The translations under genes were made by a program, and so were the position numbers. This document shows, piece after piece, positions 1-64,000 of a DNA stretch of 64,000 nt. This DNA is from Sphingomonas soli NBRC 100801 (GTDB lineage Bacteria > Pseudomonadota > Alphaproteobacteria > Sphingomonadales > Sphingomonadaceae): contig NZ_BCTZ01000004.1 in the NCBI RefSeq assembly GCF_001591025.1, positions 186,001-250,000 on the forward strand, given 5' to 3'. The notes below the pieces were generated by a model. That model saw nothing but the letters and a program-made list of their open reading frames with translations. It made no database searches and had not been told where the DNA came from. The number at the start of each line of letters is the position of its first letter. Position 1 is the first letter of the stretch.

Positions 1-778
1 GGTTCATCAGTTCGCACAGGACCTTGGGTTCGTTGACCGCGCTGAACACGAACTTGGCGCCCACGGCAGCGCAGGCGAAGGGCAATCCCCAGCCCACCGC
101 GTGGAACATCGGCACGATCGGCAGGACGACCGACTGGGTAGAAAGATCAAACTCGGCGGGCTGCAATTCGGTGATCGCGTGGATCACGGTCGAGCGGTGG
201 GTATAGACGACGCCCTTGGGATTGCCGGTGGTGCCGCTGGTGTAGCAGAGCATGCAAGGATCGCGCTCGTCGCCCTCCACCCATGCATAGTTGCCGTCCT
301 CCTGCGCGAGCAGCGCCTCGAAGCTGTCGGGCCCGTCGCCATCGAAGCAGTAATAGTGTCGGATCGTCGTCCATTGCGGCTTCATTCGCTCGACGATCGG
401 CGCGAAGGCCTTGTCGTAGAACAGGATCCGGTCCTCGGCATGATTGCCGATAAAAGCGAGTTGATCATCGAAAAGGCGCGGATTGATCGTGTGGATCAGC
501 CCACCCATCCCGATCGCGCCATACCAGGCGACGAGATGGCGGCTATGGTTCATCGCGAGCGTGGCGACCCGGTCGCCCTTGCCAATCCCCAGCCGTTCCA
601 GCGCCTGCGCCAGCTTCCGTGCATCGCGGGATACGCCCGCCCAGGTGGTTCGCGTCTCGGTGCCATCCGCCCAGCGGCTGACGATCTCGCGTCCCCAGTG
701 CTCGCGAGCCGCATGATCGATCAGCCGTGGCACCCGAAGCTCGAAATCCTGCATCCCGCCCAGCATCAACCTCTCCAT
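1..778 (-). CDS. AMP-binding fatty-acyl-CoA ligase, N-terminal part
   Basis: The reading frame starts at the ATG at 778 and runs off the left edge of the window, so only about 259 N-terminal residues are visible. It carries the adenylation-family phosphate loop YTSGTTGNPKG near residues 183-193 and the downstream stretch VPMFHAVGWGLP, both typical of long- and medium-chain acyl-CoA synthetases of the ANL superfamily. These enzymes activate a carboxylic acid with ATP and load it on CoA in the cytoplasm. It is separated from the convergently oriented nothing on this side: the next gene upstream, dnaE, lies on the same strand 59 bases away. The substrate cannot be told from the N-terminal half. 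Confidence 0.9.
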   Translation of the reverse strand, partial: MERLMLGGMQDFELRVPRLIDHAAREHWGREIVSRWADGTETRTTWAGVSRDARKLAQALERLGIGKGDRVATLAMNHSRHLVAWYGAIGMGGLIHTINPRLFDDQLAFIGNHAEDRILFYDKAFAPIVERMKPQWTTIRHYYCFDGDGPDSFEALLAQEDGNYAWVEGDERDPCMLCYTSGTTGNPKGVVYTHRSTVIHAITELQPAEFDLSTQSVVLPIVPMFHAVGWGLPFACAAVGAKFVFSAVNEPKVLCELMN

Positions 779-837
779 ACCGATTTTTCGATAATCTAGC
801 CGCGTGGTGCGACGAGAGTCGAGAGGGTGCTATCGGC

Positions 838-3800
838 TCAGGCTACTGCGGCCAGTTGCTCGCGGTCGGCCGTTCTCAGGATGGCCAGGGTGATCCCCTG
901 AAGGTTTTCGATCTTCTGCGCCAGTTCGCCGTCGAGGCGAAAATCGCGGCCCAGGACGAGTTCAGCCTCGCCGTCGGAGATCGGCGCGCGCACGAAGATC
1001 TGGCCGCGCCCGCCACGCTGCTCGGAAACCATGCCGGCGAGAACCGGTAATGCCCTCGCGTCGTTGAGCGCGATTTCGAGCACCATCTGTGCGTTGTTCG
1101 CCAGGCTCTCGAACGGCTGGACGCGCCGGACGGTGACGCGCGGTGTGTCCTCGCCCGGGCGCTTGTCGAGTTCCACGGTCAGGATTGCGCAGCCCCCCGC
1201 GCGCGCGGCGTCCTCCAGGTCCTTGGCGACCAGTTCGTCGAAACAGGTGACCGGCGTCTGCGCACTGGTGTCGCTGATCGTCGCCATCAGATAGCGGTTG
1301 CCCCGCGCCGAAGTGCGCCACCGCGCATCCTCGATCAGCGCCGCGACGGCCGCTCCGATCCGCGCCCCTTCGGGTATCGGAATCTCGTTAAGGCTCCCGA
1401 TGAGCCGGGCGCCGTGGAGCTTGGCGAGATGCTCGTAGCGGTCGAGCGGGTGCGCCTCGAAATAATAGCCGAACGCTTCCTTCTCCGCGCTCGTCCGGTC
1501 GGCCATAGACCAATGAGCGCTCTTTGGCAGGGTGATGCCGCCGCCGGGATCGGATTCGCCAAACAGGCCGCCCTGCCCGCTGATCCGGCTTTCATGCGTG
1601 CGCTGCGCCACGGCCAGGATCGTCTCGGCGGCGGCAAACACGCCCGCGCGATTGTCCTCCACGCTGTCGAACGCTCCCGCCCCCGCCAGCGTTTCGACCT
1701 GGCGCTTGTTGAGGATGCGCGGATCGATCCGCTTCGCGAAATCGTCGAGCGACTTGAAGCGCCCCTTGGCCTCCCGCTCCTCGACCAGCAATTCCATCGC
1801 CCTTTCGCCGACGCCTTTCAAAGCGCCCAGCGCGTAGCGGACGGCATAGCCCTCCTGATGCTTCTCGACCGAGAAATCCGCCTGGCTGGCATTGATATCG
1901 GGCGGCAGGCACGCGACGCCGAGCCGCCGCATATCGTCCGCGAAGATCGCGAGCTTGTCGGTCTGATGGATGTCATACGCCATCGAAGCGGCGAAGAATT
2001 CGTGCGGGTAATGCGCCTTCAGCCAAGCCGTATGATAAGCGAGGAGCGCATAGGCCGCCGCGTGCGACTTGTTGAAGCCATAGCCCGCGAACTTGTCGAT
2101 CAAGTCGAACAGCTCATTTGCCTTGGCGGCTGGTATCTTGTTGTGCTCCGCGCAGCCCTTCACAAACGTCTCGCGCTGCGCGTCCATCTCCGCCTTGATC
2201 TTCTTGCCCATCGCGCGGCGAAGCATGTCCGCGCCGCCCAGCGTATAGCCCGCCAGGATCTGCGCGGCCTGCATCACCTGTTCCTGATAGACGAAGATCC
2301 CGTAGGTTTCCTTCAGGATGGGTTCGAGCAGGTCGTGCGGATAGACGATCTCCTCAGTGCCCTGCTTGCGGCGGCCGAAGCTGGGGATGTTGTCCATCGG
2401 GCCCGGACGGTAGAGCGAGACGAGCGCGATGATATCGCCGAAATTGGTGGGCCGCACCGCAGTCAGCGTGCGGCGCATGCCTTCGGATTCGAGCTGGAAC
2501 ACGCCAACCGTGTCGCCGCGCTGGAGCAGGTCATAGACTTCGGGATCATCCCAGCCGAGCGTATCGAGCTCGATATCGATGCCCCGATCGGTGAGCAACT
2601 CCACCGCGCGCTTGAGCACCGACAGCGTCTTGAGGCCGAGAAAGTCGAACTTCACCAGCCCCGCCGCCTCGACATATTTCATGTCGAACTGCGTCACCGG
2701 CATGTCAGAGCGCGGATCGCGGTAAAGCGGCACGAGCTGCGCCAGCGGCCGATCCCCGATCACCACGCCGGCGGCGTGCGTCGACGAGTGACGCGGCAAC
2801 CCTTCCAGCCGCATCGACAGGTCGATCAGATGGCGCACCCCCTGATCGTTCTTATACTCGGCATGAAACTCGCTGACGCCGTTCAGCGTGCGCTCCAGCG
2901 TCCACGGATCGGTCGGGTGGTTCGGGATCTGCTTGGCCAAGCGGTCGACCTGGCCATAGCTCATCTGCAGCACCCGCCCGACATCCTTGAGCACGGCGCG
3001 CGCCTTCATCGTACCGAAGGTGATGATCTGCGCGACGGTGTCGCGGCCATATTTCTGCTGAACGTAGCGGATTACCTCGCCGCGCCGGGTTTCGCAAAAA
3101 TCGATATCGAAGTCGGGCATCGAAACGCGTTCCGGATTGAGGAAGCGTTCGAACAGCAGGCCCAATTTCAAGGGATCGAGATCGGTGATGGTCAGCACCC
3201 ATGCGACCACCGAGCCGGCTCCCGAACCACGGCCCGGCCCCACCGGAATATCGTGCGCCTTCGCCCATTGGATAAAGTCGGCAACGATCAGGAAGTAGCC
3301 AGGGAAGCCCATCTGAATGATGACGTCGAGCTCGAACTCGAGCCGGTCCTCATAGGGCTTCCGCTCCTCGGCGCTGGTTATCCCTGCTTTAGCGAGGCGC
3401 GCATCGAGGCCCTGCCACGAAAGTTCGCGCAGCATCGCCGCCTCGCCTTCGCGGTCGCCCGCAAGGCTCGGCAGGATCGGCTTGCGCTTTGGCGCAGCGA
3501 ATGCGCAGCGCTGCGCGACCACCATGGTATTGGCGATTGCCTCTGGCAGATCCGCGAACAGCGATTTCATGTCGGTCGCCGACTTCATCCAGGCGTCGGG
3601 CGAGGAGCGCGGTCGATCGTCGCTGGCGATGTAAGACGAATTGGCGATGCAAAGCATCGCATCATGCGCCTCGTGAAAGCTCTGCTCCGCGAAGCTGCTT
3701 GGATTGGTCGCGACCAGCGGCAGATCGCGGGCATAGGCAAAGTCGAGCAATTTGGGCTCAGCGCGCCCCTCCACCTCGTCGAGTCGACGGACGATCTCGA

Positions 3801-4314
3801 TATAGAGCCGGTCGGGGAACAGCGCCTGAAGGGACTCCGCATAGGCTTCGGCCGCAACGTACTGCTGCTCGGCGTAGAGCCGCGCCAGCGCGCCTTCCGA
3901 TCCTGCGGTCAGGCAGATCAACCCATTGGTCCGCCCCTCCAGATCCGCGAAGGTTACGTGCGCGTCCTCCTCAATCGGGCGATCGAGATGCGCCATGGAG
4001 ACGAGATCGCACAGATTCTCGTACCCGGTCTGATCCTGCGCATAGAGCGCCAGCCAGTCGATCGGCGCGGTCACGCCATCGGGCATATTCGGGCGCCTGA
4101 CCGCCAGCAGCGTACCGATGACCGGTTGCACGCCGGCTTTCATGCAGGCTTCGGAAAAGGGCATCGCCGCATACAAGCCGTTGCGATCGGCCAGCGCCAC
4201 GGCGGGAAAGCCCAGCTCGCGCGCTCGCTTGGCGATCGCCTTTGGTTCGATCGCGCCTTCAAGCATGGTGAAACAGGAGAAAACCCGAAGCGGTACGAAT
4301 CCTGAGTGCGCCAT
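838..4314 (-). CDS. dnaE: DNA polymerase III alpha subunit
   Basis: At 1158 residues this is full length for the replicative DnaE1-type catalytic subunit of the polymerase III holoenzyme. The N-terminal PHP domain begins at FVPLRVFSCFTMLEGA. The polymerase core contains the motif VGPGRGSGAGSVVAW followed by PDFDIDFCE, which supplies the metal-binding aspartates, and GVFQLESEGMR. The C-terminal third contains the helix-hairpin-helix region and an OB fold (RGNRYLMATISD). The ATG at 4314 begins directly at the PHP domain. It appears to be transcribed alone or with the acyl-CoA ligase gene downstream. A 319-base intergenic region separates it from the divergent MraZ-like gene. Confidence 0.97.
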   Translation of the reverse strand: MAHSGFVPLRVFSCFTMLEGAIEPKAIAKRARELGFPAVALADRNGLYAAMPFSEACMKAGVQPVIGTLLAVRRPNMPDGVTAPIDWLALYAQDQTGYENLCDLVSMAHLDRPIEEDAHVTFADLEGRTNGLICLTAGSEGALARLYAEQQYVAAEAYAESLQALFPDRLYIEIVRRLDEVEGRAEPKLLDFAYARDLPLVATNPSSFAEQSFHEAHDAMLCIANSSYIASDDRPRSSPDAWMKSATDMKSLFADLPEAIANTMVVAQRCAFAAPKRKPILPSLAGDREGEAAMLRELSWQGLDARLAKAGITSAEERKPYEDRLEFELDVIIQMGFPGYFLIVADFIQWAKAHDIPVGPGRGSGAGSVVAWVLTITDLDPLKLGLLFERFLNPERVSMPDFDIDFCETRRGEVIRYVQQKYGRDTVAQIITFGTMKARAVLKDVGRVLQMSYGQVDRLAKQIPNHPTDPWTLERTLNGVSEFHAEYKNDQGVRHLIDLSMRLEGLPRHSSTHAAGVVIGDRPLAQLVPLYRDPRSDMPVTQFDMKYVEAAGLVKFDFLGLKTLSVLKRAVELLTDRGIDIELDTLGWDDPEVYDLLQRGDTVGVFQLESEGMRRTLTAVRPTNFGDIIALVSLYRPGPMDNIPSFGRRKQGTEEIVYPHDLLEPILKETYGIFVYQEQVMQAAQILAGYTLGGADMLRRAMGKKIKAEMDAQRETFVKGCAEHNKIPAAKANELFDLIDKFAGYGFNKSHAAAYALLAYHTAWLKAHYPHEFFAASMAYDIHQTDKLAIFADDMRRLGVACLPPDINASQADFSVEKHQEGYAVRYALGALKGVGERAMELLVEEREAKGRFKSLDDFAKRIDPRILNKRQVETLAGAGAFDSVEDNRAGVFAAAETILAVAQRTHESRISGQGGLFGESDPGGGITLPKSAHWSMADRTSAEKEAFGYYFEAHPLDRYEHLAKLHGARLIGSLNEIPIPEGARIGAAVAALIEDARWRTSARGNRYLMATISDTSAQTPVTCFDELVAKDLEDAARAGGCAILTVELDKRPGEDTPRVTVRRVQPFESLANNAQMVLEIALNDARALPVLAGMVSEQRGGRGQIFVRAPISDGEAELVLGRDFRLDGELAQKIENLQGITLAILRTADREQLAAVA

Positions 4315-4633
4315 CGGATCTAGCTACGTCCAAGCGTCCGCGAAGACCAGCGCGAGCGCCTACTTCATCCACAGGATTTGGAGAAAACCGTGCCGTTACG
4401 CCGCGTTGCCTAAGGGGTGCCCCTTAACGGCCTGTTTCGGAACGGAAGCGTCCGGAATAGCGACTCGCACAATAAATCGCAAAAACCAAAAAATGGTTAA
4501 TTCGTTTCGTCGATAAAACGGAACGGTTCATCGGAGGGCCAGATTCGGGCTGTAATATGGCACGAATAAGGCATCCATCCCGCAGCGATGCGTTCCGATG
4601 GATCAGCTGAGGGAAGTTTGAGTCGAGGCGCGT
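4315..4633. other. Intergenic region between dnaE and the MraZ-like gene
   Basis: This 319-base stretch between divergent genes must hold both promoters, but I cannot assign -35 and -10 boxes with confidence. It includes a perfect 7+2+7 palindrome at 4411-4426 (listed separately) and a locally AT-rich segment near 4470-4520. No convincing small gene was seen. Confidence 0.6.
4411..4426. promoter_or_regulatory. Perfect palindrome, possible operator
   Basis: TAAGGGG and CCCCTTA are separated by two bases. The site lies about 95 bases upstream of dnaE and 210 bases upstream of the MraZ-like gene. The two-base spacer is too short for a good RNA hairpin, so a dimeric protein binding site is more likely. 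No regulator can be named. Confidence 0.35.
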
Positions 4634-5110
4634 ATGAGTATCTATTATCTAGGGAGCGAGATTTGCGAAGTTGCGGCGGATGGCAGCGTAGCCATCCCTG
4701 CCTTTGTTAACGAAGCTATCGCAGACAAAGCCGCCGAAATCCTCGTCGCCAAGCACGAGTCCGAGGCTTGCCTGATCGGCTACGGGCGCGATCACCTTGC
4801 CCGGCTCGCCGAGCGCAACGAGCGTCGGCGCCTGGACGGCGAAGCGCGCGGCGAAAGCGCCGGCGCGCATTATCACCGGATGCGGCGCAGCTTTGCGCTA
4901 ACCGACCGGCTACCGCGAAATGCTACGCGGCTCACTCTGTCCGGCGCGATGCGCCATTTGGGCAGGATCGAGCGCCACGCGCTGTTCGTCGGCGCCGGCG
5001 ACAGCTTTGAAATCTGGAACCCCGCGATCGCAATGCAATGCGACGACGAACAATTCCGCGATCTGGCAGCCTTTCGTCTTGAGGCTCTGGGCGCGCAGGG
5101 AGTGCATTGA
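4634..5110 (+). CDS. MraZ-like protein, orphan and degenerate
   Basis: The 158-residue protein resembles MraZ, the AbrB-fold regulator that normally opens the division/cell-wall gene cluster. The N-terminal half aligns with the family pattern (VAADGSVAIPAFV against LDSKGRLSVPTRY) and the C-terminal half contains the very typical HALFVGAGDSFEIWNP. The DNA-contact motif DxxxR is damaged: the arginine of the first repeat is a serine, and in the second repeat the aspartate is missing though the arginine is kept. No mraW/rsmH or ftsL gene follows; instead a zinc-ribbon protein starts one base after the stop. The call is by family resemblance, and DNA binding is doubtful. Confidence 0.7.
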   Translation: MSIYYLGSEICEVAADGSVAIPAFVNEAIADKAAEILVAKHESEACLIGYGRDHLARLAERNERRRLDGEARGESAGAHYHRMRRSFALTDRLPRNATRLTLSGAMRHLGRIERHALFVGAGDSFEIWNPAIAMQCDDEQFRDLAAFRLEALGAQGVH

Positions 5111-5111
5111 G

Positions 5112-5537
5112 ATGACTATGCTTTGCGCCATCGCCGGGCACAGCGCCGGCACCACCCACCACCAGAACCAGGGCCTGGATTTCGCGATTTGCCACCGTTG
5201 CGGCTGCGATTTGATCCGGGCCGAGGGCGAAGACTGGACCGAAGTGCCCAAGGGCTTTCGTATCGTCTGGCGCGAATTCGGGCGAGCGGATGACGCGGCC
5301 TCCGTCGCGGCGAGGATGCAGCGCATGGTGCCGCCGGCCCGCCGCCGGGATCCGCGCAACGCCCGGCCGAAACCGCGCCGCGATCCGCGCGGCAAGCCTT
5401 TCAAGGGCGCGACCAGCATGATCGGCATGCTCGCAGGACTGCGCACGCTGATCGAAGGTGAAGAGAAGGCCGATACCCAGGCGATGGAGCCTAATGGCCA
5501 GTACGTGATCTGCCTGCCTTACGCGGGCAATCGTTAA
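5112..5537 (+). CDS. Small zinc-ribbon protein of unknown function
   Basis: The ATG at 5112 follows the stop of the MraZ-like gene after one base, which implies co-translation. The 141-residue product has a CHRCGC knuckle near residues 28-33 with nearby histidines (GHSAGTTHH), then a W-x-EVPKGFRIVW segment, a strongly basic middle (RRRDPRNARPKPRRDPRGK) and a short hydrophobic-amphipathic part. Sphingomonads often carry short orphan proteins in which a single CxxCG knuckle precedes a tryptophan segment. An open frame extends upstream through the preceding gene, but the tight junction favours the ATG used here. No role can be assigned. Confidence 0.7.
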   Translation: MTMLCAIAGHSAGTTHHQNQGLDFAICHRCGCDLIRAEGEDWTEVPKGFRIVWREFGRADDAASVAARMQRMVPPARRRDPRNARPKPRRDPRGKPFKGATSMIGMLAGLRTLIEGEEKADTQAMEPNGQYVICLPYAGNR

Positions 5538-5543
5538 GGGGGC

Positions 5544-5567
5544 GGCGTGCGTCTTGGCGCGCACGCC
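5544..5567 (+). terminator. Hairpin after the MraZ-like pair
   Basis: GGCGTGCG and CGCACGCC pair across an 8-base loop, starting 7 bases after the zinc-ribbon gene's stop. The following sequence (GTTCTC) is not a proper T run, so intrinsic termination is only possible, not clear. Confidence 0.4.
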
Positions 5568-5730
5568 GTTCTCACGCGCGGTGGTGGGGTGCCCTCCTCC
5601 CGCCCCACCACTTGCGCGTTATATCCAAGATGGAGGCAATGACGGCGGATTTACCGCACCCACCGGATCTGCCTTCCGTTCCGGAGCAAGTTCCGCTGGC
5701 ACCATCTGAGGTCAACGCCAGCCTGACCGG

Positions 5731-5910
5731 ATGCGCTATCTGCTCCTTGCGGCACTTCTCGCCACCGGCCCCGCGGTCAATCCATGCAGCGCGGGGCGCT
5801 CGGGATCGGGCTGCTGCCGTATCTGCACCAAGGGCAAGGCATGCGGCGATAGTTGTATCGCCCGGCACCTGACCTGCCGCAAACCGCCGGGGTGCGCGTG
5901 TGACGCGTAG
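5731..5910 (+). CDS. Cysteine-rich exported small protein
   Basis: This 59-residue frame starts with a short signal-peptide-like segment (MRYLLLAALLATGPAV). The mature part holds nine cysteines in about 40 residues, in the arrangement CCRICTKGKACGDSC, then a further cysteine, then KPPGCACDA at the end. The pattern C-C-x2-C-x5-C-x3-C with a final GCAC looks like a conserved extracytoplasmic cysteine-rich family that recurs in proteobacterial genomes as an uncharacterised protein. The even spacing and lysine-glycine turn argue against a chance frame. There is no strong ribosome-binding site (CTGACCGG precedes the ATG), so the start could be slightly different. Function unknown; metal binding or disulfide-stabilised structure are both possible. 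Confidence 0.65.
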   Translation: MRYLLLAALLATGPAVNPCSAGRSGSGCCRICTKGKACGDSCIARHLTCRKPPGCACDA

Positions 5911-6010
5911 GCTGTTGCTAAGGTCTTCCCCGTTACCTCGGACTTGTTCCGCGGCCCACCGGGCAACACGGTAGCCGCTTGAGCCTCTTGGCAGTCGCAT
6001 GCCGAGGGGT

Positions 6011-6036
6011 GGATCTCAAGACAAGCCCGGGATGAC
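6011..6036. repeat. Degenerate small palindromic repeat
   Basis: GGATCTCAAGACAAGCCCGG followed by GATGAC resembles the sphingomonad intergenic palindrome GGATCCCGGG...CCCGGGATGAC, but the left arm has decayed. It lies just downstream of the gpx stop codon. Confidence 0.45.
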
Positions 6037-6048
6037 GATTGTGCTTCT

Positions 6049-6525
6049 TTAAAGCAGCTTCGCGATATCCGCCTCGATCGCCTCGGGCTTGGTGGTCGGC
6101 GCGTAACGCCGGATGGTCTTGCCCGAGCGGTCCACCAGGAACTTGGTGAAGTTCCACTTGATCCCCTTTGATCCCAGCACCCCCGGCGCTTCCGTCTTGA
6201 GATGCTGGAACAACGGCGCCGCCTGCGGCCCATTTACGTCGATCTTGGGAAATACCGGGAAGGTCACGTCATAGGTGAGCGTGCAGAAGTTCGCGATCTC
6301 GGCAGCGTCGCCGGGTTCCTGCGCGCGGAACTGGTTGCACGGGAATGCCAGCACCGCGAATCCGCGATCCTTATACTTCCGGTACAGCGCCTCCAGTCCC
6401 TCATATTGCGGCGTGAACCCGCATTTGGAGGCGGTGTTGACGATCAGCAGCACCTGCCCCGCATAGGGCGAAAGGTCCGCCTCACCCGTGGCGGTGTTCA
6501 CGGGAATTTCGGTGATCCTAGTCAT
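6049..6525 (-). CDS. Glutathione peroxidase family protein
   Basis: The 158-residue protein is full length for the cysteine-type (non-selenium) glutathione/thioredoxin peroxidase family. The peroxidatic cysteine lies in [16 protein letters not shown] near residue 35, followed by FPCNQF, and the tetrad tryptophan lies in WNFTKFLVD near residues 125-133. The enzyme reduces hydroperoxides using thiols. There is no signal peptide, so it acts in the cytoplasm. Its ATG overlaps the stop codon of lolD by four bases (ATGA), so it is the last gene of the LolC/E-lolD-gpx operon. Confidence 0.93.
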
Positions 6526-7196
6526 TCAAGGATCCCGTCATGCAGCCGCACCACGCGGTCCATCCGTTCAGCGAGGCGTTCGTTGTGCGTGGCGATCAAC
6601 GCTGCCGATCCCTCGCCCCGCACCAGATTCAGGAATTCGGCGAAAACCTTGTCCGCGGTTGCTTCGTCCAGATTGCCGGTGGGTTCGTCAGCGAGGACGA
6701 GTGCCGGGCGGTTGGCGAGCGCACGGGCGACCGCGACGCGCTGCTGCTCACCGCCGGAGAGTTGGTTCGGCCGATGCGTCAGGCGTCCGCCCAGCCCCAG
6801 CGTAGTAAGCAGATGCTCGGCGCGCTTGTCTGCATCCGCGTGGGTGGCGCCGTGGATCATCTGCGGCAGCACCACATTCTCGATCGCGTTGAAATCGGGA
6901 AGCAGATGGTGGAACTGATAGATGAAGCCCAGGCTGTCGCGCCGAACCTCGGTGCGGCCGGCATTGTCGAGCTGGGCCGCTTCCTTGCCGCCGATGCGGA
7001 TCGAGCCTTCGAAGCCGCCTTCGAGCAGACCGACCGCTTGCAGCAACGTCGATTTTCCCGAGCCGGAGGGGCCTAGCAGCGCGACGATTTCGCCCGCATG
7101 CACATCGAGTTCCACGCCGCGCAGGACGTGGAGGGTCGTCTCGCCCTGGGTGAAGCTGCGCTTGAGCGCGCGGGTCTGGAGGATCGGCTCACTCAT
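6522..7196 (-). CDS. lolD: Lipoprotein-releasing ABC transporter ATPase LolD
   Basis: The 224-residue ATPase shows Walker [12 protein letters not shown] near residues 42-52, the signature LSGGEQQR and Walker [13 protein letters not shown]. The insert and size match the LolD/MacB subfamily. With its permease it extracts lipoproteins from the outer face of the inner membrane and hands them to LolA. Its start overlaps the permease stop by eight bases and its stop overlaps gpx by four, so the three genes are translationally linked. Confidence 0.95.
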
Positions 7197-8439
7197 AGCG
7201 GAGCACCTGCACCGGATCGGTGCTCGCGGCCTTCCACGCGGGGTATAGCGTCGCGAGGAAGCAGAAGAGCAAGGCCATCACGCAGATGCCGATCGTCTCG
7301 AACGGGTCGGTCTTTGCGGGGAGTTCGGTCAGGAAGCGCATCGACGGGTCCCAGATCTGCTGGCCGGTGACCAGGCCGATAAGCTGGACGACCTGCGCGC
7401 GGAATGTGATGAACAGGAAGCCGAGCGCCGCGCCTGCCGCCACGCCCACCGCGCCGATCGCGGTGCCGACGGTCACGAAGATCCGCATCAGCCCGCCGCG
7501 GGTCGCGCCCATCGTTCGCAGCACCGCGATGTCGCGCATCTTGGCGCGGACCAGCATGATCAGCGACGATACGATATTGAACGAAGCCACGACGAGAATG
7601 ATCGAAAGCACCACGAACGACACGATCCGATCGACCGCAAGAGCCTCGAACAGCTCGCGGTTCATCATGCGCCAATCAGTTATCTGCCCGCGGCTTCCCA
7701 CCTTGTCCACCAGCGGAGCAAGTATCCTACTGACCTTGTCGGGGTTGTTGGTATCGATCTCCACCATCGAGACTCCGTCCCCCAGCAGAAGCAGAGTCTG
7801 CGCGTCGGGAATCGGCATAATCACGAATATCTTGTCGAAATCGTAGATGCCCACCTCGAAGATCGCGGCCACCGTATATTGCACCACGCGCATATTGGTG
7901 CCGAAGGGCGTGGCGACGCCTTGCGGATTGATGATCGAGATCTTGCTACCGATCGTGGCCCCAAGCGATTCGGCGAGGCGGCTACCGATCGCGACCTGCT
8001 CCGCGCCATCCTTCAGGCTGGCGAGTGAGCCTAGCACTTCCTTGCCCTTAAGCGCCGGGTTGTTACGGATGTCTTCCACCCGCATCCCACGAACCTGCGC
8101 GAACTCGACGCGACCGTTGAAGCTGGCGAACAAGGGTTGCTCGATCAACGGCGTGGCATCCGTGACTCCCGGCGTGGCCTTCGCATCGGCTACCACCTGC
8201 TGCCAGTCGCGCAACTGGCCGCCATAGCCCTGCACCACGGCATGGCCATTCAACCCCGTGATCTTGTCGAACAGCTCGGCGCGGAAGCCGTTCATAACGC
8301 TCATTACGACGATGAGCGCAGCAACACCGAGCATAACCGCGACAAGGCTGAAGCCGGCGACCACGGCAATAAACGCCTCGCTGCGCCCGGGCAGCAGGTA
8401 GCGGCGGGCAATCATCCGCTCATAGCGCGAAATCAGCAT
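7189..8439 (-). CDS. Lipoprotein-releasing permease, LolC/LolE family
   Basis: The start chosen is the ATG at 8439 ([19 protein letters not shown]), because the 31 residues upstream of it do not resemble the family, which gives 416 residues, the usual length. One membrane helix near residues 22-48 is followed by a large periplasmic domain and three C-terminal helices in a FtsX-type arrangement. It forms the transmembrane part of the Lol complex with LolD. Only one permease is seen here, as is usual in alphaproteobacteria, where it probably forms a homodimer. Confidence 0.94.
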
Positions 8440-8674
8440 CGGTTTTCCGGAGCGGATATGGTCATCAGAACACGGCTCTAGGGCAGGTTCGCGGGAGCTG
8501 GCAATGCGCCGCAGCCAATTCCCATCGTGCATAGGTATGTTGCGGAATCGACACAGGGTGACGTCAAACTGTCGCCCGCCGCTCCAAAGCCGGTGACAAA
8601 CCCGGCTCTCGCTCGTAGCAAACCCTTGTCGAAACGCAGGCAGTAATGGCCGTGGTTCGGGGAGGGCTTAGTCC

Positions 8675-8696
8675 CGCTCGTTGGCAAGAACGAGCG
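8675..8696. repeat. Perfect 8-base-pair hairpin
   Basis: CGCTCGTT and AACGAGCG pair across a 6-base loop (GGCAAG). No T run follows on either strand, so this is noted only as structure within the intergenic region. Confidence 0.4.
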
Positions 8697-8744
8697 TGTG
8701 GGCGAGGCCTGACAAAGGGGGCTGACGCGCAATCGTCACGCAGG

Positions 8745-8770
8745 CGGCCGGGCTGGAAACAGTCCGGCCG
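8745..8770. repeat. Strong GC-rich hairpin with GAAA loop
   Basis: CGGCCGGGCTG and CAGTCCGGCCG pair over 11 positions (one G-T) around a GAAA tetraloop, a very stable form in RNA read from the plus strand. TTTC follows on the plus strand. It could be a terminator element or part of a small RNA. Confidence 0.45.
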
Positions 8771-8832
8771 TTTCGCATTCTGCCTCCCGGCGCCACCACC
8801 CTTGCGACGAAGGCCCCGGGGCGATGGGAATA

Positions 8833-8863
8833 GGGAGGAGGATGCGCGCAGCTTCCTCCTCCC
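8833..8863 (-). terminator. Probable terminator of the TonB receptor gene
   Basis: A perfect 10-base stem (GGGAGGAGGA with TCCTCCTCCC) starts 43 bases past the receptor stop codon. On the minus strand it is followed by TATTCCC, so the T run is weak. Confidence 0.5.
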
Positions 8864-8905
8864 TCCAGCGCCGCCCGGCCATGGCACGGCACCAGCTCGA
8901 AACGA

Positions 8906-11356
8906 TCAGAACGATGCGCTGATCGTAAGCCCATAGGTACGCGGATCGCCCGGCTGGCCGACGATGAGCCCGGTATTGCTCGGGCCGACTGTCAGCTGCT
9001 CGAAATACTCCTTGTCCAGCGCATTCCGCACCCAGCCATAGATGTTGAAGCCCTCGCTGCTGCGGAAACCGAGTCGGACATTGGCGAGCGTATAACCCTC
9101 CACCCAAGTATAGGCCGATGCCGAAGGGTTGGAGGAAAAGCTCGAGCGGGAATTGGCATCGACGCCCAGATACACTTGCCCCTCCTTGCCAAACAGGTTG
9201 ACCGGCACATTGCCCTCGGCACCGTAGGAGAAGGCCCACTTGGACACGCCCGGCAGCACCTGCCCCGAAATGTCGCAATTGGCGGGGCTGAGTCCGCCCG
9301 GGGTCCCCGGAGCGCTTGGGGTCTGCCCCCCGCCCACTGCGGTGCCCCCCGCCAGTTCGGGCGGGCACGGCGCATCGACGAACTCCACATATTTCGCATC
9401 GGTGTAAGCTGCATTGCCATAGGCGGTGAAGCGCTCGCTCGGCCGGATCGAGAAGTCCGCTTCGACACCCTGGACGCGCACCTTCTCCGCATTGGCGAGA
9501 TACCCGCGAAGCACGCCAAGCTGCCCGTTGGTGACGGTCGCCTGATAGTCGTCGATGGTCGTGCGGAAGGCCGAGAGGTTCAGCGTCGCGCGGCGATCAA
9601 GGAACTGCGCCTTGATACCAATCTCGAAGTGGTTGACCGACTCTGGCTTGATCGTGCCGGCAGCGGTGATCGGGTTGCCAGCCGCGTCGGTCGGCAGGCC
9701 GTTCTGGTTGATGCCACCCGACTTGAACGACTTTGCGTAGGTGCCATAGGCCAGCACATCCTGCGCCAGCTTATAGCTGAGCGTGAGATCATAGCTGAAG
9801 TTCCACGCGCTGAATTCGGGCGAACTGAGCTGCGGCGCGAAGACGCCGCGCTGAGCAACCTTCACCGGATCGGTCTGCCCGAAGAGCACGGGATTGCCCT
9901 GCCCGTCGAACACGCGCCGCTGATAGAATCCTTCCTTCTTGTCATAGTTCAGCCGCACGCCGGGCTGGATGGTGAGACCTGGCGCGATTTCCCAATCGAC
10001 CTGACCAAACAGCGCGGCACTGGTGTTCTTCAGATACTGGGTGTTGAGCGCGACGAGGCCGTCGAGGATATTGGCGCTGATCTGACCGGCGTTGGTCAGG
10101 TTCCAGCGACTCGATGCGGCGCCCTGCTGCTCCGTCCCCTGGGTATCGATGCGCTGGTAGAAGCCGAACGCGCCGATGACGAAGCCGACATCCTTGCCCT
10201 TGAAATTGTATCGGAATTCCTGGGTGTACTGATCGTGCTGCGAGGGATTTTGCGACTTCGAGACGATCGGCAGGCCGGTGTAGTCACGGTCGTTCTCGGG
10301 CTTCCAGTCCCAGAAGCGCCACGCGGTGACCGAGGTCAGCGTGCCCGGCCCGACATCCCATTTCACCCGCAGCGCAGCGCCGCCGATGATGTTGCCGGCG
10401 TTGAGATTGGCGTCGATGTCCGTCACGCGATCGAACGGATTGGTGCTGACCACCTGATAGTTCTGCGCGGCAGCGAGAGCGGCATACTGGCGGGAGAGAA
10501 CCCGCTGGGTCGCGCCAGTGCGAACGAATACGGTACCGCAGCATTCCGGGTTCTGATCGCTGTAATCGCCGGAGAGCGTGATCGACAGAGTGTCGCTCGG
10601 GCGGAACAGCAATTGACCGCGCAGGCCGATATTGTCCTGCTCGTTGATCCAGTTACCGCTGGTTACATTGAAGATCGTTCCGCGGCGGTTGGTCGACGAA
10701 ACGGCCAGGCGCGCGGCGACATTGCTGCTGAGCGGGCCCGACACCGCAGCCTTGAACTGCTTGAAGTTCAGATTGCCAATCGTGACTTCCGCTTTTCCCT
10801 CGAAGTGGAACGTCGGCTGGTTGGTCGTGATGTTGATCGCGCCCGCCGTGGTGTTCTTGCCGTAGAGCGTTCCCTGCGGTCCGCGCAGAACTTCGATCTG
10901 AGCGAGATCAAGAAAGTCGAAGGTCGAGGAAGCGGCGCGCGCGTAATAGACGTCATCGACATAGATTCCGACGCCCTGCTCGAAGCCGTCGCTGGTGAGG
11001 CCAAACGGTGCGCCGAGGCCGCGGACGTTGATCGCCGAGTTGCGCGGGTTGGATGAATAATATTGCAGGGTGGGCGTGAGTTGCTGAAGCTTGCCGACAT
11101 TGAAATTGCCGGTGGCATCAACCTGCCCGGCCGATAGCACGGTGATCGAGAGCGGTACTTCCTGCGCGGTTTCCTGACGACGACGGCCCGTCACGACGAT
11201 CTCGGGCGCCTTATCCTGATCATCATCAACGGCGGGATCGTTAGCGACAGCGGCGGTAGCGGGAGCCGCCACGACCGGGTCCGTCAGGCCATCCGCATGC
11301 GTAGAAGAGAGAAGCGAACTCGCCAGGAGCGAAAGGGTTAGTGTGGCTAGGCTCAT
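8906..11356 (-). CDS. TonB-dependent outer membrane receptor
   Basis: The 816-residue product starts at the ATG at 11356, which has an AAGGGGAA ribosome-binding site and opens a signal peptide (MSLATLTLSLLASSLLSS). Residues about 50-60 hold the TonB-box region (EIVVTGRRRQETAQEVPLS). The plug domain shows NVRGLG and VYVDDVYY-like strands and the typical IEVLRGPQGTLYGKNTTAGAI. The rest is the 22-strand barrel, ending with the outer-membrane signature ending in phenylalanine (TYGLTISASF). It imports an unknown ligand across the outer membrane using TonB energy. The IEVLRGPQGTLYGKNTTAGAINI form is common in the sphingomonad receptor group whose ligands are often plant or aromatic compounds; the actual ligand cannot be read. 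It stands alone with a hairpin downstream. Confidence 0.95.
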   Translation of the reverse strand: MSLATLTLSLLASSLLSSTHADGLTDPVVAAPATAAVANDPAVDDDQDKAPEIVVTGRRRQETAQEVPLSITVLSAGQVDATGNFNVGKLQQLTPTLQYYSSNPRNSAINVRGLGAPFGLTSDGFEQGVGIYVDDVYYARAASSTFDFLDLAQIEVLRGPQGTLYGKNTTAGAINITTNQPTFHFEGKAEVTIGNLNFKQFKAAVSGPLSSNVAARLAVSSTNRRGTIFNVTSGNWINEQDNIGLRGQLLFRPSDTLSITLSGDYSDQNPECCGTVFVRTGATQRVLSRQYAALAAAQNYQVVSTNPFDRVTDIDANLNAGNIIGGAALRVKWDVGPGTLTSVTAWRFWDWKPENDRDYTGLPIVSKSQNPSQHDQYTQEFRYNFKGKDVGFVIGAFGFYQRIDTQGTEQQGAASSRWNLTNAGQISANILDGLVALNTQYLKNTSAALFGQVDWEIAPGLTIQPGVRLNYDKKEGFYQRRVFDGQGNPVLFGQTDPVKVAQRGVFAPQLSSPEFSAWNFSYDLTLSYKLAQDVLAYGTYAKSFKSGGINQNGLPTDAAGNPITAAGTIKPESVNHFEIGIKAQFLDRRATLNLSAFRTTIDDYQATVTNGQLGVLRGYLANAEKVRVQGVEADFSIRPSERFTAYGNAAYTDAKYVEFVDAPCPPELAGGTAVGGGQTPSAPGTPGGLSPANCDISGQVLPGVSKWAFSYGAEGNVPVNLFGKEGQVYLGVDANSRSSFSSNPSASAYTWVEGYTLANVRLGFRSSEGFNIYGWVRNALDKEYFEQLTVGPSNTGLIVGQPGDPRTYGLTISASF

Positions 11357-11560
11357 AAGTTCCCCTTGATGCTTTTGTGTCTGCCCGCCCAATCTCCACT
11401 CATTTAGTATGATTTAGCCACAAAGTGAATCTTTGGTAAGCCGAAGCCAGCGTTGGCTCGGTGAATCGCCGTATTCCGGGTTGCCCCGGCGCTCTTGAAA
11501 CTAAAATTTCGCTACCCAGATTGTAAAAATCCGCCAGGCCAGATGGATGACGGATGAAAT

Positions 11561-11620
11561 GCACCGCGCCTTTGTGCGGGTGCTTGTAGGTTCAACTCGC
11601 TCCTTAGGAGGCTTTGAAAA
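11561..11620 (+). promoter_or_regulatory. Probable ROSE-type RNA thermometer of hsp20
   Basis: An upstream hairpin at 11561-11583 (GCACC pairing with GGTGC) precedes a second hairpin that masks the ribosome-binding site. In the second, TTCAA (11591-11595) pairs with TTGAA (11614-11618) and TCGCTCC faces AGGAGG (11606-11611). The strand opposite the Shine-Dalgarno sequence contains TCGCT (11597-11601), matching the conserved U-U/C-GCU motif of ROSE elements, including the expected G opposite G. ROSE elements control small heat-shock genes in alphaproteobacteria by melting when warm. Assignment is from visual pairing only. Confidence 0.72.
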
Positions 11621-12087
11621 TGCGTCAGTTTGATTTCACTCCCTTCCGTCGTTCGACGATCGGCTTTGACCGCCTCTTCGACCTGCTCGAAGCCAGTGCG
11701 CGTCAGTCCGTTAGCGAAAACTATCCTCCGTTCAATCTCGAGCGCGTCGCTGAGGACCGCTACCGGATCACGCTGGCGGTTGCCGGCTTCAAGTCCGACG
11801 AGATCGACATCACCGCGCAGCAGAACCTGCTGCTCGTCGCCGGCCGCAAGGCAAGCGAGAATGAGAATCACCAAGGAGACTATCTGCACCTGGGAATCGC
11901 CAATCGTGGCTTCGAGCGCCGCTTCGAACTCGCCGATTTCGTGCGGGTAGAGCGCGCCGACCTGTCTGATGGCCTGCTCGTGATCGAGCTTGTCCGCGAA
12001 ATCCCCGAGGCGATGAAGCCCAAGAAGATCGAAGTGAACGGCGCGGGAAAGCCAGCGGCGATCACGCACAAGGCCGAAGCAGCATAG
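11620..12087 (+). CDS. Small heat-shock protein, Hsp20/IbpA family
   Basis: The ATG at 11620 has AGGAGG eight bases upstream, which is better than the TTG at 11614. The 155-residue product has the N-terminal FDFTPFRRSTIGFDRLFDLL segment of bacterial class A small heat-shock proteins and an alpha-crystallin core (residues about 35-130) with PPFNLERVAEDRYRITLAVA, followed by GIANRGFERRFELADFV. A C-terminal IxI-type stretch may be the KKIEV segment. It binds unfolding proteins without ATP. Control is probably by the preceding RNA thermometer. A clear terminator follows. Confidence 0.93.
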   Translation: MRQFDFTPFRRSTIGFDRLFDLLEASARQSVSENYPPFNLERVAEDRYRITLAVAGFKSDEIDITAQQNLLLVAGRKASENENHQGDYLHLGIANRGFERRFELADFVRVERADLSDGLLVIELVREIPEAMKPKKIEVNGAGKPAAITHKAEAA

Positions 12088-12136
12088 GGCCATGCAAGGC
12101 TAGCGGTGCCTTCCTCCCTTTGGGTGCCGCGGCGGG

Positions 12137-12178
12137 GGGCGTTCGGATTGCGGTCCGGGCGCCCTTTGCTTATTTTTT
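12137..12178 (+). terminator. Intrinsic terminator after hsp20
   Basis: GGGCGTTCGGA pairs with TCCGGGCGCCC (two G-T pairs) around a 6-base loop and is followed by TTTGCTTATTTTTT. This is a textbook rho-independent form 50 bases after the hsp20 stop. Confidence 0.82.
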
Positions 12179-12251
12179 ACAATCCGGCGAGACACCGGAA
12201 CCTCTGATTCACACCCGCGTTAATGACACTTTGAGCGAGTGGTCGGCGTAG

Positions 12252-12461
12252 ATGCATAAGACATTTGAGAAGGCGGACGATCCGCTCCAAGATGAAGCGG
12301 ACCGGCTTAGGGAGAAGGCGGCGCAATGTCGGCTGCTCGCGGTCGGAATTGCCGATCGTCAAACCGCCAACGCGCTCAAGGCGCTCGCCGATGAATATGA
12401 TCGCGACGCATGCGTATCCGCCGTGCCTCCGGCCTCAGGCGGTTGTCGCCGGCTACCTTAG
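12252..12461 (+). CDS. Small helical protein of unknown function
   Basis: The 69-residue frame contains the pattern [17 protein letters not shown] followed by [20 protein letters not shown]. This matches a widespread group of short alphaproteobacterial proteins in which a helix with A-x-x-C-R-x-L-A is followed by a second helix ending A-x-E-Y. The tail after residue 52 is poor in structure. Its stop codon TAG (12459-12461) shares bases with the pyrG stop on the other strand. There is no clear ribosome-binding site, so the start is uncertain. Confidence 0.55.
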
Positions 12462-14092
12462 ACCAGACGGCTGTGCTTCACTGCCGCCTCGATAAAGCTT
12501 GCGAACAAGGGATGCGGGTCGAAAGGCTTGGATTTGAGCTCTGGGTGGAACTGCACGCCTACAAACCAGGGATGATCCGGCCGCTCGACGATTTCGGGCA
12601 GTGACCCATCGGGCGACATTCCCGAGAAGACCAGCCCGCCCTGCTCCAGCACATCCTTGTACCGCGTATTGACCTCGTAGCGGTGACGATGCCGCTCGCT
12701 GATATCTTCCGAACCATAGATCGAAGCGACGACGCTGTTGCCGCCAAGCTTGGCCTGATAGGCGCCCAGCCGCATCGTGCCGCCCAGATCTCCGCCGGCC
12801 TCGCGCTTCTGCAGCCCTTCGGCGGTCATCCACTCGGTGATCATGCCAACCACGGGTTCGTCAGTCGGGCCGAATTCGGTGGTCGACGCGCTTTCGACGC
12901 CTTCAGCCCGAACACCCTCGATGCACGCCATCTGCATACCGAGACAGATTCCGAAGAACGGCACCTTCCGCTCACGTGCGAACCTGACGCCGGCAATCTT
13001 GCCCTCGCTGCCGCGCTCGCCGAACCCGCCGGGAACCAGGATCCCGTGCATCGGCTCTAGCGCGGCGGTGATCTCTTCCTGATTATCGTGCTCGAACAAT
13101 TCAGCGTCGAGCCAGCGAATATTGACCTTCACGCGATTGGCGATGCCACCATGGGTCAGCGCCTCGGTGAGCGACTTATAGGCATCCGGAACGCCCATAT
13201 ATTTGCCGACCACGCCGATCGTGACTTCGCCTTCGGGATTCTGCACGCGTTGGACGATCTGCTCCCAGCGGCTGAGATCCGGCTCGCCCTCGGGCTCGAT
13301 GCCGAATGCCCGGAGCACTTCGGTGTCGAGGCCCTCGCGATGATATTGCAGCGGAACGCCATAAATCGTGTCCGCGTCCAATGCAGGAATGACCGAGGAT
13401 GCCGGCACATTGCAGAACAGCGCGATCTTGGCGCGATCACTGGCCGGCAGCGGCTTTTCGCTGCGGCAAACGATGACATCCGCGTGAACGCCAAGCGACG
13501 CCAGTTCGCGCACGCTGTGCTGCGTGGGCTTAGTCTTAAGCTCCCCGGCAGCGGCGATATAGGGAACCAACGTCAGGTGGACGCTGACTGTCTGGCCGCG
13601 GCCCAGATCGTTTCGAAGCTGCCGGATCGCTTCGATGAATGGCAGCGATTCGATGTCGCCCACGGTGCCGCCGATCTCGCACAGCACGAAATCGAGTCCG
13701 TCCGTATCGTCCTGCGCGAACGCCTTGATCGCATCCGTGACGTGCGGGATCACCTGAACAGTGGCGCCCAGATAGTCGCCGCGGCGCTCGCGTTCGATGA
13801 TCGTCTTGTAGATCCGACCGGACGTCACGTTGTCGCTCTGGCGCGACGCGACGCCTGTGAATCGCTCATAGTGGCCCAGATCGAGGTCGGTCTCTGCCCC
13901 ATCGTCCGTAACATACACTTCGCCATGCTGGTGCGGCGACATCGTGCCCGGATCGACGTTCAGATAGGGATCAAATTTGCGGATACGGCACTTGTAGCCC
14001 CGCGCCTGGAGCAGAGCCGCGAGGCTCGCGCCCATGAGACCTTTGCCGAGCGAGGAGACCACGCCGCCGGTGATGAAGATATACCGCGCCAT
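12458..14092 (-). CDS. pyrG: CTP synthase
   Basis: The 544-residue protein is full length. The N-terminal synthetase domain has the ATP loop [12 protein letters not shown] at residues 8-19. The C-terminal class I glutaminase domain has the nucleophile cysteine in [11 protein letters not shown] near residue 385 and the HPE dyad in [11 protein letters not shown]. It makes CTP from UTP, ATP and glutamine. secG lies just upstream on the same strand with a 113-base gap, an order common in this class. Confidence 0.97.
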
Positions 14093-14205
14093 GGGAGAAA
14101 ACGCCTAACGTGTTTGTACACGCGCCGACAAGCGTCCGACTCCGGACCGGCGCAGAAAAATGTGAATCCTCCTCGGCGCTCCCGCCGGGAAGGCAATGCG
14201 AATTA

Positions 14206-14595
14206 TTATTGCGCGAGCGGAACCGCGGAATTGCCCGCAGCGACCGGGGCCGGAGGAGCACCCGGAGCCGCATTGTTGCCGCCAAGCGGCACAGCCGGGG
14301 CCGGAGCCGCCGTCGGCGAAGTTACAGGTGCCGAGGGCGCGCGCTGCAACGAGGTGTCAATCGCGGTGGAGTGGCGATTCGCGGCATAGACCGCGAGGCC
14401 GATGCTCATCGCGATGAACAGGGTGGCGAGAATCGCGGTGGACCGGGTCAGGAAATCCGCCGCACCGCGCGCGGACATGAGGCCCGAGGGGCTACCACCC
14501 GAAGTGAGCCCGCCGCCTTCCGACTTCTGCATGAGAATCACGGTGACCAATAGGGCCGCGATGATGGCGTGGACAACGAGCAGGAAGGTGAACAT
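14206..14595 (-). CDS. secG: Preprotein translocase subunit SecG
   Basis: The start chosen is the ATG at 14595 because SecG proteins begin MFTFLLVV. The product of 129 residues has two membrane helices (about 2-22 and 55-75) flanking the cytoplasmic loop with MQKSEGGGL, the SecG signature. A 50-residue tail rich in alanine and proline follows, as often seen in sphingomonads. SecG assists SecYEA protein export. An alternative upstream ATG at 14628 adds 11 residues and is less likely. Confidence 0.93.
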   Translation of the reverse strand: MFTFLLVVHAIIAALLVTVILMQKSEGGGLTSGGSPSGLMSARGAADFLTRSTAILATLFIAMSIGLAVYAANRHSTAIDTSLQRAPSAPVTSPTAAPAPAVPLGGNNAAPGAPPAPVAAGNSAVPLAQ

Positions 14596-14812
14596 TTGGA
14601 GCCGGACCTGTTGGAAGAAAGGCGGCACATAGGGGAGCCGCCCGGCGCGATCAACCTTTCTGGTCTATCCGGGGGCACCGAATGCGGGGTTCGCTGGATA
14701 ATAGCCGCATAACATTTCGCGACCGCACTGAAACCGGAGCGCCTCGCGGGCGTTTAGCCTGTGACCTCGAGAGTACCGGGGCCGTAACAACAGAGTTAGA
14801 GCCGTGAACGCT

Positions 14813-15166
14813 ATGTCAGATAGCTCGCTGTATTCGTGGAAGAATACGTTGATCGATTATGTGCGATCGGGCGAGCCCGACCTTACCAATCGGCAGATGG
14901 CTCTGTTGATGCTCGTCTATCTCGATCCCGGCCCGCATACCGTACGCGGTCTGGCGCGCGCGCTGAACGTGTCGAAACCCGTTGTCACGCGCGCCTTGAA
15001 CAGATTGGGTTCGCTGGGCTATCTGCGCCGCCAACGCGACGATACCGACAAGAGAAACATATTCGTCGCGAAGACCGCTGAAGGGGCAGATTTTCTTGCA
15101 GAATTCGGGCATTTCCTCTCAGGCGAGCACGTCGCCGAGCCCGCCAATCGCCGGGCCAACGCGTAA
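14813..15166 (+). CDS. MarR-type winged-helix regulator
   Basis: The ATG at 14813 gives 117 residues; a GTG nine bases earlier is possible. The recognition-helix region TVRGLARALNVSKPVVTRALNRL at about residues 43-65 and the wing YLRRQRDDTDKRNIFV are typical of MarR or similar winged-helix regulators, with the D-x-R-x wing. It is shorter than most MarR proteins and lacks part of the dimerisation helices. The stop codon lies inside a perfect 7-base hairpin (15164-15180), and the frame overlaps the SH3 gene's 5' end. It may control its own overlap group with the SH3 gene and argC. Confidence 0.8.
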   Translation: MSDSSLYSWKNTLIDYVRSGEPDLTNRQMALLMLVYLDPGPHTVRGLARALNVSKPVVTRALNRLGSLGYLRRQRDDTDKRNIFVAKTAEGADFLAEFGHFLSGEHVAEPANRRANA

Positions 15167-15479
15167 GCGCTTCGCGCTTACCGGCGTTTCCGCTGCCATC
15201 GACCCGCGAGTCGACGCGGTGCGTCCCGATCTGGCCGACGTGCGTCTGGCCGACCGCGTTTTCGCGCCGCATTATGCTGCGCCCATGGCGCGCGAAATCG
15301 CCTCGACCGTAGGGCTGCGCGCAAAGCCCGATGCGGATTCGGAGATTCTGACCGAGTTGAGCGCCGGTGAGGCTTTTGAGGTTCTGGAATTGTCCGGCCT
15401 GAACGCATGGGGCGTTGCCCCCCGCGTAGGCCTAGTCGGTTACATCGCAGCGAGCGCATTGGCGGCGCCAGCAAAATGA
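15096..15479 (+). CDS. SH3-domain protein
   Basis: The frame can start at the TTG at 15096, inside the MarR gene, but no start is well supported, so the true N terminus may be later. The product contains RVDAVRPDLADVRLADRVFAPHYA, which matches the segment before the SH3 domain in sphingomonad NlpC/P60-type proteins, and a bacterial SH3 fold (TVGLRAKPDADSEILTELSAG through WGVAP and VGYI). No peptidase domain follows: the frame ends after ALAAPAK and overlaps the argC start by four bases. It may be a detached targeting module that binds wall peptides. Confidence 0.75.
   Translation: MQNSGISSQASTSPSPPIAGPTRKRFALTGVSAAIDPRVDAVRPDLADVRLADRVFAPHYAAPMAREIASTVGLRAKPDADSEILTELSAGEAFEVLELSGLNAWGVAPRVGLVGYIAASALAAPAK
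15164..15180 (+). repeat. Perfect hairpin spanning the MarR stop codon
   Basis: TAAGCGC and GCGCTTA pair over seven positions around a TTC loop. The MarR stop codon is the first triplet of the left arm. It could affect translation of the overlapping SH3 gene. Confidence 0.45.
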
Positions 15480-16402
15480 CCAAGGTTTTTATCGACGGCG
15501 CGGTCGGCACCACCGGCCTGGAAATTCGCGAGCGGCTTTCGACCCGTAGCGAGATCGAATTGATCCTGCTCGACGAGAAAAGCCGCAAGAGCGCGGCCAA
15601 GCGCAAGGAAGCCCTAAACGCGGCGGACTTTGTCATCCTCTGCCTGCCCGACGATGCGGCACGTGAGGCGGTCGAGATGATCGAGAACACCACGACGCGC
15701 GTGATCGACGCATCGAGCGCGCACCGCGTGGCGGATGGCTGGACCTATGGCTTCTCGGAGCTCGAGCCCGGGCAGTTCGCCGCGATTGCTGATGCGCCGC
15801 GCGTATCGAACCCAGGCTGCTATCCCACCGGATTCCTCGCGCTGGTGCGTCCACTGGTCCGCGCCGGGCTGATCCCGGTGGATTTCCCGCTGAGCGTCAA
15901 TGCTACTTCGGGTTATTCGGGCGGCGGGAAATCGATGATCGCCGAGTTCGAGACCGAGAAGCCCCCTACCGCATTTCGCGCGTACGGCCTGAACCTCGCA
16001 CACAAGCATGTGCCCGAGATGCAGAAGCATGCGCGCATCGTGCACCCGCCTATCTTCCAGCCCGCCGTTGCCAGCGTTTACCGCGGCATGGTCGTCGAGG
16101 TACCGCTGCCTCTCTATGCCTTCACGCGCCGCCCTTCGCTCGAGACGATCGAGAACGTGCTACGCGAAGCGTACAGGGATTCGCCGATCGTCCGCGTGCT
16201 CGACGCGGAAACCACTGCGCTTATGATCGAGGAAGAGGCCGGTACGGACCGGCTTTCGCTGCGGGTGTTCGGCAATGCTGACACCGGCCAGGCCAGGCTG
16301 ATCGCGACGCTCGACAATCTGGGCAAGGGGGCTGCGGGGGCCGCGGTGCAGAACCTTAACATCATGGCGGGGTTCGATCCGGTCGCCGGATTGGTCGTCT
16401 GA
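15476..16402 (+). CDS. argC: N-acetyl-gamma-glutamyl-phosphate reductase
   Basis: The ATG at 15476 overlaps the SH3 stop codon (ATGA). The 308-residue length and the start FIDGAVGTTGLEIRERL fit the short type-2 ArgC found in alphaproteobacteria. The active-site cysteine lies in SNPGCYPTGF near residue 117 and the catalytic histidine region in HKHVPEMQKH. It reduces N-acetyl-glutamyl phosphate with NADPH in arginine synthesis. Confidence 0.95.
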   Translation: MTKVFIDGAVGTTGLEIRERLSTRSEIELILLDEKSRKSAAKRKEALNAADFVILCLPDDAAREAVEMIENTTTRVIDASSAHRVADGWTYGFSELEPGQFAAIADAPRVSNPGCYPTGFLALVRPLVRAGLIPVDFPLSVNATSGYSGGGKSMIAEFETEKPPTAFRAYGLNLAHKHVPEMQKHARIVHPPIFQPAVASVYRGMVVEVPLPLYAFTRRPSLETIENVLREAYRDSPIVRVLDAETTALMIEEEAGTDRLSLRVFGNADTGQARLIATLDNLGKGAAGAAVQNLNIMAGFDPVAGLVV

Positions 16403-16493
16403 TACGATCCGCTCTCCGAAAGATAGAGTCATAGCGCCTTGATCTTTCGCGCGGCTTCGTGTCTCCCGCTCGCACAACCATGAGAGGCGTTTC

Positions 16494-17945
16494 ATGCGAC
16501 AGCCCGCGGGCAAATTGCTGCTGTTCGGTGCGACCGGCGATCTTTCCCAGCGGATGCTGCTCCCCTCTCTTTACGGACTGCATGCAGACGGATTGCTGCC
16601 CGAAGGGCTGACGATCACCGGCACCGCGCGCTCTGACAAGGACGATGCCGAGTTCCGCGAATTCGCCCGAGCAGCGCTTGAAGAATTCCTGACTGCGGAT
16701 CGCAAGACCGACAACGCTGTCTCAAGTTTTCTGGAGCGTCTTTTCTATCAGCCGCTCGATGCGTCGAAGACCGAAGGCTTCGCCGCACTCAAGGACAAGA
16801 TCGGCGACATTTCCGGCGGACTGGCAATTTTCCTGTCGACAGCTCCCTGGCTATTCGGGCCCACCATCAAAGGCCTGGAATCAGGGGGGCTGACCGGGAC
16901 GAATGTTCGCATCGGACTGGAGAAGCCGCTAGGCTTCGATCTACAGTCCAGCCGCGAGGTCAACGACATCGTGGCCGAGGCATTTCCCGAAGAACGCACT
17001 TTCCGTATCGATCACTATCTCGGCAAGGAGACGGTGCAGAACATCCTGGCGCTGCGCTTCGCCAATTCGCTGTTCGAGCCGATCTGGAATGCGCAGGGTA
17101 TCGAATCTGTGCAGATCACGATTTCGGAAACTGTCGGACTCGAAGGGCGGGCCGAATATTATGATGATGTCGGCGCACTGCGCGACATGGTGCAGAATCA
17201 CATGCTCCAGTTGCTCGCGCTGATCGCCATGGAGCCCCCTGCCCGCTTCGACGGGACCGCAATCCGCGACGAAAAGGTCAAGGTGCTGCGTTCGCTGCGC
17301 CCGATCGGCGACGTCCAGTCGCTGACGGTCACCGGCCAATATGGCGATGGCGCGTCGAAGGGCGAAATCGTCAAGGGATATGAAGCCGAACTCGGCAAGC
17401 CATCGGACACCGAAACGTTCGTCGCGATAAAGGCATATGTCGATAATTGGCGCTGGAAAGGCGTGCCCTTCTACCTGCGCACCGGCAAGCGACTGGCGGA
17501 ACGCCGCAGCGAGATCGTTATCCGGTTCAAGCCGGTCCCGCACTCGATCTTCGCCGAGCGCGGCGGAAAGCTTCAGTCAAACACGCTGGTTATCCGCCTC
17601 CAGCCCGAGGAATATGTTCGCCTGCTAGTGATGGCCAAGCAGCCGGGGCTCGACCGTGACGGGGTGCGGCTGGCGGAAGTACCGCTGAACCTGAGCCTGG
17701 ACCATGAATTCGCTCACACCCGCCGCCGCATCGCGTATGAGCGCCTGCTGCTCGATCTGATCGAAGGCGATCCGACCCTGTTCGTCCGCCGTGACGAAGT
17801 CGAGGCGCAGTGGGAATGGATCGATGCCATCCGCCGGGGCTGGGATGCGGCGGGCGTCAAGCCAAAGGCCTATGCTTCGGGGACGTGGGGCCCTAACGCG
17901 AGCGTTGCGCTTACCGAGCGCGACGGCGTGACGTGGAACGAATAG
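16494..17945 (+). CDS. zwf: Glucose-6-phosphate 1-dehydrogenase
   Basis: The 483-residue protein has the N-terminal dinucleotide loop FGATGDLSQR near residues 11-20 and the substrate motif RIDHYLGKE near residues 170-178 containing the catalytic histidine region. It oxidises glucose 6-phosphate to 6-phosphogluconolactone. GAGAGG lies just upstream of the ATG. It is the first gene of the Entner-Doudoroff run, with pgl starting 51 bases downstream. Confidence 0.97.
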   Translation: MRQPAGKLLLFGATGDLSQRMLLPSLYGLHADGLLPEGLTITGTARSDKDDAEFREFARAALEEFLTADRKTDNAVSSFLERLFYQPLDASKTEGFAALKDKIGDISGGLAIFLSTAPWLFGPTIKGLESGGLTGTNVRIGLEKPLGFDLQSSREVNDIVAEAFPEERTFRIDHYLGKETVQNILALRFANSLFEPIWNAQGIESVQITISETVGLEGRAEYYDDVGALRDMVQNHMLQLLALIAMEPPARFDGTAIRDEKVKVLRSLRPIGDVQSLTVTGQYGDGASKGEIVKGYEAELGKPSDTETFVAIKAYVDNWRWKGVPFYLRTGKRLAERRSEIVIRFKPVPHSIFAERGGKLQSNTLVIRLQPEEYVRLLVMAKQPGLDRDGVRLAEVPLNLSLDHEFAHTRRRIAYERLLLDLIEGDPTLFVRRDEVEAQWEWIDAIRRGWDAAGVKPKAYASGTWGPNASVALTERDGVTWNE

Positions 17946-17996
17946 ACCGCACACCCTATCTGCCATGCAGACAGCAAAAAATTCCAAGGAGCAGTG

Positions 17997-18704
17997 ATGA
18001 CGACCGAAGTCGAATGGTGGGAATATGATGACGCCGGCGAATGGGCGGATGCCGTTGCAGGCGACATCGGCTTCATCATCGAGAGCGCGATCGACGCTCG
18101 CGGCGCTGCTGTCATCGCGCTGGCTGGCGGCAAGACTCCGCTGCCAGTCTATGAAAAGCTTGCGCAGGCCAAGATCGACTGGAAGCGCGTCACGATCGTG
18201 CCTGCCGATGATCGGCTGGTGCCACTGGGCGATCCGCTGTCAAACGTCACCGCGATCGGCAAGATCTTCATCCCCAGGGGCGCCCGCGTGATCCCGCTGA
18301 TCAGCTCGACCGTGAGCGACTATAAGGCAGCTGGTCGCGCCGCCGATGCGATCCTTCAGGATCATCATTGGCCGCTCGACCTGTGCCTGCTCGGCATGGG
18401 CGAGGATGGGCACGCCGCATCGATCTTCCCCGGCCCGGATTATGACGAGGCGTTGAACGGCCCGAAGGAACGCCGCGCTTTGGGCGTGATGCCCGATCCG
18501 CTTCCCGCCGAGGCGCCGGTCGCCCGGGTGACGCTCAGCCGCGCGGCAATCGTCTCGGCCCGCTCGCTGATCATCGCGATAACGGGTGCGAAGAAGCGCG
18601 AAGTGCTGGAGGCGGCCATCGAGCAGGGGGCCTCGTCCAACTATCCGGTCGGACGCATCCTCGCGGATGTGGAGTTGCCGGTCGACATTCACTGGGCGGA
18701 GTAA
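17997..18704 (+). CDS. pgl: 6-phosphogluconolactonase
   Basis: The ATG at 17997 is chosen over the GTG at 17994 because AAGGAG (17986-17991) is five bases from the ATG. The 235-residue product shows ALAGGKTPLPVYEKL and PADDRLVPLGDPLSN, the sugar-phosphate-binding loops of the NagB/Pgl fold, and LCLLGMGEDGHAASIFPG, which holds the catalytic histidine. It hydrolyses the product of Zwf. Confidence 0.96.
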   Translation: MTTEVEWWEYDDAGEWADAVAGDIGFIIESAIDARGAAVIALAGGKTPLPVYEKLAQAKIDWKRVTIVPADDRLVPLGDPLSNVTAIGKIFIPRGARVIPLISSTVSDYKAAGRAADAILQDHHWPLDLCLLGMGEDGHAASIFPGPDYDEALNGPKERRALGVMPDPLPAEAPVARVTLSRAAIVSARSLIIAITGAKKREVLEAAIEQGASSNYPVGRILADVELPVDIHWAE

Positions 18705-18761
18705 TCCCGCCCCCTCCCCCGGCTCTCCGCTGCAAGCGGGGTGCCTTGAGGTTTTCATGCG

Positions 18762-20582
18762 ATGAAACTCCACCCCGAAATCGCGGCCGTCACCGATCGG
18801 ATCATCGAGCGTTCGCGAACCAAGCGCCAGGCATATCTCGAGCTGATCCAGCGCGAACGCGAATCGGGGGCGGACCGTCCGAAGCTCGGATGCGCCAATC
18901 TGGCACACGCCTATGCCGGTACGGACGAACAGCGTGACCTGATGACGCCGGCGAACCGGATGAATATCGGCATCGTCACCAGCTATAACGACATGCTCTC
19001 TGCCCATGCGGTCTATTATCGCTACCCGGAGCAGATGAAGATCTGGGCGATCGAGGCTGGCGCCACCGCACAGGTCGCCGGTGGCGTACCTGCGATGTGC
19101 GACGGCGTGACTCAGGGCTATGCCGGCATGGAATTGTCGCTGTTCAGCCGCGATACCATCGCCCTCTCCACCGGCATTGCGCTCAGCCACCGCACCTTCG
19201 AGGGCGCGGCTTTGCTCGGCATCTGCGACAAGATCGTGCCGGGGCTGCTGATGGGGGCGCTCCCCTTTGGCCACCTCCCGATGGTGATGATCCCAGGCGG
19301 GCCGATGCGCACCGGCATCCCAAATAAGGAGAAGGCTGCGGTCCGGGAGGCCTATGCAGAGGGCAAGGCCAGCCGCGAGGAACTGCTCGCCTCGGAAATC
19401 GCCGCCTATCACTCGAAGGGTACCTGCACCTTTTACGGCACGGCGAACTCCAATCAGATGATGATGGAGGCCATGGGCCTGCACGTCCCCGGCGCGGCCT
19501 TCGCAAATCCTGCCACCAAATTGCGGCAGGAACTGACCCGCGCCGCAGTCCACCGGCTCACCGAGATTGGCTGGAACGGCGAGGATTACCGGCCGATCGG
19601 CCATATCGTCGATGAGCGCGCAATCGTGAATGCCGCGATCGCGTTGCTGGCGACGGGTGGCTCGACCAACCATCTGATCCATTTGCCAGCCATCGCGCGA
19701 TCGGCGGGGATCGCGATCGACTGGGAGGATTTCGACCGCCTCTCTCGCACCATTCCGCTGCTCACTCGCGTCTACCCCAATGGCTCGGCGGACGTGAACG
19801 CATTCGAGGACGCGGGCGGGCCGCCCTTCGTGATCCGCGAACTCCTCAAGGAAGGGCTGATGCACGATGATGTGCTGACCTTCGCTTCAGAGGGCATGGT
19901 CGCTTATGGCCGCAAGCCACAGATCAAGAACGACAAGCTGGTCTGGCAAGATTGCCCGGCGGAAAGCGTGGACGACAGCATCGTCCGCACCGCAGCCGCG
20001 CCCTTCTCACCCGAAGGCGGCTTCCGCATCCTCAAGGGCAATCTCGGTCGCGCCTGCATCAAGGTTAGCGCCGTCGAGCGTGACCGCTGGACGATCGAGG
20101 CCCCCGCCCGCGTCTTTTCGACACAACAGGAGGTGCAGGACGCGTTCAAGGCCGGCGAACTGGACCGCGACGTTGTCGTCGTCGTCCGCTTCCAGGGTCC
20201 GAGGGCAAACGGCATGCCCGAACTGCACAAGCTCACCCCGCCGCTTGGCGTGCTCCAGAATCGCGGCTTCCGCGTCGCTCTGGTCACCGATGGCCGCATG
20301 TCGGGGGCATCGGGCAAGGTGCCTGCTGCGATCCACCTCTCGCCCGAAGCGCTGGGGGGCGGGCCGATCGGCAAGCTTCGCGACGGCGATATCGTCCGGC
20401 TCTGCGCCGAGCGGGGCGAACTCCAGGCGTTCGTAGACCCCGCCGAATGGGAAACGCGTGAACAATGCGAGGCTCCGCCCCCTGCCATCGGCACCGGGCG
20501 CGAGCTGTTTGCGATGCTCCGCACCCATTGCGACGAAGCCGAGCGCGGCGCTTCGGCGATGCTTTCACAAGCCGGTTTGTGA
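18762..20582 (+). CDS. edd: Phosphogluconate dehydratase
   Basis: The 606-residue protein is the full length of Edd and belongs to the IlvD/Edd iron-sulfur dehydratase family. Cluster cysteines lie in [18 protein letters not shown] and [12 protein letters not shown], with a third in [32 protein letters not shown] near the C terminus is the catalytic serine/glycine loop. It converts 6-phosphogluconate to KDPG and water. It lies 57 bases after pgl. Confidence 0.97.
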
Positions 20583-20688
20583 TCGCTCAATAACAATTCG
20601 AATGACGCCGCCTCTTTACACGCGCGCCAGTCGCGGGGAGAAAGGCTGCCAACGTTGACAGACAACGCACGGAGGGGACAGGACGGGC

Positions 20689-21657
20689 ATGCATGTTGTC
20701 GCGGTCGATATCGGGGGCACCCATGCGCGCTTCGCCATAGCGGAGGTGGCGGACGGTCGCGTCGTCTCGATGACCGAACCCGTGACCCAGAAGGTCGCCG
20801 AGCATCCCAGCCTCCAGCTCGCCTGGCAGGCTTTTGGCGATTCGCTCGGCCAGCCTTTGCCCGCCGCCGCGGCGATCGCGGTCGCCTCCCCGATCAACGG
20901 CGACCTGATCAAGCTCACCAACAACCCCTGGATCATCCGGCCGGCGCTGATCCCCGAACGGCTGGGCGCCCAGACCTGGACGCTGGTCAACGATTTCGCG
21001 GCGATCGGTCATGCCGTGGCCCAACTGAGCCCCGATTCGTTCCTGCACCTTTGCGGCCCTGACCAACCGCTGCCCGACAAGGGCTCGATCACCGTGTGCG
21101 GCCCTGGGACCGGGCTGGGCGTCGCCCAGGTGTTCCGCCACCGCGCGGGTTACGACATCATCGCCACCGAAGGCGGCCATACCGATTTCGCCCCGCTCGA
21201 CGCGATCGAGGATGCGCTCGTGAAGCGGCTGCGCAAGACGTACACCCGCGTCTCGACCGAACGCGTCGTCGCCGGCCCCGGCATCGTCCCGATCTACGAA
21301 ACACTGGCCGAGATCGAAGGCAAGCCGGTCCATCGGCTGGACGACAAGCAGCTCTGGACGCTCGCGCTGGAGGGCAAGGACGAGCTGGCCATGGTTGCGC
21401 TCGACCGCTTCTGCCTCAGCCTCGGCGCGGTCGCGGGCGACCTTGCGCTGAGCCATGGCCCCAGCGGCGTGGTGATCGCAGGCGGTCTGGGCTTGCGCTT
21501 GAAGGACCATCTGCTGCAATCGGGCTTCGGCCAGCGGTTCATCGCCAAGGGCCGGTTCCAGGGTCTGATGGCGGGCATCCCGGTGAAGCTCATCACGCAC
21601 CCCCAACCGGGCCTGTATGGCGCTGCCGCCGCATTCGCGCAGGAGCATGCCCGTTGA
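20689..21657 (+). CDS. glk: Glucokinase
   Basis: The 322-residue protein has the ASKHA phosphate motif DIGGTHARFA at residues 6-15 and VNDFAAIGHAV, typical of the bacterial ATP-dependent glucokinase (GlcK, Pfam Glucokinase) rather than the ROK type. GPGTGLG supplies the second phosphate loop. It makes glucose 6-phosphate for Zwf. GGAGGGGACAGGA precedes the ATG. The stop overlaps the eda start. Confidence 0.95.
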   Translation: MHVVAVDIGGTHARFAIAEVADGRVVSMTEPVTQKVAEHPSLQLAWQAFGDSLGQPLPAAAAIAVASPINGDLIKLTNNPWIIRPALIPERLGAQTWTLVNDFAAIGHAVAQLSPDSFLHLCGPDQPLPDKGSITVCGPGTGLGVAQVFRHRAGYDIIATEGGHTDFAPLDAIEDALVKRLRKTYTRVSTERVVAGPGIVPIYETLAEIEGKPVHRLDDKQLWTLALEGKDELAMVALDRFCLSLGAVAGDLALSHGPSGVVIAGGLGLRLKDHLLQSGFGQRFIAKGRFQGLMAGIPVKLITHPQPGLYGAAAAFAQEHAR

Positions 21658-22262
21658 AGATCGAAGACATCATGGCCGTGGCCCCGGTGATCCCGGTGCT
21701 TGTGATCGAAGACGCCGCGACTGCGCGGCCGCTGGCCGAGGCGCTGGTGAAGGGCGGGCTGCGCGTGCTGGAAGTAACGCTCCGTACCGCTGCCGCGATC
21801 GAGGCGATCCGGGAGATGAAGAAGGTGCCCGGCGCGATCGTCGGCGCGGGCACGGTGGTCAACACCGACCAGTTCGAGCAGGTGATGCAGGCCGATGCGG
21901 AGTTCATCGTCTCGCCGGGGCTGACCGAGCGACTGGGCGAGGCGATCGTGGGCAGCGGCGTGCCGTTCCTGCCCGGCACCGCGACTGCCGGCGACATCAT
22001 GCGCGGGCTCGATCTGGGGCTGCGCCACTTCAAGTTCTTCCCGGCGGAAACATCGGGCGGGCTCAAGGCGCTCAAGGCGCTCGCCGCCCCCTTCTACGAG
22101 GCCCGCTTCTGCCCGACCGGGGGCATCACCCCCGCGACCGCGCCCGAATGGCTGGCTTTCGATCCGGTGCTGTGCGTCGGCGGAAGCTGGGTAACGCCGA
22201 AGGGCGCAAGCATGGCCGAAGTGGAGGCGCTGGCGCGCGACGCGGCAGGGCTGGCGCGCTGA
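21654..22262 (+). CDS. eda: KDPG aldolase
   Basis: The start chosen is a TTG at 21654, which overlaps the glk stop (TTGA); the protein then begins as other Eda proteins do, with KIEDIM ahead of APVIPVLVIED. The first ATG at 21672 would cut this helix. The 202-residue product keeps EVTLRT (catalytic glutamate), GAGTV, FKFFPAE with the Schiff-base lysine and FCPTGGI. It splits KDPG to pyruvate and glyceraldehyde 3-phosphate and closes the pathway. Confidence 0.95.
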   Translation: MKIEDIMAVAPVIPVLVIEDAATARPLAEALVKGGLRVLEVTLRTAAAIEAIREMKKVPGAIVGAGTVVNTDQFEQVMQADAEFIVSPGLTERLGEAIVGSGVPFLPGTATAGDIMRGLDLGLRHFKFFPAETSGGLKALKALAAPFYEARFCPTGGITPATAPEWLAFDPVLCVGGSWVTPKGASMAEVEALARDAAGLAR

Positions 22263-22582
22263 GCCGGGCGCGAAAGGTTACAGTAAGGTGACACCAAGAA
22301 CGGCTTTCTCACACTTAAAGTGATGTGGAGCATATTGCCTATAACGCTGTTAAATTGATATTTTTTTCCAGAAAATGTCAAAGAGCGGCCGGACGGCGGT
22401 GCACGTCCAGCCCGGTGAGCCAAGCATCTGAAATCCTACATTACAAGCATTTCCGCGGGCACGCCCGGAGCCGTTCCTGGCTGGGGCAAAATGTCTCATT
22501 CCCACGATCGACCGGACAGGCGAGAGTGGGATGCTGACACGGCTATTCAATCCCGATGGATCCGGCTCTAGAGGGTAGGACG
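22263..22582. other. Intergenic region before the truncated haemoglobin
   Basis: The 320-base gap includes an AT-rich segment around 22310-22385 that may hold the haemoglobin promoter. No reliable FNR or NsrR site, hairpin terminator or gene was found by eye. Confidence 0.55.
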
Positions 22583-23050
22583 ATGGAGAAGACCGGTACC
22601 CCTTCGCCTCATGCGATCGCCATGCGAGAGGAAAAGCGGCGCGCAGCCGCGGCGATGGGGATCGACGATCACTACGTCTCCGAACTCGTCGACCGCTTTT
22701 ACGACAAGATCCGCGCGGATGCGGTGCTGGGGCCGATCTTTGCCGAGCGGATCAGCGACTGGGGGCCGCATCTGGACCAGATGAAGCGTTTCTGGCGCTC
22801 GATCCTGTTCAGCAGCGGCGAGTATCTGGGCCGCCCGATGCCCAAGCATCTCGCCATTCCCGGCCTCGACAAGCCGTTGTTCGCGCGCTGGCTGGACCTG
22901 TTTGCCGCCACGCTGGCGGAGATTGGGGGCGGGGATGCGGCGGCGCATGTTCACGAACGCGCGCGGATGATCGCCAACAGCTTCCTGAACGGGATCGCGA
23001 TCCACCATCATGGGCAGCTGGGGCTGCGCGAGGGCGAAGGGTTCGCCTGA
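22583..23050 (+). CDS. Group III truncated haemoglobin
   Basis: The start at 22583 has GGTAGGA upstream; a frame beginning at 22556 adds only nine poor residues. The 155-residue product has LVDRFYDKIRADAVLGPIF, the group III helix B-C pattern, then the conserved HLDQMKRFW and SGEYLGRPMPKH near residues 65-95. The proximal histidine probably lies in MPKHLAI or in the following helix. The family binds oxygen and nitric oxide. It has a histidine-rich C-terminal end (IAIHHHGQLG). The N-terminal extension of about 20 residues is unusual but harmless. Transcription is probably independent of the ED operon. Confidence 0.9.
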   Translation: MEKTGTPSPHAIAMREEKRRAAAAMGIDDHYVSELVDRFYDKIRADAVLGPIFAERISDWGPHLDQMKRFWRSILFSSGEYLGRPMPKHLAIPGLDKPLFARWLDLFAATLAEIGGGDAAAHVHERARMIANSFLNGIAIHHHGQLGLREGEGFA

Positions 23051-23088
23051 GGGGCGTGCGGTTGGGGCTGCGTTGGGGGATGCGGGTT

Positions 23089-23114
23089 GAGATCCCAGCT
23101 TTCGCTGGGATGAC
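23089..23114. repeat. Small palindromic repeat, copy 1
   Basis: ATCCCAGC-TTTC-GCTGGGAT, flanked by GAG on the left and GAC on the right. It is the typical sphingomonad intergenic hairpin and lies between the haemoglobin gene and mltG, which converge. Confidence 0.8.
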
Positions 23115-23124
23115 GGGTTGGGGA

Positions 23125-23150
23125 CGTCATCCCCGCGCAAGCGGGGATCT
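23125..23150. repeat. Small palindromic repeat, copy 2
   Basis: ATCCCCGC-GCAA-GCGGGGAT, opposite in orientation to copy 1, so that copies 1 and 2 form an inverted pair. Confidence 0.78.
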
Positions 23151-23218
23151 TGGGCGGCTCTATCCCTGGGGGCGGCCGGGGTGTCGGGTTGTGGTGCGCG
23201 GTGGGGGAATGCGGCACG

Positions 23219-23244
23219 AGATCCCAGCTTTCGCTGGGATGACG
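23219..23244. repeat. Small palindromic repeat, copy 3
   Basis: ATCCCAGC-TTTC-GCTGGGAT again, identical to copy 1 through the palindrome and the GAG/GACG flanks. Confidence 0.8.
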
Positions 23245-23295
23245 AGTTTGGGGCGGGATGACGGTTGGGTGGGACGACGGGTTTGGCCCTGCCCG

Positions 23296-24309
23296 TTACA
23301 TCTCGCCGCGCGAGCGGCGGAGGGCGTACCATTTCTGCACGTTGGCGTTGTGCTGTTCGAGCGTGTCGGCGAACACGTGCCCGCCGGTGCCGTCGGCGAC
23401 GAAATAGAGCGCGGAGGTGGTTTCCGGGTCCAGCACGGCATCGATGCTGGCGCGGCCCGGATTGGCGATGGGGCCTGCGGGCAGGCCGGTCATCGTATAG
23501 GTGTTGTAGTCGTTCTTCGCGCGCAGTTCGGACTGGAGGATGCGGCGGCCGAGCGGCTTGCCCTTGGTGATCGGGTAGATGATCGTCGGATCGGCCTGAA
23601 GCATCATGTTCTGGCGGAGACGGTTCGAATAGACGGCGGCGACGGTGCGGCGCTCTTCGGGCTTGCCGGTTTCCTTTTCGACGATCGACGCCAGCGTAAG
23701 CGCCTCAAGCGGAGTATTGACGGCGATGCCGGGCTTTCGCCTTTCCCACGCCTTGGCGAGATAATTTACCATCGCCTTCTGCATCCGGTCGAGCACGCTC
23801 TGGCGCGTGTCACCGCGATTATAGGCGTAGCTGTCGGGCAAAACGGTGCCTTCGACGGGGACTTCGATCTCGCCGGTCAACTGATCCGCCTTCATCAGCG
23901 TTTCGTAAACGATGATCGAAGGCGTGCCTTCGGGAATCGTCACCATGCGCTGGAGCGTGCGGCCGCCCTGAAGCAGCTTGAGCACATCGGCGGCGCTGAG
24001 ACGCGCGGGGACGCGATATTCCCCTGCCTTGATCGCCTCGCCACCGCCGAAGATCTTCGCGAAGAACACGAATTGCTGCGCCGAGCGGATCGCGCCGGCC
24101 TTTTCCAGCTCGCCCGCCGCGCGGGACAGGCTGGCGCCTTCCGGCACCGTCACGCTGATATTCTGCTTTGCCGGGCCCGGCCCGCCCCAGAGTTGCAGGC
24201 CGTAGAAGCCCGCACCCAGCAGCATCAGGAATGCGATCAGCAGCGCGCACCCGCCCAGACGGCGGCGGCTTCGCGGCCTGGGCCGGGCGGTGACGCCTTC
24301 CTCAGACAG
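23296..24309 (-). CDS. mltG: Endolytic murein transglycosylase MltG
   Basis: The product cuts nascent glycan strands and is a membrane protein with a LysM-like then YceG domain. The catalytic glutamate lies in SIVEKETG, followed by the family stretch AVYSNRLR and QADPTIIY and the closing LPAGPIANPG. The only ATG near the N terminus (24225) would leave half a membrane helix. The frame is open further up and reads as a charged arginine-rich head then LGGCALLIAFLMLLGAGFYG, a full helix, but it contains no ATG, GTG or TTG. The CTG at 24309, overlapping the end of fabF, is the best available start and gives 337 residues. Order acpP-fabF-mltG is usual. Confidence 0.88.
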   Translation of the reverse strand: MSEEGVTARPRPRSRRRLGGCALLIAFLMLLGAGFYGLQLWGGPGPAKQNISVTVPEGASLSRAAGELEKAGAIRSAQQFVFFAKIFGGGEAIKAGEYRVPARLSAADVLKLLQGGRTLQRMVTIPEGTPSIIVYETLMKADQLTGEIEVPVEGTVLPDSYAYNRGDTRQSVLDRMQKAMVNYLAKAWERRKPGIAVNTPLEALTLASIVEKETGKPEERRTVAAVYSNRLRQNMMLQADPTIIYPITKGKPLGRRILQSELRAKNDYNTYTMTGLPAGPIANPGRASIDAVLDPETTSALYFVADGTGGHVFADTLEQHNANVQKWYALRRSRGEM

Positions 24310-25561
24310 ACTTCATCACCAGGCTGGCATTGGTCCCGCCAAAGCCGAACGAATTGTTCAGCACGGCGCGCACCTTGCGCTCCTTGGCCTTGAACGGCAC
24401 CAGATCGACGCCCGCGCAATTCTCACTCGGATTGTCGAGGTTGAGCGTGGGCGGCACCACCTGATCGCGGAGCGCGAGGATGCAGAAGATGCTCTCCACC
24501 GCGCCAGCGCCGCCGAGCAGATGGCCGATCGCCGACTTGGTCGAGCTCATCGAGAGCGATTCGATATTGCTGCCGAACAGCCTGCGCACCGCGCCCAGCT
24601 CCAGCTCATCGCCCAGCGGCGTCGAGGTGCCGTGCGCGTTGATATAGTCGATGTCGGAGAGGTCGAGACCCGACTTCTTCATCGCCATCTGCATCGAACG
24701 GAACGCGCCCGATCCTTCGGGATGCGGCGCCGTGACGTGATAGGCGTCACCCGACAGGCCATAGCCGACGACTTCGGCATAGATTTTCGCGCCGCGCGCC
24801 TTGGCGTGCTCATATTCCTCAAGCACCACGACGCCCGCGCCTTCGCCCATGACGAAGCCATCGCGATCCTTATCCCAGGGGCGGCTGGCGCGCCACGGCT
24901 CGTCGCGGAAGCCGGTGGAAAGCGCGCGGGCTTGGCCGAAGCCGGCAATGCCGATCGGGCAGATGGTGCTTTCCGCGCCGCCCGCCAGCATGACATCGGC
25001 ATCATCCATCGCGATCATCCGCGCGGCATCGCCGATCGAATGCGCGCCGGTGGAGCAGGCAGTGACCACGGCATGGTTGGGGCCCATCAGGCCATATTTG
25101 ATAGAGACCTGGCCCGAGATGAGATTGATCAGGCGGCCATGCACGAAATGCGGCGAGACGCGCTTCGGCCCCTTTTCATGCAGAACCAGCGATTCGCTTT
25201 CGATGCCCGGAAGCCCGCCAATGCCCGATCCGATCGAGCAGCCCGCGCGCAGGCGCAGTTCGTCGCTCATATCGGTGAGACCGGCATCCTCGATCGCCTG
25301 ACCGGCGGCATCGATGCCATAGATGATGAACGGATCGACCTGGCGCTGGATCTTGTGATCGACGCGCTTCGACGGATCGAAGCCATATTCGTGATCGGCC
25401 GGCTTTACCTCACAGGCATAGTTGCTCTGAAACTCGGTCGCATCGAAACGCGTGATCGTGCCCGCGCCCGATTTGGCGGCGATGATGTTTTTCCAGGCAG
25501 TCTCGACGTCCGCGCCCAGCGGGGTGACGAGGCCAAGGCCGGTGACAACTACGCGGCGCAT
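24302..25561 (-). CDS. fabF: 3-oxoacyl-ACP synthase II
   Basis: The ATG at 25561 follows a GGAGAA ribosome-binding site; an upstream TTG at 25579 adds only six residues. The 419-residue thiolase-fold enzyme has the nucleophile in VTACSTGAHSIG near residue 169 and the two histidines in NAHGTSTPLGD and in AIGHLLGGAG. The end NSFGFGGTNASLV is typical. It elongates acyl-ACP. A terminator separates it from acpP upstream. Confidence 0.97.
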   Translation of the reverse strand: MRRVVVTGLGLVTPLGADVETAWKNIIAAKSGAGTITRFDATEFQSNYACEVKPADHEYGFDPSKRVDHKIQRQVDPFIIYGIDAAGQAIEDAGLTDMSDELRLRAGCSIGSGIGGLPGIESESLVLHEKGPKRVSPHFVHGRLINLISGQVSIKYGLMGPNHAVVTACSTGAHSIGDAARMIAMDDADVMLAGGAESTICPIGIAGFGQARALSTGFRDEPWRASRPWDKDRDGFVMGEGAGVVVLEEYEHAKARGAKIYAEVVGYGLSGDAYHVTAPHPEGSGAFRSMQMAMKKSGLDLSDIDYINAHGTSTPLGDELELGAVRRLFGSNIESLSMSSTKSAIGHLLGGAGAVESIFCILALRDQVVPPTLNLDNPSENCAGVDLVPFKAKERKVRAVLNNSFGFGGTNASLVMKSV

Positions 25562-25599
25562 CGCGATTCTCCGTGGCAATTCAGAACCATAAACTGGTC

Positions 25600-25654
25600 A
25601 AAATAACAAAACGGCTCCCCGCCCAACTCGTGAAGAGCGCGGGACGGGGAGCCG
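25600..25654 (-). terminator. Terminator or attenuator between acpP and fabF
   Basis: On the minus strand CGGCTCCCCG and CGGGGAGCCG pair over 10 positions plus a short inner stem, and the right arm runs into GTTTTGTTATTTT. This should let acpP be made in excess of fabF. Confidence 0.75.
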
Positions 25655-25704
25655 CTGAAATGCATAAGCGGCCCGATTTGGGCAGCTGTCGCCGTGACGG
25701 GCGA

Positions 25705-25953
25705 TCAGCCTTCCTGGTGCTCGCTGATATAGGCGACCGCATCGCCAACCTTGGTGATCTTCTCAGCGGCATCGTCCGGGATCTCGACCCCGAATTCTTC
25801 CTCGAAGGCCATCACCAGCTCGACGATGTCGAGGCTGTCGGCGCCGAGATCATCGATGAAGCTCGACTCTGCGGTCACTTCCTTGCCGTCGACACCGAGG
25901 TGATCGACGACGAGCGCGGTCACGCGGGTGGTGATCTCTTCCAGATTGGCCAT
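25705..25953 (-). CDS. acpP: Acyl carrier protein
   Basis: The ATG at 25953 gives the standard 82-residue acidic helical protein. The phosphopantetheine serine lies in [15 protein letters not shown] near residue 41. The longer frame to 26046 encodes a basic, unrelated head. It carries growing acyl chains for FabD, FabF and FabG. Confidence 0.97.
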
Positions 25954-26055
25954 GGTCCCTGTTTTCCTTTGTAAGCTGGGGCTCTGATTTCGTTGAACGC
26001 ACGTAGATTGCTGCCGGTGCCGTTGCAAGGGGGTCACGCCCTGCATCCGTAACGG

Positions 26056-26589
26056 TCAGGCCTGGGTGAAATTCCATGCGGCATATTGGACGGTGCTGAG
26101 GATCAGATAGTAATTGTTGAGCAGCGCCGCATTTTCGCGGGTCTGCTTCTCCTCATCCGTGACCGAGGCGATCACCAGCGCCTGCATCTCTTCCTTTGTG
26201 AGCGGGCGGTTTCGCACCTCCTCCGCCAGCGCGCCGAAATGGGTTTCGAGATCGGCGACATCGAAACCCTTTTGCGCGACGAACTTTTCGCCGATCGGCA
26301 GGCTGAGCTTCCCGAGCGCATAATCGCGCGCGGCGGTGGCGGCGGCTTCGGACCATTTATGCTCGATCGCGCAATTGGTCGCCGCGAGCCGAAGGCCGCT
26401 ATTCACAGCAGGATCGAAGTTCGCCCGCGTCGCCCCCTCTGCAAAGCTGCGGGTGACTTCGGCTTCGATCAGTTCCTTCAGCGCGGGCTGGAGTTTCTGC
26501 GTAACGCAATCGATCGTGGCGAGATCGGCCGCGTTCGCAGGCACGGCGAGCGACAGGGCGGCAAGGGCCGTCAGTTTGATAATATGCAT
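26056..26589 (-). CDS. Exported protein of unknown function
   Basis: The ATG at 26589 has GGAG upstream and opens a signal peptide (MHIIKLTALAALSLAVPANA). The mature part of about 157 residues is mostly helical and has two cysteines (IDCVTQKLQP and NCAIEHKW). I do not recognise a named family. It lies between fabG and acpP on the same strand, so it is probably co-transcribed in the fab cluster. Confidence 0.75.
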   Translation of the reverse strand: MHIIKLTALAALSLAVPANAADLATIDCVTQKLQPALKELIEAEVTRSFAEGATRANFDPAVNSGLRLAATNCAIEHKWSEAAATAARDYALGKLSLPIGEKFVAQKGFDVADLETHFGALAEEVRNRPLTKEEMQALVIASVTDEEKQTRENAALLNNYYLILSTVQYAAWNFTQA

Positions 26590-26620
26590 GGGTTTCACTC
26601 CTGCCCCCCGGTTTCGGGAA

Positions 26621-27361
26621 TCAGAGCATCGCCATCCCACCGTTCACATGCAAGGTCTGTCCGGTGACATAACCGGCTTCCTTGCTGGCGAGATAGACCA
26701 CGGCGGCGCCGATATCGTCACCGGTGCCGAGATCGCCCGCGGGGATCTTGGTGAGCAGCGCGGTCTTCTGCGCCTCGGGCAGCACGTCGGTCATCGCCGA
26801 GCGGATGAAGCCGGGAGCGACGCAATTGACGGTGATGTTGCGGCTGGCGAGTTCCTGCGCCAGCGCCTTGGACATGCCGACCAGCCCGGCCTTGGACGCG
26901 GCGTAATTGGCCTGGCCGGGATTGCCGGTGGCACCGACGACCGAGGTGATCGAGATCATGCGGCCGAAACGCGCCTTCATCATCGGCTTGGCTGCGGCGC
27001 GCATCAGGCGGAACGCGGCCTCCAGGTTCACGCGGATGACGGTGTCCCACTCCTCGTCCTTCATCCGCATCGCGAGATTGTCGCGGGTGACGCCGGCATT
27101 GTTGACGAGGATATCGAGCTTGCCGCCCAGCGCTTCCACGGCCTGGGGGACAAGCGCGTCGACCGAAGCGGGATCGGACAGGTTGGCGACCACGGCGACA
27201 TGATCACCGCCGAGTTCGGCGCGGAATGCTTCGAGCTTTTCGGCATTGCTGCCCGAAACCGCGAGGCGCGCGCCCTGCGCCGCCAGCGCCTTTGCGATCG
27301 CCGAACCAATGCCACCCGAGGCGCCGGTAACGAGGGCGGTCATGCCAGTGAGATCGAACAT
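26621..27361 (-). CDS. fabG: 3-oxoacyl-ACP reductase
   Basis: The ATG at 27361 gives 246 residues. TGASGGIGSAIA near residues 12-23 is the NADPH loop, NNAGVTRD follows, and SITSVVGATG with YAASKAG gives the catalytic serine, tyrosine and lysine of the short-chain dehydrogenase family. The C-terminal LHVNGGMAML is typical of FabG. Confidence 0.97.
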   Translation of the reverse strand: MFDLTGMTALVTGASGGIGSAIAKALAAQGARLAVSGSNAEKLEAFRAELGGDHVAVVANLSDPASVDALVPQAVEALGGKLDILVNNAGVTRDNLAMRMKDEEWDTVIRVNLEAAFRLMRAAAKPMMKARFGRMISITSVVGATGNPGQANYAASKAGLVGMSKALAQELASRNITVNCVAPGFIRSAMTDVLPEAQKTALLTKIPAGDLGTGDDIGAAVVYLASKEAGYVTGQTLHVNGGMAML

Positions 27362-27362
27362 A

Positions 27363-27804
27363 TCAGAGCTCCGAGTGGAAAGAAGAAAGGCGTTCACGCA
27401 GAGGCGCAGAGAGCGCGGAGGGAGTATGGTTATTGACCACGCGTTTCACCCCTTCCTTGAGCGTCTCGCCGCCGAAATTCAGAAGCAGCCCAACGGGCTG
27501 CTTGAGCAATCGAAGATAAGCTAGCAGCTGCTTCCCGTGCACCGGGGCGAGCCGGTCGACCGATTTGATCTCTACGACAAGCCGCTCGTCCACGAGTAGA
27601 TCGACTCGAAATGCGCAGTCGAAACTCAAACCATCGAATTCGACGCTGACCGGATGCTGCCGGGCAACCGTGTAGCCCATCATTTCCAGCCGCCGCGCGA
27701 GAATGCCTTCGTAAACGGATTCGAGCAGACCCGGCCCCAATTCCCGATGCAAGCCTGAGTGCCACATCGAGAACGTCGCCACTGATCTGATCGATATCCT
27801 TCAA
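27363..27804 (-). pseudogene. GxxExxY family protein, frameshifted
   Basis: The N terminus (LKDIDQISGDVLDVALRL) reads in one frame from the TTG at 27804, while the rest (HRELGPGLLESVYEGILA to FHSEL) reads in another. Removing one C at 27750 (a G in the coding strand) joins the two into a standard GxxExxY protein, whose name motif is GLLESVYE. The downstream frame alone is open from 27782. The body resembles PD-(D/E)XK nuclease folds (VEFDGLSFDCAFRVDLLVDERLVVEIKSV, with D and ExK). It sits between fabG and fabD and is flanked by inverted repeats. A single-base error in the sequence would restore the gene. Confidence 0.75.
27392..27423. repeat. Left inverted repeat of the GxxExxY cassette
   Basis: TTCACGCAGAGGCGCAGAGA and the following GCGCGGAGGG form one arm. 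It also encodes the last residues of the GxxExxY frame. About 27 of 30 positions match the right arm in reverse complement. Confidence 0.65.
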
Positions 27805-27808
27805 ACGG

Positions 27809-27842
27809 CCCTCTCTGCGCTCTCCGCGCCTCTGCGCGAACC
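27809..27842. repeat. Right inverted repeat of the GxxExxY cassette
   Basis: The reverse complement reads TTCGCGCAGAGGCGCGGAGA then GCGCAGAGAGGG, matching the left arm with only a few purine changes. The two arms enclose the whole gene. Confidence 0.65.
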
Positions 27843-27849
27843 AACCTTC

Positions 27850-28785
27850 TTACAGCACCTTAGCCAAAGCTTCGATATCGTCCATCGTCACCACGCTGGC
27901 GACGCTGGCGTCGGGGGCGATGCGCTTGACCATGCCGGCGAGGGGCTTGCCGCCCAGCTCGACGAAATCAGCGACCCCCGCCTCGAACATCGCGGCGACC
28001 GATTCGCGCCAGCGGACCATGCCGGTGACCTGCTCGATCAGCAGCGTGCGGATCGTGCCGGGATCGCTCACCGGGGCGGCGGTGACGTTGGCGTAAACGG
28101 GAACCAGGGGCGACTGGATCGCGACGTCGGCCAAAGCCTGTTCCATCGCGTCGGCGGCGGGCTGCATCATCGCGCAGTGGAACGGCGCGGAGACCGGCAG
28201 GAGCAAAGCGCGCTTGGCACCGTGATCCTTGGCGATGCCGATCGCACGCTCGATCGCGGCGCGGGCACCGGAGATCACCACCTGGGTGGGATCATTGTCG
28301 TTGGCGACCGCGCAGACTTCACCCTCGGCAGCGGCGTCGGCGATCGCCTGGGCCTTGACGAGGTCGGCACCGAGCAGGGCCGCCATCGCCCCCTCGCCCA
28401 CCGGCACCGCCGCCTGCATCGCATCGCCGCGGATACGCAGCAGCCGGGCGGTGGTCGCCAGGTCGATCGAGCCGGCTGCGCACAAGGCGCTATATTCCCC
28501 CAGCGAGTGCCCCGCGACGAAATCGGCCTTGTCAGCGAGGCGGATGCCGCCTTCCTTCTCGAGCACGCGGAGCACCGCGATGGCATTGGCCATGATCGCG
28601 GGCTGGGCGTTGGCGGTCAGCATGAGCTGGTCCTCGGGACCCTCGCTCATCAGCTTGAACAGCGACTGGCCGAGCGCCTCGTCGACTTCCTGGAATACCT
28701 CGCGGGCGGCGGCGCTGGCTTCGGCAAGCGCCTTGCCCATGCCGACTGCCTGGCTGCCCTGACCGGGGAAGATGAATGCGCGCAT
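27850..28785 (-). CDS. fabD: Malonyl-CoA-ACP transacylase
   Basis: The 311-residue protein begins with IFPGQGSQAVGMG and has the nucleophile serine in GHSLGEYSALCAAG near residue 93, with the catalytic histidine in SAPFHCAMMQPA near residue 201. It loads malonyl groups on ACP. It is upstream of fabG, with the GxxExxY cassette between them. Confidence 0.97.
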   Translation of the reverse strand: MRAFIFPGQGSQAVGMGKALAEASAAAREVFQEVDEALGQSLFKLMSEGPEDQLMLTANAQPAIMANAIAVLRVLEKEGGIRLADKADFVAGHSLGEYSALCAAGSIDLATTARLLRIRGDAMQAAVPVGEGAMAALLGADLVKAQAIADAAAEGEVCAVANDNDPTQVVISGARAAIERAIGIAKDHGAKRALLLPVSAPFHCAMMQPAADAMEQALADVAIQSPLVPVYANVTAAPVSDPGTIRTLLIEQVTGMVRWRESVAAMFEAGVADFVELGGKPLAGMVKRIAPDASVASVVTMDDIEALAKVL

Positions 28786-28988
28786 TGGGCCTCTCCTTGG
28801 GTGAGCGCCGCGCGTTAGAACCGAAGCAGCGCCCCTTCAAGCCCAAGGCGCGCGCGAAGCTGAACGAACCCCGCCGCTTCGCGACAATTCGCGACCATTT
28901 TGCCGCGTGCCCGGCAAGAGCTTGCGACAAGCGGCTTCTAGATATTGATCAACGCCAACGACGGCGTTCCCAAAGAGGAGATGCAGTC

Positions 28989-29348
28989 ATGAAGAAGTTT
29001 CTGATCGCGGCAGTCGCCGCTTCGCTCGTCGCCACCCCGGCCCTCGCCGCCCCGCAGAACTATGGCGGGCAGCGTCACCAGCCGGTGAAGGTCACCAAGA
29101 AGCCGACGTACAAGCCCGCTCCGCAGCGCTACCAGCAGCCCAAGGTGCAGTATCGCAGCGACTGGAAGCGCGGCCAGCGTTTCGACAGCCGCTACGCCCG
29201 GAACTATCGCAAGATCGATTACCGGCAGCACCGTAACCTGAAGGCACCGCCGCGCGGTTACCATTATGTCCAGTCCGGCAATGATGCGGTGCTGGTCGGC
29301 GTGACCACCGGGATCATCGCGGCGATCTTCGCGAACATCCTGCGCTAA
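28989..29348 (+). CDS. RcnB-like exported protein
   Basis: The ATG at 28989 follows AGAGGAG. The 119-residue product has a signal peptide (MKKFLIAAVAASLVATPALAA), a basic tyrosine/glutamine-rich middle and the RcnB-type ending LKAPPRGYHYVQSGNDAVLV with a final hydrophobic GVTTGIIAAIFANIL. RcnB in E. coli affects nickel/cobalt efflux from the periplasm, but this function is not demonstrated for sphingomonad paralogues. It stands alone with a strong terminator. Confidence 0.85.
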   Translation: MKKFLIAAVAASLVATPALAAPQNYGGQRHQPVKVTKKPTYKPAPQRYQQPKVQYRSDWKRGQRFDSRYARNYRKIDYRQHRNLKAPPRGYHYVQSGNDAVLVGVTTGIIAAIFANILR

Positions 29349-29364
29349 GAGCAGGAAAGCCAGG

Positions 29365-29393
29365 AAACGGCGGGGCTTCGGCTCCGCCGTTTT
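29365..29393 (+). terminator. Intrinsic terminator after the RcnB-like gene
   Basis: ACGGCGGGGC pairs with GCTCCGCCGT across a TTCG loop and runs into TTTTC. Stem, tetraloop and T run are all present, 19 bases after the stop. Confidence 0.85.
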
Positions 29394-29471
29394 CGCATGA
29401 AGGCAAGAATCGCTCTTCGTTTCGGCTGCGTTAGTGATATGGTTAACGCTTGCCGACGGAGGATGCCCCCG

Positions 29472-30410
29472 ATGATCCGCGCGATGCTTGCAACCCTGGT
29501 CACCCTGCTTCTTGCGCCTACCCTTGCCCTGGCCGCGCCCGATGGCCGTGACGGAATCCTGGACGCCGATTTCGAGGGGAAGGTCGCCTATTTCGGCAAT
29601 TATACCGGCACATCCTCGGTGATGGCCGAACAGCCGCGCGGCGCGCGCGACGTGCCCTGCCCTTATCGCGACCAGCGCTGCCGCAAGGCGACGGTGGGCG
29701 GCGGGGTGAAGGTCGTCCTCGAATTCACCGGGCCGCGCGTGATCGGATTCTTCTACGCGGTCGACGGCTTTCGGGGACCAGAGGGCCTCAAGATCGGCTC
29801 GCTCACCGGACGCCGGGTGAGCGACGGCAGCTGCGAACTGTTCCAGGCGGATGGCAGCCGCTGGACCGGGGTTTGCGGCGCCAGTGAATTCACCGGCGAC
29901 ATCACCACCGCCGACGGCATTCCCAATGCGTTCAACATCCGCTTCAACACCGTTGCGATGCATATGCGCGACATTCGCGACCTAAAGCGCAAGAAGTGGG
30001 AAGCACGGCGCCGCGACGGACGCATCGAATCGCTGCGCGCCGGACTGTTCGGCGATCCGCGCCAGACGTTCTTCGCGGTCGCCGAGCTGGAATCCTATAG
30101 CTGGTTCCCCAGCGGCATTTCGGGCGAGCGCTTCCCCGCCCCCGAATTCCCCAAGAAATTCAAGCGCGGCAAGACCTATGACCTGCGCTCGGAATACCCG
30201 CTGCCCGGCGGGGCCACGGGCTGGATCATGGTGCGCTATATCGGCGAGCAGTTCACCTGCGTCGCATCCGCCCGCAAACCCAATTGCGACGCGATCGGCG
30301 ACCCGATTCCGATCATCGTGGAGGATGAAGGCGATCCCGAAGGCTGGTTCACCGCCGACGGCCGCGTGATCACCGACCTGCGCGCGGCGGAACCGGGCAA
30401 GGACCGGTAA
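29472..30410 (+). CDS. Exported protein of unknown function
   Basis: The ATG at 29472 has GGAGG at 29458-29462 and begins a signal peptide (MIRAMLATLVTLLLAPTLALA). The mature protein has about 290 residues, probably mainly beta structure (repeated VEFTG, WTGVCG, SWFPSGISG, GWIMVRYIGEQFTCVAS), and several cysteines. I do not recognise a family. The stop is followed by the leader of rpsF. An ATG at 29463 is too close to the Shine-Dalgarno. Confidence 0.8.
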   Translation: MIRAMLATLVTLLLAPTLALAAPDGRDGILDADFEGKVAYFGNYTGTSSVMAEQPRGARDVPCPYRDQRCRKATVGGGVKVVLEFTGPRVIGFFYAVDGFRGPEGLKIGSLTGRRVSDGSCELFQADGSRWTGVCGASEFTGDITTADGIPNAFNIRFNTVAMHMRDIRDLKRKKWEARRRDGRIESLRAGLFGDPRQTFFAVAELESYSWFPSGISGERFPAPEFPKKFKRGKTYDLRSEYPLPGGATGWIMVRYIGEQFTCVASARKPNCDAIGDPIPIIVEDEGDPEGWFTADGRVITDLRAAEPGKDR

Positions 30411-30458
30411 GCTTGCCATTCACCCCGTGACCCGCTAAGGGCCCCGGCTTCGCGGGCG

Positions 30459-30556
30459 AGAAGCGCTGCTTCTGGCACGCTGAGTACGTGAGACGACAGC
30501 CGGAGGGGCGTTCGCATGGTGCGGCGTCAGCGATCGGCCAACAGTGAGAAGAAAGC
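30459..30556 (+). promoter_or_regulatory. Structured leader of the rpsF operon
   Basis: The leader contains a small perfect hairpin (AGAAGC-GCT-GCTTCT, 30459-30473) and a wider pairing of CGCTGA (30478-30483) with TCAGCG (30527-30532) that encloses CAGCCGGAGGGGCG. In other bacteria the S6-S18 complex binds such a leader for feedback. The match is suggestive only. Confidence 0.35.
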
Positions 30557-30931
30557 ATGGCTCTTTACGAGCACGTGTTCCTTGCGCGCCAGGATCTGGC
30601 ACAGGCGCAGGTGGACGCACTGGCGGAAACCGCCACCAAGATCATCGAAGACAATAAGGGCAAGGTCGTAAAGACCGAGACCTGGGGTCTCCGCAGCCTC
30701 GCATACCGCATCGCGAAGAACCGCAAGGCGCATTACGTGATGCTCGAGATCGACGCGCCCGCGGGCGTGGTCGCCGAGCTGGAGCGCCAGACGCAGATCA
30801 ACGAAGACGTCATCCGCTACATGACCGTCAAGGTCGATGCGCTGGAAGAAGGTCCGTCGGTGATGATGCGCAAGGGTGACCGCGAGCGCCGTGGCCGTCG
30901 CGACCGCGACGACGCTGGCTACGAAGGCTAA
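30557..30931 (+). CDS. rpsF: 30S ribosomal protein S6
   Basis: The 124-residue protein has the S6 pattern [14 protein letters not shown] at the start, [13 protein letters not shown] and [12 protein letters not shown], and an extended charged C terminus ([12 protein letters not shown]). It begins the standard rpsF-rpsR-rplI operon, with 12 bases to rpsR. Confidence 0.97.
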
Positions 30932-30943
30932 GGAGAAACTATC

Positions 30944-31168
30944 ATGGCACGTCCGTTTTTCCGCCGTCGCAAGAGCTGCCCCTTCTCCGCGAAGGACGCT
31001 CCCCGGATCGACTATAAGGATGTCCGTCTGCTCCAGGGCTTCGTGTCCGAGCGCGGCAAGATCGTCCCGTCGCGCATCACCTCGGTGAGCGCCAAGAAGC
31101 AGCGCGAGCTGGCCCAGGCCATCAAGCGCGCCCGTCACCTGGGCCTGCTGCCCTACATCGTCAAGTAA
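30944..31168 (+). CDS. rpsR: 30S ribosomal protein S18
   Basis: The 74-residue protein starts [14 protein letters not shown] and contains [21 protein letters not shown] and LGLLPY, the S18 signature. A good ribosome-binding site (AAGGAGA) precedes it. Confidence 0.97.
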
Positions 31169-31179
31169 GGAGCAGATCC

Positions 31180-31791
31180 ATGGATGTCATTCTGCTGGAA
31201 CGCGTCGAGAAGCTCGGCCACATCGGCGATGTGGTGAAGGTAAAGGACGGCTTCGCCCGTAACTACCTGCTTCCGAACAAGAAGGCGCTCCGCGCCAACG
31301 AAGCTAACCGCAAGGTCTTCGAAGCAAACCGCGCCCGCATCGAAGCTGAAAACGCGGCACGCCGCGGCGAAGCCGAGAAGGAAGCCGGCAACTTCAACGA
31401 CGTTTCGGTCACGCTGATCCGTCAGGCATCGAACACCGGCCAGCTCTACGGTTCGGTCGCGGTTCGCGATCTGGTCGAAGCGCTCGTCGCCGACGGCCAC
31501 AAGGTCGCCAAGAACCAGGTCGTGCTCAATCGCCCGATCAAGGCGATCGGCGTGTACGAAGTCACCGTCGCGCTGCACCCGGAAGTCTCGGTGACCGTCA
31601 AGGTCAACGTGGCCCGCTCGCCGGAAGAGGCCGAGATGCAGTCGCAGGGCGTCGACGTGATGGCGGCGATGTTCGAGAAGGACGAGACCGGCTTCGTCGA
31701 GGATTACGATCCCAACGCCGAGCCGGGCGCCACCGCCGAGGTTCAGGCCGAAGCGCCTGCCGCCGACGAAGGCGAGACGGCAGAGGGCTGA
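31180..31791 (+). CDS. rplI: 50S ribosomal protein L9
   Basis: The 203-residue protein has the L9 N-terminal domain with MDVILLERVEKLG and GFARNYLLPNKKA, a long helix and a C-terminal domain. An acidic tail (EAPAADEGETAEG) extends it beyond the usual 150 residues, a feature common in sphingomonads. A strong terminator follows. Confidence 0.96.
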   Translation: MDVILLERVEKLGHIGDVVKVKDGFARNYLLPNKKALRANEANRKVFEANRARIEAENAARRGEAEKEAGNFNDVSVTLIRQASNTGQLYGSVAVRDLVEALVADGHKVAKNQVVLNRPIKAIGVYEVTVALHPEVSVTVKVNVARSPEEAEMQSQGVDVMAAMFEKDETGFVEDYDPNAEPGATAEVQAEAPAADEGETAEG

Positions 31792-31819
31792 GCCCGACGC
31801 TTGTCGTTACCGTGAAACA

Positions 31820-31851
31820 GGGCCGCTCCGGGATACCGGGGCGGCCCTTTT
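31820..31851 (+). terminator. Intrinsic terminator of the rpsF operon
   Basis: GGGCCGCTCCGG pairs with CCGGGGCGGCCC (one G-T) around a 4-base loop and is followed by TTTT. It lies 29 bases after the rplI stop. Confidence 0.9.
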
Positions 31852-31904
31852 CATTTGCGCAGACTTGCATCTAAAATGCGCCGGATCGGGAAAGGAGCCC
31901 GGAG

Positions 31905-32381
31905 ATGGCAGCATTGCGGATCGCAATGGCGCTGATGCTGGCGGGCGTGCCCGCGGCATCCGCCGAAGACGCGCAGACCATAAACGGCTGGACCCTGGCG
32001 AAATCGCCCGTGCGCTGCTCGCTTGGCGCGAAATCGGGGAACACCGTGCTGGCTTTCGTGGTGGAGAAGGCCGGAACGCCCGGGACGATCCGGCTCATCA
32101 ACCCGGCATGGGATCTGGTGCCGGGGCAGGAATATCCGGCGCATTTGTCGTCCGCCGGAGCCGGAATGCAGGACAATATGACGCTCAGCGTCGTCCAGTC
32201 GGCCGACGGGCGGCAGCTTCTGATGGGATCGGTGCCGAGCGCCATCGCCGATTATTTCAAGGCGAACGGCATGCTGAGCATGGAGATCAAGGGCATCAGC
32301 GAGGCCATATCCGCCCCCATCGATGACGGGCCGAAGATATGGACGGCGATGCAGGCGTGCGTGGAGAAGCTTCCGGACTAG
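31905..32381 (+). CDS. Exported protein of unknown function
   Basis: The 158-residue product has a clear signal peptide (MAALRIAMALMLAGVPAASA) with GGAG before the ATG. The mature part begins INGWTLAKSPVRCSLGAKS and has two cysteines, one near each end, suggesting a disulfide. It resembles small periplasmic proteins seen in sphingomonads but I cannot name a family. It stands alone after the rpsF operon. Confidence 0.75.
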   Translation: MAALRIAMALMLAGVPAASAEDAQTINGWTLAKSPVRCSLGAKSGNTVLAFVVEKAGTPGTIRLINPAWDLVPGQEYPAHLSSAGAGMQDNMTLSVVQSADGRQLLMGSVPSAIADYFKANGMLSMEIKGISEAISAPIDDGPKIWTAMQACVEKLPD

Positions 32382-32391
32382 ATCGCCGGCC

Positions 32392-32469
32392 TTATGGGCA
32401 GGTGATGCACGCGCCGATGACGGCGGCGAGGGGGATCAGCGCGAGAAACACGGGAAGCACCTTCGTCAT
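32392..32469 (-). CDS. Possible 25-residue membrane or lipoprotein peptide
   Basis: Frame MTKVLPVFLALIPLAAVIGACITCP on the minus strand has AAGG eight bases before the ATG and reads as one continuous hydrophobic helix with two C-terminal cysteines. VIGAC is lipobox-like. The frame is short, so chance is a real possibility. Confidence 0.35.
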   Translation of the reverse strand: MTKVLPVFLALIPLAAVIGACITCP

Positions 32470-32620
32470 GGTCTGAACCTTGAAAGCGGGGCCGGCAACG
32501 GCCTCGGCAAAGGGGATTGGGCAGTTGCGGGACAGAACGTCCGCCGGACGGGGTGGTTGCACGCGGCGTTAATCTTTTGTTCGGCCTGTATTCATGCGGA
32601 TGCGGCGCTACGCTGCACGG

Positions 32621-33220
32621 ATGCCGATCCTCTCCCTGCTCCTAGCGCTCGCTCCGCCTGCCCAGCCCGCGCTCGAACGCGGCGTGCTCGCCGAGATCAA
32701 TTTCGCGCGCACCCAGCCGCGCGCCTATGCGGAGAAATTGCGGGAATATCGCACGCATTTCCGTGGCAAGATCGTCTATTATCCCGGCAATCCCAACGGA
32801 TTGCGCACCGAGGAAGGCGTGAAGGCCGTCGACGAGGCGATACGGTTCCTTGAGAAACAGGAGCCGCTCGCGCCGATCGAGGCATCCCGCCTGCTTGCCC
32901 ATGCGGCAAGGGATCATGTCGCCGAGCAGGGACCGACAGGCGCGACAGGGCATTTCTCAGAGAACGGCGCCAATCCACGCGACCGAGTGCAGCGGCGCGG
33001 CGGAGGCATCTATGTCGCCGAAGTCATCACCTATGGCCCGCCGAGCGCCGTGGAGGTCGTGCGCCAGTTGATCGTCGATGATGCCGTACCCGGCCGGGGC
33101 CATCGCAAGACGCTGTTCGCGGCCGAGATGCGCTATGCCGGCGTGGCCTGTGGCGCGCACAAGGGATATCGCGTGATGTGCGTCGCCGAACTGGGCCGCA
33201 ATCCGGATGGGCATCCCTAA
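32621..33220 (+). CDS. CAP-domain (SCP-like) exported protein
   Basis: The ATG at 32621 (MPILSLLLALAPPAQPAL) opens a signal peptide; an ATG at 32594 adds a basic nine-residue head. The 199-residue product has LAEINFARTQPRAYAEKLRE, the opening helix of the CAP fold, then HAARDHVAEQGPTGATGH and GIYVAEVITYGPPSAVEVV, and the closing GHRKTLFAAEMRYAGVAC. CAP proteins act outside the cell, some as proteases or lipid binders, but bacterial members are mostly uncharacterised. It has no neighbour in an obvious operon. Confidence 0.88.
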   Translation: MPILSLLLALAPPAQPALERGVLAEINFARTQPRAYAEKLREYRTHFRGKIVYYPGNPNGLRTEEGVKAVDEAIRFLEKQEPLAPIEASRLLAHAARDHVAEQGPTGATGHFSENGANPRDRVQRRGGGIYVAEVITYGPPSAVEVVRQLIVDDAVPGRGHRKTLFAAEMRYAGVACGAHKGYRVMCVAELGRNPDGHP

Positions 33221-33278
33221 AGGTCCGGCGGCCGCGCCTTAAGCGGTTGGCAATTGTCCTTCGTCTAGCAAGGAGCGG

Positions 33279-34196
33279 ATGGTTGCAATCGTGCCTCGCT
33301 CCGGGACCTTTGCGGGATTTCCGGGATTGCCCGTTCGGGATCGGATTTTCTTCGATCGCCGTGTGCTGCCCGTTTATGGCATAATCGCGATTGCCGGGCT
33401 CGTCGTGTCGGCAGCGATCGCCAGCGGGGCATTCGACTATGACCGCGAGCTATTTGGCACGACGGGGTTCGCGCTGGCATTCTTCCTCGCGCTCTGCTTC
33501 CCCGCGCGCTGGCTGGGGTTCGCGGGACTGGCCGGCATCGCGGAGAGCATCCTGCTTTTCCTGACCGTCGCGATCCTGATGCCGTTCTGCGCCGTGATCC
33601 TGGCGACGTCGAACCTGCCGATTGCCGACCCGGCGCTGTCGGCGATCGACCGCGCCTTGTTCGGCTTTGACCGGCATGCGTTCGTCGCGAGCGTGGCCGC
33701 CGCATCCCCCGGCTTCATCCGGGCAATGATCTGGGTGTATAACAGCCTGACCGTGCAGCCATTTCTGCTGCTGGCCATCCTGTTCTTGACCCGGCGAGCG
33801 GTGCGTGCGTGGACCTTGCTGACCGCATGGTCCTGCGCGCTGGCGCTTTGCGTCGCGGTATCGGCGCTGGTGCCAGCGTATGGAACGCCGCCCTATGCGC
33901 TGGAGTTCATCGCGGTGCTGGATGGCGCGCGCGATGGATCGCTGCGCCTTCTCGCCGCGCCCGCGCTCACCGGCATCGTGACCTTCCCCCGCTTCCACGC
34001 GGCGGGCGCCGCCATGCTGGCATGGGGCTTTCACGGCCTGCCGGGGGGTCGCGCGATGATCGCGCTCAATGCCGTGATGGTCGTCTCGGCGCTATTTGTC
34101 GGCGGACATTATCTGATCGACCTGATCGCCGGACTGGGCGTGGCGGCGGCGGCGATCTGGGGAGCCAAACGCATGCAGGCGCGCTTGGTCCGCTAG
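33279..34196 (+). CDS. PAP2-family membrane phosphatase-like protein
   Basis: The 305-residue product has about six membrane helices. The C-terminal part holds a weak PAP2 signature: TFPRFHAAGAAML with the conserved histidine, then GGHYLIDLIAG with the second histidine and aspartate. The first motif (K-x6-RP) is not visible, so this probably belongs to the inositolphosphotransferase-like PAP2_3 branch. Members act on lipid phosphates or transfer phosphoinositol groups in the inner membrane. Its stop lies four bases from the end of mutL, which converges. Confidence 0.75.
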   Translation: MVAIVPRSGTFAGFPGLPVRDRIFFDRRVLPVYGIIAIAGLVVSAAIASGAFDYDRELFGTTGFALAFFLALCFPARWLGFAGLAGIAESILLFLTVAILMPFCAVILATSNLPIADPALSAIDRALFGFDRHAFVASVAAASPGFIRAMIWVYNSLTVQPFLLLAILFLTRRAVRAWTLLTAWSCALALCVAVSALVPAYGTPPYALEFIAVLDGARDGSLRLLAAPALTGIVTFPRFHAAGAAMLAWGFHGLPGGRAMIALNAVMVVSALFVGGHYLIDLIAGLGVAAAAIWGAKRMQARLVR

Positions 34197-34199
34197 CCC

Positions 34200-36008
34200 T
34201 CACTTCCGCCCGAACAGTTTCTCGATATCGCCATGCGCCAGCTTCACCCAGGTCGGGCGGCCGTGATTGCACTGCCCGGAGTGCGGGGTGACTTCCATTT
34301 CGCGCAGCAGGGCGTTCATCTCGGTGACGGAGAGTATGCGACCTGCCCGCACCGATCCGTGGCACGCCATGGTGGAAGCGACGTGGTCGAGACGCTCCTT
34401 TAGCGACAGCGCCTGATCGAAGCTGGCGAGTTCGTCGGCGAGATCGGTGACGAGGCCGGTGACGTCCCCGGTGCCGAGTACGGCGGGGGTGGCGCGGACG
34501 AGCATGGCGCGGGGGCCGAAGCGTTCGAGTTCGAGACCGAACGCCGCGAGTTCCTCGATGCGGGCTTCGAGACGGTCGCAGGCGGTTTCGTCCAGTTCGA
34601 CGACTTCGGCGAGCAGGAGCTGCTGGCTCGGCACCCCGCCCCCCTCCATCGCGCGGCGCATCCGTTCGAGCACGAGACGTTCGTGCGCGGCGTGCTGGTC
34701 GACCAGGACGAGGCCGTCCTCGGCTTCGGCGACGATATAGGTCTTGGCGACCTGGCCGCGGGCAACGCCGAGGGGGTGGGTGATGGTTTCGGGGACTGGA
34801 GCGTAAGCGGGTTCGGCGCGGCCTTGCGGCGCGGGGGTGAGGAAGGTTGCGCGTCGGTCACTCACGTGACTCGTCACCCCGGCGAAAGCCGGGGTCCCGC
34901 TATCCTGGTCATATGCGAAGAAGGAAGAAGAAGCGGGATCCCGGCCTTCGCCGGGATGACGATATTGGTTGGGCTCGCTTTGCCACATTCCCAGCGCGGC
35001 TTCGCTGGGGCGCTGCACCGAGCGGTGCCCCGCGTCATCCAGAGCGCGACGCAGGCCGCTGACGATCATCCCCCGCACGAGCGCGGGATCGCGGAACCGC
35101 ACCTCGGTCTTTGCGGGATGGACGTTCACATCGACCTGATCGGCCGAAATTTCGAGAAAGAGCGCCACCACCGGATGACGGTCGCGCGCCAGCATCTCGG
35201 CATAGGCGCCGCGGATTGCCCCCATCAGCAGGCGATCCTTCACGGGCCGGCCGTTGACGAATAGATATTGGTGATCGGCCACGCCGCGATTGAAGGTGGG
35301 AAGCCCGGCAACGCCGCCGAGAAAAATGCCCTCCCGCTCGAAATCGACGCCGACGCTGTTCCCCTGAAGCGCGCGATCGGTGAGCGCGGCGACCCGTTCG
35401 GGGCTGGTTTCGCCGCCCTGGACCTGGAGGACGCGGCGACCGTCATGCTCCACGGAGAAGGCGATGTCCGGCCGGGCCATGGCGAGGCGCTTCACCACAT
35501 CCATGCACGCGGCATATTCGGAGCGCGGCGAGCGGAGGAACTTGCGGCGGGCAGGCACGCGGGCGAACAGGTCCTCCACCCGCACGCGCGTGCCGGGCGG
35601 GAGCGCGGCGGGGCCTTCCGCGATCACCTCGCCATTATCGACGGTGCGGGCCCAGCCCTCCTCGCCCCGGACGCGGCTTTCGAGGCCCAGCCGGGCGACG
35701 CTGGCGATCGAAGGCAAAGCCTCTCCCCGAAAGCCCAAGGTGGTCACCTGTTCGATCGCGTCATCGGGCAGCTTCGAGGTTGCGTGCCGCTCCAGCGCCA
35801 GCGCCATTTCCTGCGGGCTCATGCCGCAGCCATCGTCGACCACCTCGACCAGTTCGGTGCCGCCCGCGCCCAACCGGATCGAGATGCGCGTGGCACCCGC
35901 ATCGACGGCGTTTTCCACAAGTTCCTTCAACGCGCTGGCGGGCCTTTCGACCACTTCACCGGCTGCGATCCGATTGACGAGATGCTCTGGGAGACGGCGT
36001 ATTGACAT
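34200..36008 (-). CDS. mutL: DNA mismatch repair protein MutL
   Basis: The 602-residue protein has an N-terminal GHKL ATPase (ELVENAVDAGATRI, VDDGCGM, LGFRGEALPSI) through about residue 330. The C-terminal domain has VDQHAAHERLVLE, an exact DQHA(x)2E(x)4E endonuclease motif, and GQCNHGRPTW, as expected where MutH is missing. The linker residues about 350-379 are encoded by a pair of palindromic repeats (see findings): RHPGEGRDP and GTPAFAGVTS. It is divergent from mreB. Confidence 0.96.
   Translation of the reverse strand: MSIRRLPEHLVNRIAAGEVVERPASALKELVENAVDAGATRISIRLGAGGTELVEVVDDGCGMSPQEMALALERHATSKLPDDAIEQVTTLGFRGEALPSIASVARLGLESRVRGEEGWARTVDNGEVIAEGPAALPPGTRVRVEDLFARVPARRKFLRSPRSEYAACMDVVKRLAMARPDIAFSVEHDGRRVLQVQGGETSPERVAALTDRALQGNSVGVDFEREGIFLGGVAGLPTFNRGVADHQYLFVNGRPVKDRLLMGAIRGAYAEMLARDRHPVVALFLEISADQVDVNVHPAKTEVRFRDPALVRGMIVSGLRRALDDAGHRSVQRPSEAALGMWQSEPNQYRHPGEGRDPASSSFFAYDQDSGTPAFAGVTSHVSDRRATFLTPAPQGRAEPAYAPVPETITHPLGVARGQVAKTYIVAEAEDGLVLVDQHAAHERLVLERMRRAMEGGGVPSQQLLLAEVVELDETACDRLEARIEELAAFGLELERFGPRAMLVRATPAVLGTGDVTGLVTDLADELASFDQALSLKERLDHVASTMACHGSVRAGRILSVTEMNALLREMEVTPHSGQCNHGRPTWVKLAHGDIEKLFGRK
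34872..34961. repeat. Inverted pair of palindromic repeats inside mutL
   Basis: ACCCCGGC-GAAA-GCCGGGGT (34876-34895) and ATCCCGGC-CTTC-GCCGGGAT (34938-34957) face each other across 42 bases, with outer ends CGTCA and TGACG. The same outer bases accompany the intergenic copies at 23.1 kb. The whole pair is in frame with mutL. Confidence 0.85.
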
Positions 36009-36150
36009 GGAACAAGCTCTAGCCCAAGCGACGGTATCCCGCGACCTAGAACCGCTATGGCCGAGGCCGGAATTATTTCCGCCACGGATAGGTCAGGGCT
36101 AATTTTTTGTGCGAACAGCCGCGTAGCGAGACGCGGCAGGGACGGATTGA

Positions 36151-37197
<1,047 letters not shown>

Positions 37198-37213
37198 GAA
37201 GGGCAAGGGGGAC

Positions 37214-38104
37214 ATGGCGCCGCCAAGAAACCGGCGCCCGGGGTTTTCGCGGCGGGCGCAATACGGCTTATTCCTCGGATATGTGGCGGCGGTCGGCGGC
37301 GCGGCAATCGGCGCGGCCCTGTTGCTGCTCTCCACCTTCAATCCCACCGCGTTCTCCGCCGTGCGGGGCTTCTTCTCCGAAATCACGACGCCGATCTCCT
37401 CGGCCTTCGCCTGGGTGCGCGGCGGCATCGCTGGCGCGCCCGAAGGCTTCTCGGGCTATGTCAACGCGCGCGGCGAGAATGAACGGCTGAAGAAGCAGCT
37501 CGCCGAAAATGAGGTGCTCGTATCGCGCGCCCGCGCGCTCAATCAGGAGAACCGCAAGCTGCGCGACATGCTGCAGCTTCGCGACGTGACCACCGATGCG
37601 ATCGTGATCGCGCGGCTGGTCGCCAGCTCCGCCTCCAGCACGCGGCGCTACGCCACGCTCAATGCAGGCAGTTGGCAGCATGTGAAGCCCGGCATGCCCG
37701 TGCGCGAGGCGGCGGGACTGATCGGCCAGGTGATCGAGACAAGCCCGAACACGTCGCGCGTCCTCCTGATCGTCGATCCCGAGAGCATCGTCCCCGTGCG
37801 CCGCACGCGCGACGGACTGCCCGCGATCGCGGCCGGGCGTGGCGACGGATTGATGGACATCCGCTCCGCCAGCATAGCGACGATGATCTTCCAGCCGGGC
37901 GACACCTTCGTCACTTCCGGCACCGGCGGCATCTTCTCACCCAACATCCCCGTCGCCCGGGTGATCCGCACCGCGCGCGACATCGCCGTTGCCGAGCCCG
38001 CCGCCAATCCCGACGCGCTCGATTTCGCGCTGGTGCAGCAGAGCTTCCTGCCCGAACCGCCCCCTGCCCCGACGCCCACGCCAAAGCCCAAGGCGAAGCC
38101 GTGA
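37214..38104 (+). CDS. mreC: Rod shape-determining protein MreC
   Basis: The 296-residue protein has a short cytoplasmic head, one membrane helix near residues 16-37, a coiled coil (NERLKKQLAENEVLVSRARA) and the beta-rich periplasmic core with LIGQVIETSPNTSRVLLIVDP. The tail is proline-rich (PPPAPTPTPKPKAKP). It scaffolds MreB to the periplasmic enzymes. The stop overlaps the GTG start of mreD. Confidence 0.95.
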   Translation: MAPPRNRRPGFSRRAQYGLFLGYVAAVGGAAIGAALLLLSTFNPTAFSAVRGFFSEITTPISSAFAWVRGGIAGAPEGFSGYVNARGENERLKKQLAENEVLVSRARALNQENRKLRDMLQLRDVTTDAIVIARLVASSASSTRRYATLNAGSWQHVKPGMPVREAAGLIGQVIETSPNTSRVLLIVDPESIVPVRRTRDGLPAIAAGRGDGLMDIRSASIATMIFQPGDTFVTSGTGGIFSPNIPVARVIRTARDIAVAEPAANPDALDFALVQQSFLPEPPPAPTPTPKPKAKP

Positions 38105-38616
38105 ACAGCCCGATCGAGTGGGTCCCGCTCGGCCGCAGCGAGAAAAAGCCGCGCGCGCGATGGCTGGCACCGCTCTCGGTCATGCTCGGATCGATGGTGA
38201 CGCTGCTGCCGTTCGTCGCGACCATCCCGTTCCTGCCGCCGTTCGGGCTGATGATGCTGCTCGGCTGGCGGCTGGTGCGCACCGATTCGATGCGGGTCTG
38301 GGCTCCCGTCCCGCTCGGCTTCTTCGACGACATGATGAGCGGCCAGCCGCTGGGCAATGCGATGTTCTTCTGGACGGTGTGCGTGCTCGCGATCGAGGTG
38401 ATCGACACGCGGCTGGTGTGGCGCGATTTCTGGCAGGACTGGCTGATCGCAACCGGCGCGATCGCATTCTGCCTGATCATCGGCCGCCTGATCGCCACGC
38501 CATTATATGCGCATGTCGATACCGCGCTGCTCGTCCAGATCGTTATTTCCGCCGCGCTTTTTCCGGTGATTGCACGCTTCTGCACGTGGCTCGATCGCGA
38601 TAGTAAGCGAAGGTAA
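38101..38616 (+). CDS. mreD: Rod shape-determining protein MreD
   Basis: The GTG at 38101 overlaps the mreC stop (GTGA). The 171-residue product is a five-helix membrane protein (for example VMLGSMVTLLPFVATIPFL and FFWTVCVLAIEVID). The last base of its stop codon is the first base of the mrdA ATG. It completes the MreBCD complex. Confidence 0.92.
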   Translation: MNSPIEWVPLGRSEKKPRARWLAPLSVMLGSMVTLLPFVATIPFLPPFGLMMLLGWRLVRTDSMRVWAPVPLGFFDDMMSGQPLGNAMFFWTVCVLAIEVIDTRLVWRDFWQDWLIATGAIAFCLIIGRLIATPLYAHVDTALLVQIVISAALFPVIARFCTWLDRDSKRR

Positions 38617-40625
38617 TGGTACGGATCACCGAAGCAACCCAGGCCTATAGCTTCTCGCGCCGCGCGCTCGTGCTGGGCGGGTTGCAGGGTGGCGTCGCGC
38701 TCGTGCTGGCGGGGCGCATGGCCTATCTCTCGGTGTTCGAGAATGAGCGCTACCGGCTGCTGGCCGACAGCAACCGCATCAACCTGACGCTGACGCCGCC
38801 GCGCCGGGGCTGGATCGTCGACAGGAACGGCGCCCCGCTTGCCAACAACCGGACCGATTTTCGCGTCGACCTTATCCCTGACCGGATGCAGGACAAGCCC
38901 AAGACGCTGGACGCGCTACAGAACATCCTGGGCTTCTCGCAGGAGGATCGCGCCCGGATCGAAACCGATCTGAAGCGCGCCGCCGGGTTCCAGCCGGTGC
39001 AGGTGCTGGAAAATCTGGATTGGGAGCGCTTCGCCGCAGTCAGCGTCCGCCTGCCCGAATTGCCGGGCGTCGCGCCGACGCGCGGCTTTGCCCGCAACTA
39101 TCCACTGGGCGCGGGCGTGGGCCATCTTGTCGGCTATGTCGGCACCGCCAATGCCGAGCAATTCAAGAAGGAAAAGGATCCGCTGCTCGTCACGCCCGGC
39201 TTCAAGCTGGGCAAGGACGGGATCGAAAAGCAGATGGAAGACCGGCTGCGCGGCACCCCGGGTGCCAAGCGCGTCGAGGTGACGGCTCACGGCCGACTGG
39301 TTCGCGAACTCGCCACGCGCCCCGACTCGCCTGGCGAAACGGTGAAGCTGACGATCGATGCCGGGCTCCAGGAATATACCGCCCGGCGCATGGGCGATGA
39401 GTCAGGATCGGTTACCGTCTTCGATTGCATGACGGGACAGATCCTCGCGATGGTCTCGATGCCGGCCTATGATCCCAATGCCTTTTCCGACGGCATCAGC
39501 CGCTCCGAATGGAAGATGCTGGCAGAGGACGACCACATCCCGCTGATGAACAAGACGCTGCAGGGCCTGTATCCGCCGGGATCGACCTTCAAGCCGGCCA
39601 CGGCGCTTGCCGCGCTGGGCGCAGGGGTCGACCCAAGCCGGGTGATCTATTGCAATGGCGGCTATCAGCTCGGCAACCGGCGCTATGGCTGTCTTGGCCG
39701 CCACGGCCCGATGACGATGCACACCGCGATCGCGCGAAGCTGCAATACCTATTTCTACACCGTCGGGCGCGAGATCGGCATCAATAACATCGCTGCCGCG
39801 GCGCGGGCGCTGGGCTTTGGCGCGGAATATGAATTGCCCCTGCCATCCCAGCGCTACGGAACGATTCCGGACGAGGCGTGGAAGCTCAGGCGCTACAAGC
39901 AGCAATGGACGCAGTCAGACACGCTCAACGCGTCGATCGGCCAGGGCTATGTGCTGGTCAGCCCGTTTCAGCTCGCGCTCTCCGCGGCAAGGCTGGCGTC
40001 GGGCAAGCTGGTCGAGCCGTCGCTGCTGCTGGAGCCCGGGAAGAACTTTCCTGCCCTGCCCTTCCCGCCCGAGCATGTCGCGATCGTGCGCGCCGGGATG
40101 GACGAGGTGGTGAACGGCCATGGCACCGCCGGCGCATCGAAGCTGCAGATCGAAGGCGTGCGGATGGGCGGCAAGACCGGCACTGCGCAGGTCCGGCGGA
40201 TCATGGACGCCACGCGCGGCCAGGGGGGTGCATGGAAGTATCGCGACCACGGCCTGTTCATCTGCTTCGCGCCCGTGGATAATCCGCGCTACGCCGCTTC
40301 GGTGGTGATCGAGCACGGCATGGGCGGGGCGCGCGCGGCTGCGCCGATCGCAAAGGATGTGCTGACCTTCCTGTTTGACCGGCCCCAGGCGATGAAGCGG
40401 CTTCACGCGCTCGAGGCGGGCTGGGGTGGCAATATCAATCAGCGGATGGCTGCGCGCGCTGCGGCTTGGAAGGCCGGCCAGGCACCGCAGCCGCCCACCG
40501 CCGCGCCCGTGCCGGAAGATCCCGCCGAGGCCGCGCGGGGCGTCGCCGCCGCCGCATCGAACGCATCGGTCGAGGCGCTCGATCCCGACGCCGCGAACCT
40601 GAAGCCAACGGGACCGCTGGAGTGA
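38616..40625 (+). CDS. mrdA: Penicillin-binding protein 2
   Basis: The 669-residue transpeptidase has an N-terminal membrane helix, a PBP dimer domain and a transpeptidase domain with STFK in PPGSTFKPATAL near residue 327, SCN in RSCNTYFY and KTG in GGKTGTAQV. It cross-links lateral wall peptides together with RodA. The C-terminal tail of about 65 residues is alanine/proline-rich. The stop overlaps the rodA start by four bases. Confidence 0.96.
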   Translation: MVRITEATQAYSFSRRALVLGGLQGGVALVLAGRMAYLSVFENERYRLLADSNRINLTLTPPRRGWIVDRNGAPLANNRTDFRVDLIPDRMQDKPKTLDALQNILGFSQEDRARIETDLKRAAGFQPVQVLENLDWERFAAVSVRLPELPGVAPTRGFARNYPLGAGVGHLVGYVGTANAEQFKKEKDPLLVTPGFKLGKDGIEKQMEDRLRGTPGAKRVEVTAHGRLVRELATRPDSPGETVKLTIDAGLQEYTARRMGDESGSVTVFDCMTGQILAMVSMPAYDPNAFSDGISRSEWKMLAEDDHIPLMNKTLQGLYPPGSTFKPATALAALGAGVDPSRVIYCNGGYQLGNRRYGCLGRHGPMTMHTAIARSCNTYFYTVGREIGINNIAAAARALGFGAEYELPLPSQRYGTIPDEAWKLRRYKQQWTQSDTLNASIGQGYVLVSPFQLALSAARLASGKLVEPSLLLEPGKNFPALPFPPEHVAIVRAGMDEVVNGHGTAGASKLQIEGVRMGGKTGTAQVRRIMDATRGQGGAWKYRDHGLFICFAPVDNPRYAASVVIEHGMGGARAAAPIAKDVLTFLFDRPQAMKRLHALEAGWGGNINQRMAARAAAWKAGQAPQPPTAAPVPEDPAEAARGVAAAASNASVEALDPDAANLKPTGPLE

Positions 40626-41749
40626 GGGGCGGCGATATCGGGCCCGCAGGAGTCGTCCCAGCACAGCTTGCCCAGCTTCCCTGGCGGATCATCTTCCTGG
40701 TCATCGCGATCGGGGTGTTCGGCCTTCTCGTGCTCTATTCGGCGGCCAGCGGGAATATCCGCCCCTGGGCGCTGAACCAGGGCACGCGCTTCTTCATCTT
40801 CCTCGCCATGGCGATCGTGCTTTCGCGCATTCCGGAATCCTTCTGGGCGATGGGCGCGTTCCCGCTCTATATCGCCGTGCTGCTGATGCTGATCTTCGTC
40901 GAGCTGCTCGGCGCGGTGGCGGGAGGGAGCCAGCGCTGGCTGGATCTGGGGTTCATACGCCTCCAGCCATCAGAATTGATGAAGCCCGTGATCGTGCTGG
41001 CGTGCGCCCGCTTCTACGAACTGCTGCCCGCAGCGGAGATACGCCGCTTTGGCGCGATCTGGCCGGCAGCCGTGCTGATCGGCCTGCCCGCCGGCCTGGT
41101 CATGCTGCAGCCGGATCTGGGCACCGCGCTGATGATCACCGCGGGGGGCATCACCGTGATGTTCCTGGCGGGCATCCCGCTGCGCCTGTTCATCGGCGGG
41201 GCGCTGGCGCTGGCGGTCTCGATCCCGATTATCGTCAACTACGTGCTGCACGATTATCAGCGAAAACGCGTGCTGACCTTCCTCTACCCGGAGAGCGATC
41301 CGCTGGGCACGGGCTATCACATCAGCCAGTCCAAGATCGCGATCGGATCGGGGGGATGGTTCGGCAAGGGCTTCCTCCAGGGCACGCAGAGCCACCTCGA
41401 CTACCTGCCCGAGGGGCATACCGATTTCGCGCTGGCGACGATGATGGAGGAATGGGGCTTTATGGGCGGCCTGTTCCTGATCGTGGCATTCGGGATGCTG
41501 ATCAAATGGGGCATCGGCGTGAGCGTCCGATCGAACAGCCGCTTCTCGCGGCTGACGGCGGCGGCGCTATCGGCGACGATCTTCTATTATTGCGCGATCA
41601 ACATGGCGATGGTGATGGGCCTGGCGCCCGTCGTCGGCGTGCCGCTGCCGCTGATCAGCTTTGGCGGCACCGCGACGATGACCTTCATGATCTGCCTGGG
41701 CATCCTGATGTCGATCGACCGCCAGAACCGCAAGGTCGCCCGCTGGTGA
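40622..41749 (+). CDS. rodA: Peptidoglycan glycosyltransferase RodA
   Basis: The start is the GTG at 40622 overlapping the mrdA stop (GTGA). The 375-residue SEDS-family polytopic protein has ESDPLGTGYHISQSKIAIGSGG with the catalytic aspartate loop region and VPLPLISFGGTATM, the family signature. It polymerises lipid II and pairs with PBP2. Its stop overlaps the start of the serine hydrolase gene. Confidence 0.96.
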   Translation: MRGGDIGPAGVVPAQLAQLPWRIIFLVIAIGVFGLLVLYSAASGNIRPWALNQGTRFFIFLAMAIVLSRIPESFWAMGAFPLYIAVLLMLIFVELLGAVAGGSQRWLDLGFIRLQPSELMKPVIVLACARFYELLPAAEIRRFGAIWPAAVLIGLPAGLVMLQPDLGTALMITAGGITVMFLAGIPLRLFIGGALALAVSIPIIVNYVLHDYQRKRVLTFLYPESDPLGTGYHISQSKIAIGSGGWFGKGFLQGTQSHLDYLPEGHTDFALATMMEEWGFMGGLFLIVAFGMLIKWGIGVSVRSNSRFSRLTAAALSATIFYYCAINMAMVMGLAPVVGVPLPLISFGGTATMTFMICLGILMSIDRQNRKVARW

Positions 41750-42942
41750 CGCACCCGCGCGGCGCCGCAGCCCGGCGCTGGGCGCTGGCCGCCGCCGGAC
41801 TGTTGCTCGCGTCCTGCGCGCAGCCCGAGCGACCGGAGCCGGACTTCCAGATCTCCGCCCCCAACATTGTTGCGGACAGCCGGTTTCCTGCGGCCTTTGC
41901 GGAGGTCGACAAATGGGTCGCGCAAGGAGCGTTTCCAGGTGCGGTGCTGCTCGTGGGGCGGCACGGCGCCGTCCTCACCGAAAGAGCCTTTGGGCGCATG
42001 GAGGCGGCGGAAGGCGCGCCGCCGATGCCGGTGGATGCGATCTTCGACCTTGCCTCGCTCACCAAGGTGGTGGGGACCACCACGGCTGCGGCGATCCTGT
42101 ATGACCGGGGCCGGCTCGATCTGGACGCACCGGTGGTGCGCTACCTTCCCGAATTCGGCGGGACGGAGGGACATGACGCGATCACCGTGCGGCATCTGCT
42201 CACCCACAGCTCGGGCCTGAAGCCGACGGGGCTATTCTGGCGGAAGGCGAAGGACCGTGCGGGCATATTGCAGCAGGTCCACACCCTCCCCCTGGGCGAT
42301 CCGCCCGGCACGGTTGCCAGATATCAGGACTTCAACCTGATCCTGCTCGGCGAGATCGTAGAGCGTATTTCTCGCCAGCCGCTCGACCAATTCCTGCAAA
42401 AGCACTTGTTCGCGCCGCTGGGCATGCGGGACACCGGGTTCAACCCCCGCCCCTCCCCGCGCATCGTCCCGACAGAGCAGGACGATATTCTGCGGCACAT
42501 GCTCGTGCGCAGCGTGGTGCATGACGAGAACGCCTATCTGATGGGCGGCGTGGCCGGCCATGCGGGCCTGTTTTCCACGGCGCGCGATCTTGCGCGGCTT
42601 GCGCAGCTCTATCTCGATGGCGGGACCTATGGCGGCAAGCGCATCGTCCGTGCGGAAACGCTGAGACTGTTTCGCACCGCGCAGGGCATTCCACCGGGAA
42701 GCGCGCGGGCGCTGGGCTGGGACATGCCGTCGTCCGGTAGCTGGGCAAGCCCCCTCGCCAGCCCTGCCGCGATCATGCACACCGGCTTCACTGGCACGTC
42801 GATCTATATCGATCCCGATCGTGACGCTTACGTCATCCTGCTGACCAACCGGGTGAACCCGACGCGCAACAATATGCTGATGAATCAGGCACGCCCGGCG
42901 ATTTACGGCGCCGTGCTCGAAGCGCTGGACAAGGAACTATGA
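41746..42942 (+). CDS. Serine hydrolase lipoprotein, beta-lactamase/AmiE-like
   Basis: The GTG at 41746 overlaps the rodA stop (GTGA). The 398-residue protein begins with a lipoprotein signal ending LLLASC. Motifs of the class C beta-lactamase/DD-peptidase superfamily are present: S-x-x-K in LASLTKVV, Y-x-x-N in RYQDFN and HTG in IMHTGFTG. The fold class contains B. subtilis AmiE (YbbE), which removes peptides from MurNAc and sits beside NamZ in its operon, so a wall-fragment amidase is a reasonable guess. It could also be a carboxypeptidase or esterase. The stop overlaps the next gene by four bases. Confidence 0.88.
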   Translation: MTHPRGAAARRWALAAAGLLLASCAQPERPEPDFQISAPNIVADSRFPAAFAEVDKWVAQGAFPGAVLLVGRHGAVLTERAFGRMEAAEGAPPMPVDAIFDLASLTKVVGTTTAAAILYDRGRLDLDAPVVRYLPEFGGTEGHDAITVRHLLTHSSGLKPTGLFWRKAKDRAGILQQVHTLPLGDPPGTVARYQDFNLILLGEIVERISRQPLDQFLQKHLFAPLGMRDTGFNPRPSPRIVPTEQDDILRHMLVRSVVHDENAYLMGGVAGHAGLFSTARDLARLAQLYLDGGTYGGKRIVRAETLRLFRTAQGIPPGSARALGWDMPSSGSWASPLASPAAIMHTGFTGTSIYIDPDRDAYVILLTNRVNPTRNNMLMNQARPAIYGAVLEALDKEL

Positions 42943-44171
42943 TGCGCTGGCTTCTCATCATGCTGGCGCTGTTTGCCGGCAGCCCCGCCCTCGCCCAGGT
43001 TCGCACGGGGATCGACGTACTCCAGGACCAGAGCTTCGCCCCGTTGCGCGAGATCGCCGCGCGGCATGGCGGGCGGCTGCGAGTGGCGATCCTCGCCAAC
43101 CCGATCAGCGTGGACGGCAATGGCCGACGCACCATTGACGTGTTACGCGAAGCCGCGATCCAGGGCGTGGAGGTCGTCAAATTGTTCAGCGGCGAGCACG
43201 GCATCAATGCCGCGACCGACGACATGGATATCGACGACAAGATCGACACCAAGACCGGCCTGCCGATCATCAGCCTCTACGGCAGGACCGACGCCGAAAA
43301 GCGACCCAGCGCCGCGCAGCTGGCCGATGTGGATGCGGTGGTGATCGACCTGCAGGACGCGGGGGTGCGCTATTGGACGTTCCAGACGCTGACCAAATAT
43401 TTCCTGCAGGCCGCAGCGGCCAACAAGGTCGAGATCATCGTCCTCGACCGACCGAACCCATTGGGAGGCATCGCCGTGCAGGGCCCGGTCTCTACCCCCG
43501 GCCGCGAGGATTACACCAATGTCCATTCCGAGCCGATGCGGCCGGGGATGACGATGGGGGAACTGGCCACCCTGTTCAACGCGGAGGACCGGATCGGCGC
43601 AAAACTCACCGTGATCCGCATGACGGGATGGAAGCGCAGCCACTGGTATGACCAGACGGGGCTGTTGTGGATCAATCCCTCGCCCAATCTGCGCAGCCTG
43701 ACTCAAGCCACCGCCTATGCGGGCACCGCGCTGCTCGAAGGCACCAATATCAATATCAAGGGGCCGGAAGGCACACCCTTCCTCCGCTTCGGCGCGCCAT
43801 GGATCAAAGGCACGCAGCTCGCCGCCTATCTCAACGCGCGGGGGATCCCCGGGGTCAGTTTCCTGCCGGTCACCTATGTCGCCGCCAGCGACAAGCTCTA
43901 CCCCTTTGCCGGACAGCGCATCCAGGGCGTGGAAGTGATCATCCACGACCGCGAAAAGCTCGACGCGCCCGCGCTGGGGATCGAGGCCGTCGCGGCGCTG
44001 TGGAAGCTCTATGGCGACACTTTCCAGATCGAAAAGGTAGACCGGCTGCTCCGAAACCGCATCGTGCTCGACCAGATCAAGGCAGGCGCCGATCCGCGTA
44101 TCATCGCCAGGGGCTGGCAGGCGGACCTGAAGGCGTTCCGTATTCGGCGTGCCCGCTACCTTTTATACTGA
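42939..44171 (+). CDS. NamZ-type exo-beta-N-acetylmuramidase (DUF1343)
   Basis: The ATG at 42939 overlaps the previous stop. The 410-residue protein has a signal peptide (MLALFAGSPALA) and the DUF1343 pattern: LFSGEHGINAATDD near residue 85, VIDLQDAGVRYWTF, LDRPNPLGG, and WINPSPNLRSLTQATAY. This family includes NamZ (B. subtilis YbbC, glycoside hydrolase family 171), which releases MurNAc from the non-reducing end of wall fragments. It is secreted to the periplasm. Its place at the end of mreBCD-mrdA-rodA and beside a transporter is unusual. Confidence 0.9.
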   Translation: MMRWLLIMLALFAGSPALAQVRTGIDVLQDQSFAPLREIAARHGGRLRVAILANPISVDGNGRRTIDVLREAAIQGVEVVKLFSGEHGINAATDDMDIDDKIDTKTGLPIISLYGRTDAEKRPSAAQLADVDAVVIDLQDAGVRYWTFQTLTKYFLQAAAANKVEIIVLDRPNPLGGIAVQGPVSTPGREDYTNVHSEPMRPGMTMGELATLFNAEDRIGAKLTVIRMTGWKRSHWYDQTGLLWINPSPNLRSLTQATAYAGTALLEGTNINIKGPEGTPFLRFGAPWIKGTQLAAYLNARGIPGVSFLPVTYVAASDKLYPFAGQRIQGVEVIIHDREKLDAPALGIEAVAALWKLYGDTFQIEKVDRLLRNRIVLDQIKAGADPRIIARGWQADLKAFRIRRARYLLY

Positions 44172-44180
44172 GGGGGTTCC

Positions 44181-45725
44181 ATGTCGCTGCCGTTCAGCTC
44201 GCTCGATTGGGTGGTGATCCTCGGCTATCTGGTGCTGCTCGGCGCCGGAGCATGGCTGTTCACCCCCAAGCGCACCGACACCGCGAAGGACTATTTCCTC
44301 GCGGGCGGGACCGTGCCCGTATGGCTGGCCGCAGTTTCCGTCCTCTCCGCCACCCAATCCGCCGCCACATTCCTGGGCGGGCCGGACTTCGGCTATAAGG
44401 GCGACTTCACCTATCTCGGCACCAATCTGGGCGGGCTGATCGGCGCGGTCTTTGTCGCGCATGTGCTGATCCCCCGTTTCTATGCCGCACGCGTGACCAC
44501 CGTGTACGAACTGCTCACGGTGCGTTTCGGCACGCTGGCGACGCGCTGGACCGGTGGCATGTTCCTGTTCGGACGCGTGCTTGCAGGCGGCGCGAGGATC
44601 TATCTGGCGGCGATCGCCGTATCGATGGTGATGGCCTCCACGGTGAGCGCGCAGGGGATCCTGATCGCCGCGACGCTGCTCGTCGCCGCCGCCTTCTTCT
44701 CCACCTTTATCGGCGGGCTGCGCTCGGTGCTGTGGATCGATCTCGTCCAGTTCGTGATCATGGTGGGATCGGCGATCACCGTGCTGATCTTCCTGCGCCT
44801 ATCCATTCCCGCGACAAATGCCGAGATCCTGCACGGCCTGGCCAATGCGCCAGGCGGCGTGGACAAACTGCGCCTGTTCGACTTCTCCACCGACCTTTCC
44901 AAACCCTTCTCGCTGCTCGCAATCGTGACCGGGATCGCTTTGCTCTACATCGCCTCCTCAGGGCTGGATCAGGACACCACGCAGCGGCTGCTGGCATGCA
45001 AGGACGCGAAGACAGGCGCGCGCAGCCTCTACGTATCCGTGATGGCGACTGTGCCGGTGGTGGCGATATTCATCACGATCGGGCTGCTGCTCCACATCTT
45101 CTACGACCGCCCCGAGCTGATGGGCGGCGCGAGCGCGGCGGCGGCACACAGCTTCGATGGCGAGAAGATCAGCATCTTCATGCACTATATCCTGACGCAA
45201 TTGCCGCCCGGGCTGCGCGGGCTGGTGACCGCCGGGATCATCGCCGCGGCGGTCGCGACCACCAACTCCGCGCTCAATGCGATGTCATCGGTGCTGATCG
45301 AGGATTTCTACCGCCCCTGGCGCGAGAAGCGCAGCCCGGCGGAGGAGCATCATTACGTCCAGGCCGGGCGCGCTGGCATGGGCGTGATCGGCGTGGCCAT
45401 GCTGATCGTCGCGGTCCTCTCCTTCTACTGGCAGCATTATGCGAAGATGGGCCTGCTCGAATTCGCGCTGAGCGTGATGGTGTTCGCCTATGCCGGGCTG
45501 ATCGGCGTCTATTCCACCGCGATCTTCACCTCGCGAGGCACCGTCGGCTCGGTAATCGCATCGCTGATCGCGGGCTTCGTCACCGTCCTTCTCCTCCAAC
45601 CCGCCATCGCCGCCGCGCTCGGCCTGCCCGAAGCGATGCGGCATCTGGCCTTCCCGTTCCAGCTATGCGCGGGGAGCGTGGTGGCGTTCGTGGTTGCGGC
45701 CGCGCCGAGAGGGCGAAGCGCATGA
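44181..45725 (+). CDS. Sodium/solute symporter, SSS family
   Basis: The 514-residue protein has about 13 membrane helices. It begins with a helix, then KDYFLAGGTVPVWLAAVSVLSATQSAATFLG, the SSS family N-terminal signature, and has ASSGLDQDTTQRLLA. It lies nine bases after the NamZ-type gene. Similar symporters are paired with DUF1343 genes in other phyla and may carry amino sugars such as MurNAc; the substrate is inferred only from context. Confidence 0.85.
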   Translation: MSLPFSSLDWVVILGYLVLLGAGAWLFTPKRTDTAKDYFLAGGTVPVWLAAVSVLSATQSAATFLGGPDFGYKGDFTYLGTNLGGLIGAVFVAHVLIPRFYAARVTTVYELLTVRFGTLATRWTGGMFLFGRVLAGGARIYLAAIAVSMVMASTVSAQGILIAATLLVAAAFFSTFIGGLRSVLWIDLVQFVIMVGSAITVLIFLRLSIPATNAEILHGLANAPGGVDKLRLFDFSTDLSKPFSLLAIVTGIALLYIASSGLDQDTTQRLLACKDAKTGARSLYVSVMATVPVVAIFITIGLLLHIFYDRPELMGGASAAAAHSFDGEKISIFMHYILTQLPPGLRGLVTAGIIAAAVATTNSALNAMSSVLIEDFYRPWREKRSPAEEHHYVQAGRAGMGVIGVAMLIVAVLSFYWQHYAKMGLLEFALSVMVFAYAGLIGVYSTAIFTSRGTVGSVIASLIAGFVTVLLLQPAIAAALGLPEAMRHLAFPFQLCAGSVVAFVVAAAPRGRSA

Positions 45726-45790
45726 TATGGGCATATCGGCGCGATGACGCTTCCTCAGAGAGCGCGAACGGATCTTGACCGACCCAGCGT

Positions 45791-46210
45791 TTACATTGGA
45801 TTACGGCCCACCAACTCGCCATCCTCCTTGGTGAAGCTCTCCGGCGGATTTTCCAGAAGCGAGAGCGCCACTTCCGAGGGCCTGCACAGCTTGGTCCCCA
45901 TAGGCGTCACCACGATGGGACGGTTGACGAGGATCGGGTGCTCCAGCATCGCCGCCAGCACCCTCTCGTCTGACACTCCTGCTTCCAGCAGACCGAGGCC
46001 GGCGGCAGGCGTGCCCTTCTCCCGGAGCAGATCGCGGGGGTGAGCGCCGATCCCGGCTAACAGCTCGGTCAGCAGCTCCCGCGTCCAGCCCGCCTCGCGG
46101 TACTCCACTATGCGTGGAGCGTAGCCGGCGGCCTGGATCATCGCCAATGCGTTGCGCGAGGTGGCGCAGTCAGGATTATGGTAGATGGTGATGGGGAAGA
46201 GATCGGTCAC
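45791..46210 (-). CDS. arsC: Arsenate reductase, glutaredoxin type
   Basis: The GTG at 46210 is chosen because GAGGAG lies seven bases upstream; a frame further up begins at 46264. The 139-residue product has YHNPDCATSRNALAM with the catalytic cysteine near residue 14 and the arginine-bearing region RPIVVTPMGTKLCRP. It reduces arsenate with glutathione and glutaredoxin. No arsR, arsB or acr3 gene is adjacent. Confidence 0.92.
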   Translation of the reverse strand: MTDLFPITIYHNPDCATSRNALAMIQAAGYAPRIVEYREAGWTRELLTELLAGIGAHPRDLLREKGTPAAGLGLLEAGVSDERVLAAMLEHPILVNRPIVVTPMGTKLCRPSEVALSLLENPPESFTKEDGELVGRNPM

Positions 46211-46380
46211 ACGCGGCGCTCCTCTTTCAATAGCCAGCCGAAGATGAGAATGGCCAGACACCATCAGTGGAGGGGGTACCTTGATCCCGATGCCCGAGGC
46301 ACCTGCTTTTCGCGCCCGCTAACGAACGCATGGGCGACCGCAAGGCTATCGGCTTCTACGAGTTTTCATCGGAAAGGGGA

Positions 46381-46456
<76 letters not shown>

Positions 46457-46581
46457 ATTCCGTCGGCCTGAAGTGGCGCTTTTGGAGGAGCGCCGCCGAT
46501 TGGAGGGGCGCGGTTAGCATCGCGCCGGGGATTTGCAAACCCTAAAATTCGCCTTCGCGAAAACTGTTGGTTCGAGACTAT

Positions 46582-48048
46582 ATGACACCGATGGACACGC
46601 CGCTCTTCCAGATCGATCCGCGCGACAGCGTCGCCACCGCGCTGCGCGATATGGCTGCCGGAGAGAGCGCGCTGGGGGTGATGCTGCATGGCGACGTGCA
46701 GAAGGGGCACAAGGTTGCACTCAAAGCGGTTGCTGCGGGCGAATCGGTGTACAAGTTCGGATTCCCGATCGGGCGGGCGACTCAGGCGATCGAACCGGGC
46801 GATCGTGTGCATACGCATAACGTGCGCACCGCGCTCGAAGGCAGTGGCAGCTATCGCTACGAACCCGCACGCGAAACCGGGCGCGCGTTCGAGGGGCCTG
46901 GCTTCCTGGGCTATCGCCGCGCCGATGGCCGGGTGGGCACGCGCAACGAGATCTGGGTGATCCCGACGGTCGGCTGCGTAAGCCGGACCGCGCAGAAGAT
47001 CGCGGAGCACGCCGCACGGCGCCACGAAGGGCAGATCGATGGCGTGCATGCCTTTGCGCACCCTTTTGGCTGCTCGCAGCTGGGCGACGATCTGGACGGG
47101 ACGCGCGCGATCCTGACGGCGTTGGCGAACCATCCCAATGCAGGCGGCGTGCTGATCGTGGGATTGGGCTGCGAATCCAACCAGATGAGCGGGATGCTGG
47201 CGGGCATTACGCATCCCAATATCCGCACGATGGGTGCGCAGATGGCGGGTGACGAAGTGGAGGAAGGGCTGGCGCTGATCAGCGAGCTAATCAACGGCGC
47301 CCAGGCAGAGCGCACCCCTGCCCCGCTTTGCGACCTCGTATTGGGCGTGAAATGCGGGGGATCGGACGGCTTTTCGGGGCTCACCGCCAATCCGCTGGTC
47401 GGACGGATGAGCGATGTGGTCACCGGCGCGGGCGGCACCGCGATCCTTACCGAGATCCCTGAGATATTCGGCGCGGAGCAACTGCTGATGGCGCGCGCCG
47501 ACGATCAGGCGTTGTTCGGTGGCATCGTCGAACTGGTCAACGGCTTCAAACGCTATTTCACCGATCATGGCGAGCCGGTCTCGGAAAACCCATCGCCGGG
47601 GAACATCGCGGGGGGAATAACCACGCTTGAGGAAAAGTCGCTCGGAGCGGTGCAAAAGGCGGGTCATGCGACGGTGACGGACGTGCTGCGCTATGGCCAA
47701 CGCGTGCGCAGAAGCGGACTGGCGTTGCTGGAGGCCCCGGGCAACGACGCCGTATCCTCTACCGCGCTCGCGGCGGCGGGCGCGACCGCGATCCTGTTCA
47801 CCACCGGGCGTGGCACGCCGCTCGGCTTTCCGGTCCCGACGATCAAGATCGCGTCGAATAGCGACCTCGCCGCGCGCAAGCCTGGCTGGATCGATTTCGA
47901 CGCAGGACGGGTGCTTGAGGACGGCATGGAGGATAGCGCGCGCGCCCTTCTCAATCGCATCGTGGACATCGCATCGGGCGCGCGGACGGCAGCCGAGCGC
48001 AACGGCGAGCGCGAGATTGCGATCTGGAAGCGCGGCGTGACGCTCTGA
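46582..48048 (+). CDS. UxaA-type altronate dehydratase
   Basis: The ATG at 46582 is used; an upstream TTG at 46567 adds five residues. The 488-residue protein has an N-terminal SAF domain (GVMLHGDVQKGHKVALKAVA) joined to the large C-terminal dehydratase domain with VPTVGCVSRTAQ-like iron-binding and HPFGCSQLGDD. Members dehydrate altronate or similar sugar acids. The altronate case releases 2-keto-3-deoxygluconate. No other hexuronate genes are next to it, so the exact substrate is open. Confidence 0.9.
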   Translation: MTPMDTPLFQIDPRDSVATALRDMAAGESALGVMLHGDVQKGHKVALKAVAAGESVYKFGFPIGRATQAIEPGDRVHTHNVRTALEGSGSYRYEPARETGRAFEGPGFLGYRRADGRVGTRNEIWVIPTVGCVSRTAQKIAEHAARRHEGQIDGVHAFAHPFGCSQLGDDLDGTRAILTALANHPNAGGVLIVGLGCESNQMSGMLAGITHPNIRTMGAQMAGDEVEEGLALISELINGAQAERTPAPLCDLVLGVKCGGSDGFSGLTANPLVGRMSDVVTGAGGTAILTEIPEIFGAEQLLMARADDQALFGGIVELVNGFKRYFTDHGEPVSENPSPGNIAGGITTLEEKSLGAVQKAGHATVTDVLRYGQRVRRSGLALLEAPGNDAVSSTALAAAGATAILFTTGRGTPLGFPVPTIKIASNSDLAARKPGWIDFDAGRVLEDGMEDSARALLNRIVDIASGARTAAERNGEREIAIWKRGVTL

Positions 48049-48149
48049 CGGCGAAAGCTGTTCCTGCTGCGGCAAATGGTGCGGCGCGGCATTGAAGCCT
48101 CAGCGCGCCCCCGCTAAACGGGCGGCGGGGATTTCCGGGATGGGGTTAA

Positions 48150-48380
48150 ATGGCTGAATTCTTTATTTTCATATACGCGATGCTTGCGATGTTCGTGATC
48201 CAGGCAATGCACATCAACCGGCGCGCCGAGCGACCCAATCCGCAGATGGTGACTTTGGTCGGCTGGGGGCTTTTCTCGCTCTCCTCGACGCTCGCGGTGC
48301 TGCTCGGCGCGGTCGCGCTGGCGCTGGCGCTGGGCCTGCAGGTTCCGCTGCCCGACCATTTCAGCGCGCCGCTGTTCTGA
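48150..48380 (+). CDS. Small two-helix membrane protein
   Basis: The 76-residue product has a first helix (FFIFIYAMLAMFVIQAMHI) and a second (LVGWGLFSLSSTLAVLLGAVALALALGL) joined by a basic loop with HINRRAERP. It ends one base before the gamma-carbonic anhydrase gene, so the two are co-translated. I do not recognise the family. Confidence 0.75.
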   Translation: MAEFFIFIYAMLAMFVIQAMHINRRAERPNPQMVTLVGWGLFSLSSTLAVLLGAVALALALGLQVPLPDHFSAPLF

Positions 48381-48381
48381 G

Positions 48382-48906
48382 ATGCCGCTCTACGAAATTG
48401 GCGGGCACAAGCCCCGGATCGCCGAGAACGCCTGGATTGCGCCGAGCGCCGACCTGATCGGCGACGTGCATCTGGGGGAACTGGCGAGCGTCTGGTTCGG
48501 CGCGGTGATCCGCGCGGACAACACGCCGATCCTGATCGGGGCGCGCTCCAATATCCAGGAAGGCGCGGTCTGCCATTCCGATCCCGGCGCGCCGCTGACG
48601 ATCGGCGAGGATGTGACGGTTGGCCACAAGGCGATCCTGCATGGCTGCACGATCGGCAATGGTGCGCTGATCGGCATGGGCGCAACGATCCTCAATCGCG
48701 CGGTGATCGGGGAAGGCTGCCTGGTCGGCGCGGGCGCGCTCGTGACCGAAGGCAAGGAGTTTCCCGCCGGCTCGCTGATCGTAGGCAGCCCGGCCCGCCC
48801 GGTGCGCACGCTCGACGAGATGCAAAAGGCACAGCTCAAGGGCAGCGCTGCGCTCTATGCCGCCAAGCAGCGCGAATATGCGCGGGATCTGAAGCGCATC
48901 GACTGA
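48382..48906 (+). CDS. Gamma-carbonic-anhydrase family protein
   Basis: The 174-residue left-handed beta-helix protein has repeated hexapeptide-type turns (for example IGDVHLG, TIGEDVTVG) and the three zinc-site histidines in CHSDPG and VGHKAILHG. It resembles YrdA/CaiE-type proteins, several of which bind zinc but lack proven carbonic anhydrase activity. Confidence 0.92.
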   Translation: MPLYEIGGHKPRIAENAWIAPSADLIGDVHLGELASVWFGAVIRADNTPILIGARSNIQEGAVCHSDPGAPLTIGEDVTVGHKAILHGCTIGNGALIGMGATILNRAVIGEGCLVGAGALVTEGKEFPAGSLIVGSPARPVRTLDEMQKAQLKGSAALYAAKQREYARDLKRID

Positions 48907-49031
48907 GGCGAGCGGCGCCGCGGCGGCTGAGGGAAGTTGCTCCGAAAGGCGGCATATGCTGCGCAGCATGAATTTCGCGCTGATCTGCATCAACCGGCGC
49001 AACTTGCTGACTTGTTGCGCATTTTCCTCGC

Positions 49032-49271
49032 ATGCCGCTCTATCATTTCCACCTGCGCACCCGCGACGAAGCATGCCATCCCACGCATAGCCGAATGCTC
49101 CCCAATCTCGCTGCCGCGCTCGCCGAGGCGCAGCACGCGGCGCGCGACATGATCCGCAGCCGGATGCGCAAGATGTGCAGCGCCCCGAGCGGGACGCTGG
49201 AGATCGAGGATGAAAAGGGTCGGCCGATCGCCCGCATCCTGCTGGCCGATGTTGCACAGCAGATTTCCTGA
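49032..49271 (+). CDS. DUF6894-type small protein
   Basis: The 79-residue product begins MPLYHFHLRT, has LAAALAEAQHAARDMIRSRM in the middle and ends LEIEDEKGRPIARILLADV. This follows the pattern of the short alphaproteobacterial DUF6894 proteins. Role unknown. Confidence 0.8.
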   Translation: MPLYHFHLRTRDEACHPTHSRMLPNLAAALAEAQHAARDMIRSRMRKMCSAPSGTLEIEDEKGRPIARILLADVAQQIS

Positions 49272-49357
49272 CGCGAGTCGCGCAGCCGCACCTCGCCATG
49301 CCGTAGCGTCCGTGGGACCTGCCTAGACAGCCCCTCTCGTTACGCTATCAATTCTGC

Positions 49358-50299
49358 ATGGCTCTTCCTCCGCTCTTCGATCGTCTGGCCTTGCCCGTAA
49401 TCGGCTCGCCGCTCTTCATCATCTCTGTTCCCGACCTGGTCATCGCGCAGTGCAAGGCTGGGATCGTCGGTTCGTTCCCCGCGCTGAATGCGCGGCCCCA
49501 GTCCCAGCTCGACGAATGGCTGCACCGGATCACAGAGGAACTGGCTGCCTGGGATCGCGATCACCCGGAGAGCCCGTCCGCACCCTATGCGGTGAACCAG
49601 ATCGTCCACAAATCGAATGTGCGGCTGGAGGAAGACGTCGCGACCTGCGCCAAGTGGAAGGTGCCGATCGTGATCACTTCGCTTGGCGCGCGGCCCGAGC
49701 TGAACGACGCGGTGCATGGCTGGGGCGGCATCACGCTCCACGACGTGATCGATGACCGCTTTGCGCACAAGGCGATCGAGAAGGGTGCCGATGGGCTGAT
49801 CCTGGTCGCCACCGGCGCGGGCGGGCATGCGGGCAGGCTCAACCCCTTCCCGTTCGTTCAGGAAGTGCGCGAATGGTTTGACGGGCCGGTGATATTGTCG
49901 GGCGCGATCTCGACCGGACGCTCGATCCTGGCGGCTCAGGTGCTTGGTGCCGACCTCGCTTATATCGGCTCGCCCTTTATCGCGACCGAGGAAGCCAATG
50001 CAGTGCCGGCGTACAAGCAGGGCATCGTCGAAGGGCGAGCGGCGGACATCGTCTATTCCAGCCTGTTCACCGGCGTGCACGGCAATTATCTGCGTAGCTC
50101 GATCGTGGCGGCGGGGCTCGACCCGGACAAGCTTCCCGAGAGCGATCCGAGCGCGATGAACTTTGGCGGAGCCAAGGCGTGGAAGGAAATCTGGGGCTCC
50201 GGCCAGGGCATCGGCGCGGTCAAGGCTGTCGAGTCGGCCGCAGCGCTGATCGATCGGCTGAAGGCGGAATATGCCGCGGCGAAGGCCGCCATCCGGTAG
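49358..50299 (+). CDS. Nitronate monooxygenase family protein
   Basis: The 313-residue FMN-binding TIM barrel has LPVIGSPLFIISVPDLV near the start, VATGAGGHAGRLNP with the catalytic histidine, and LGADLAYIGSPFIATEEA for phosphate binding. It probably oxidises alkyl nitronates or is a related FMN enzyme. It is transcribed alone. Confidence 0.92.
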   Translation: MALPPLFDRLALPVIGSPLFIISVPDLVIAQCKAGIVGSFPALNARPQSQLDEWLHRITEELAAWDRDHPESPSAPYAVNQIVHKSNVRLEEDVATCAKWKVPIVITSLGARPELNDAVHGWGGITLHDVIDDRFAHKAIEKGADGLILVATGAGGHAGRLNPFPFVQEVREWFDGPVILSGAISTGRSILAAQVLGADLAYIGSPFIATEEANAVPAYKQGIVEGRAADIVYSSLFTGVHGNYLRSSIVAAGLDPDKLPESDPSAMNFGGAKAWKEIWGSGQGIGAVKAVESAAALIDRLKAEYAAAKAAIR

Positions 50300-50348
50300 G
50301 GCGCTGGAAGTGAGGAGGGCTGCTCAAGCTCCCCCCAAAGCGAGCTAG

Positions 50349-50384
50349 CCCTCCCCTGCCCCTCCCGCGTCGTTACGGGGAGGG
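50349..50384. terminator. Possible bidirectional terminator
   Basis: CCCTCCCC and GGGGAGGG pair across a 20-base loop between the convergent nitronate monooxygenase and rcdA genes. T runs are missing on both sides. Confidence 0.35.
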
Positions 50385-50388
50385 AAAC

Positions 50389-50847
50389 TCAAAATGCCGC
50401 GGCGAGGCGGTCCATCATGCTGCGCGCCGGACTGACCATGATCACCGGAAGATCCAGCGACTGATCCAGCCGCGCGACGCGGCGGTACAGCTCGATGCTG
50501 GTCTGGATGATCGCAACTGCCTGGGGCGGCATCGCCAGCAGCAATTGCTGATCCGTGTCCGGAGCTTCGCCCAGCCGGCGAGAGGGAGACAATGCGTCTC
50601 CCATGGACAATTCACCCGCATCCACGGCGCGCTGGGTTAACAGCCAAGCGATGATGTGCATCAGCCGGGTCGTCACTTTCAGCGATTCGCATGAAAAGGC
50701 GACGCGGTTGAGCGCTTCAAGCGTCTCGCGCTCATCGCGGCCCAATTCGTCGAAATAGCCGCGCGCCTCATCCGCCAGCAGCATCGCCTCGACATAAAGC
50801 GAGTCGATCAGCTTGCGGTGGATCTGCGATGTGCCCTGCTGCCCCAT
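50389..50847 (-). CDS. rcdA: RcdA homologue, DUF1465 protein
   Basis: The 152-residue helical product has YVEAMLLADEARGYFDELGR and the following RVAFSCESLKVTTRLMHIIAWLLTQRAV, which are typical of DUF1465. In Caulobacter, RcdA is the adaptor that helps CpdR and PopA bring CtrA to the ClpXP protease during the cell cycle. The family placement is fairly clear; the function in this organism is inferred. Confidence 0.85.
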   Translation of the reverse strand: MGQQGTSQIHRKLIDSLYVEAMLLADEARGYFDELGRDERETLEALNRVAFSCESLKVTTRLMHIIAWLLTQRAVDAGELSMGDALSPSRRLGEAPDTDQQLLLAMPPQAVAIIQTSIELYRRVARLDQSLDLPVIMVSPARSMMDRLAAAF

Positions 50848-50930
50848 GAACCGAAAGCTGCCACAGCATTTATGGTAACGAAATGCTTAATCGAGGTAAA
50901 CTTCCGTCCCGTTGCGGGAAGGTCTGCGGC

Positions 50931-51128
50931 TCAGGCGATAATATCAGGAATGAGTTGATCTTCCAGCAACTGGATCTCGTCGCGCATCTTCAGCTTGCGT
51001 TTCTTGAGCCGGGCGATCTGGAGCTGGTCTGGCGCGCCGGCGCCGCGCAGCGCCTCGATCGCGGCATCCAGATCGCGATGCTCGGTCCGCAGCATGGTGA
51101 GCCTCGTCCGAATCTCGCTTTCGTCCAT
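50931..51128 (-). CDS. YdcH-type (DUF465) small protein
   Basis: The ATG at 51128 gives 65 residues: MDESEIRTRLTMLRTEHRDL, then IARLKKRKLKMRDEIQLLED, the characteristic DUF465 coiled coil with the H-R-x-L-D start and K-K-x-K-L middle. It is divergent from a second DUF465 gene at 51272. Function unknown. Confidence 0.85.
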   Translation of the reverse strand: MDESEIRTRLTMLRTEHRDLDAAIEALRGAGAPDQLQIARLKKRKLKMRDEIQLLEDQLIPDIIA

Positions 51129-51271
51129 TCCGCCCCCCTCACGCAACTGCACAACCCAATCGCTCTATCCCGTCTTTTCGGCACCCTGTCGATTGCCCGA
51201 GCGAATGAGGCGAGACAAGCGCATCGAACAGTGTTTTACTGGGCTTTCCGGCCACGATGAAGGAGACTGCC

Positions 51272-51424
51272 ATGCAGAACACGCATCTCTCGGCGCTTTC
51301 GGCCAAGCACAATGTGCTCGACCAGCGAATCGCCGCAGAAACGCAACGGCCATTGCCCGATCAGGCTATCCTGGCGGCGCTCAAGAAGCAGAAGCTTCGC
51401 ATCAAGGAACAGATGGCCCGATAG
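51272..51424 (+). CDS. Second YdcH-type (DUF465) small protein
   Basis: The 50-residue product has AAGGAGA directly upstream and reads HLSALSAKHNVLDQRIAAET then LAALKKQKLRIKEQMA, the same two-helix DUF465 plan (H-x-x-LD and KKQKLRIKE). The pair of divergent paralogues shares one 143-base promoter region. Confidence 0.8.
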   Translation: MQNTHLSALSAKHNVLDQRIAAETQRPLPDQAILAALKKQKLRIKEQMAR

Positions 51425-51439
51425 CGGGCGCGTTCCGAT

Positions 51440-51478
51440 GGGGTGTGGCGAAAGGCTGCACCCCGAAAGGGGCTTTTA
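51440..51478 (+). terminator. Possible terminator after the second YdcH gene
   Basis: GGGGTG and CACCCC pair, and a second small CCCC-GAAA-GGGG hairpin runs into CTTTTAG. Each is short, but together they fit the expected place. Confidence 0.4.
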
Positions 51479-51495
51479 GTCCCCTCCGCGCTTAT

Positions 51496-51870
51496 TCAGC
51501 GGCGTGTGAGAATCGGCTTCACATAGACTGGCGTATGTGTGCCCTTGCCGACTGGCTTGCGCGCAAGCATCGGATCGATCTCGTTATCGAACGCCACGCC
51601 GACGCGGCCATCGGTGGCCCAGGCGATCTTTCCCGACACCCAACCCACACCGCGCACTTCGACCTGGACAACCGTGCCGCGTGCAATCGGAGCGGCATAT
51701 TCGGCCATCATTCCGCCAGACGAGAGATTCCGAACGCGCACATTTTCATCCGGCTGGCCCGCGATTCGGAAATTTGCCGAGAGCATCAGGCTGTCGCGCG
51801 CACCCGCGCGCTGGCCGGTGAAGTCCTCTGCCGAAAGGGCCGTCAGGGAATCGGGGGAAAACTGTTCCAT
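51496..51870 (-). CDS. PilZ-domain protein
   Basis: The ATG at 51870 gives 124 residues. The PilZ fold has RAGARDSL in the RxxxR region and VRNLSSGGMMAEY, matching the D/N-x-S-x-x-G cyclic-di-GMP motif with N in the first place. WATDGRVGVAFDNEID ends the barrel. It probably binds c-di-GMP, but the RxxxR arginine pair is only loosely matched. Confidence 0.85.
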   Translation of the reverse strand: MEQFSPDSLTALSAEDFTGQRAGARDSLMLSANFRIAGQPDENVRVRNLSSGGMMAEYAAPIARGTVVQVEVRGVGWVSGKIAWATDGRVGVAFDNEIDPMLARKPVGKGTHTPVYVKPILTRR

Positions 51871-51996
51871 CACTGCTCAGCTCGAACGTAAATTGGGGTT
51901 ACGCGCGAATAAGAGCATCAATCCCTGTCGAAACCGTTAACCGGCGCGCACCACGACCGCGATTTCGGGCGGGAGCGGCTACGCGGGCGGCGGGCC

Positions 51997-52464
51997 CTAT
52001 TCCTCGCGGCTGACCTTCTCGTTGCGCTCATGGCGCTCCTGGGCCTCGACGGTCATCGTGGCGATCGGGCGCGCTTCAAGCCGGCCGAGCGAAATCGGCT
52101 CGCCGGTTACTTCGCAATATCCATATTCGCCCTCGTCGATCCGGCGCAGCGCCGCGTCGATCTTGGCGATCAGCTTGCGCTGACGATCGCGGGTCCGCAG
52201 CTCGATCGACCAGTCGGTCTCGCTCGAGGCACGGTCGGTAAGGTCCGCCTCGCGCAGCGAGTCGGCCTGGAGCTGGTTCAGCGTGCCGGCCGCCTCGCGA
52301 TAGATCGCATCCTTCCAGGCCAGCAGCTTCTCTCTGAAATATTCAAGCTGCCGGGGTCCCATAAAGGGCTCGTCGGCGCTCGGGCGATACCCATCCGTGC
52401 CATCATTCGCAGCTGGTGGCATAAATTTACCCGGCTCGTCGTAGCTCTCGAAAACTGTCGCCAT
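51997..52464 (-). CDS. dksA: RNA polymerase-binding factor DksA
   Basis: The start at 52464 is chosen since GGAG lies nine bases before it. The 155-residue product has a long coiled coil (FREKLLAWKDAIYREAAGTL to SSETDWSIELRTRDRQ) and the C-terminal globule with GYCEVTGEPISLGRLEARPIATM. Only one of the four usual zinc cysteines remains, as in other alphaproteobacterial DksA. It works with ppGpp at the secondary channel of RNA polymerase. Confidence 0.95.
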   Translation of the reverse strand: MATVFESYDEPGKFMPPAANDGTDGYRPSADEPFMGPRQLEYFREKLLAWKDAIYREAAGTLNQLQADSLREADLTDRASSETDWSIELRTRDRQRKLIAKIDAALRRIDEGEYGYCEVTGEPISLGRLEARPIATMTVEAQERHERNEKVSREE

Positions 52465-52881
52465 CCCCATACTCTCCACACCAGTCTCCCGGTGGCTGAA
52501 GCCGCCGACGACTGCCTTTGCCCGCGTGCCCTATACTTTCGCGCGAACCAGTTAACAAGCGCGCTATTACGGCAAGATCGCGTCCATCTCCCTTTAGAAT
52601 GGGGGAAATTAGCCATGCATGAACCGCTTCTGGATCGGCCCCATGTTAACCGATTTCGTTCACAGGTCGTTATCAAGCATTAACGTGGCACGTTCCGAAA
52701 CAGTACATTAACCATCAAATGCCGGATGTGGTTTGGATAAATCCTCCAAGAACATGGTAAACACCGCCCATCTCGCTTGCGCTTAATAGTTTGTTTTGCA
52801 CTTTCGGGCATTGATGGCGTGGAAAGCTGCTGACGATCCCGTGGGGAGCGGCCACGCCAGCAACGGAAGAGTGGGACAATA
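52465..52881. other. AT-richer intergenic region between dksA and the serine-rich gene
   Basis: The 417-base gap separates divergent genes. It includes a perfect 6+1+6 palindrome (52682-52694, listed) and an AT-rich segment near 52700-52800. No gene was found. Confidence 0.55.
52682..52694. promoter_or_regulatory. Perfect short palindrome, possible operator
   Basis: AACGTG-G-CACGTT lies 188 bases before the serine-rich gene and 218 bases before dksA. A dimeric regulator could bind it, but none can be named. Confidence 0.3.
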
Positions 52882-54102
52882 ATGTCGGTTCGCATGGCCC
52901 TTGCCAAACTCTGCGCCTGCGCCTGCGGGGGAGCCATTATTGGCGGAAGCGGCGTTTACGTCACCGAACGCGTGTCGAAGCCCCGCGTCGTGAAGCAGCA
53001 GACGGTTGTGAAGAAGCGGGTCGTACGTCGCGTCGTCCGCCGCCCGCAGCAGCGAGTCGTCCGCCGTACTGTCACCACCACCACGAGCCAGGGCGCGGCC
53101 CAGGTGATCATGACGCCCCAGGGCGCGCCGATCCCCCTTCCCCCGCCGCTATACGGCCAAGGCAATCAGTATCCCGTCGTCTCGTCGAGCGCGAGCGGCT
53201 CCAGTAGCTCGTCGGGCGTGATCGGTGGATCCAGCGGCGGCGGCTTTATCGGCGGTTTCTTCGCGGGCGGCTTCTTCGGCAGCTCGGGCAGCGGATCTTC
53301 GGGCAGCAGCGGCAGCTCGGGCACATCCAGCGGCATCAATATCGAGATTTCGTCGACCAGCACTTCTAGCGGTTCGGTCTCAACATCTAGCGGTTCGGTT
53401 TCCACGTCGAGCGGTTCGGTCTCAACATCGTCGGGCGTTTCCACCTCGAGCGGCGTTTCCTCGTCCACGTCGAGCGGCAGCGTCAGCAGCACGTCGTCGA
53501 CGGGCGGAAGCTCGGGCGATGTGTCGTCCTCTACCGGTGGCTCGTCATCCTCCACTTCGAGCGGCGGCAGCAGCGGCGACGTCTCCTCGTCGACATCAAC
53601 GGGCGGTTCGTCGACCTCGACCGGCGGGTCCTCGACCAGCACGTCGACGGGCGGTTCTTCGACCAGCACCTCCACCGGCGGCTCCTCTTCCTCCACCTCG
53701 AGCGGCGTCTCGACATCGAGCTCCACGTCGAGCGGCATTTCGTCCTCGACTTCGTCGTCGAACTCCAGCTCTACCAGCGGATCCACCTCGTCCTCTTCCT
53801 CGACCTCGTCTAGCAATTCGAGCGGGTCCAGCGGCTCTTCCAGCTATGGTTCGAGCAGCAAGGGCTCGTCGAGCCACGGTTCGAGCGGCTGGAGCAACAG
53901 CAGCGGCTGGAGCTCGAACGGGCATGGATCGAGCAGCCGGGGTGGATCGAGCGGTCATCACGGATCCAGCGGCGGCTCCTCGGGCGGCCCCGCACCAGTC
54001 CCGGCGCCCCCGATGATCCTCCTGTTCGGCGGCGCAGCGGCAGCGCTCGTCGCGCGCAAGCGTTTCGCCAAAAAGGCCCCGGCGGAAACCGCGGACTCCT
54101 GA
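52882..54102 (+). CDS. Serine-rich repeat protein with PEP-CTERM-like tail
   Basis: The 406-residue product has four zones. Residues 1-28 form a hydrophobic start with three cysteines. Residues 33-66 are strongly basic (RVVKQQTVVKKRVVRRVVRR and more). Residues about 99-372 are almost only serine, threonine and glycine, with repeats of STSSGSV, GGSSTSTS and similar. Residues 373-395 read PAPVPAPPMILLFGGAAAAL followed by VARKRF, the proline patch, helix and basic end of PEP-CTERM-type sorting tails, though with PAP in place of PEP. Six serine codons are mixed throughout, so the repeat is under selection for the protein and not the DNA. Likely surface-bound and glycosylated; no exosortase gene is nearby. 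Confidence 0.75.
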   Translation: MSVRMALAKLCACACGGAIIGGSGVYVTERVSKPRVVKQQTVVKKRVVRRVVRRPQQRVVRRTVTTTTSQGAAQVIMTPQGAPIPLPPPLYGQGNQYPVVSSSASGSSSSSGVIGGSSGGGFIGGFFAGGFFGSSGSGSSGSSGSSGTSSGINIEISSTSTSSGSVSTSSGSVSTSSGSVSTSSGVSTSSGVSSSTSSGSVSSTSSTGGSSGDVSSSTGGSSSSTSSGGSSGDVSSSTSTGGSSTSTGGSSTSTSTGGSSTSTSTGGSSSSTSSGVSTSSSTSSGISSSTSSSNSSSTSGSTSSSSSTSSSNSSGSSGSSSYGSSSKGSSSHGSSGWSNSSGWSSNGHGSSSRGGSSGHHGSSGGSSGGPAPVPAPPMILLFGGAAAALVARKRFAKKAPAETADS

Positions 54103-54218
54103 CACTATCGTTATCCCGGTGGAAGCCGGGGTGACGGCATCCTTTCCGATGCGAGTCTGCGCGACACGGAGAGCGGCAGGGTTGCGCGCCCGATCGCCGC
54201 CCGCCATACGCCCGACCC

Positions 54219-55496
54219 ATGCACGACATCCGCTTCATCCGCGAAAACCCCGCAGCGTTCGACGCCGGCCTGGCCAAGCGCGGGTTGGAGCCGCGTTCGA
54301 CCGAACTACTCGCGCTCGATGAGAAACGCCGCGCGTTGCAGACCGAGTTGCAGACTACCCTCGCTCGCCGGAATGAAGCATCCAAGGCGATCGGCGCCGC
54401 AAAGGCGCGCCGCGACGATCCTACCGATCTGATGGCGGAAGTCGCAGCGCTCAAGGAACGGATGCCTGCGATCGAGGCCGAGGAAAAGGAATTGGGCGGC
54501 CAGCTCGCCACCGCCCTCGCCGGGATCCCCAATCTGCCGCTCGCAGACGTGCCGCAGGGGGCCGATGAAGAGGACAATTTCCTAGTCCATGCGCGCGGAA
54601 CCGCGCCGAGCTTCGCCTTCGAAGCGAAGGAGCATGACGCGATCGGCCCGGCGCTCGGCCTGGATTTCGAGACCGGGGCGAAGCTCGCCGGCTCGCGCTT
54701 CACCTTCGTGCGCGGCAGCGCCGCCCGGCTCCACCGCGCGCTGGGCCAGTTCATGCTCGATACGCTCACCGGCAAGCATGGCTATGAGGAAGCCGTGGTG
54801 CCGCTAATGGTGCGCGACGAGATCATGTTCGGCACGGGCCAGCTTCCGAAGTTCGCCGAGGACAGCTTCAAGACCACCGATGGCCGCTGGCTGATCCCCA
54901 CTTCCGAAGTCAGCCTGACCAACAGCGTTCATGGCAATATCCTCGCCGAGAGCGAATTGCCGCTGCGTTTCACCGCGCTCAGCCCCTGCTTCCGGTCCGA
55001 AGCGGGCTCGGCCGGGCGCGACACGCGCGGCTATATCCGCCAGCATCAGTTCGAAAAGGTCGAGATGGTCTCGATCACCACGCCCGAGGCATCCGAAGCC
55101 GAGCATGAGCGGATGACCGCCTGCGCCGAGGATATCCTGACCCGGCTGGGCCTGCATTTCCGCCGCATGAAATTGTGCACGGGCGACATGGGCTTCTCCG
55201 CCGCGCGCACCTATGATCTCGAAGTCTGGCTGCCCGGCCAGGCGCGCTACCGCGAGATCAGCTCCTGCTCGACTTGCACCGATTTCCAGGCGCGCCGTAT
55301 GAACGCGCGCTACCGGCCCGAAGGCGAGAAGGGCACGAAGTTCGTCCACACGCTCAACGGCTCCGGCCTTGCGGTTGGTCGCACGCTGGTCGCGGTGATC
55401 GAAAACTATCAGCTAGAGGACGGATCGGTCGCGGTGCCGGAAGTGCTCCAGCCATATCTGGGCGGTCTTAGCCGTTTTGAGTCAGTCAGCCGCTGA
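54219..55496 (+). CDS. serS: Serine-tRNA ligase
   Basis: The 425-residue class II synthetase has the N-terminal long coiled coil ([20 protein letters not shown]) and the core motifs [21 protein letters not shown] (motif 2) and [18 protein letters not shown] (motif 3). It charges tRNA-Ser and tRNA-Sec. The NlpD-like gene starts 31 bases downstream. Confidence 0.97.
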
Positions 55497-55527
55497 CGCG
55501 GGCGTAAATCCGCGATATGGTTAGCGG

Positions 55528-56619
55528 ATGGTTGGGGAAAGCTTGAAGCGCTGGGGGGCCGGCGCGCTGGGGACGCTGGCGCTAGCGGGGTGCATCCCGC
55601 AGCCCGGCGGGGCATATCGAGAGCCGCGTTACGATCCGCCTGCGCCACGGTATCAGCCGGAACAGCCGCCGCAGGAACGTTACGAGCGCCCCTCGCTGGA
55701 TCAGAACGTGCCCGCTTTGCCGGCGCAACGCCCCGCATGGGAAATGCGCCCGGTCACGCCCGATGCCCGGCAGATCGAGGCCAGCACCTATATTGTCCTT
55801 TCAGGTGATTCCCTCCGCTCGATCTCGGTAAAGACAGGCGCGGGGTCGGAGGCAATCGCCCGCGCCAATAATCTCGCCCAGCCCTACACGATCTTTCCCG
55901 GGCAGAAGCTCGCCATCCCTGCCGGCCGCTATCACGCCGTGCGCGACGGGGAGACAGGGATCGCCATCGCCCGCGCGTATGGCGTGGACTGGGCACGGGT
56001 GATCGCGGTGAATTATCTCGAGGATCCCTATATCCTGCGCACCGGCCAGCGGCTGCTGATCCCCAATGCGGGGCCGGAAACGATCGAGGAGCGCGCCGCG
56101 CGCTTCCGCCTTGATATCGACGATCTCCTGACCGGCAGCAGCCCCGCCGCGCGCGAGGGTGCAAAGCCTGCCAAGCCCACGGCATCTTCGGCGCGCGTGC
56201 TTCCCTCGACCACGCCGGTCGCGGTTCCCTCACATCTTGCGGGCGCGTTCCGCTGGCCAGTCACCGGCACGATCGTCAAGCGCTTCGGCCCCGGCGCCTC
56301 GGGCGAGCGCAACGATGGCATCAAGATCGCGGTTCCGCTCAACACGCCCGTTCTCGCCTCGGCAGACGGGGTGGTCGCCTATGTCGGCAGCGATGTGCCC
56401 GCGCTGGGCGGACTCGTCATCCTCAGCCATGGCGATGGCTGGACCACGGTCTATGGCCATGCCGGCCAGTTGCTCGTGCAGCGTGGCCAATCGGTGAAGC
56501 GCGGCCAGACCATCGCGCTCTCCGGCAATTCGGGCTTCGCAGATCGCGCGCAACTGCATTTCGAAATGCGCAAGGGACGCAGCGCGATCGATCCGGTGCA
56601 GCGACTGCCCGCGCGCTGA
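55528..56619 (+). CDS. NlpD-like LysM/LytM lipoprotein
   Basis: The 363-residue protein has a lipobox (LALAGC near residue 22), a proline-rich part, two LysM repeats (YIVLSGDSLRSISVKTGAGS and YHAVRDGETGIAIARAYGVD) and a C-terminal LytM/M23 domain. In the metalloprotease motifs the first histidine and aspartate are N and K (RNDGIKIA) and the first histidine of HxH is Q (QLHFEM), so the zinc site is dead. Such degenerate LytM proteins (NlpD, EnvC) activate cell-wall amidases. It overlaps the channel gene by one base. Confidence 0.92.
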   Translation: MVGESLKRWGAGALGTLALAGCIPQPGGAYREPRYDPPAPRYQPEQPPQERYERPSLDQNVPALPAQRPAWEMRPVTPDARQIEASTYIVLSGDSLRSISVKTGAGSEAIARANNLAQPYTIFPGQKLAIPAGRYHAVRDGETGIAIARAYGVDWARVIAVNYLEDPYILRTGQRLLIPNAGPETIEERAARFRLDIDDLLTGSSPAAREGAKPAKPTASSARVLPSTTPVAVPSHLAGAFRWPVTGTIVKRFGPGASGERNDGIKIAVPLNTPVLASADGVVAYVGSDVPALGGLVILSHGDGWTTVYGHAGQLLVQRGQSVKRGQTIALSGNSGFADRAQLHFEMRKGRSAIDPVQRLPAR

Positions 56620-57629
56620 TGCGCATTCTTCCGCCAGCGACCCTCAAACGGAAATCGAGCCTTCCGATCTGGGCCGAAATCGGCTGGCGGGTCGGCGTCG
56701 TGGTAGGATTGCTTGGCCTTGCGGTGGGGGTCCACTGGATCGAGCGGGACGGGCTGAAAGATACTGCCGATGGCGTCGTTTCCTTCCTCGACATCCTATA
56801 TTTCACGTCCATCTCGGTCACCACCACCGGCTATGGCGATATCGTGCCGGTCAGCGATTCGGCGCGGATGTTCGATGCGTTCGTCGTCACGCCGATCCGC
56901 GTTTTCGTGGTGCTGCTGTTCCTCGGCACGGCGTATAATTTCGTCCTCAAGCGAACCTGGGAAAAATGGCGCATGGCAGCGATCCAGAAGAACCTGTCCG
57001 GTCACATCGTGATCGCCGGCTATGGCAGTACCGGCTCGGAGACGGTTGACGAACTGATCGCGCGCGGCACGCCGCCGGGGGAGATCGTCGTGATCGACGC
57101 GGATGAAGACAGGCTCGCGCGCGCCGAGGCATGCGGATGCATCGTGCTGCAGGCGGATGCCACCCGCGATCAGGTGCTGAAGGATGTCCGGATCGAGCGT
57201 GCCCGCTCGCTTGTGGTCACCGCGGGGCGCGACGACACTTCGATCCTGATCACCCTCACCGCGCGCCACCTCGCGCCCGAGCTTCCGATCAGCGTTACCG
57301 TTCGCAACGAAGACAATGAATTCCCCGCCCGCGCGGCGGGGGGCACCACCGTGGTCAATCCGGTCAGCTTCTCGGGGCTACTCCTCGCCAGCTCGTGCAA
57401 GGGCCCCCATCTCGCCGAATATCTCACCGATCTCGCCTCCTATCACGGCCAGGTCGAGCTTTCCGAACGTCCCGTCGCGCTCGATGAAATCGGCAAGCCG
57501 CTATCCGCGATCGAAACCGGCCTGGGCGTACGTATCTACCGTGATGGTAAGCCCCACAGCCACAAGGATGCTGAAGCCGCGAAGCTTGTTGCGGGTGACG
57601 TGATCGTCGAAATCGTCACGCAGCCATGA
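56619..57629 (+). CDS. Two-helix potassium channel with RCK/TrkA domain
   Basis: The 336-residue product has two membrane helices flanking a pore with TTTGYGDIVP, the potassium selectivity filter near residue 73, then an RCK domain with IVIAGYGSTGSETV, a Rossmann glycine loop. The C-terminal TrkA-C part includes KLVAGDVIVEIV. It passes potassium and is gated by a ligand at the RCK ring. Its stop overlaps the next start by four bases. Confidence 0.9.
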   Translation: MRILPPATLKRKSSLPIWAEIGWRVGVVVGLLGLAVGVHWIERDGLKDTADGVVSFLDILYFTSISVTTTGYGDIVPVSDSARMFDAFVVTPIRVFVVLLFLGTAYNFVLKRTWEKWRMAAIQKNLSGHIVIAGYGSTGSETVDELIARGTPPGEIVVIDADEDRLARAEACGCIVLQADATRDQVLKDVRIERARSLVVTAGRDDTSILITLTARHLAPELPISVTVRNEDNEFPARAAGGTTVVNPVSFSGLLLASSCKGPHLAEYLTDLASYHGQVELSERPVALDEIGKPLSAIETGLGVRIYRDGKPHSHKDAEAAKLVAGDVIVEIVTQP

Positions 57630-57976
57630 TCGAACGCATCCTGCCAATCGCGCTGCTGGTCGCATCGAACGTCTTCATGACCTTCGCCTGGTATGGCCAT
57701 CTCAAGTACAAGGCGGCGCCGCTTGTGCTGGTGATCCTCGCGAGCTGGCTGATCGCGCTTCCCGAATATATGCTCGCCGTGCCCGCCAATCGCTGGGGCA
57801 GCAACGTTTATTCGGCGGCGCAATTGAAAGCGATCCAGGAAGTCGTGACGCTGACGGTGTTTGCAGGCTTCTCGATTCTCTATCTGGGCCAGAAGATCAC
57901 GATCAACCATCTGATCGGCTTCGGCTTCATCGCATTGGGCGCGTGGTTCGTGTTCAAGGCTCCGGTCAGCGCCTGA
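57626..57976 (+). CDS. DUF486-type DMT membrane protein
   Basis: The 116-residue product has four membrane helices and contains VASNVFMTFAWYGHLKY and PANRWGSNVYSAAQLKAIQE, which are typical of DUF486. It is probably a small transporter-like protein but its cargo is unknown. Confidence 0.9.
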   Translation: MIERILPIALLVASNVFMTFAWYGHLKYKAAPLVLVILASWLIALPEYMLAVPANRWGSNVYSAAQLKAIQEVVTLTVFAGFSILYLGQKITINHLIGFGFIALGAWFVFKAPVSA

Positions 57977-58017
57977 ACTAGCTTTTTCGCGAAAAGAGCC
58001 TATGTGCGCCCCCAATC

Positions 58018-59346
58018 ATGGCAACCAAACTTCCTGAAGCCCCCCGCGTGGGGATGGTCTCGCTCGGCTGTCCGAAGAATCTTGTCGACAGCGAACGGAT
58101 CCTCACCAAGCTGCGCAGCGACGGCTATGCGATGTCCCCGGACTATGCGGGCGCGGACGTCGTGCTGGTCAACACCTGCGGCTTTCTGGACAGTGCCAAG
58201 GAAGAATCGCTGGAAGCGATCGGCGAAGCGATTGCCGAGAATGGCCGCGTCATCGTCACCGGCTGCTTCGGCAAGGAAGCCGATGTCATCCGCGCCAAAT
58301 TCCCCAACGTCCTCGCCGTCACCGGCGCGCACCAGTATGAGGAAGTCGTCGGCGCGGTGCATGAGGCCGCGCCGATGCCGGCGAACGCGTTCCTCAACCT
58401 GGTGCCCGAAAGCGGGCTCAAACTGACGCCGCGCCATTACAGCTATCTGAAGATCTCGGAGGGCTGCAACCATCGCTGCGCCTTCTGCATCATCCCCTCG
58501 ATCCGCGGCGACCTGGTCAGCCGCCGACCCGATGCGATCCTGCGCGAAGCCGAGAAGCTGGTCGAGAACGGCACCAAGGAATTGCTGGTCATCAGCCAGG
58601 ATACCTCGGCTTATGGCGTCGATATCCGCAAGGAACCCCGCATGTGGAAGGGCGCCGAAGTAGTGCCCCACATGACCGATCTCGCCCGCGAACTCGGCAG
58701 GATCGCGCCCTGGGTCCGGCTGCATTACGTCTATCCCTACCCGCACGTAGACCAGGTCATTCCGCTGATGGCCGAGGGGCTGGTGCTCCCTTATCTCGAC
58801 ATCCCGTTCCAGCATGCCAGCCCCAAGGTGCTGCGTACGATGAAGCGCCCGGCCAATGAGGCCAAGGTGCTCGAGCGGCTCAAGAACTGGCGCTCGATTT
58901 GCCCCGATATCGCGATCCGCAGCTCGTTCGTCGTCGGCTTTCCCGGCGAGACCGAAGAGGACTTCCAGTATCTGCTCGACTGGCTAGACGAGGCGCAGCT
59001 CGACCGCGTCGGCGCGTTCCGCTTCGAAACCGTCGAGGGCGCGCAGGCCAACAGCTTCGAAGGACAGGTTCCCGAGGAGCTGAAGGAAGAGCGCTATGCC
59101 CGCGTGATGGAGAAGACCGCGGCGATCTCGGCTGCCAAGCTGCAGCGCAAGATCGGCCGCACGCTGGAAGTCATCATCGACATGGTCGACGGCGAAGGCG
59201 CGACCGGGCGTAGCCAGGCTGACGCGCCCGAGATCGACGGCGAAGTCCATCTGCGCGATGCCGGGCATCTGAAGCAGGGCGATATCCTGAACGTCGAGAT
59301 CGAGGATGCCGACGAGCACGATCTGTTCGGCGTGCCGCTGGCCTAG
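58018..59346 (+). CDS. rimO: Ribosomal protein S12 methylthiotransferase
   Basis: The 442-residue radical-SAM enzyme has the N-terminal cluster cysteines in [19 protein letters not shown] and TGCFGKEAD, the radical-SAM motif [14 protein letters not shown] and a TRAM domain at the end ([15 protein letters not shown]). It methylthiolates aspartate 89 of S12. It lies 41 bases after the DUF486 gene and may share its transcript. Confidence 0.97.
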
Positions 59347-59386
59347 TCAGGCAGCTCTGTGTCGATCCGGCTTTGCTGAAACGACT

Positions 59387-60469
59387 CTATTCGCGCGGAA
59401 CCGTCGCGAGCGCCCCTTCCAGCGCGGCCATCGGAGCGGACCACGGGCCGGCGCCATCCGCAAAATGGGGCAGCGCCATCGCGTAGATCGCCTCAGCCAC
59501 CGCAAAGGGCGAGCGGGCGAGCTGCTCAAACCGCAGCCCGTTCTCCTTGCCATCAACGTAGTAGAGCTCTGTTACCCGTATCCAGCACCCCTCCTGCGCT
59601 TTGCCGGGCACACCCGGCTCCGGCTCCGGCTCGCAGCGCAGCGTAGCCACCTCGAACTCGATACATGTCTGGCCCGGCTCGGCATTGGCCAGCACCTCGA
59701 CTTGCTTGCGTCCCGCGAGCAGCAGGAGTGCCGCGCGCAGCAGATCGCCCAGGCAGTCGGTCAGCCAGCCGCCGCCGAATTCGCAAACGTTATCGCCGAC
59801 CTGCACCGTGACGCCGTACCAGCCATAGCCGTCGACCTCATAATCGAAGCGGACGTCGCCGCCTTCGCCATACCCGGATACCCACCCCTTGAAGCTGGAT
59901 GGCCCCGCCCGGCCCTCCAGCAAGGCGGCGCGCGGAGTCGCATCGTGCCGGCCGAGCCGCGGTATCCACCCGCGATTGACCGCTTCGACCCGCCGCACCG
60001 CATTCTCATAGGCCGGGACCGCGTCGCGCAGCGAATCCTTCCACAGCCTGAAGCGGGCTATCTGCGAATTGGGGCCATGGTCGAACCGCGCCTCGCCGCG
60101 CAGATCGCCGAATTCGCGCGTCAGGCGCAGCCGCATCGACCCGCCGAGGGAGCGAAGCTCCGCTACGTCCTGCCGTTCCTCGGCAAACGCCTTGAGCTCG
60201 GGAAGGAAAGCGATGAAGTCGGGCCGTTTGATCAGCCCGCCATAATGATCGACGAACGTTCCCCAGCCCTTGCCGATACGGACCGCGACATCGAGCCATG
60301 GCCATGGCTGGTTGCTCCCGACGCCGACCCACATCTCCATCCAGCCGAACTTTATATCGGCATCGAGCTGCTCGCGCCTGTTAAAGGCATGTTCGGGAAA
60401 GGCCGGCTGCTCGCCGGCGACCGCCGCGCCGTCCCGTGTCTCGTTTCGCGTTGCTTTCCAGAACCCCAT
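59387..60469 (-). CDS. Protein of unknown function, possible two-part immunity-like protein
   Basis: The ATG at 60469 has GGAGG upstream and gives 360 residues without signal peptide or membrane helix. Two blocks are seen: residues about 30-125 (WMEMWVGVGS to GSMRLRLTREFGDLRGEARF) and residues about 195-320 (VRFDYEVDGYGWYGVTVQVG to VATLRCEPEPEPG). Both resemble short beta-rich domains of the kind found in bacterial immunity proteins, but I cannot name a family and no toxin gene is adjacent. Codon use looks like its neighbours. Confidence 0.75.
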   Translation of the reverse strand: MGFWKATRNETRDGAAVAGEQPAFPEHAFNRREQLDADIKFGWMEMWVGVGSNQPWPWLDVAVRIGKGWGTFVDHYGGLIKRPDFIAFLPELKAFAEERQDVAELRSLGGSMRLRLTREFGDLRGEARFDHGPNSQIARFRLWKDSLRDAVPAYENAVRRVEAVNRGWIPRLGRHDATPRAALLEGRAGPSSFKGWVSGYGEGGDVRFDYEVDGYGWYGVTVQVGDNVCEFGGGWLTDCLGDLLRAALLLLAGRKQVEVLANAEPGQTCIEFEVATLRCEPEPEPGVPGKAQEGCWIRVTELYYVDGKENGLRFEQLARSPFAVAEAIYAMALPHFADGAGPWSAPMAALEGALATVPRE

Positions 60470-60596
60470 CCGCGCCCTCCCCGCGCACGTCACGCTAACC
60501 GACCGAGGCCACTTGTCGAGATTTAGTTGCGCGAGCGGTATGGCCGCTGGCTATGGCGATGGTGACTCGCGCGGGTGCCGCCCATAGGGTCGCTTC

Positions 60597-61505
60597 ATGC
60601 TCCGCACCGCTTTCCTCGCAGCTACCGCCTGGTTCGGCCTGTCGGCTCCCAGCGAGCCCCGCGCGATCGTTACGCCGGTCGATCCGCTCACCGTGCAGGA
60701 CGATGATTTCGCGCGCCACCGCGATCCCGCCGAGTGGAAGGGGCTGAAGGTCAGCCGTATCGAGTTCCGCGAGGAGCGCGCGCACTGGCGACTGTGGCGG
60801 ATCGAATCGAAACGCCCCGGCCCGCTTTGGTTCGTGCCGCATGACAATGAGAATGGGGGGTTCGAAGCCGCCTTCGCCGCGATCCGCAAATATGGCGGCA
60901 CGATCGTCGCCGTCGATTCGGGGGTAAAACCCGGCGCAGACGGCGTTCGCATGAACCACGCTGTCGACTACGGTCGGCCGATCGACCCCAACCGCAATTT
61001 CGACGACGCCCTGCCCTTCTATGCGCGCACCGTGCTGGCTGGACGCGGCGATCCGATCATCGCGCTTCACACCAATTCGCCGGGCTTCGCCTCGAATGAA
61101 TCGCTCTGCAACCGGTCCGATCCGGTAGGCCGCGGCGTAATCTCCATCCGCTTTTGCGACGACACGCTTACGCCGAGCCCCTCGGTCAATCGCGCCTGGC
61201 CCTGGGACGATGATGATAGCGTCGCCTTTGCCACCTATCGCACCGGCCAGTCGCCCAGCGCCGCTTATTGCCGCGATCAGATGGTCGCGATGGATTTCAA
61301 CGTGGTGCAGGAACGCGTCATCACCAGCGACGGCTCGCTCTCCAATTATTCGGTGCTGCGCGGCGTGGATTATCTGAACTTCGAGACGCAGGATCGCGGC
61401 CTCTCGCCCGAGGGGCTGGCCGAGATGCGCGACCGGCTGATGGCGATGATCGATCGCGCGCTGGCCGCCTGCGCGCCGGGGATCATGGAAGTGCGTAGGC
61501 GATAA
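60597..61505 (+). CDS. Possible M14-like metallocarboxypeptidase
   Basis: The 302-residue product has a signal peptide (MLRTAFLAATAWFGLSA). Residues near 83-88 read VPHDNENGG, a H-x-x-E zinc pair, DPNRNF lies near residue 138 and IIALHTNSPGF supplies a third histidine, as in M14-type peptidases and succinylglutamate desuccinylases. The C-terminal glutamate is not clear, so activity is uncertain. The 3' end overlaps gcd by 23 bases on the other strand. Confidence 0.65.
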   Translation: MLRTAFLAATAWFGLSAPSEPRAIVTPVDPLTVQDDDFARHRDPAEWKGLKVSRIEFREERAHWRLWRIESKRPGPLWFVPHDNENGGFEAAFAAIRKYGGTIVAVDSGVKPGADGVRMNHAVDYGRPIDPNRNFDDALPFYARTVLAGRGDPIIALHTNSPGFASNESLCNRSDPVGRGVISIRFCDDTLTPSPSVNRAWPWDDDDSVAFATYRTGQSPSAAYCRDQMVAMDFNVVQERVITSDGSLSNYSVLRGVDYLNFETQDRGLSPEGLAEMRDRLMAMIDRALAACAPGIMEVRRR

Positions 61506-63927
61506 GCTCGTCGCTGACCGGGGTTTCCATGAAATGGTGCCCGCCGGCCATGATGACGAGATATTGCTTGCCGCCCATCTCATAGGTCATCGGCGTCGCC
61601 TGTCCGCCGCCGGGCAGCACGTCCTTCCACAAGGTCTCTCCCGTCCGAAGATCGATCGCGCGGATGAGGTTGTCGGTCGCCGCCGCGACGAACATTACGC
61701 CGCCCGCGGTCACTACCGATCCGCCATTATTGGGCGTGCCGATCGTGATCGGCAGCATCGACGGAATCCCGAACGGCCCGTTGGTGCGCGCCTCGCCGAA
61801 CGCGCGATCCCAGATCGTCTTGCCGCTCGCCATGTCGATCGCGCGGATCCCGCCATAGGGAGGCTGCTTGCACAACAAGCCGGTGAGCGGCATCCGCCAT
61901 CCGGCATTGACGTTGATCGCGTAGGGCGTGTTCGCCTGTGGATCACCCGCGCCTTCCGCGCCGCCAATCTGGCCGCGGCTCTGGTCGCGTGGCGCCCAGC
62001 CCAGCTTGTTGGCTTCCTCGCGCGGAACCAGCCGCAGATAATTGGGCATGTCGTTGTAATTGGCAAAGATCACGCCTCGCTGCGGATCGATCGTTATCCC
62101 GCCCCAATCGGTGCCGCCATTATAGCCGGGATACTGGATCGAGTGACGGTTCGCCTCCGGCGGGGTGAAGAAGCCCTTGTAGCTCGCGCTGCGAAACTGG
62201 ATGCGGCAGATCATCTGATCGATCGGCGACATGCCCCACATGTCATGCTCGGTCAGGTCGGGCTTGCGCAGCGTGTGCCACAGCGACACCGGCTGGCTTG
62301 TCGCGCGCTGCTCGGGCTCTACCCCGCCGCCGGGCGCACGGATCGCGCCGATCGGGGTCAGCGGCTGGCCGGTGCGCCGATCGAGCACATAGATGTCCCC
62401 CTGCTTGCTTGGCAGCACCAGCGCGGGCACGCCCTTGTAATCGGCCAGCGTCGCCTGGGCGCCGAAATCATAGTCCCACACATCCTTGCGCACCGCCTGG
62501 AACCGCCAGCGCGGCTTGCCCGTAGTCACATCGAGCGCGACCAGCGAGGTGGCGAAACGATCCTCTTCGGGGCGGCGCAGGCTCGAATAATAGTCCGCGG
62601 CACTGTTGCCCATCGGCAGATAGACCAGACCGAGTTGCTCGTCGCCCGATGCGATCGTCCACATATTGGGTGTGCCACGGGTATATTCCTCGCCAGCAGG
62701 TGGGAGGCCGGTCAGGTCCGGGCGCATCATGTCCCACGCCCAGCGCAGCTGGCCGGTGACCGCGTCGAAACCCTGGATCACGCCCGATGGTGCCCAGCGG
62801 TCCTGCCCATCAAGCACCTGATGTCCGGTGACGATCACCCCGCGCACGATGGTGGGGGGCGAGGTGATCGAGACGAAGCCGTCGGGCGTGTTGCCCATTC
62901 CGACCTTGATGTCGGTCTGGCCGCTTGTGCCGAAGCCTGCGCAGGGACGGCCGGTGCGGGCGTCGACCGCGATGAGCCGCGCATCGAGCGTCCCCTCGAT
63001 TATGCGCGCGGCGCAGGGCTGCTCGGCGGGAACGCCCGGCGCGGCATAATAGGTCACGCCGCGACAGGCGGCGGTATACGGAATCGCCGTATCCGGCACC
63101 TTGGGATCGAAGCGCCATTTGGTCGCGCCGCTCGCCGGATCGAGCGCGATCAGGATGTTCTTGGGCGTGCATAGATACAGCGTGTCGCCGACCTTGATCG
63201 GAGTCGTCTCCGCGCCATAGGTCTTGGCGATCATCGGGCTACTCGGCAGATCGCCGGTGTGGACTGCCCAGGTGCGCTTCAGCTTGCGCACATTGTCGGG
63301 GTTGATCTGGGTGAGCGAGGAATAGCGGCGCGCGGCGGTCGTGCCGCCATAGGCGGGCCAGTCGGCACCCGTCTGCTGGCCGGACGGATCCGCCATCCCC
63401 GCCGTGCCCGGCGCGGGCAGCGCCATCTGCACCGGATCGGGGCTGGCATAAACCGCCGCGGAGAAGTTTAGCACTGTGAGGATCAGCGCGACCAGCATGC
63501 CGCCGCCCGCCAGCTTCCAGCGATCGCCACGCGGGCTCAACGTCGCCATCGCGGCGACAACCGGAACCAGCAGCACCACCGGCGCGATCACGCGCGGCAC
63601 CTGCGCCCACGCGTTCGCCCCGACTTCCCACCACGCCCAGAGCATGGTGAGCGCGACCAGGATGATATAAGCCCAGCCGCCCAGCATGCGCCCGCGGATC
63701 AGCGCAAAGCCCGACCACAGCATCACGGCACCCGCGACCAGATAGTAAAGCGAGCCGCCCAACACTGCCAGCCACAGCCCGCCCGCCGCCAGCACCAGCC
63801 CGATCAGCGCCAGCAATGCGCCCACGATGATCGCCGTCCAACTTCCCCATCGACGCTTCGGCCCCGGCTCGATCGGCTCCAGAAAGGGAACGCGCTCGGT
63901 CTCGGGATCGTCACGGAAATCGGTCAC
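61483..63927 (-). CDS. gcd: Membrane-bound PQQ-dependent glucose dehydrogenase
   Basis: The 814-residue protein has five N-terminal membrane helices (residues about 30-150) and the eight-bladed PQQ quinoprotein domain. Repeated tryptophan motifs are visible: ALDPASGATKWRF, ALDVTTGKPRWRFQ, AIDMASGKTIWDRA and AIDLRTGETLW. It oxidises glucose to gluconolactone in the periplasm and feeds electrons to ubiquinone. No pqq synthesis genes are in the window. It converges on the M14-like gene. Confidence 0.94.
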   Translation of the reverse strand: MTDFRDDPETERVPFLEPIEPGPKRRWGSWTAIIVGALLALIGLVLAAGGLWLAVLGGSLYYLVAGAVMLWSGFALIRGRMLGGWAYIILVALTMLWAWWEVGANAWAQVPRVIAPVVLLVPVVAAMATLSPRGDRWKLAGGGMLVALILTVLNFSAAVYASPDPVQMALPAPGTAGMADPSGQQTGADWPAYGGTTAARRYSSLTQINPDNVRKLKRTWAVHTGDLPSSPMIAKTYGAETTPIKVGDTLYLCTPKNILIALDPASGATKWRFDPKVPDTAIPYTAACRGVTYYAAPGVPAEQPCAARIIEGTLDARLIAVDARTGRPCAGFGTSGQTDIKVGMGNTPDGFVSITSPPTIVRGVIVTGHQVLDGQDRWAPSGVIQGFDAVTGQLRWAWDMMRPDLTGLPPAGEEYTRGTPNMWTIASGDEQLGLVYLPMGNSAADYYSSLRRPEEDRFATSLVALDVTTGKPRWRFQAVRKDVWDYDFGAQATLADYKGVPALVLPSKQGDIYVLDRRTGQPLTPIGAIRAPGGGVEPEQRATSQPVSLWHTLRKPDLTEHDMWGMSPIDQMICRIQFRSASYKGFFTPPEANRHSIQYPGYNGGTDWGGITIDPQRGVIFANYNDMPNYLRLVPREEANKLGWAPRDQSRGQIGGAEGAGDPQANTPYAINVNAGWRMPLTGLLCKQPPYGGIRAIDMASGKTIWDRAFGEARTNGPFGIPSMLPITIGTPNNGGSVVTAGGVMFVAAATDNLIRAIDLRTGETLWKDVLPGGGQATPMTYEMGGKQYLVIMAGGHHFMETPVSDELIAYALP

Positions 63928-63961
63928 GGCAGATACTCCGCCTGTCAGGACAGCATTCTGG

Positions 63962-64000
63962 CTAAGCGGTCACAGTCGTAACCAGTTCCTCGATGACGAA
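63962..64000 (-). CDS. C-terminal end of a gene leaving the window
   Basis: Twelve codons (FVIEELVTTVTA) and a TAG stop can be read on the minus strand to the right edge. Such a short piece is not identifiable; it may simply be a chance frame. Confidence 0.3.
   Translation of the reverse strand, partial: FVIEELVTTVTA

Follow-up and report, generated by a model that had tools for sequence, protein, structure and literature searches.

The window analysed here is a stretch of 64,000 nucleotides from the draft genome of Sphingomonas soli NBRC 100801 (GCF_001591025.1, NZ_BCTZ01000004.1, positions 186,001-250,000 of the forward strand). Within it lies a gene for a serine-rich protein, which is flanked by dksA and serS and is preceded by a Shine-Dalgarno-like GGAAGAG at 52865-52871. 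The features of the locus are as follows.

51997-52479, minus strand: dksA, the divergent neighbour, conserved in synteny
52777-52799, plus strand: TTGCRCTTAATNNTTTGTTYTGC, a conserved element of 23 bp that precedes the start codon by about 105 bp, from the alignment of upstream regions
52882-54102, plus strand: gene of the serine-rich protein (P0001), 406 residues, ATG start, a member of an unnamed PEP-CTERM-type family of Sphingomonadaceae
52882-52965, plus strand: head, residues 1-28, MSVRMALAKLCACACGGAIIGGSGVYVT, from alignment and hydropathy
52969-53067, plus strand: basic collar, residues 30-62, from translation and charge count
53173-53988, plus strand: low-complexity region, residues 98-369, 84% Ser/Gly/Thr
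about 53224-53289, plus strand: conserved GG-F-F-GG block in the low-complexity region
53335-53355, plus strand: conserved INIEISS in the low-complexity region
53989-54063, plus strand: PEP-CTERM-type tail, residues 370-394, PAPVPAPPMILLFGGAAAALVARKR, from TIGR02595 and the tail alignment
directly after this tail, at the protein end: FAKKAPAETADS, the 12 residues beyond the matched part
54219-55496, plus strand: serS, the downstream neighbour, conserved in synteny

The encoded protein is serine-rich, as a preliminary description of this DNA had stated: the 272 residues from 98 to 369 include 140 Ser, 60 Gly and 29 Thr, and the middle of the protein contains short degenerate repeats. The same description had correctly named dksA, PilZ and DUF465 genes as neighbours and had noted a basic stretch, which we place at about residues 30-62, with a net charge of +11 over the 30 residues past position 28. 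It had also taken the varied codons as a sign that selection acts on the protein, and this view held up. Serine codons are drawn from both the TCN and the AGY blocks (TCG 53, AGC 46, TCC 26 and TCT 10) in proportions similar to those of neighbouring genes. Measured against the closest relative, the head has a dN/dS of about 0.04, the tail one of about 0.11 and the middle one of about 0.22. AlphaFold2 returned no structure for the window protein (mean pLDDT 43.7). The whole tail, GGPAPVPAPPMILLFGGAAAALVARKRFAKKAPAETADS, has the form PAPVPAPP-helix-RKR, and the intact C-terminal end of the protein reads RKRFAKKAPAETADS.

In a scan with each species represented by one genome, 27 loci, mostly in Sphingomonas, were found to encode the same protein. 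All 27 begin with MSVRMA, and in 26 the frame stays open to a tail of the same type; because so many loci in other genomes encode the protein with an invariant start, the open reading frame is not a product of chance. In one locus (L004) the gene is broken by frameshifts and the adjoining serS is broken too, which indicates an assembly error. The genes for DksA and PilZ lie divergently, and serS lies downstream, in nearly all loci with flanks present. The gene is single-copy and syntenic, and its head model matches 123 of the 200 Sphingomonadaceae genomes examined. A sample of 240 genomes spanning the class gave three matches, all in Sphingomonadaceae and none outside, and the plasmids searched held no relative of the head. 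In Pfam and NCBIfam we found no named family that covers the protein apart from its generic tail, and a literature search returned nothing on exosortase in Sphingomonas or Novosphingobium, nor on serine-rich PEP-CTERM proteins.

The head, the tail, INIEISS and the Pro-rich and GG-F-F-GG segments hold the positions that are invariant or nearly so. Head and tail are the best-conserved parts; the middle is hypervariable and can be aligned only partly, ranges from about 115 to more than 350 residues across the family and is rich either in Ser/Thr/Gly or in Asn/Gln. In one quick tree of the conserved N-terminal parts, built without support analysis, the type of the middle switches about five times, for example between L016 and its neighbour L023. 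The variation in length and the switching of type suggest that selection acts on bulk properties of the middle and not on a fold. Asn/Gln-rich modules replace the Ser/Thr/Gly region in L009, L016, L018, L021, L024 and L065, and motifs such as DNSSKNNN and NNNEQSQxQGQ are common to several Asn/Gln-rich members. L101 and other divergent members carry SGNVST-type repeats with many N-x-S/T sequons, 16 of them in the middle of L101; the window protein has three.

All members have a hydrophobic head, which is likely to be an export signal or a signal anchor. A plausible AEA signal-peptidase site is present in L101, and none is clear in the window protein. Sec substrates do not usually carry a strongly basic stretch directly behind the hydrophobic head, and the position of the collar is awkward for Sec export of the window protein; the net charge of the collar is at least +5 in 51 of 56 family members. 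The N-terminus had been described as hydrophobic and cysteine-rich. This is true of the window protein, but the family as a whole does not require the cysteines, which are missing from the members with VPEP tails. A lipobox reading of these cysteines was rejected, since L066, L079 and L099-L101 have lost them.

Upstream of the gene, TTGCRCTTAATNNTTTGTTYTGC recurs without mismatch in 12 loci of relatives as well as in that of the window, at a nearly constant distance from the start codon. It matches once in the window, with zero matches expected by chance; a second match was found neither in the window, even at three mismatches, nor in the xrtA region. The element is probably a promoter or regulator site of the serine-rich gene or of the divergent dksA. 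A shorter sequence, TTAACCAT, at 52708-52715, is partly conserved upstream in relatives and occurs three times in the window, where chance would give 0.24; we take it to be a CtrA-type half-site of alphaproteobacteria and treat it only as a lead. A sigma-54 site (TGGCAC-N5-TTGCW-like) was sought upstream and no conserved one was found. Such a site precedes most proteobacterial PEP-CTERM genes and is not a strict requirement. Folding of the 5' UTR was not significant (z -1.73).

The preliminary description had likened the tail to PEP-CTERM sorting signals, and the alignments bear this out. The isolated tail scores 17.9-18 bits with TIGR02595 (cut-off 16) and is above the cut-off also in a six-frame search; the whole window protein scores only 9.6 bits, and the window tail falls below the cut-off of the Pfam PEP-CTERM model. 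Taken by itself, the TIGR02595 score is weak evidence. Judged by sequence, it is the canonical VPEP tails of divergent members that settle the tail type, as in L101 (VPEPSMLLLFGGGAAIVLRRRRK), L099 (VPEPGMLLLFGAGAGAVFMRRRRRK) and L079 (VPEPPMVALFAMGALAVFSRRRK). In a six-frame search TIGR02595 gives 28.9-32.4 bits to the tails of three genomes (G014, G166 and G067), and at E up to 0.1 the model matches the tails of 23 of 24 relatives. VPEP is found in most members without head cysteines and PAP-type motifs in most members with them, and the proline motif P-x-P-V-P-A-P-P-M is invariant in 24 tails. The arrangement that defines PEP-CTERM, a proline motif followed by a hydrophobic helix and a basic cluster at the C-terminus, is present at residues 370-394. 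The tail sits at the extreme C-terminus with 12 residues trailing the match, slightly over the typical number; 87% of PEP-CTERM proteins have fewer than ten residues beyond the tail (PMC1569441). These results add a PAPP-type tail, which the Pfam model misses, to the known tail kinds.

The preliminary description had proposed searching the genome for an exosortase and for the same tail elsewhere, and had named the absence of both as grounds for giving up the sorting reading. Both searches were run. Just one exosortase is encoded in the genome, an XrtA (322.7 bits, cut-off 208) that is fused to EpsI, and the motifs EACSG, NGIR (NxxR) and HIVYG (HxxxG) are readable in its translation; exosortases are characterized by a Cys, NxxR and HxxxG (PMC1569441). 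Around xrtA lie genes for an XrtA-type EPS export protein, a TIGR03087 glycosyltransferase and an XrtA-system amidotransferase, as well as a tyrosine autokinase-like protein that scores below its model cut-off. xrtA and the serine-rich gene are unlinked, on separate contigs of the draft. The same tail is common to the relatives' loci. In the window's genome, three TIGR02595 matches are above the cut-off, and only that of the serine-rich protein is the C-terminal tail of a plausible gene; the two others are not tails, one (L081) lying within an antisense frame and one (L083) within a kinase. The idea that no other protein of this genome carries a tag was nevertheless rejected. L084 (538-1578; G000:C3, around 293533) is a real choice-of-anchor A protein (TIGR04215, 177.5 bits) with a PEP-CTERM-like end, VPEGTVGLFALGAAGLVAMRWRRRRK, whose TIGR02595 score is below the cut-off. 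The genome therefore has at least two tagged proteins, and L084 is probably a second XrtA client.

We compared the distribution of the head with that of XrtA in the 200 Sphingomonadaceae genomes, 167 of which matched any exosortase and 122 the tail model; XrtA was above the cut-off in 130, and one fragment was also counted as XrtA. Head and XrtA occurred together in 119 genomes, the head alone in 4, XrtA alone in 12 and neither in 65 (Fisher p 6e-35, uncorrected for relatedness, a value that overstates the association because related genomes are not independent). The head was present in none of the 36 genomes whose sole exosortase type is non-XrtA. In six genera (g22, g37, g45, g52, g55 and g81), near-complete genomes include an XrtA-less member without the head and a congener with both. 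XrtA-less G193 has between dksA and serS a 13-codon remnant of the gene, MSVRMAFAKLCAC, after which the sequence is unrelated; G069, of the same genus, has both the head gene and XrtA. G193 is one of the four head-only genomes, along with two fragmented drafts (G071 and G118) and G173. This last genome is the one clean exception: the gene is intact, the assembly is 99% complete in 3 contigs, and a search of it for an exosortase found none.

Seven of the XrtA-only genomes (G005, G053, G057, G086, G100, G151 and G162) have XrtA as their sole exosortase and 15-39 TIGR02595 matches. The others are two genomes with a second exosortase (G007 and G041), two drafts (G144 and G153) and one genome with 3 matches (G038). 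A search of the XrtA-only genomes with a broader head model turned up no diverged head. Counted per genome at E up to 1, with chance matches included and a count of 40 to be read as at least 40, TIGR02595 matches in sole-XrtA genomes numbered 1-11 with the head (median 3, n=97) and 0-39 without it (median 18.5, n=10); the median was at least 34.5 in genomes with only a non-XrtA exosortase and 1 in those without any. Two assemblies, G107 and G017 (99% and 96% complete), had 24 and 10 PEP-CTERM matches, and no exosortase was found in either; they may hold an orphan tag set, or the exosortase may have been missed. As a control, we inspected the lists for choice-of-anchor A, which occurs in 41 of the 200 genomes, patchily, in genomes with XrtA as well as in genomes lacking it, and is absent from both congeners of the window genome. 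With this distribution and no tie to XrtA, it was rejected as a driver of the XrtA correlation.

Taking together the observed family, its tail type and synteny, the XrtA gene with its catalytic motifs, and the co-occurrence and co-loss, we regard the serine-rich protein as a regular client of exosortase XrtA in Sphingomonadaceae, with a probability of roughly 0.7, and very probably as the only detectable client of XrtA in some genomes. Against this reading we counted the marginal tail scores, the 12 trailing residues, the basic collar, G173, the twelve XrtA-only genomes and the lack of a sigma-54 site. The correlation could instead be one of ancestry, if the gene and xrtA were both ancient in Sphingomonadaceae and were jointly lost clade by clade without any functional tie. 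The genomes are indeed related and the head is restricted to them, but the two genes are unlinked and yet disappeared jointly in several separate genera, XrtA-less G193 preserves a fossil of the gene, the head is missing from all 36 genomes with only non-XrtA exosortases, and choice-of-anchor A, which is also tagged, has no such tie to XrtA. We therefore consider co-inheritance without function improbable. We are similarly doubtful that the tail acts simply as a C-terminal membrane anchor, keeping the protein in the inner membrane uncut by any exosortase. Such an anchor would fit the marginal tail score and the intact gene in G173; a mere anchor, however, would not need the proline motif that is invariant in 24 tails, and the canonical VPEP tails of divergent members and the strong XrtA tie also argue against it.

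It is very unlikely that the protein is a low-complexity protein of the cytoplasm or nucleoid, or that its frame is a spurious one in GC-rich sequence. The collar, being basic, could bind nucleic acid, GC-rich DNA often has long open frames and AlphaFold predicts no fold, but start, head and tail are conserved in one frame throughout the family at low dN/dS, both ends of the protein are hydrophobic, and the tie to XrtA would be left over. Least credible is sorting by a rhombosortase (GlyGly-CTERM) or a myxosortase (MYXO-CTERM), given that the genome has XrtA. A few tails match the MYXO-CTERM model weakly, yet none of the aligned tails has a Cys at or past the proline motif, and an invariant Cys is reported to belong to the MYXO-CTERM signature (PMC11980579); the GlyGly-CTERM model matches none of the 24 tails.

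For a client of XrtA, known PEP-CTERM biology would suggest the following topology, cleavage and release. The hydrophobic head would take the protein across the inner membrane, and the PAPVPAPP-helix-RKR tail would retain it there with the proline motif facing the periplasm. XrtA would then cleave at or near this motif and hand the protein on, a course that has been proposed for PEP-CTERM proteins in general (PMC1569441). The freed chain, long and flexible, would be a polymer of Ser/Thr/Gly (or Asn/Gln) that carries a basic collar, and it would probably join the exopolysaccharide, whose export genes surround xrtA, and tether this polymer to the cell. Our best guess by analogy is that the protein acts as an EPS-associated linker or adhesin, because experiments elsewhere tie PEP-CTERM proteins and exosortases to the retention of EPS on the cell: work in Aquincola concerns EPS retention and flocculation (PMC9850573), and work in Nostoc concerns polysaccharide adhesion, motility and biofilm (PMC12188702). 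This role, binding of acidic EPS by the collar, which might occur, and glycosylation are conjecture. As for the system as a whole, we give even odds to the picture that most Sphingomonadaceae have a minimal XrtA system with the serine-rich protein as its one constant client, that a minority of XrtA genomes have many clients without it, and that between its fixed export head and fixed sorting tail the body is a replaceable polymer of low complexity, either Ser/Thr/Gly or Asn/Gln.

In composition, the very high Ser/Gly/Thr content and the short irregular repeats recall silk sericin-like proteins and serine-rich adhesins, an analogy that implies no homology. The closest likeness is to XrtA-sorted PEP-CTERM proteins (TIGR02595/TIGR03109; PMC1569441), which share a hydrophobic N-terminus, a Ser/Thr-rich body of low similarity, a C-terminal proline motif with helix and basic end, and an XrtA-EpsI in an EPS locus. 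Unlike the usual PEP-CTERM proteins, the members of this family mostly have PAPVPAPP in place of PEP and a strongly basic collar, occur as one syntenic copy per genome and not as expanding paralogues, live in genomes with few other tagged proteins and have no sigma-54 site that we could find upstream. PepA (NF033554), reported to be a PEP-CTERM protein that holds polymer bound and promotes flocs, resembles the family weakly and in the tails only; nothing beyond the tail matches, the PepA model does not match the whole window protein, and, as a further difference, pepA is reported to be RpoN-dependent (PMC9850573). Choice-of-anchor A (TIGR04215), with its VPEGTVGLFALGAAGLVAMRWRRRRK end, may share sorting by XrtA, but it is a named domain family with a patchy distribution. 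Exosortase systems usually have many clients with little in common beyond the tag, and for this reason it is hard to tell what the exosortase does for the cell. The serine-rich family is a real, unnamed PEP-CTERM family that tracks XrtA, and the arrangement of one constant client is unusual. Where one conserved gene follows XrtA almost one to one, deletions of the enzyme and of the client should give the same phenotype, which makes the function of an exosortase directly testable.
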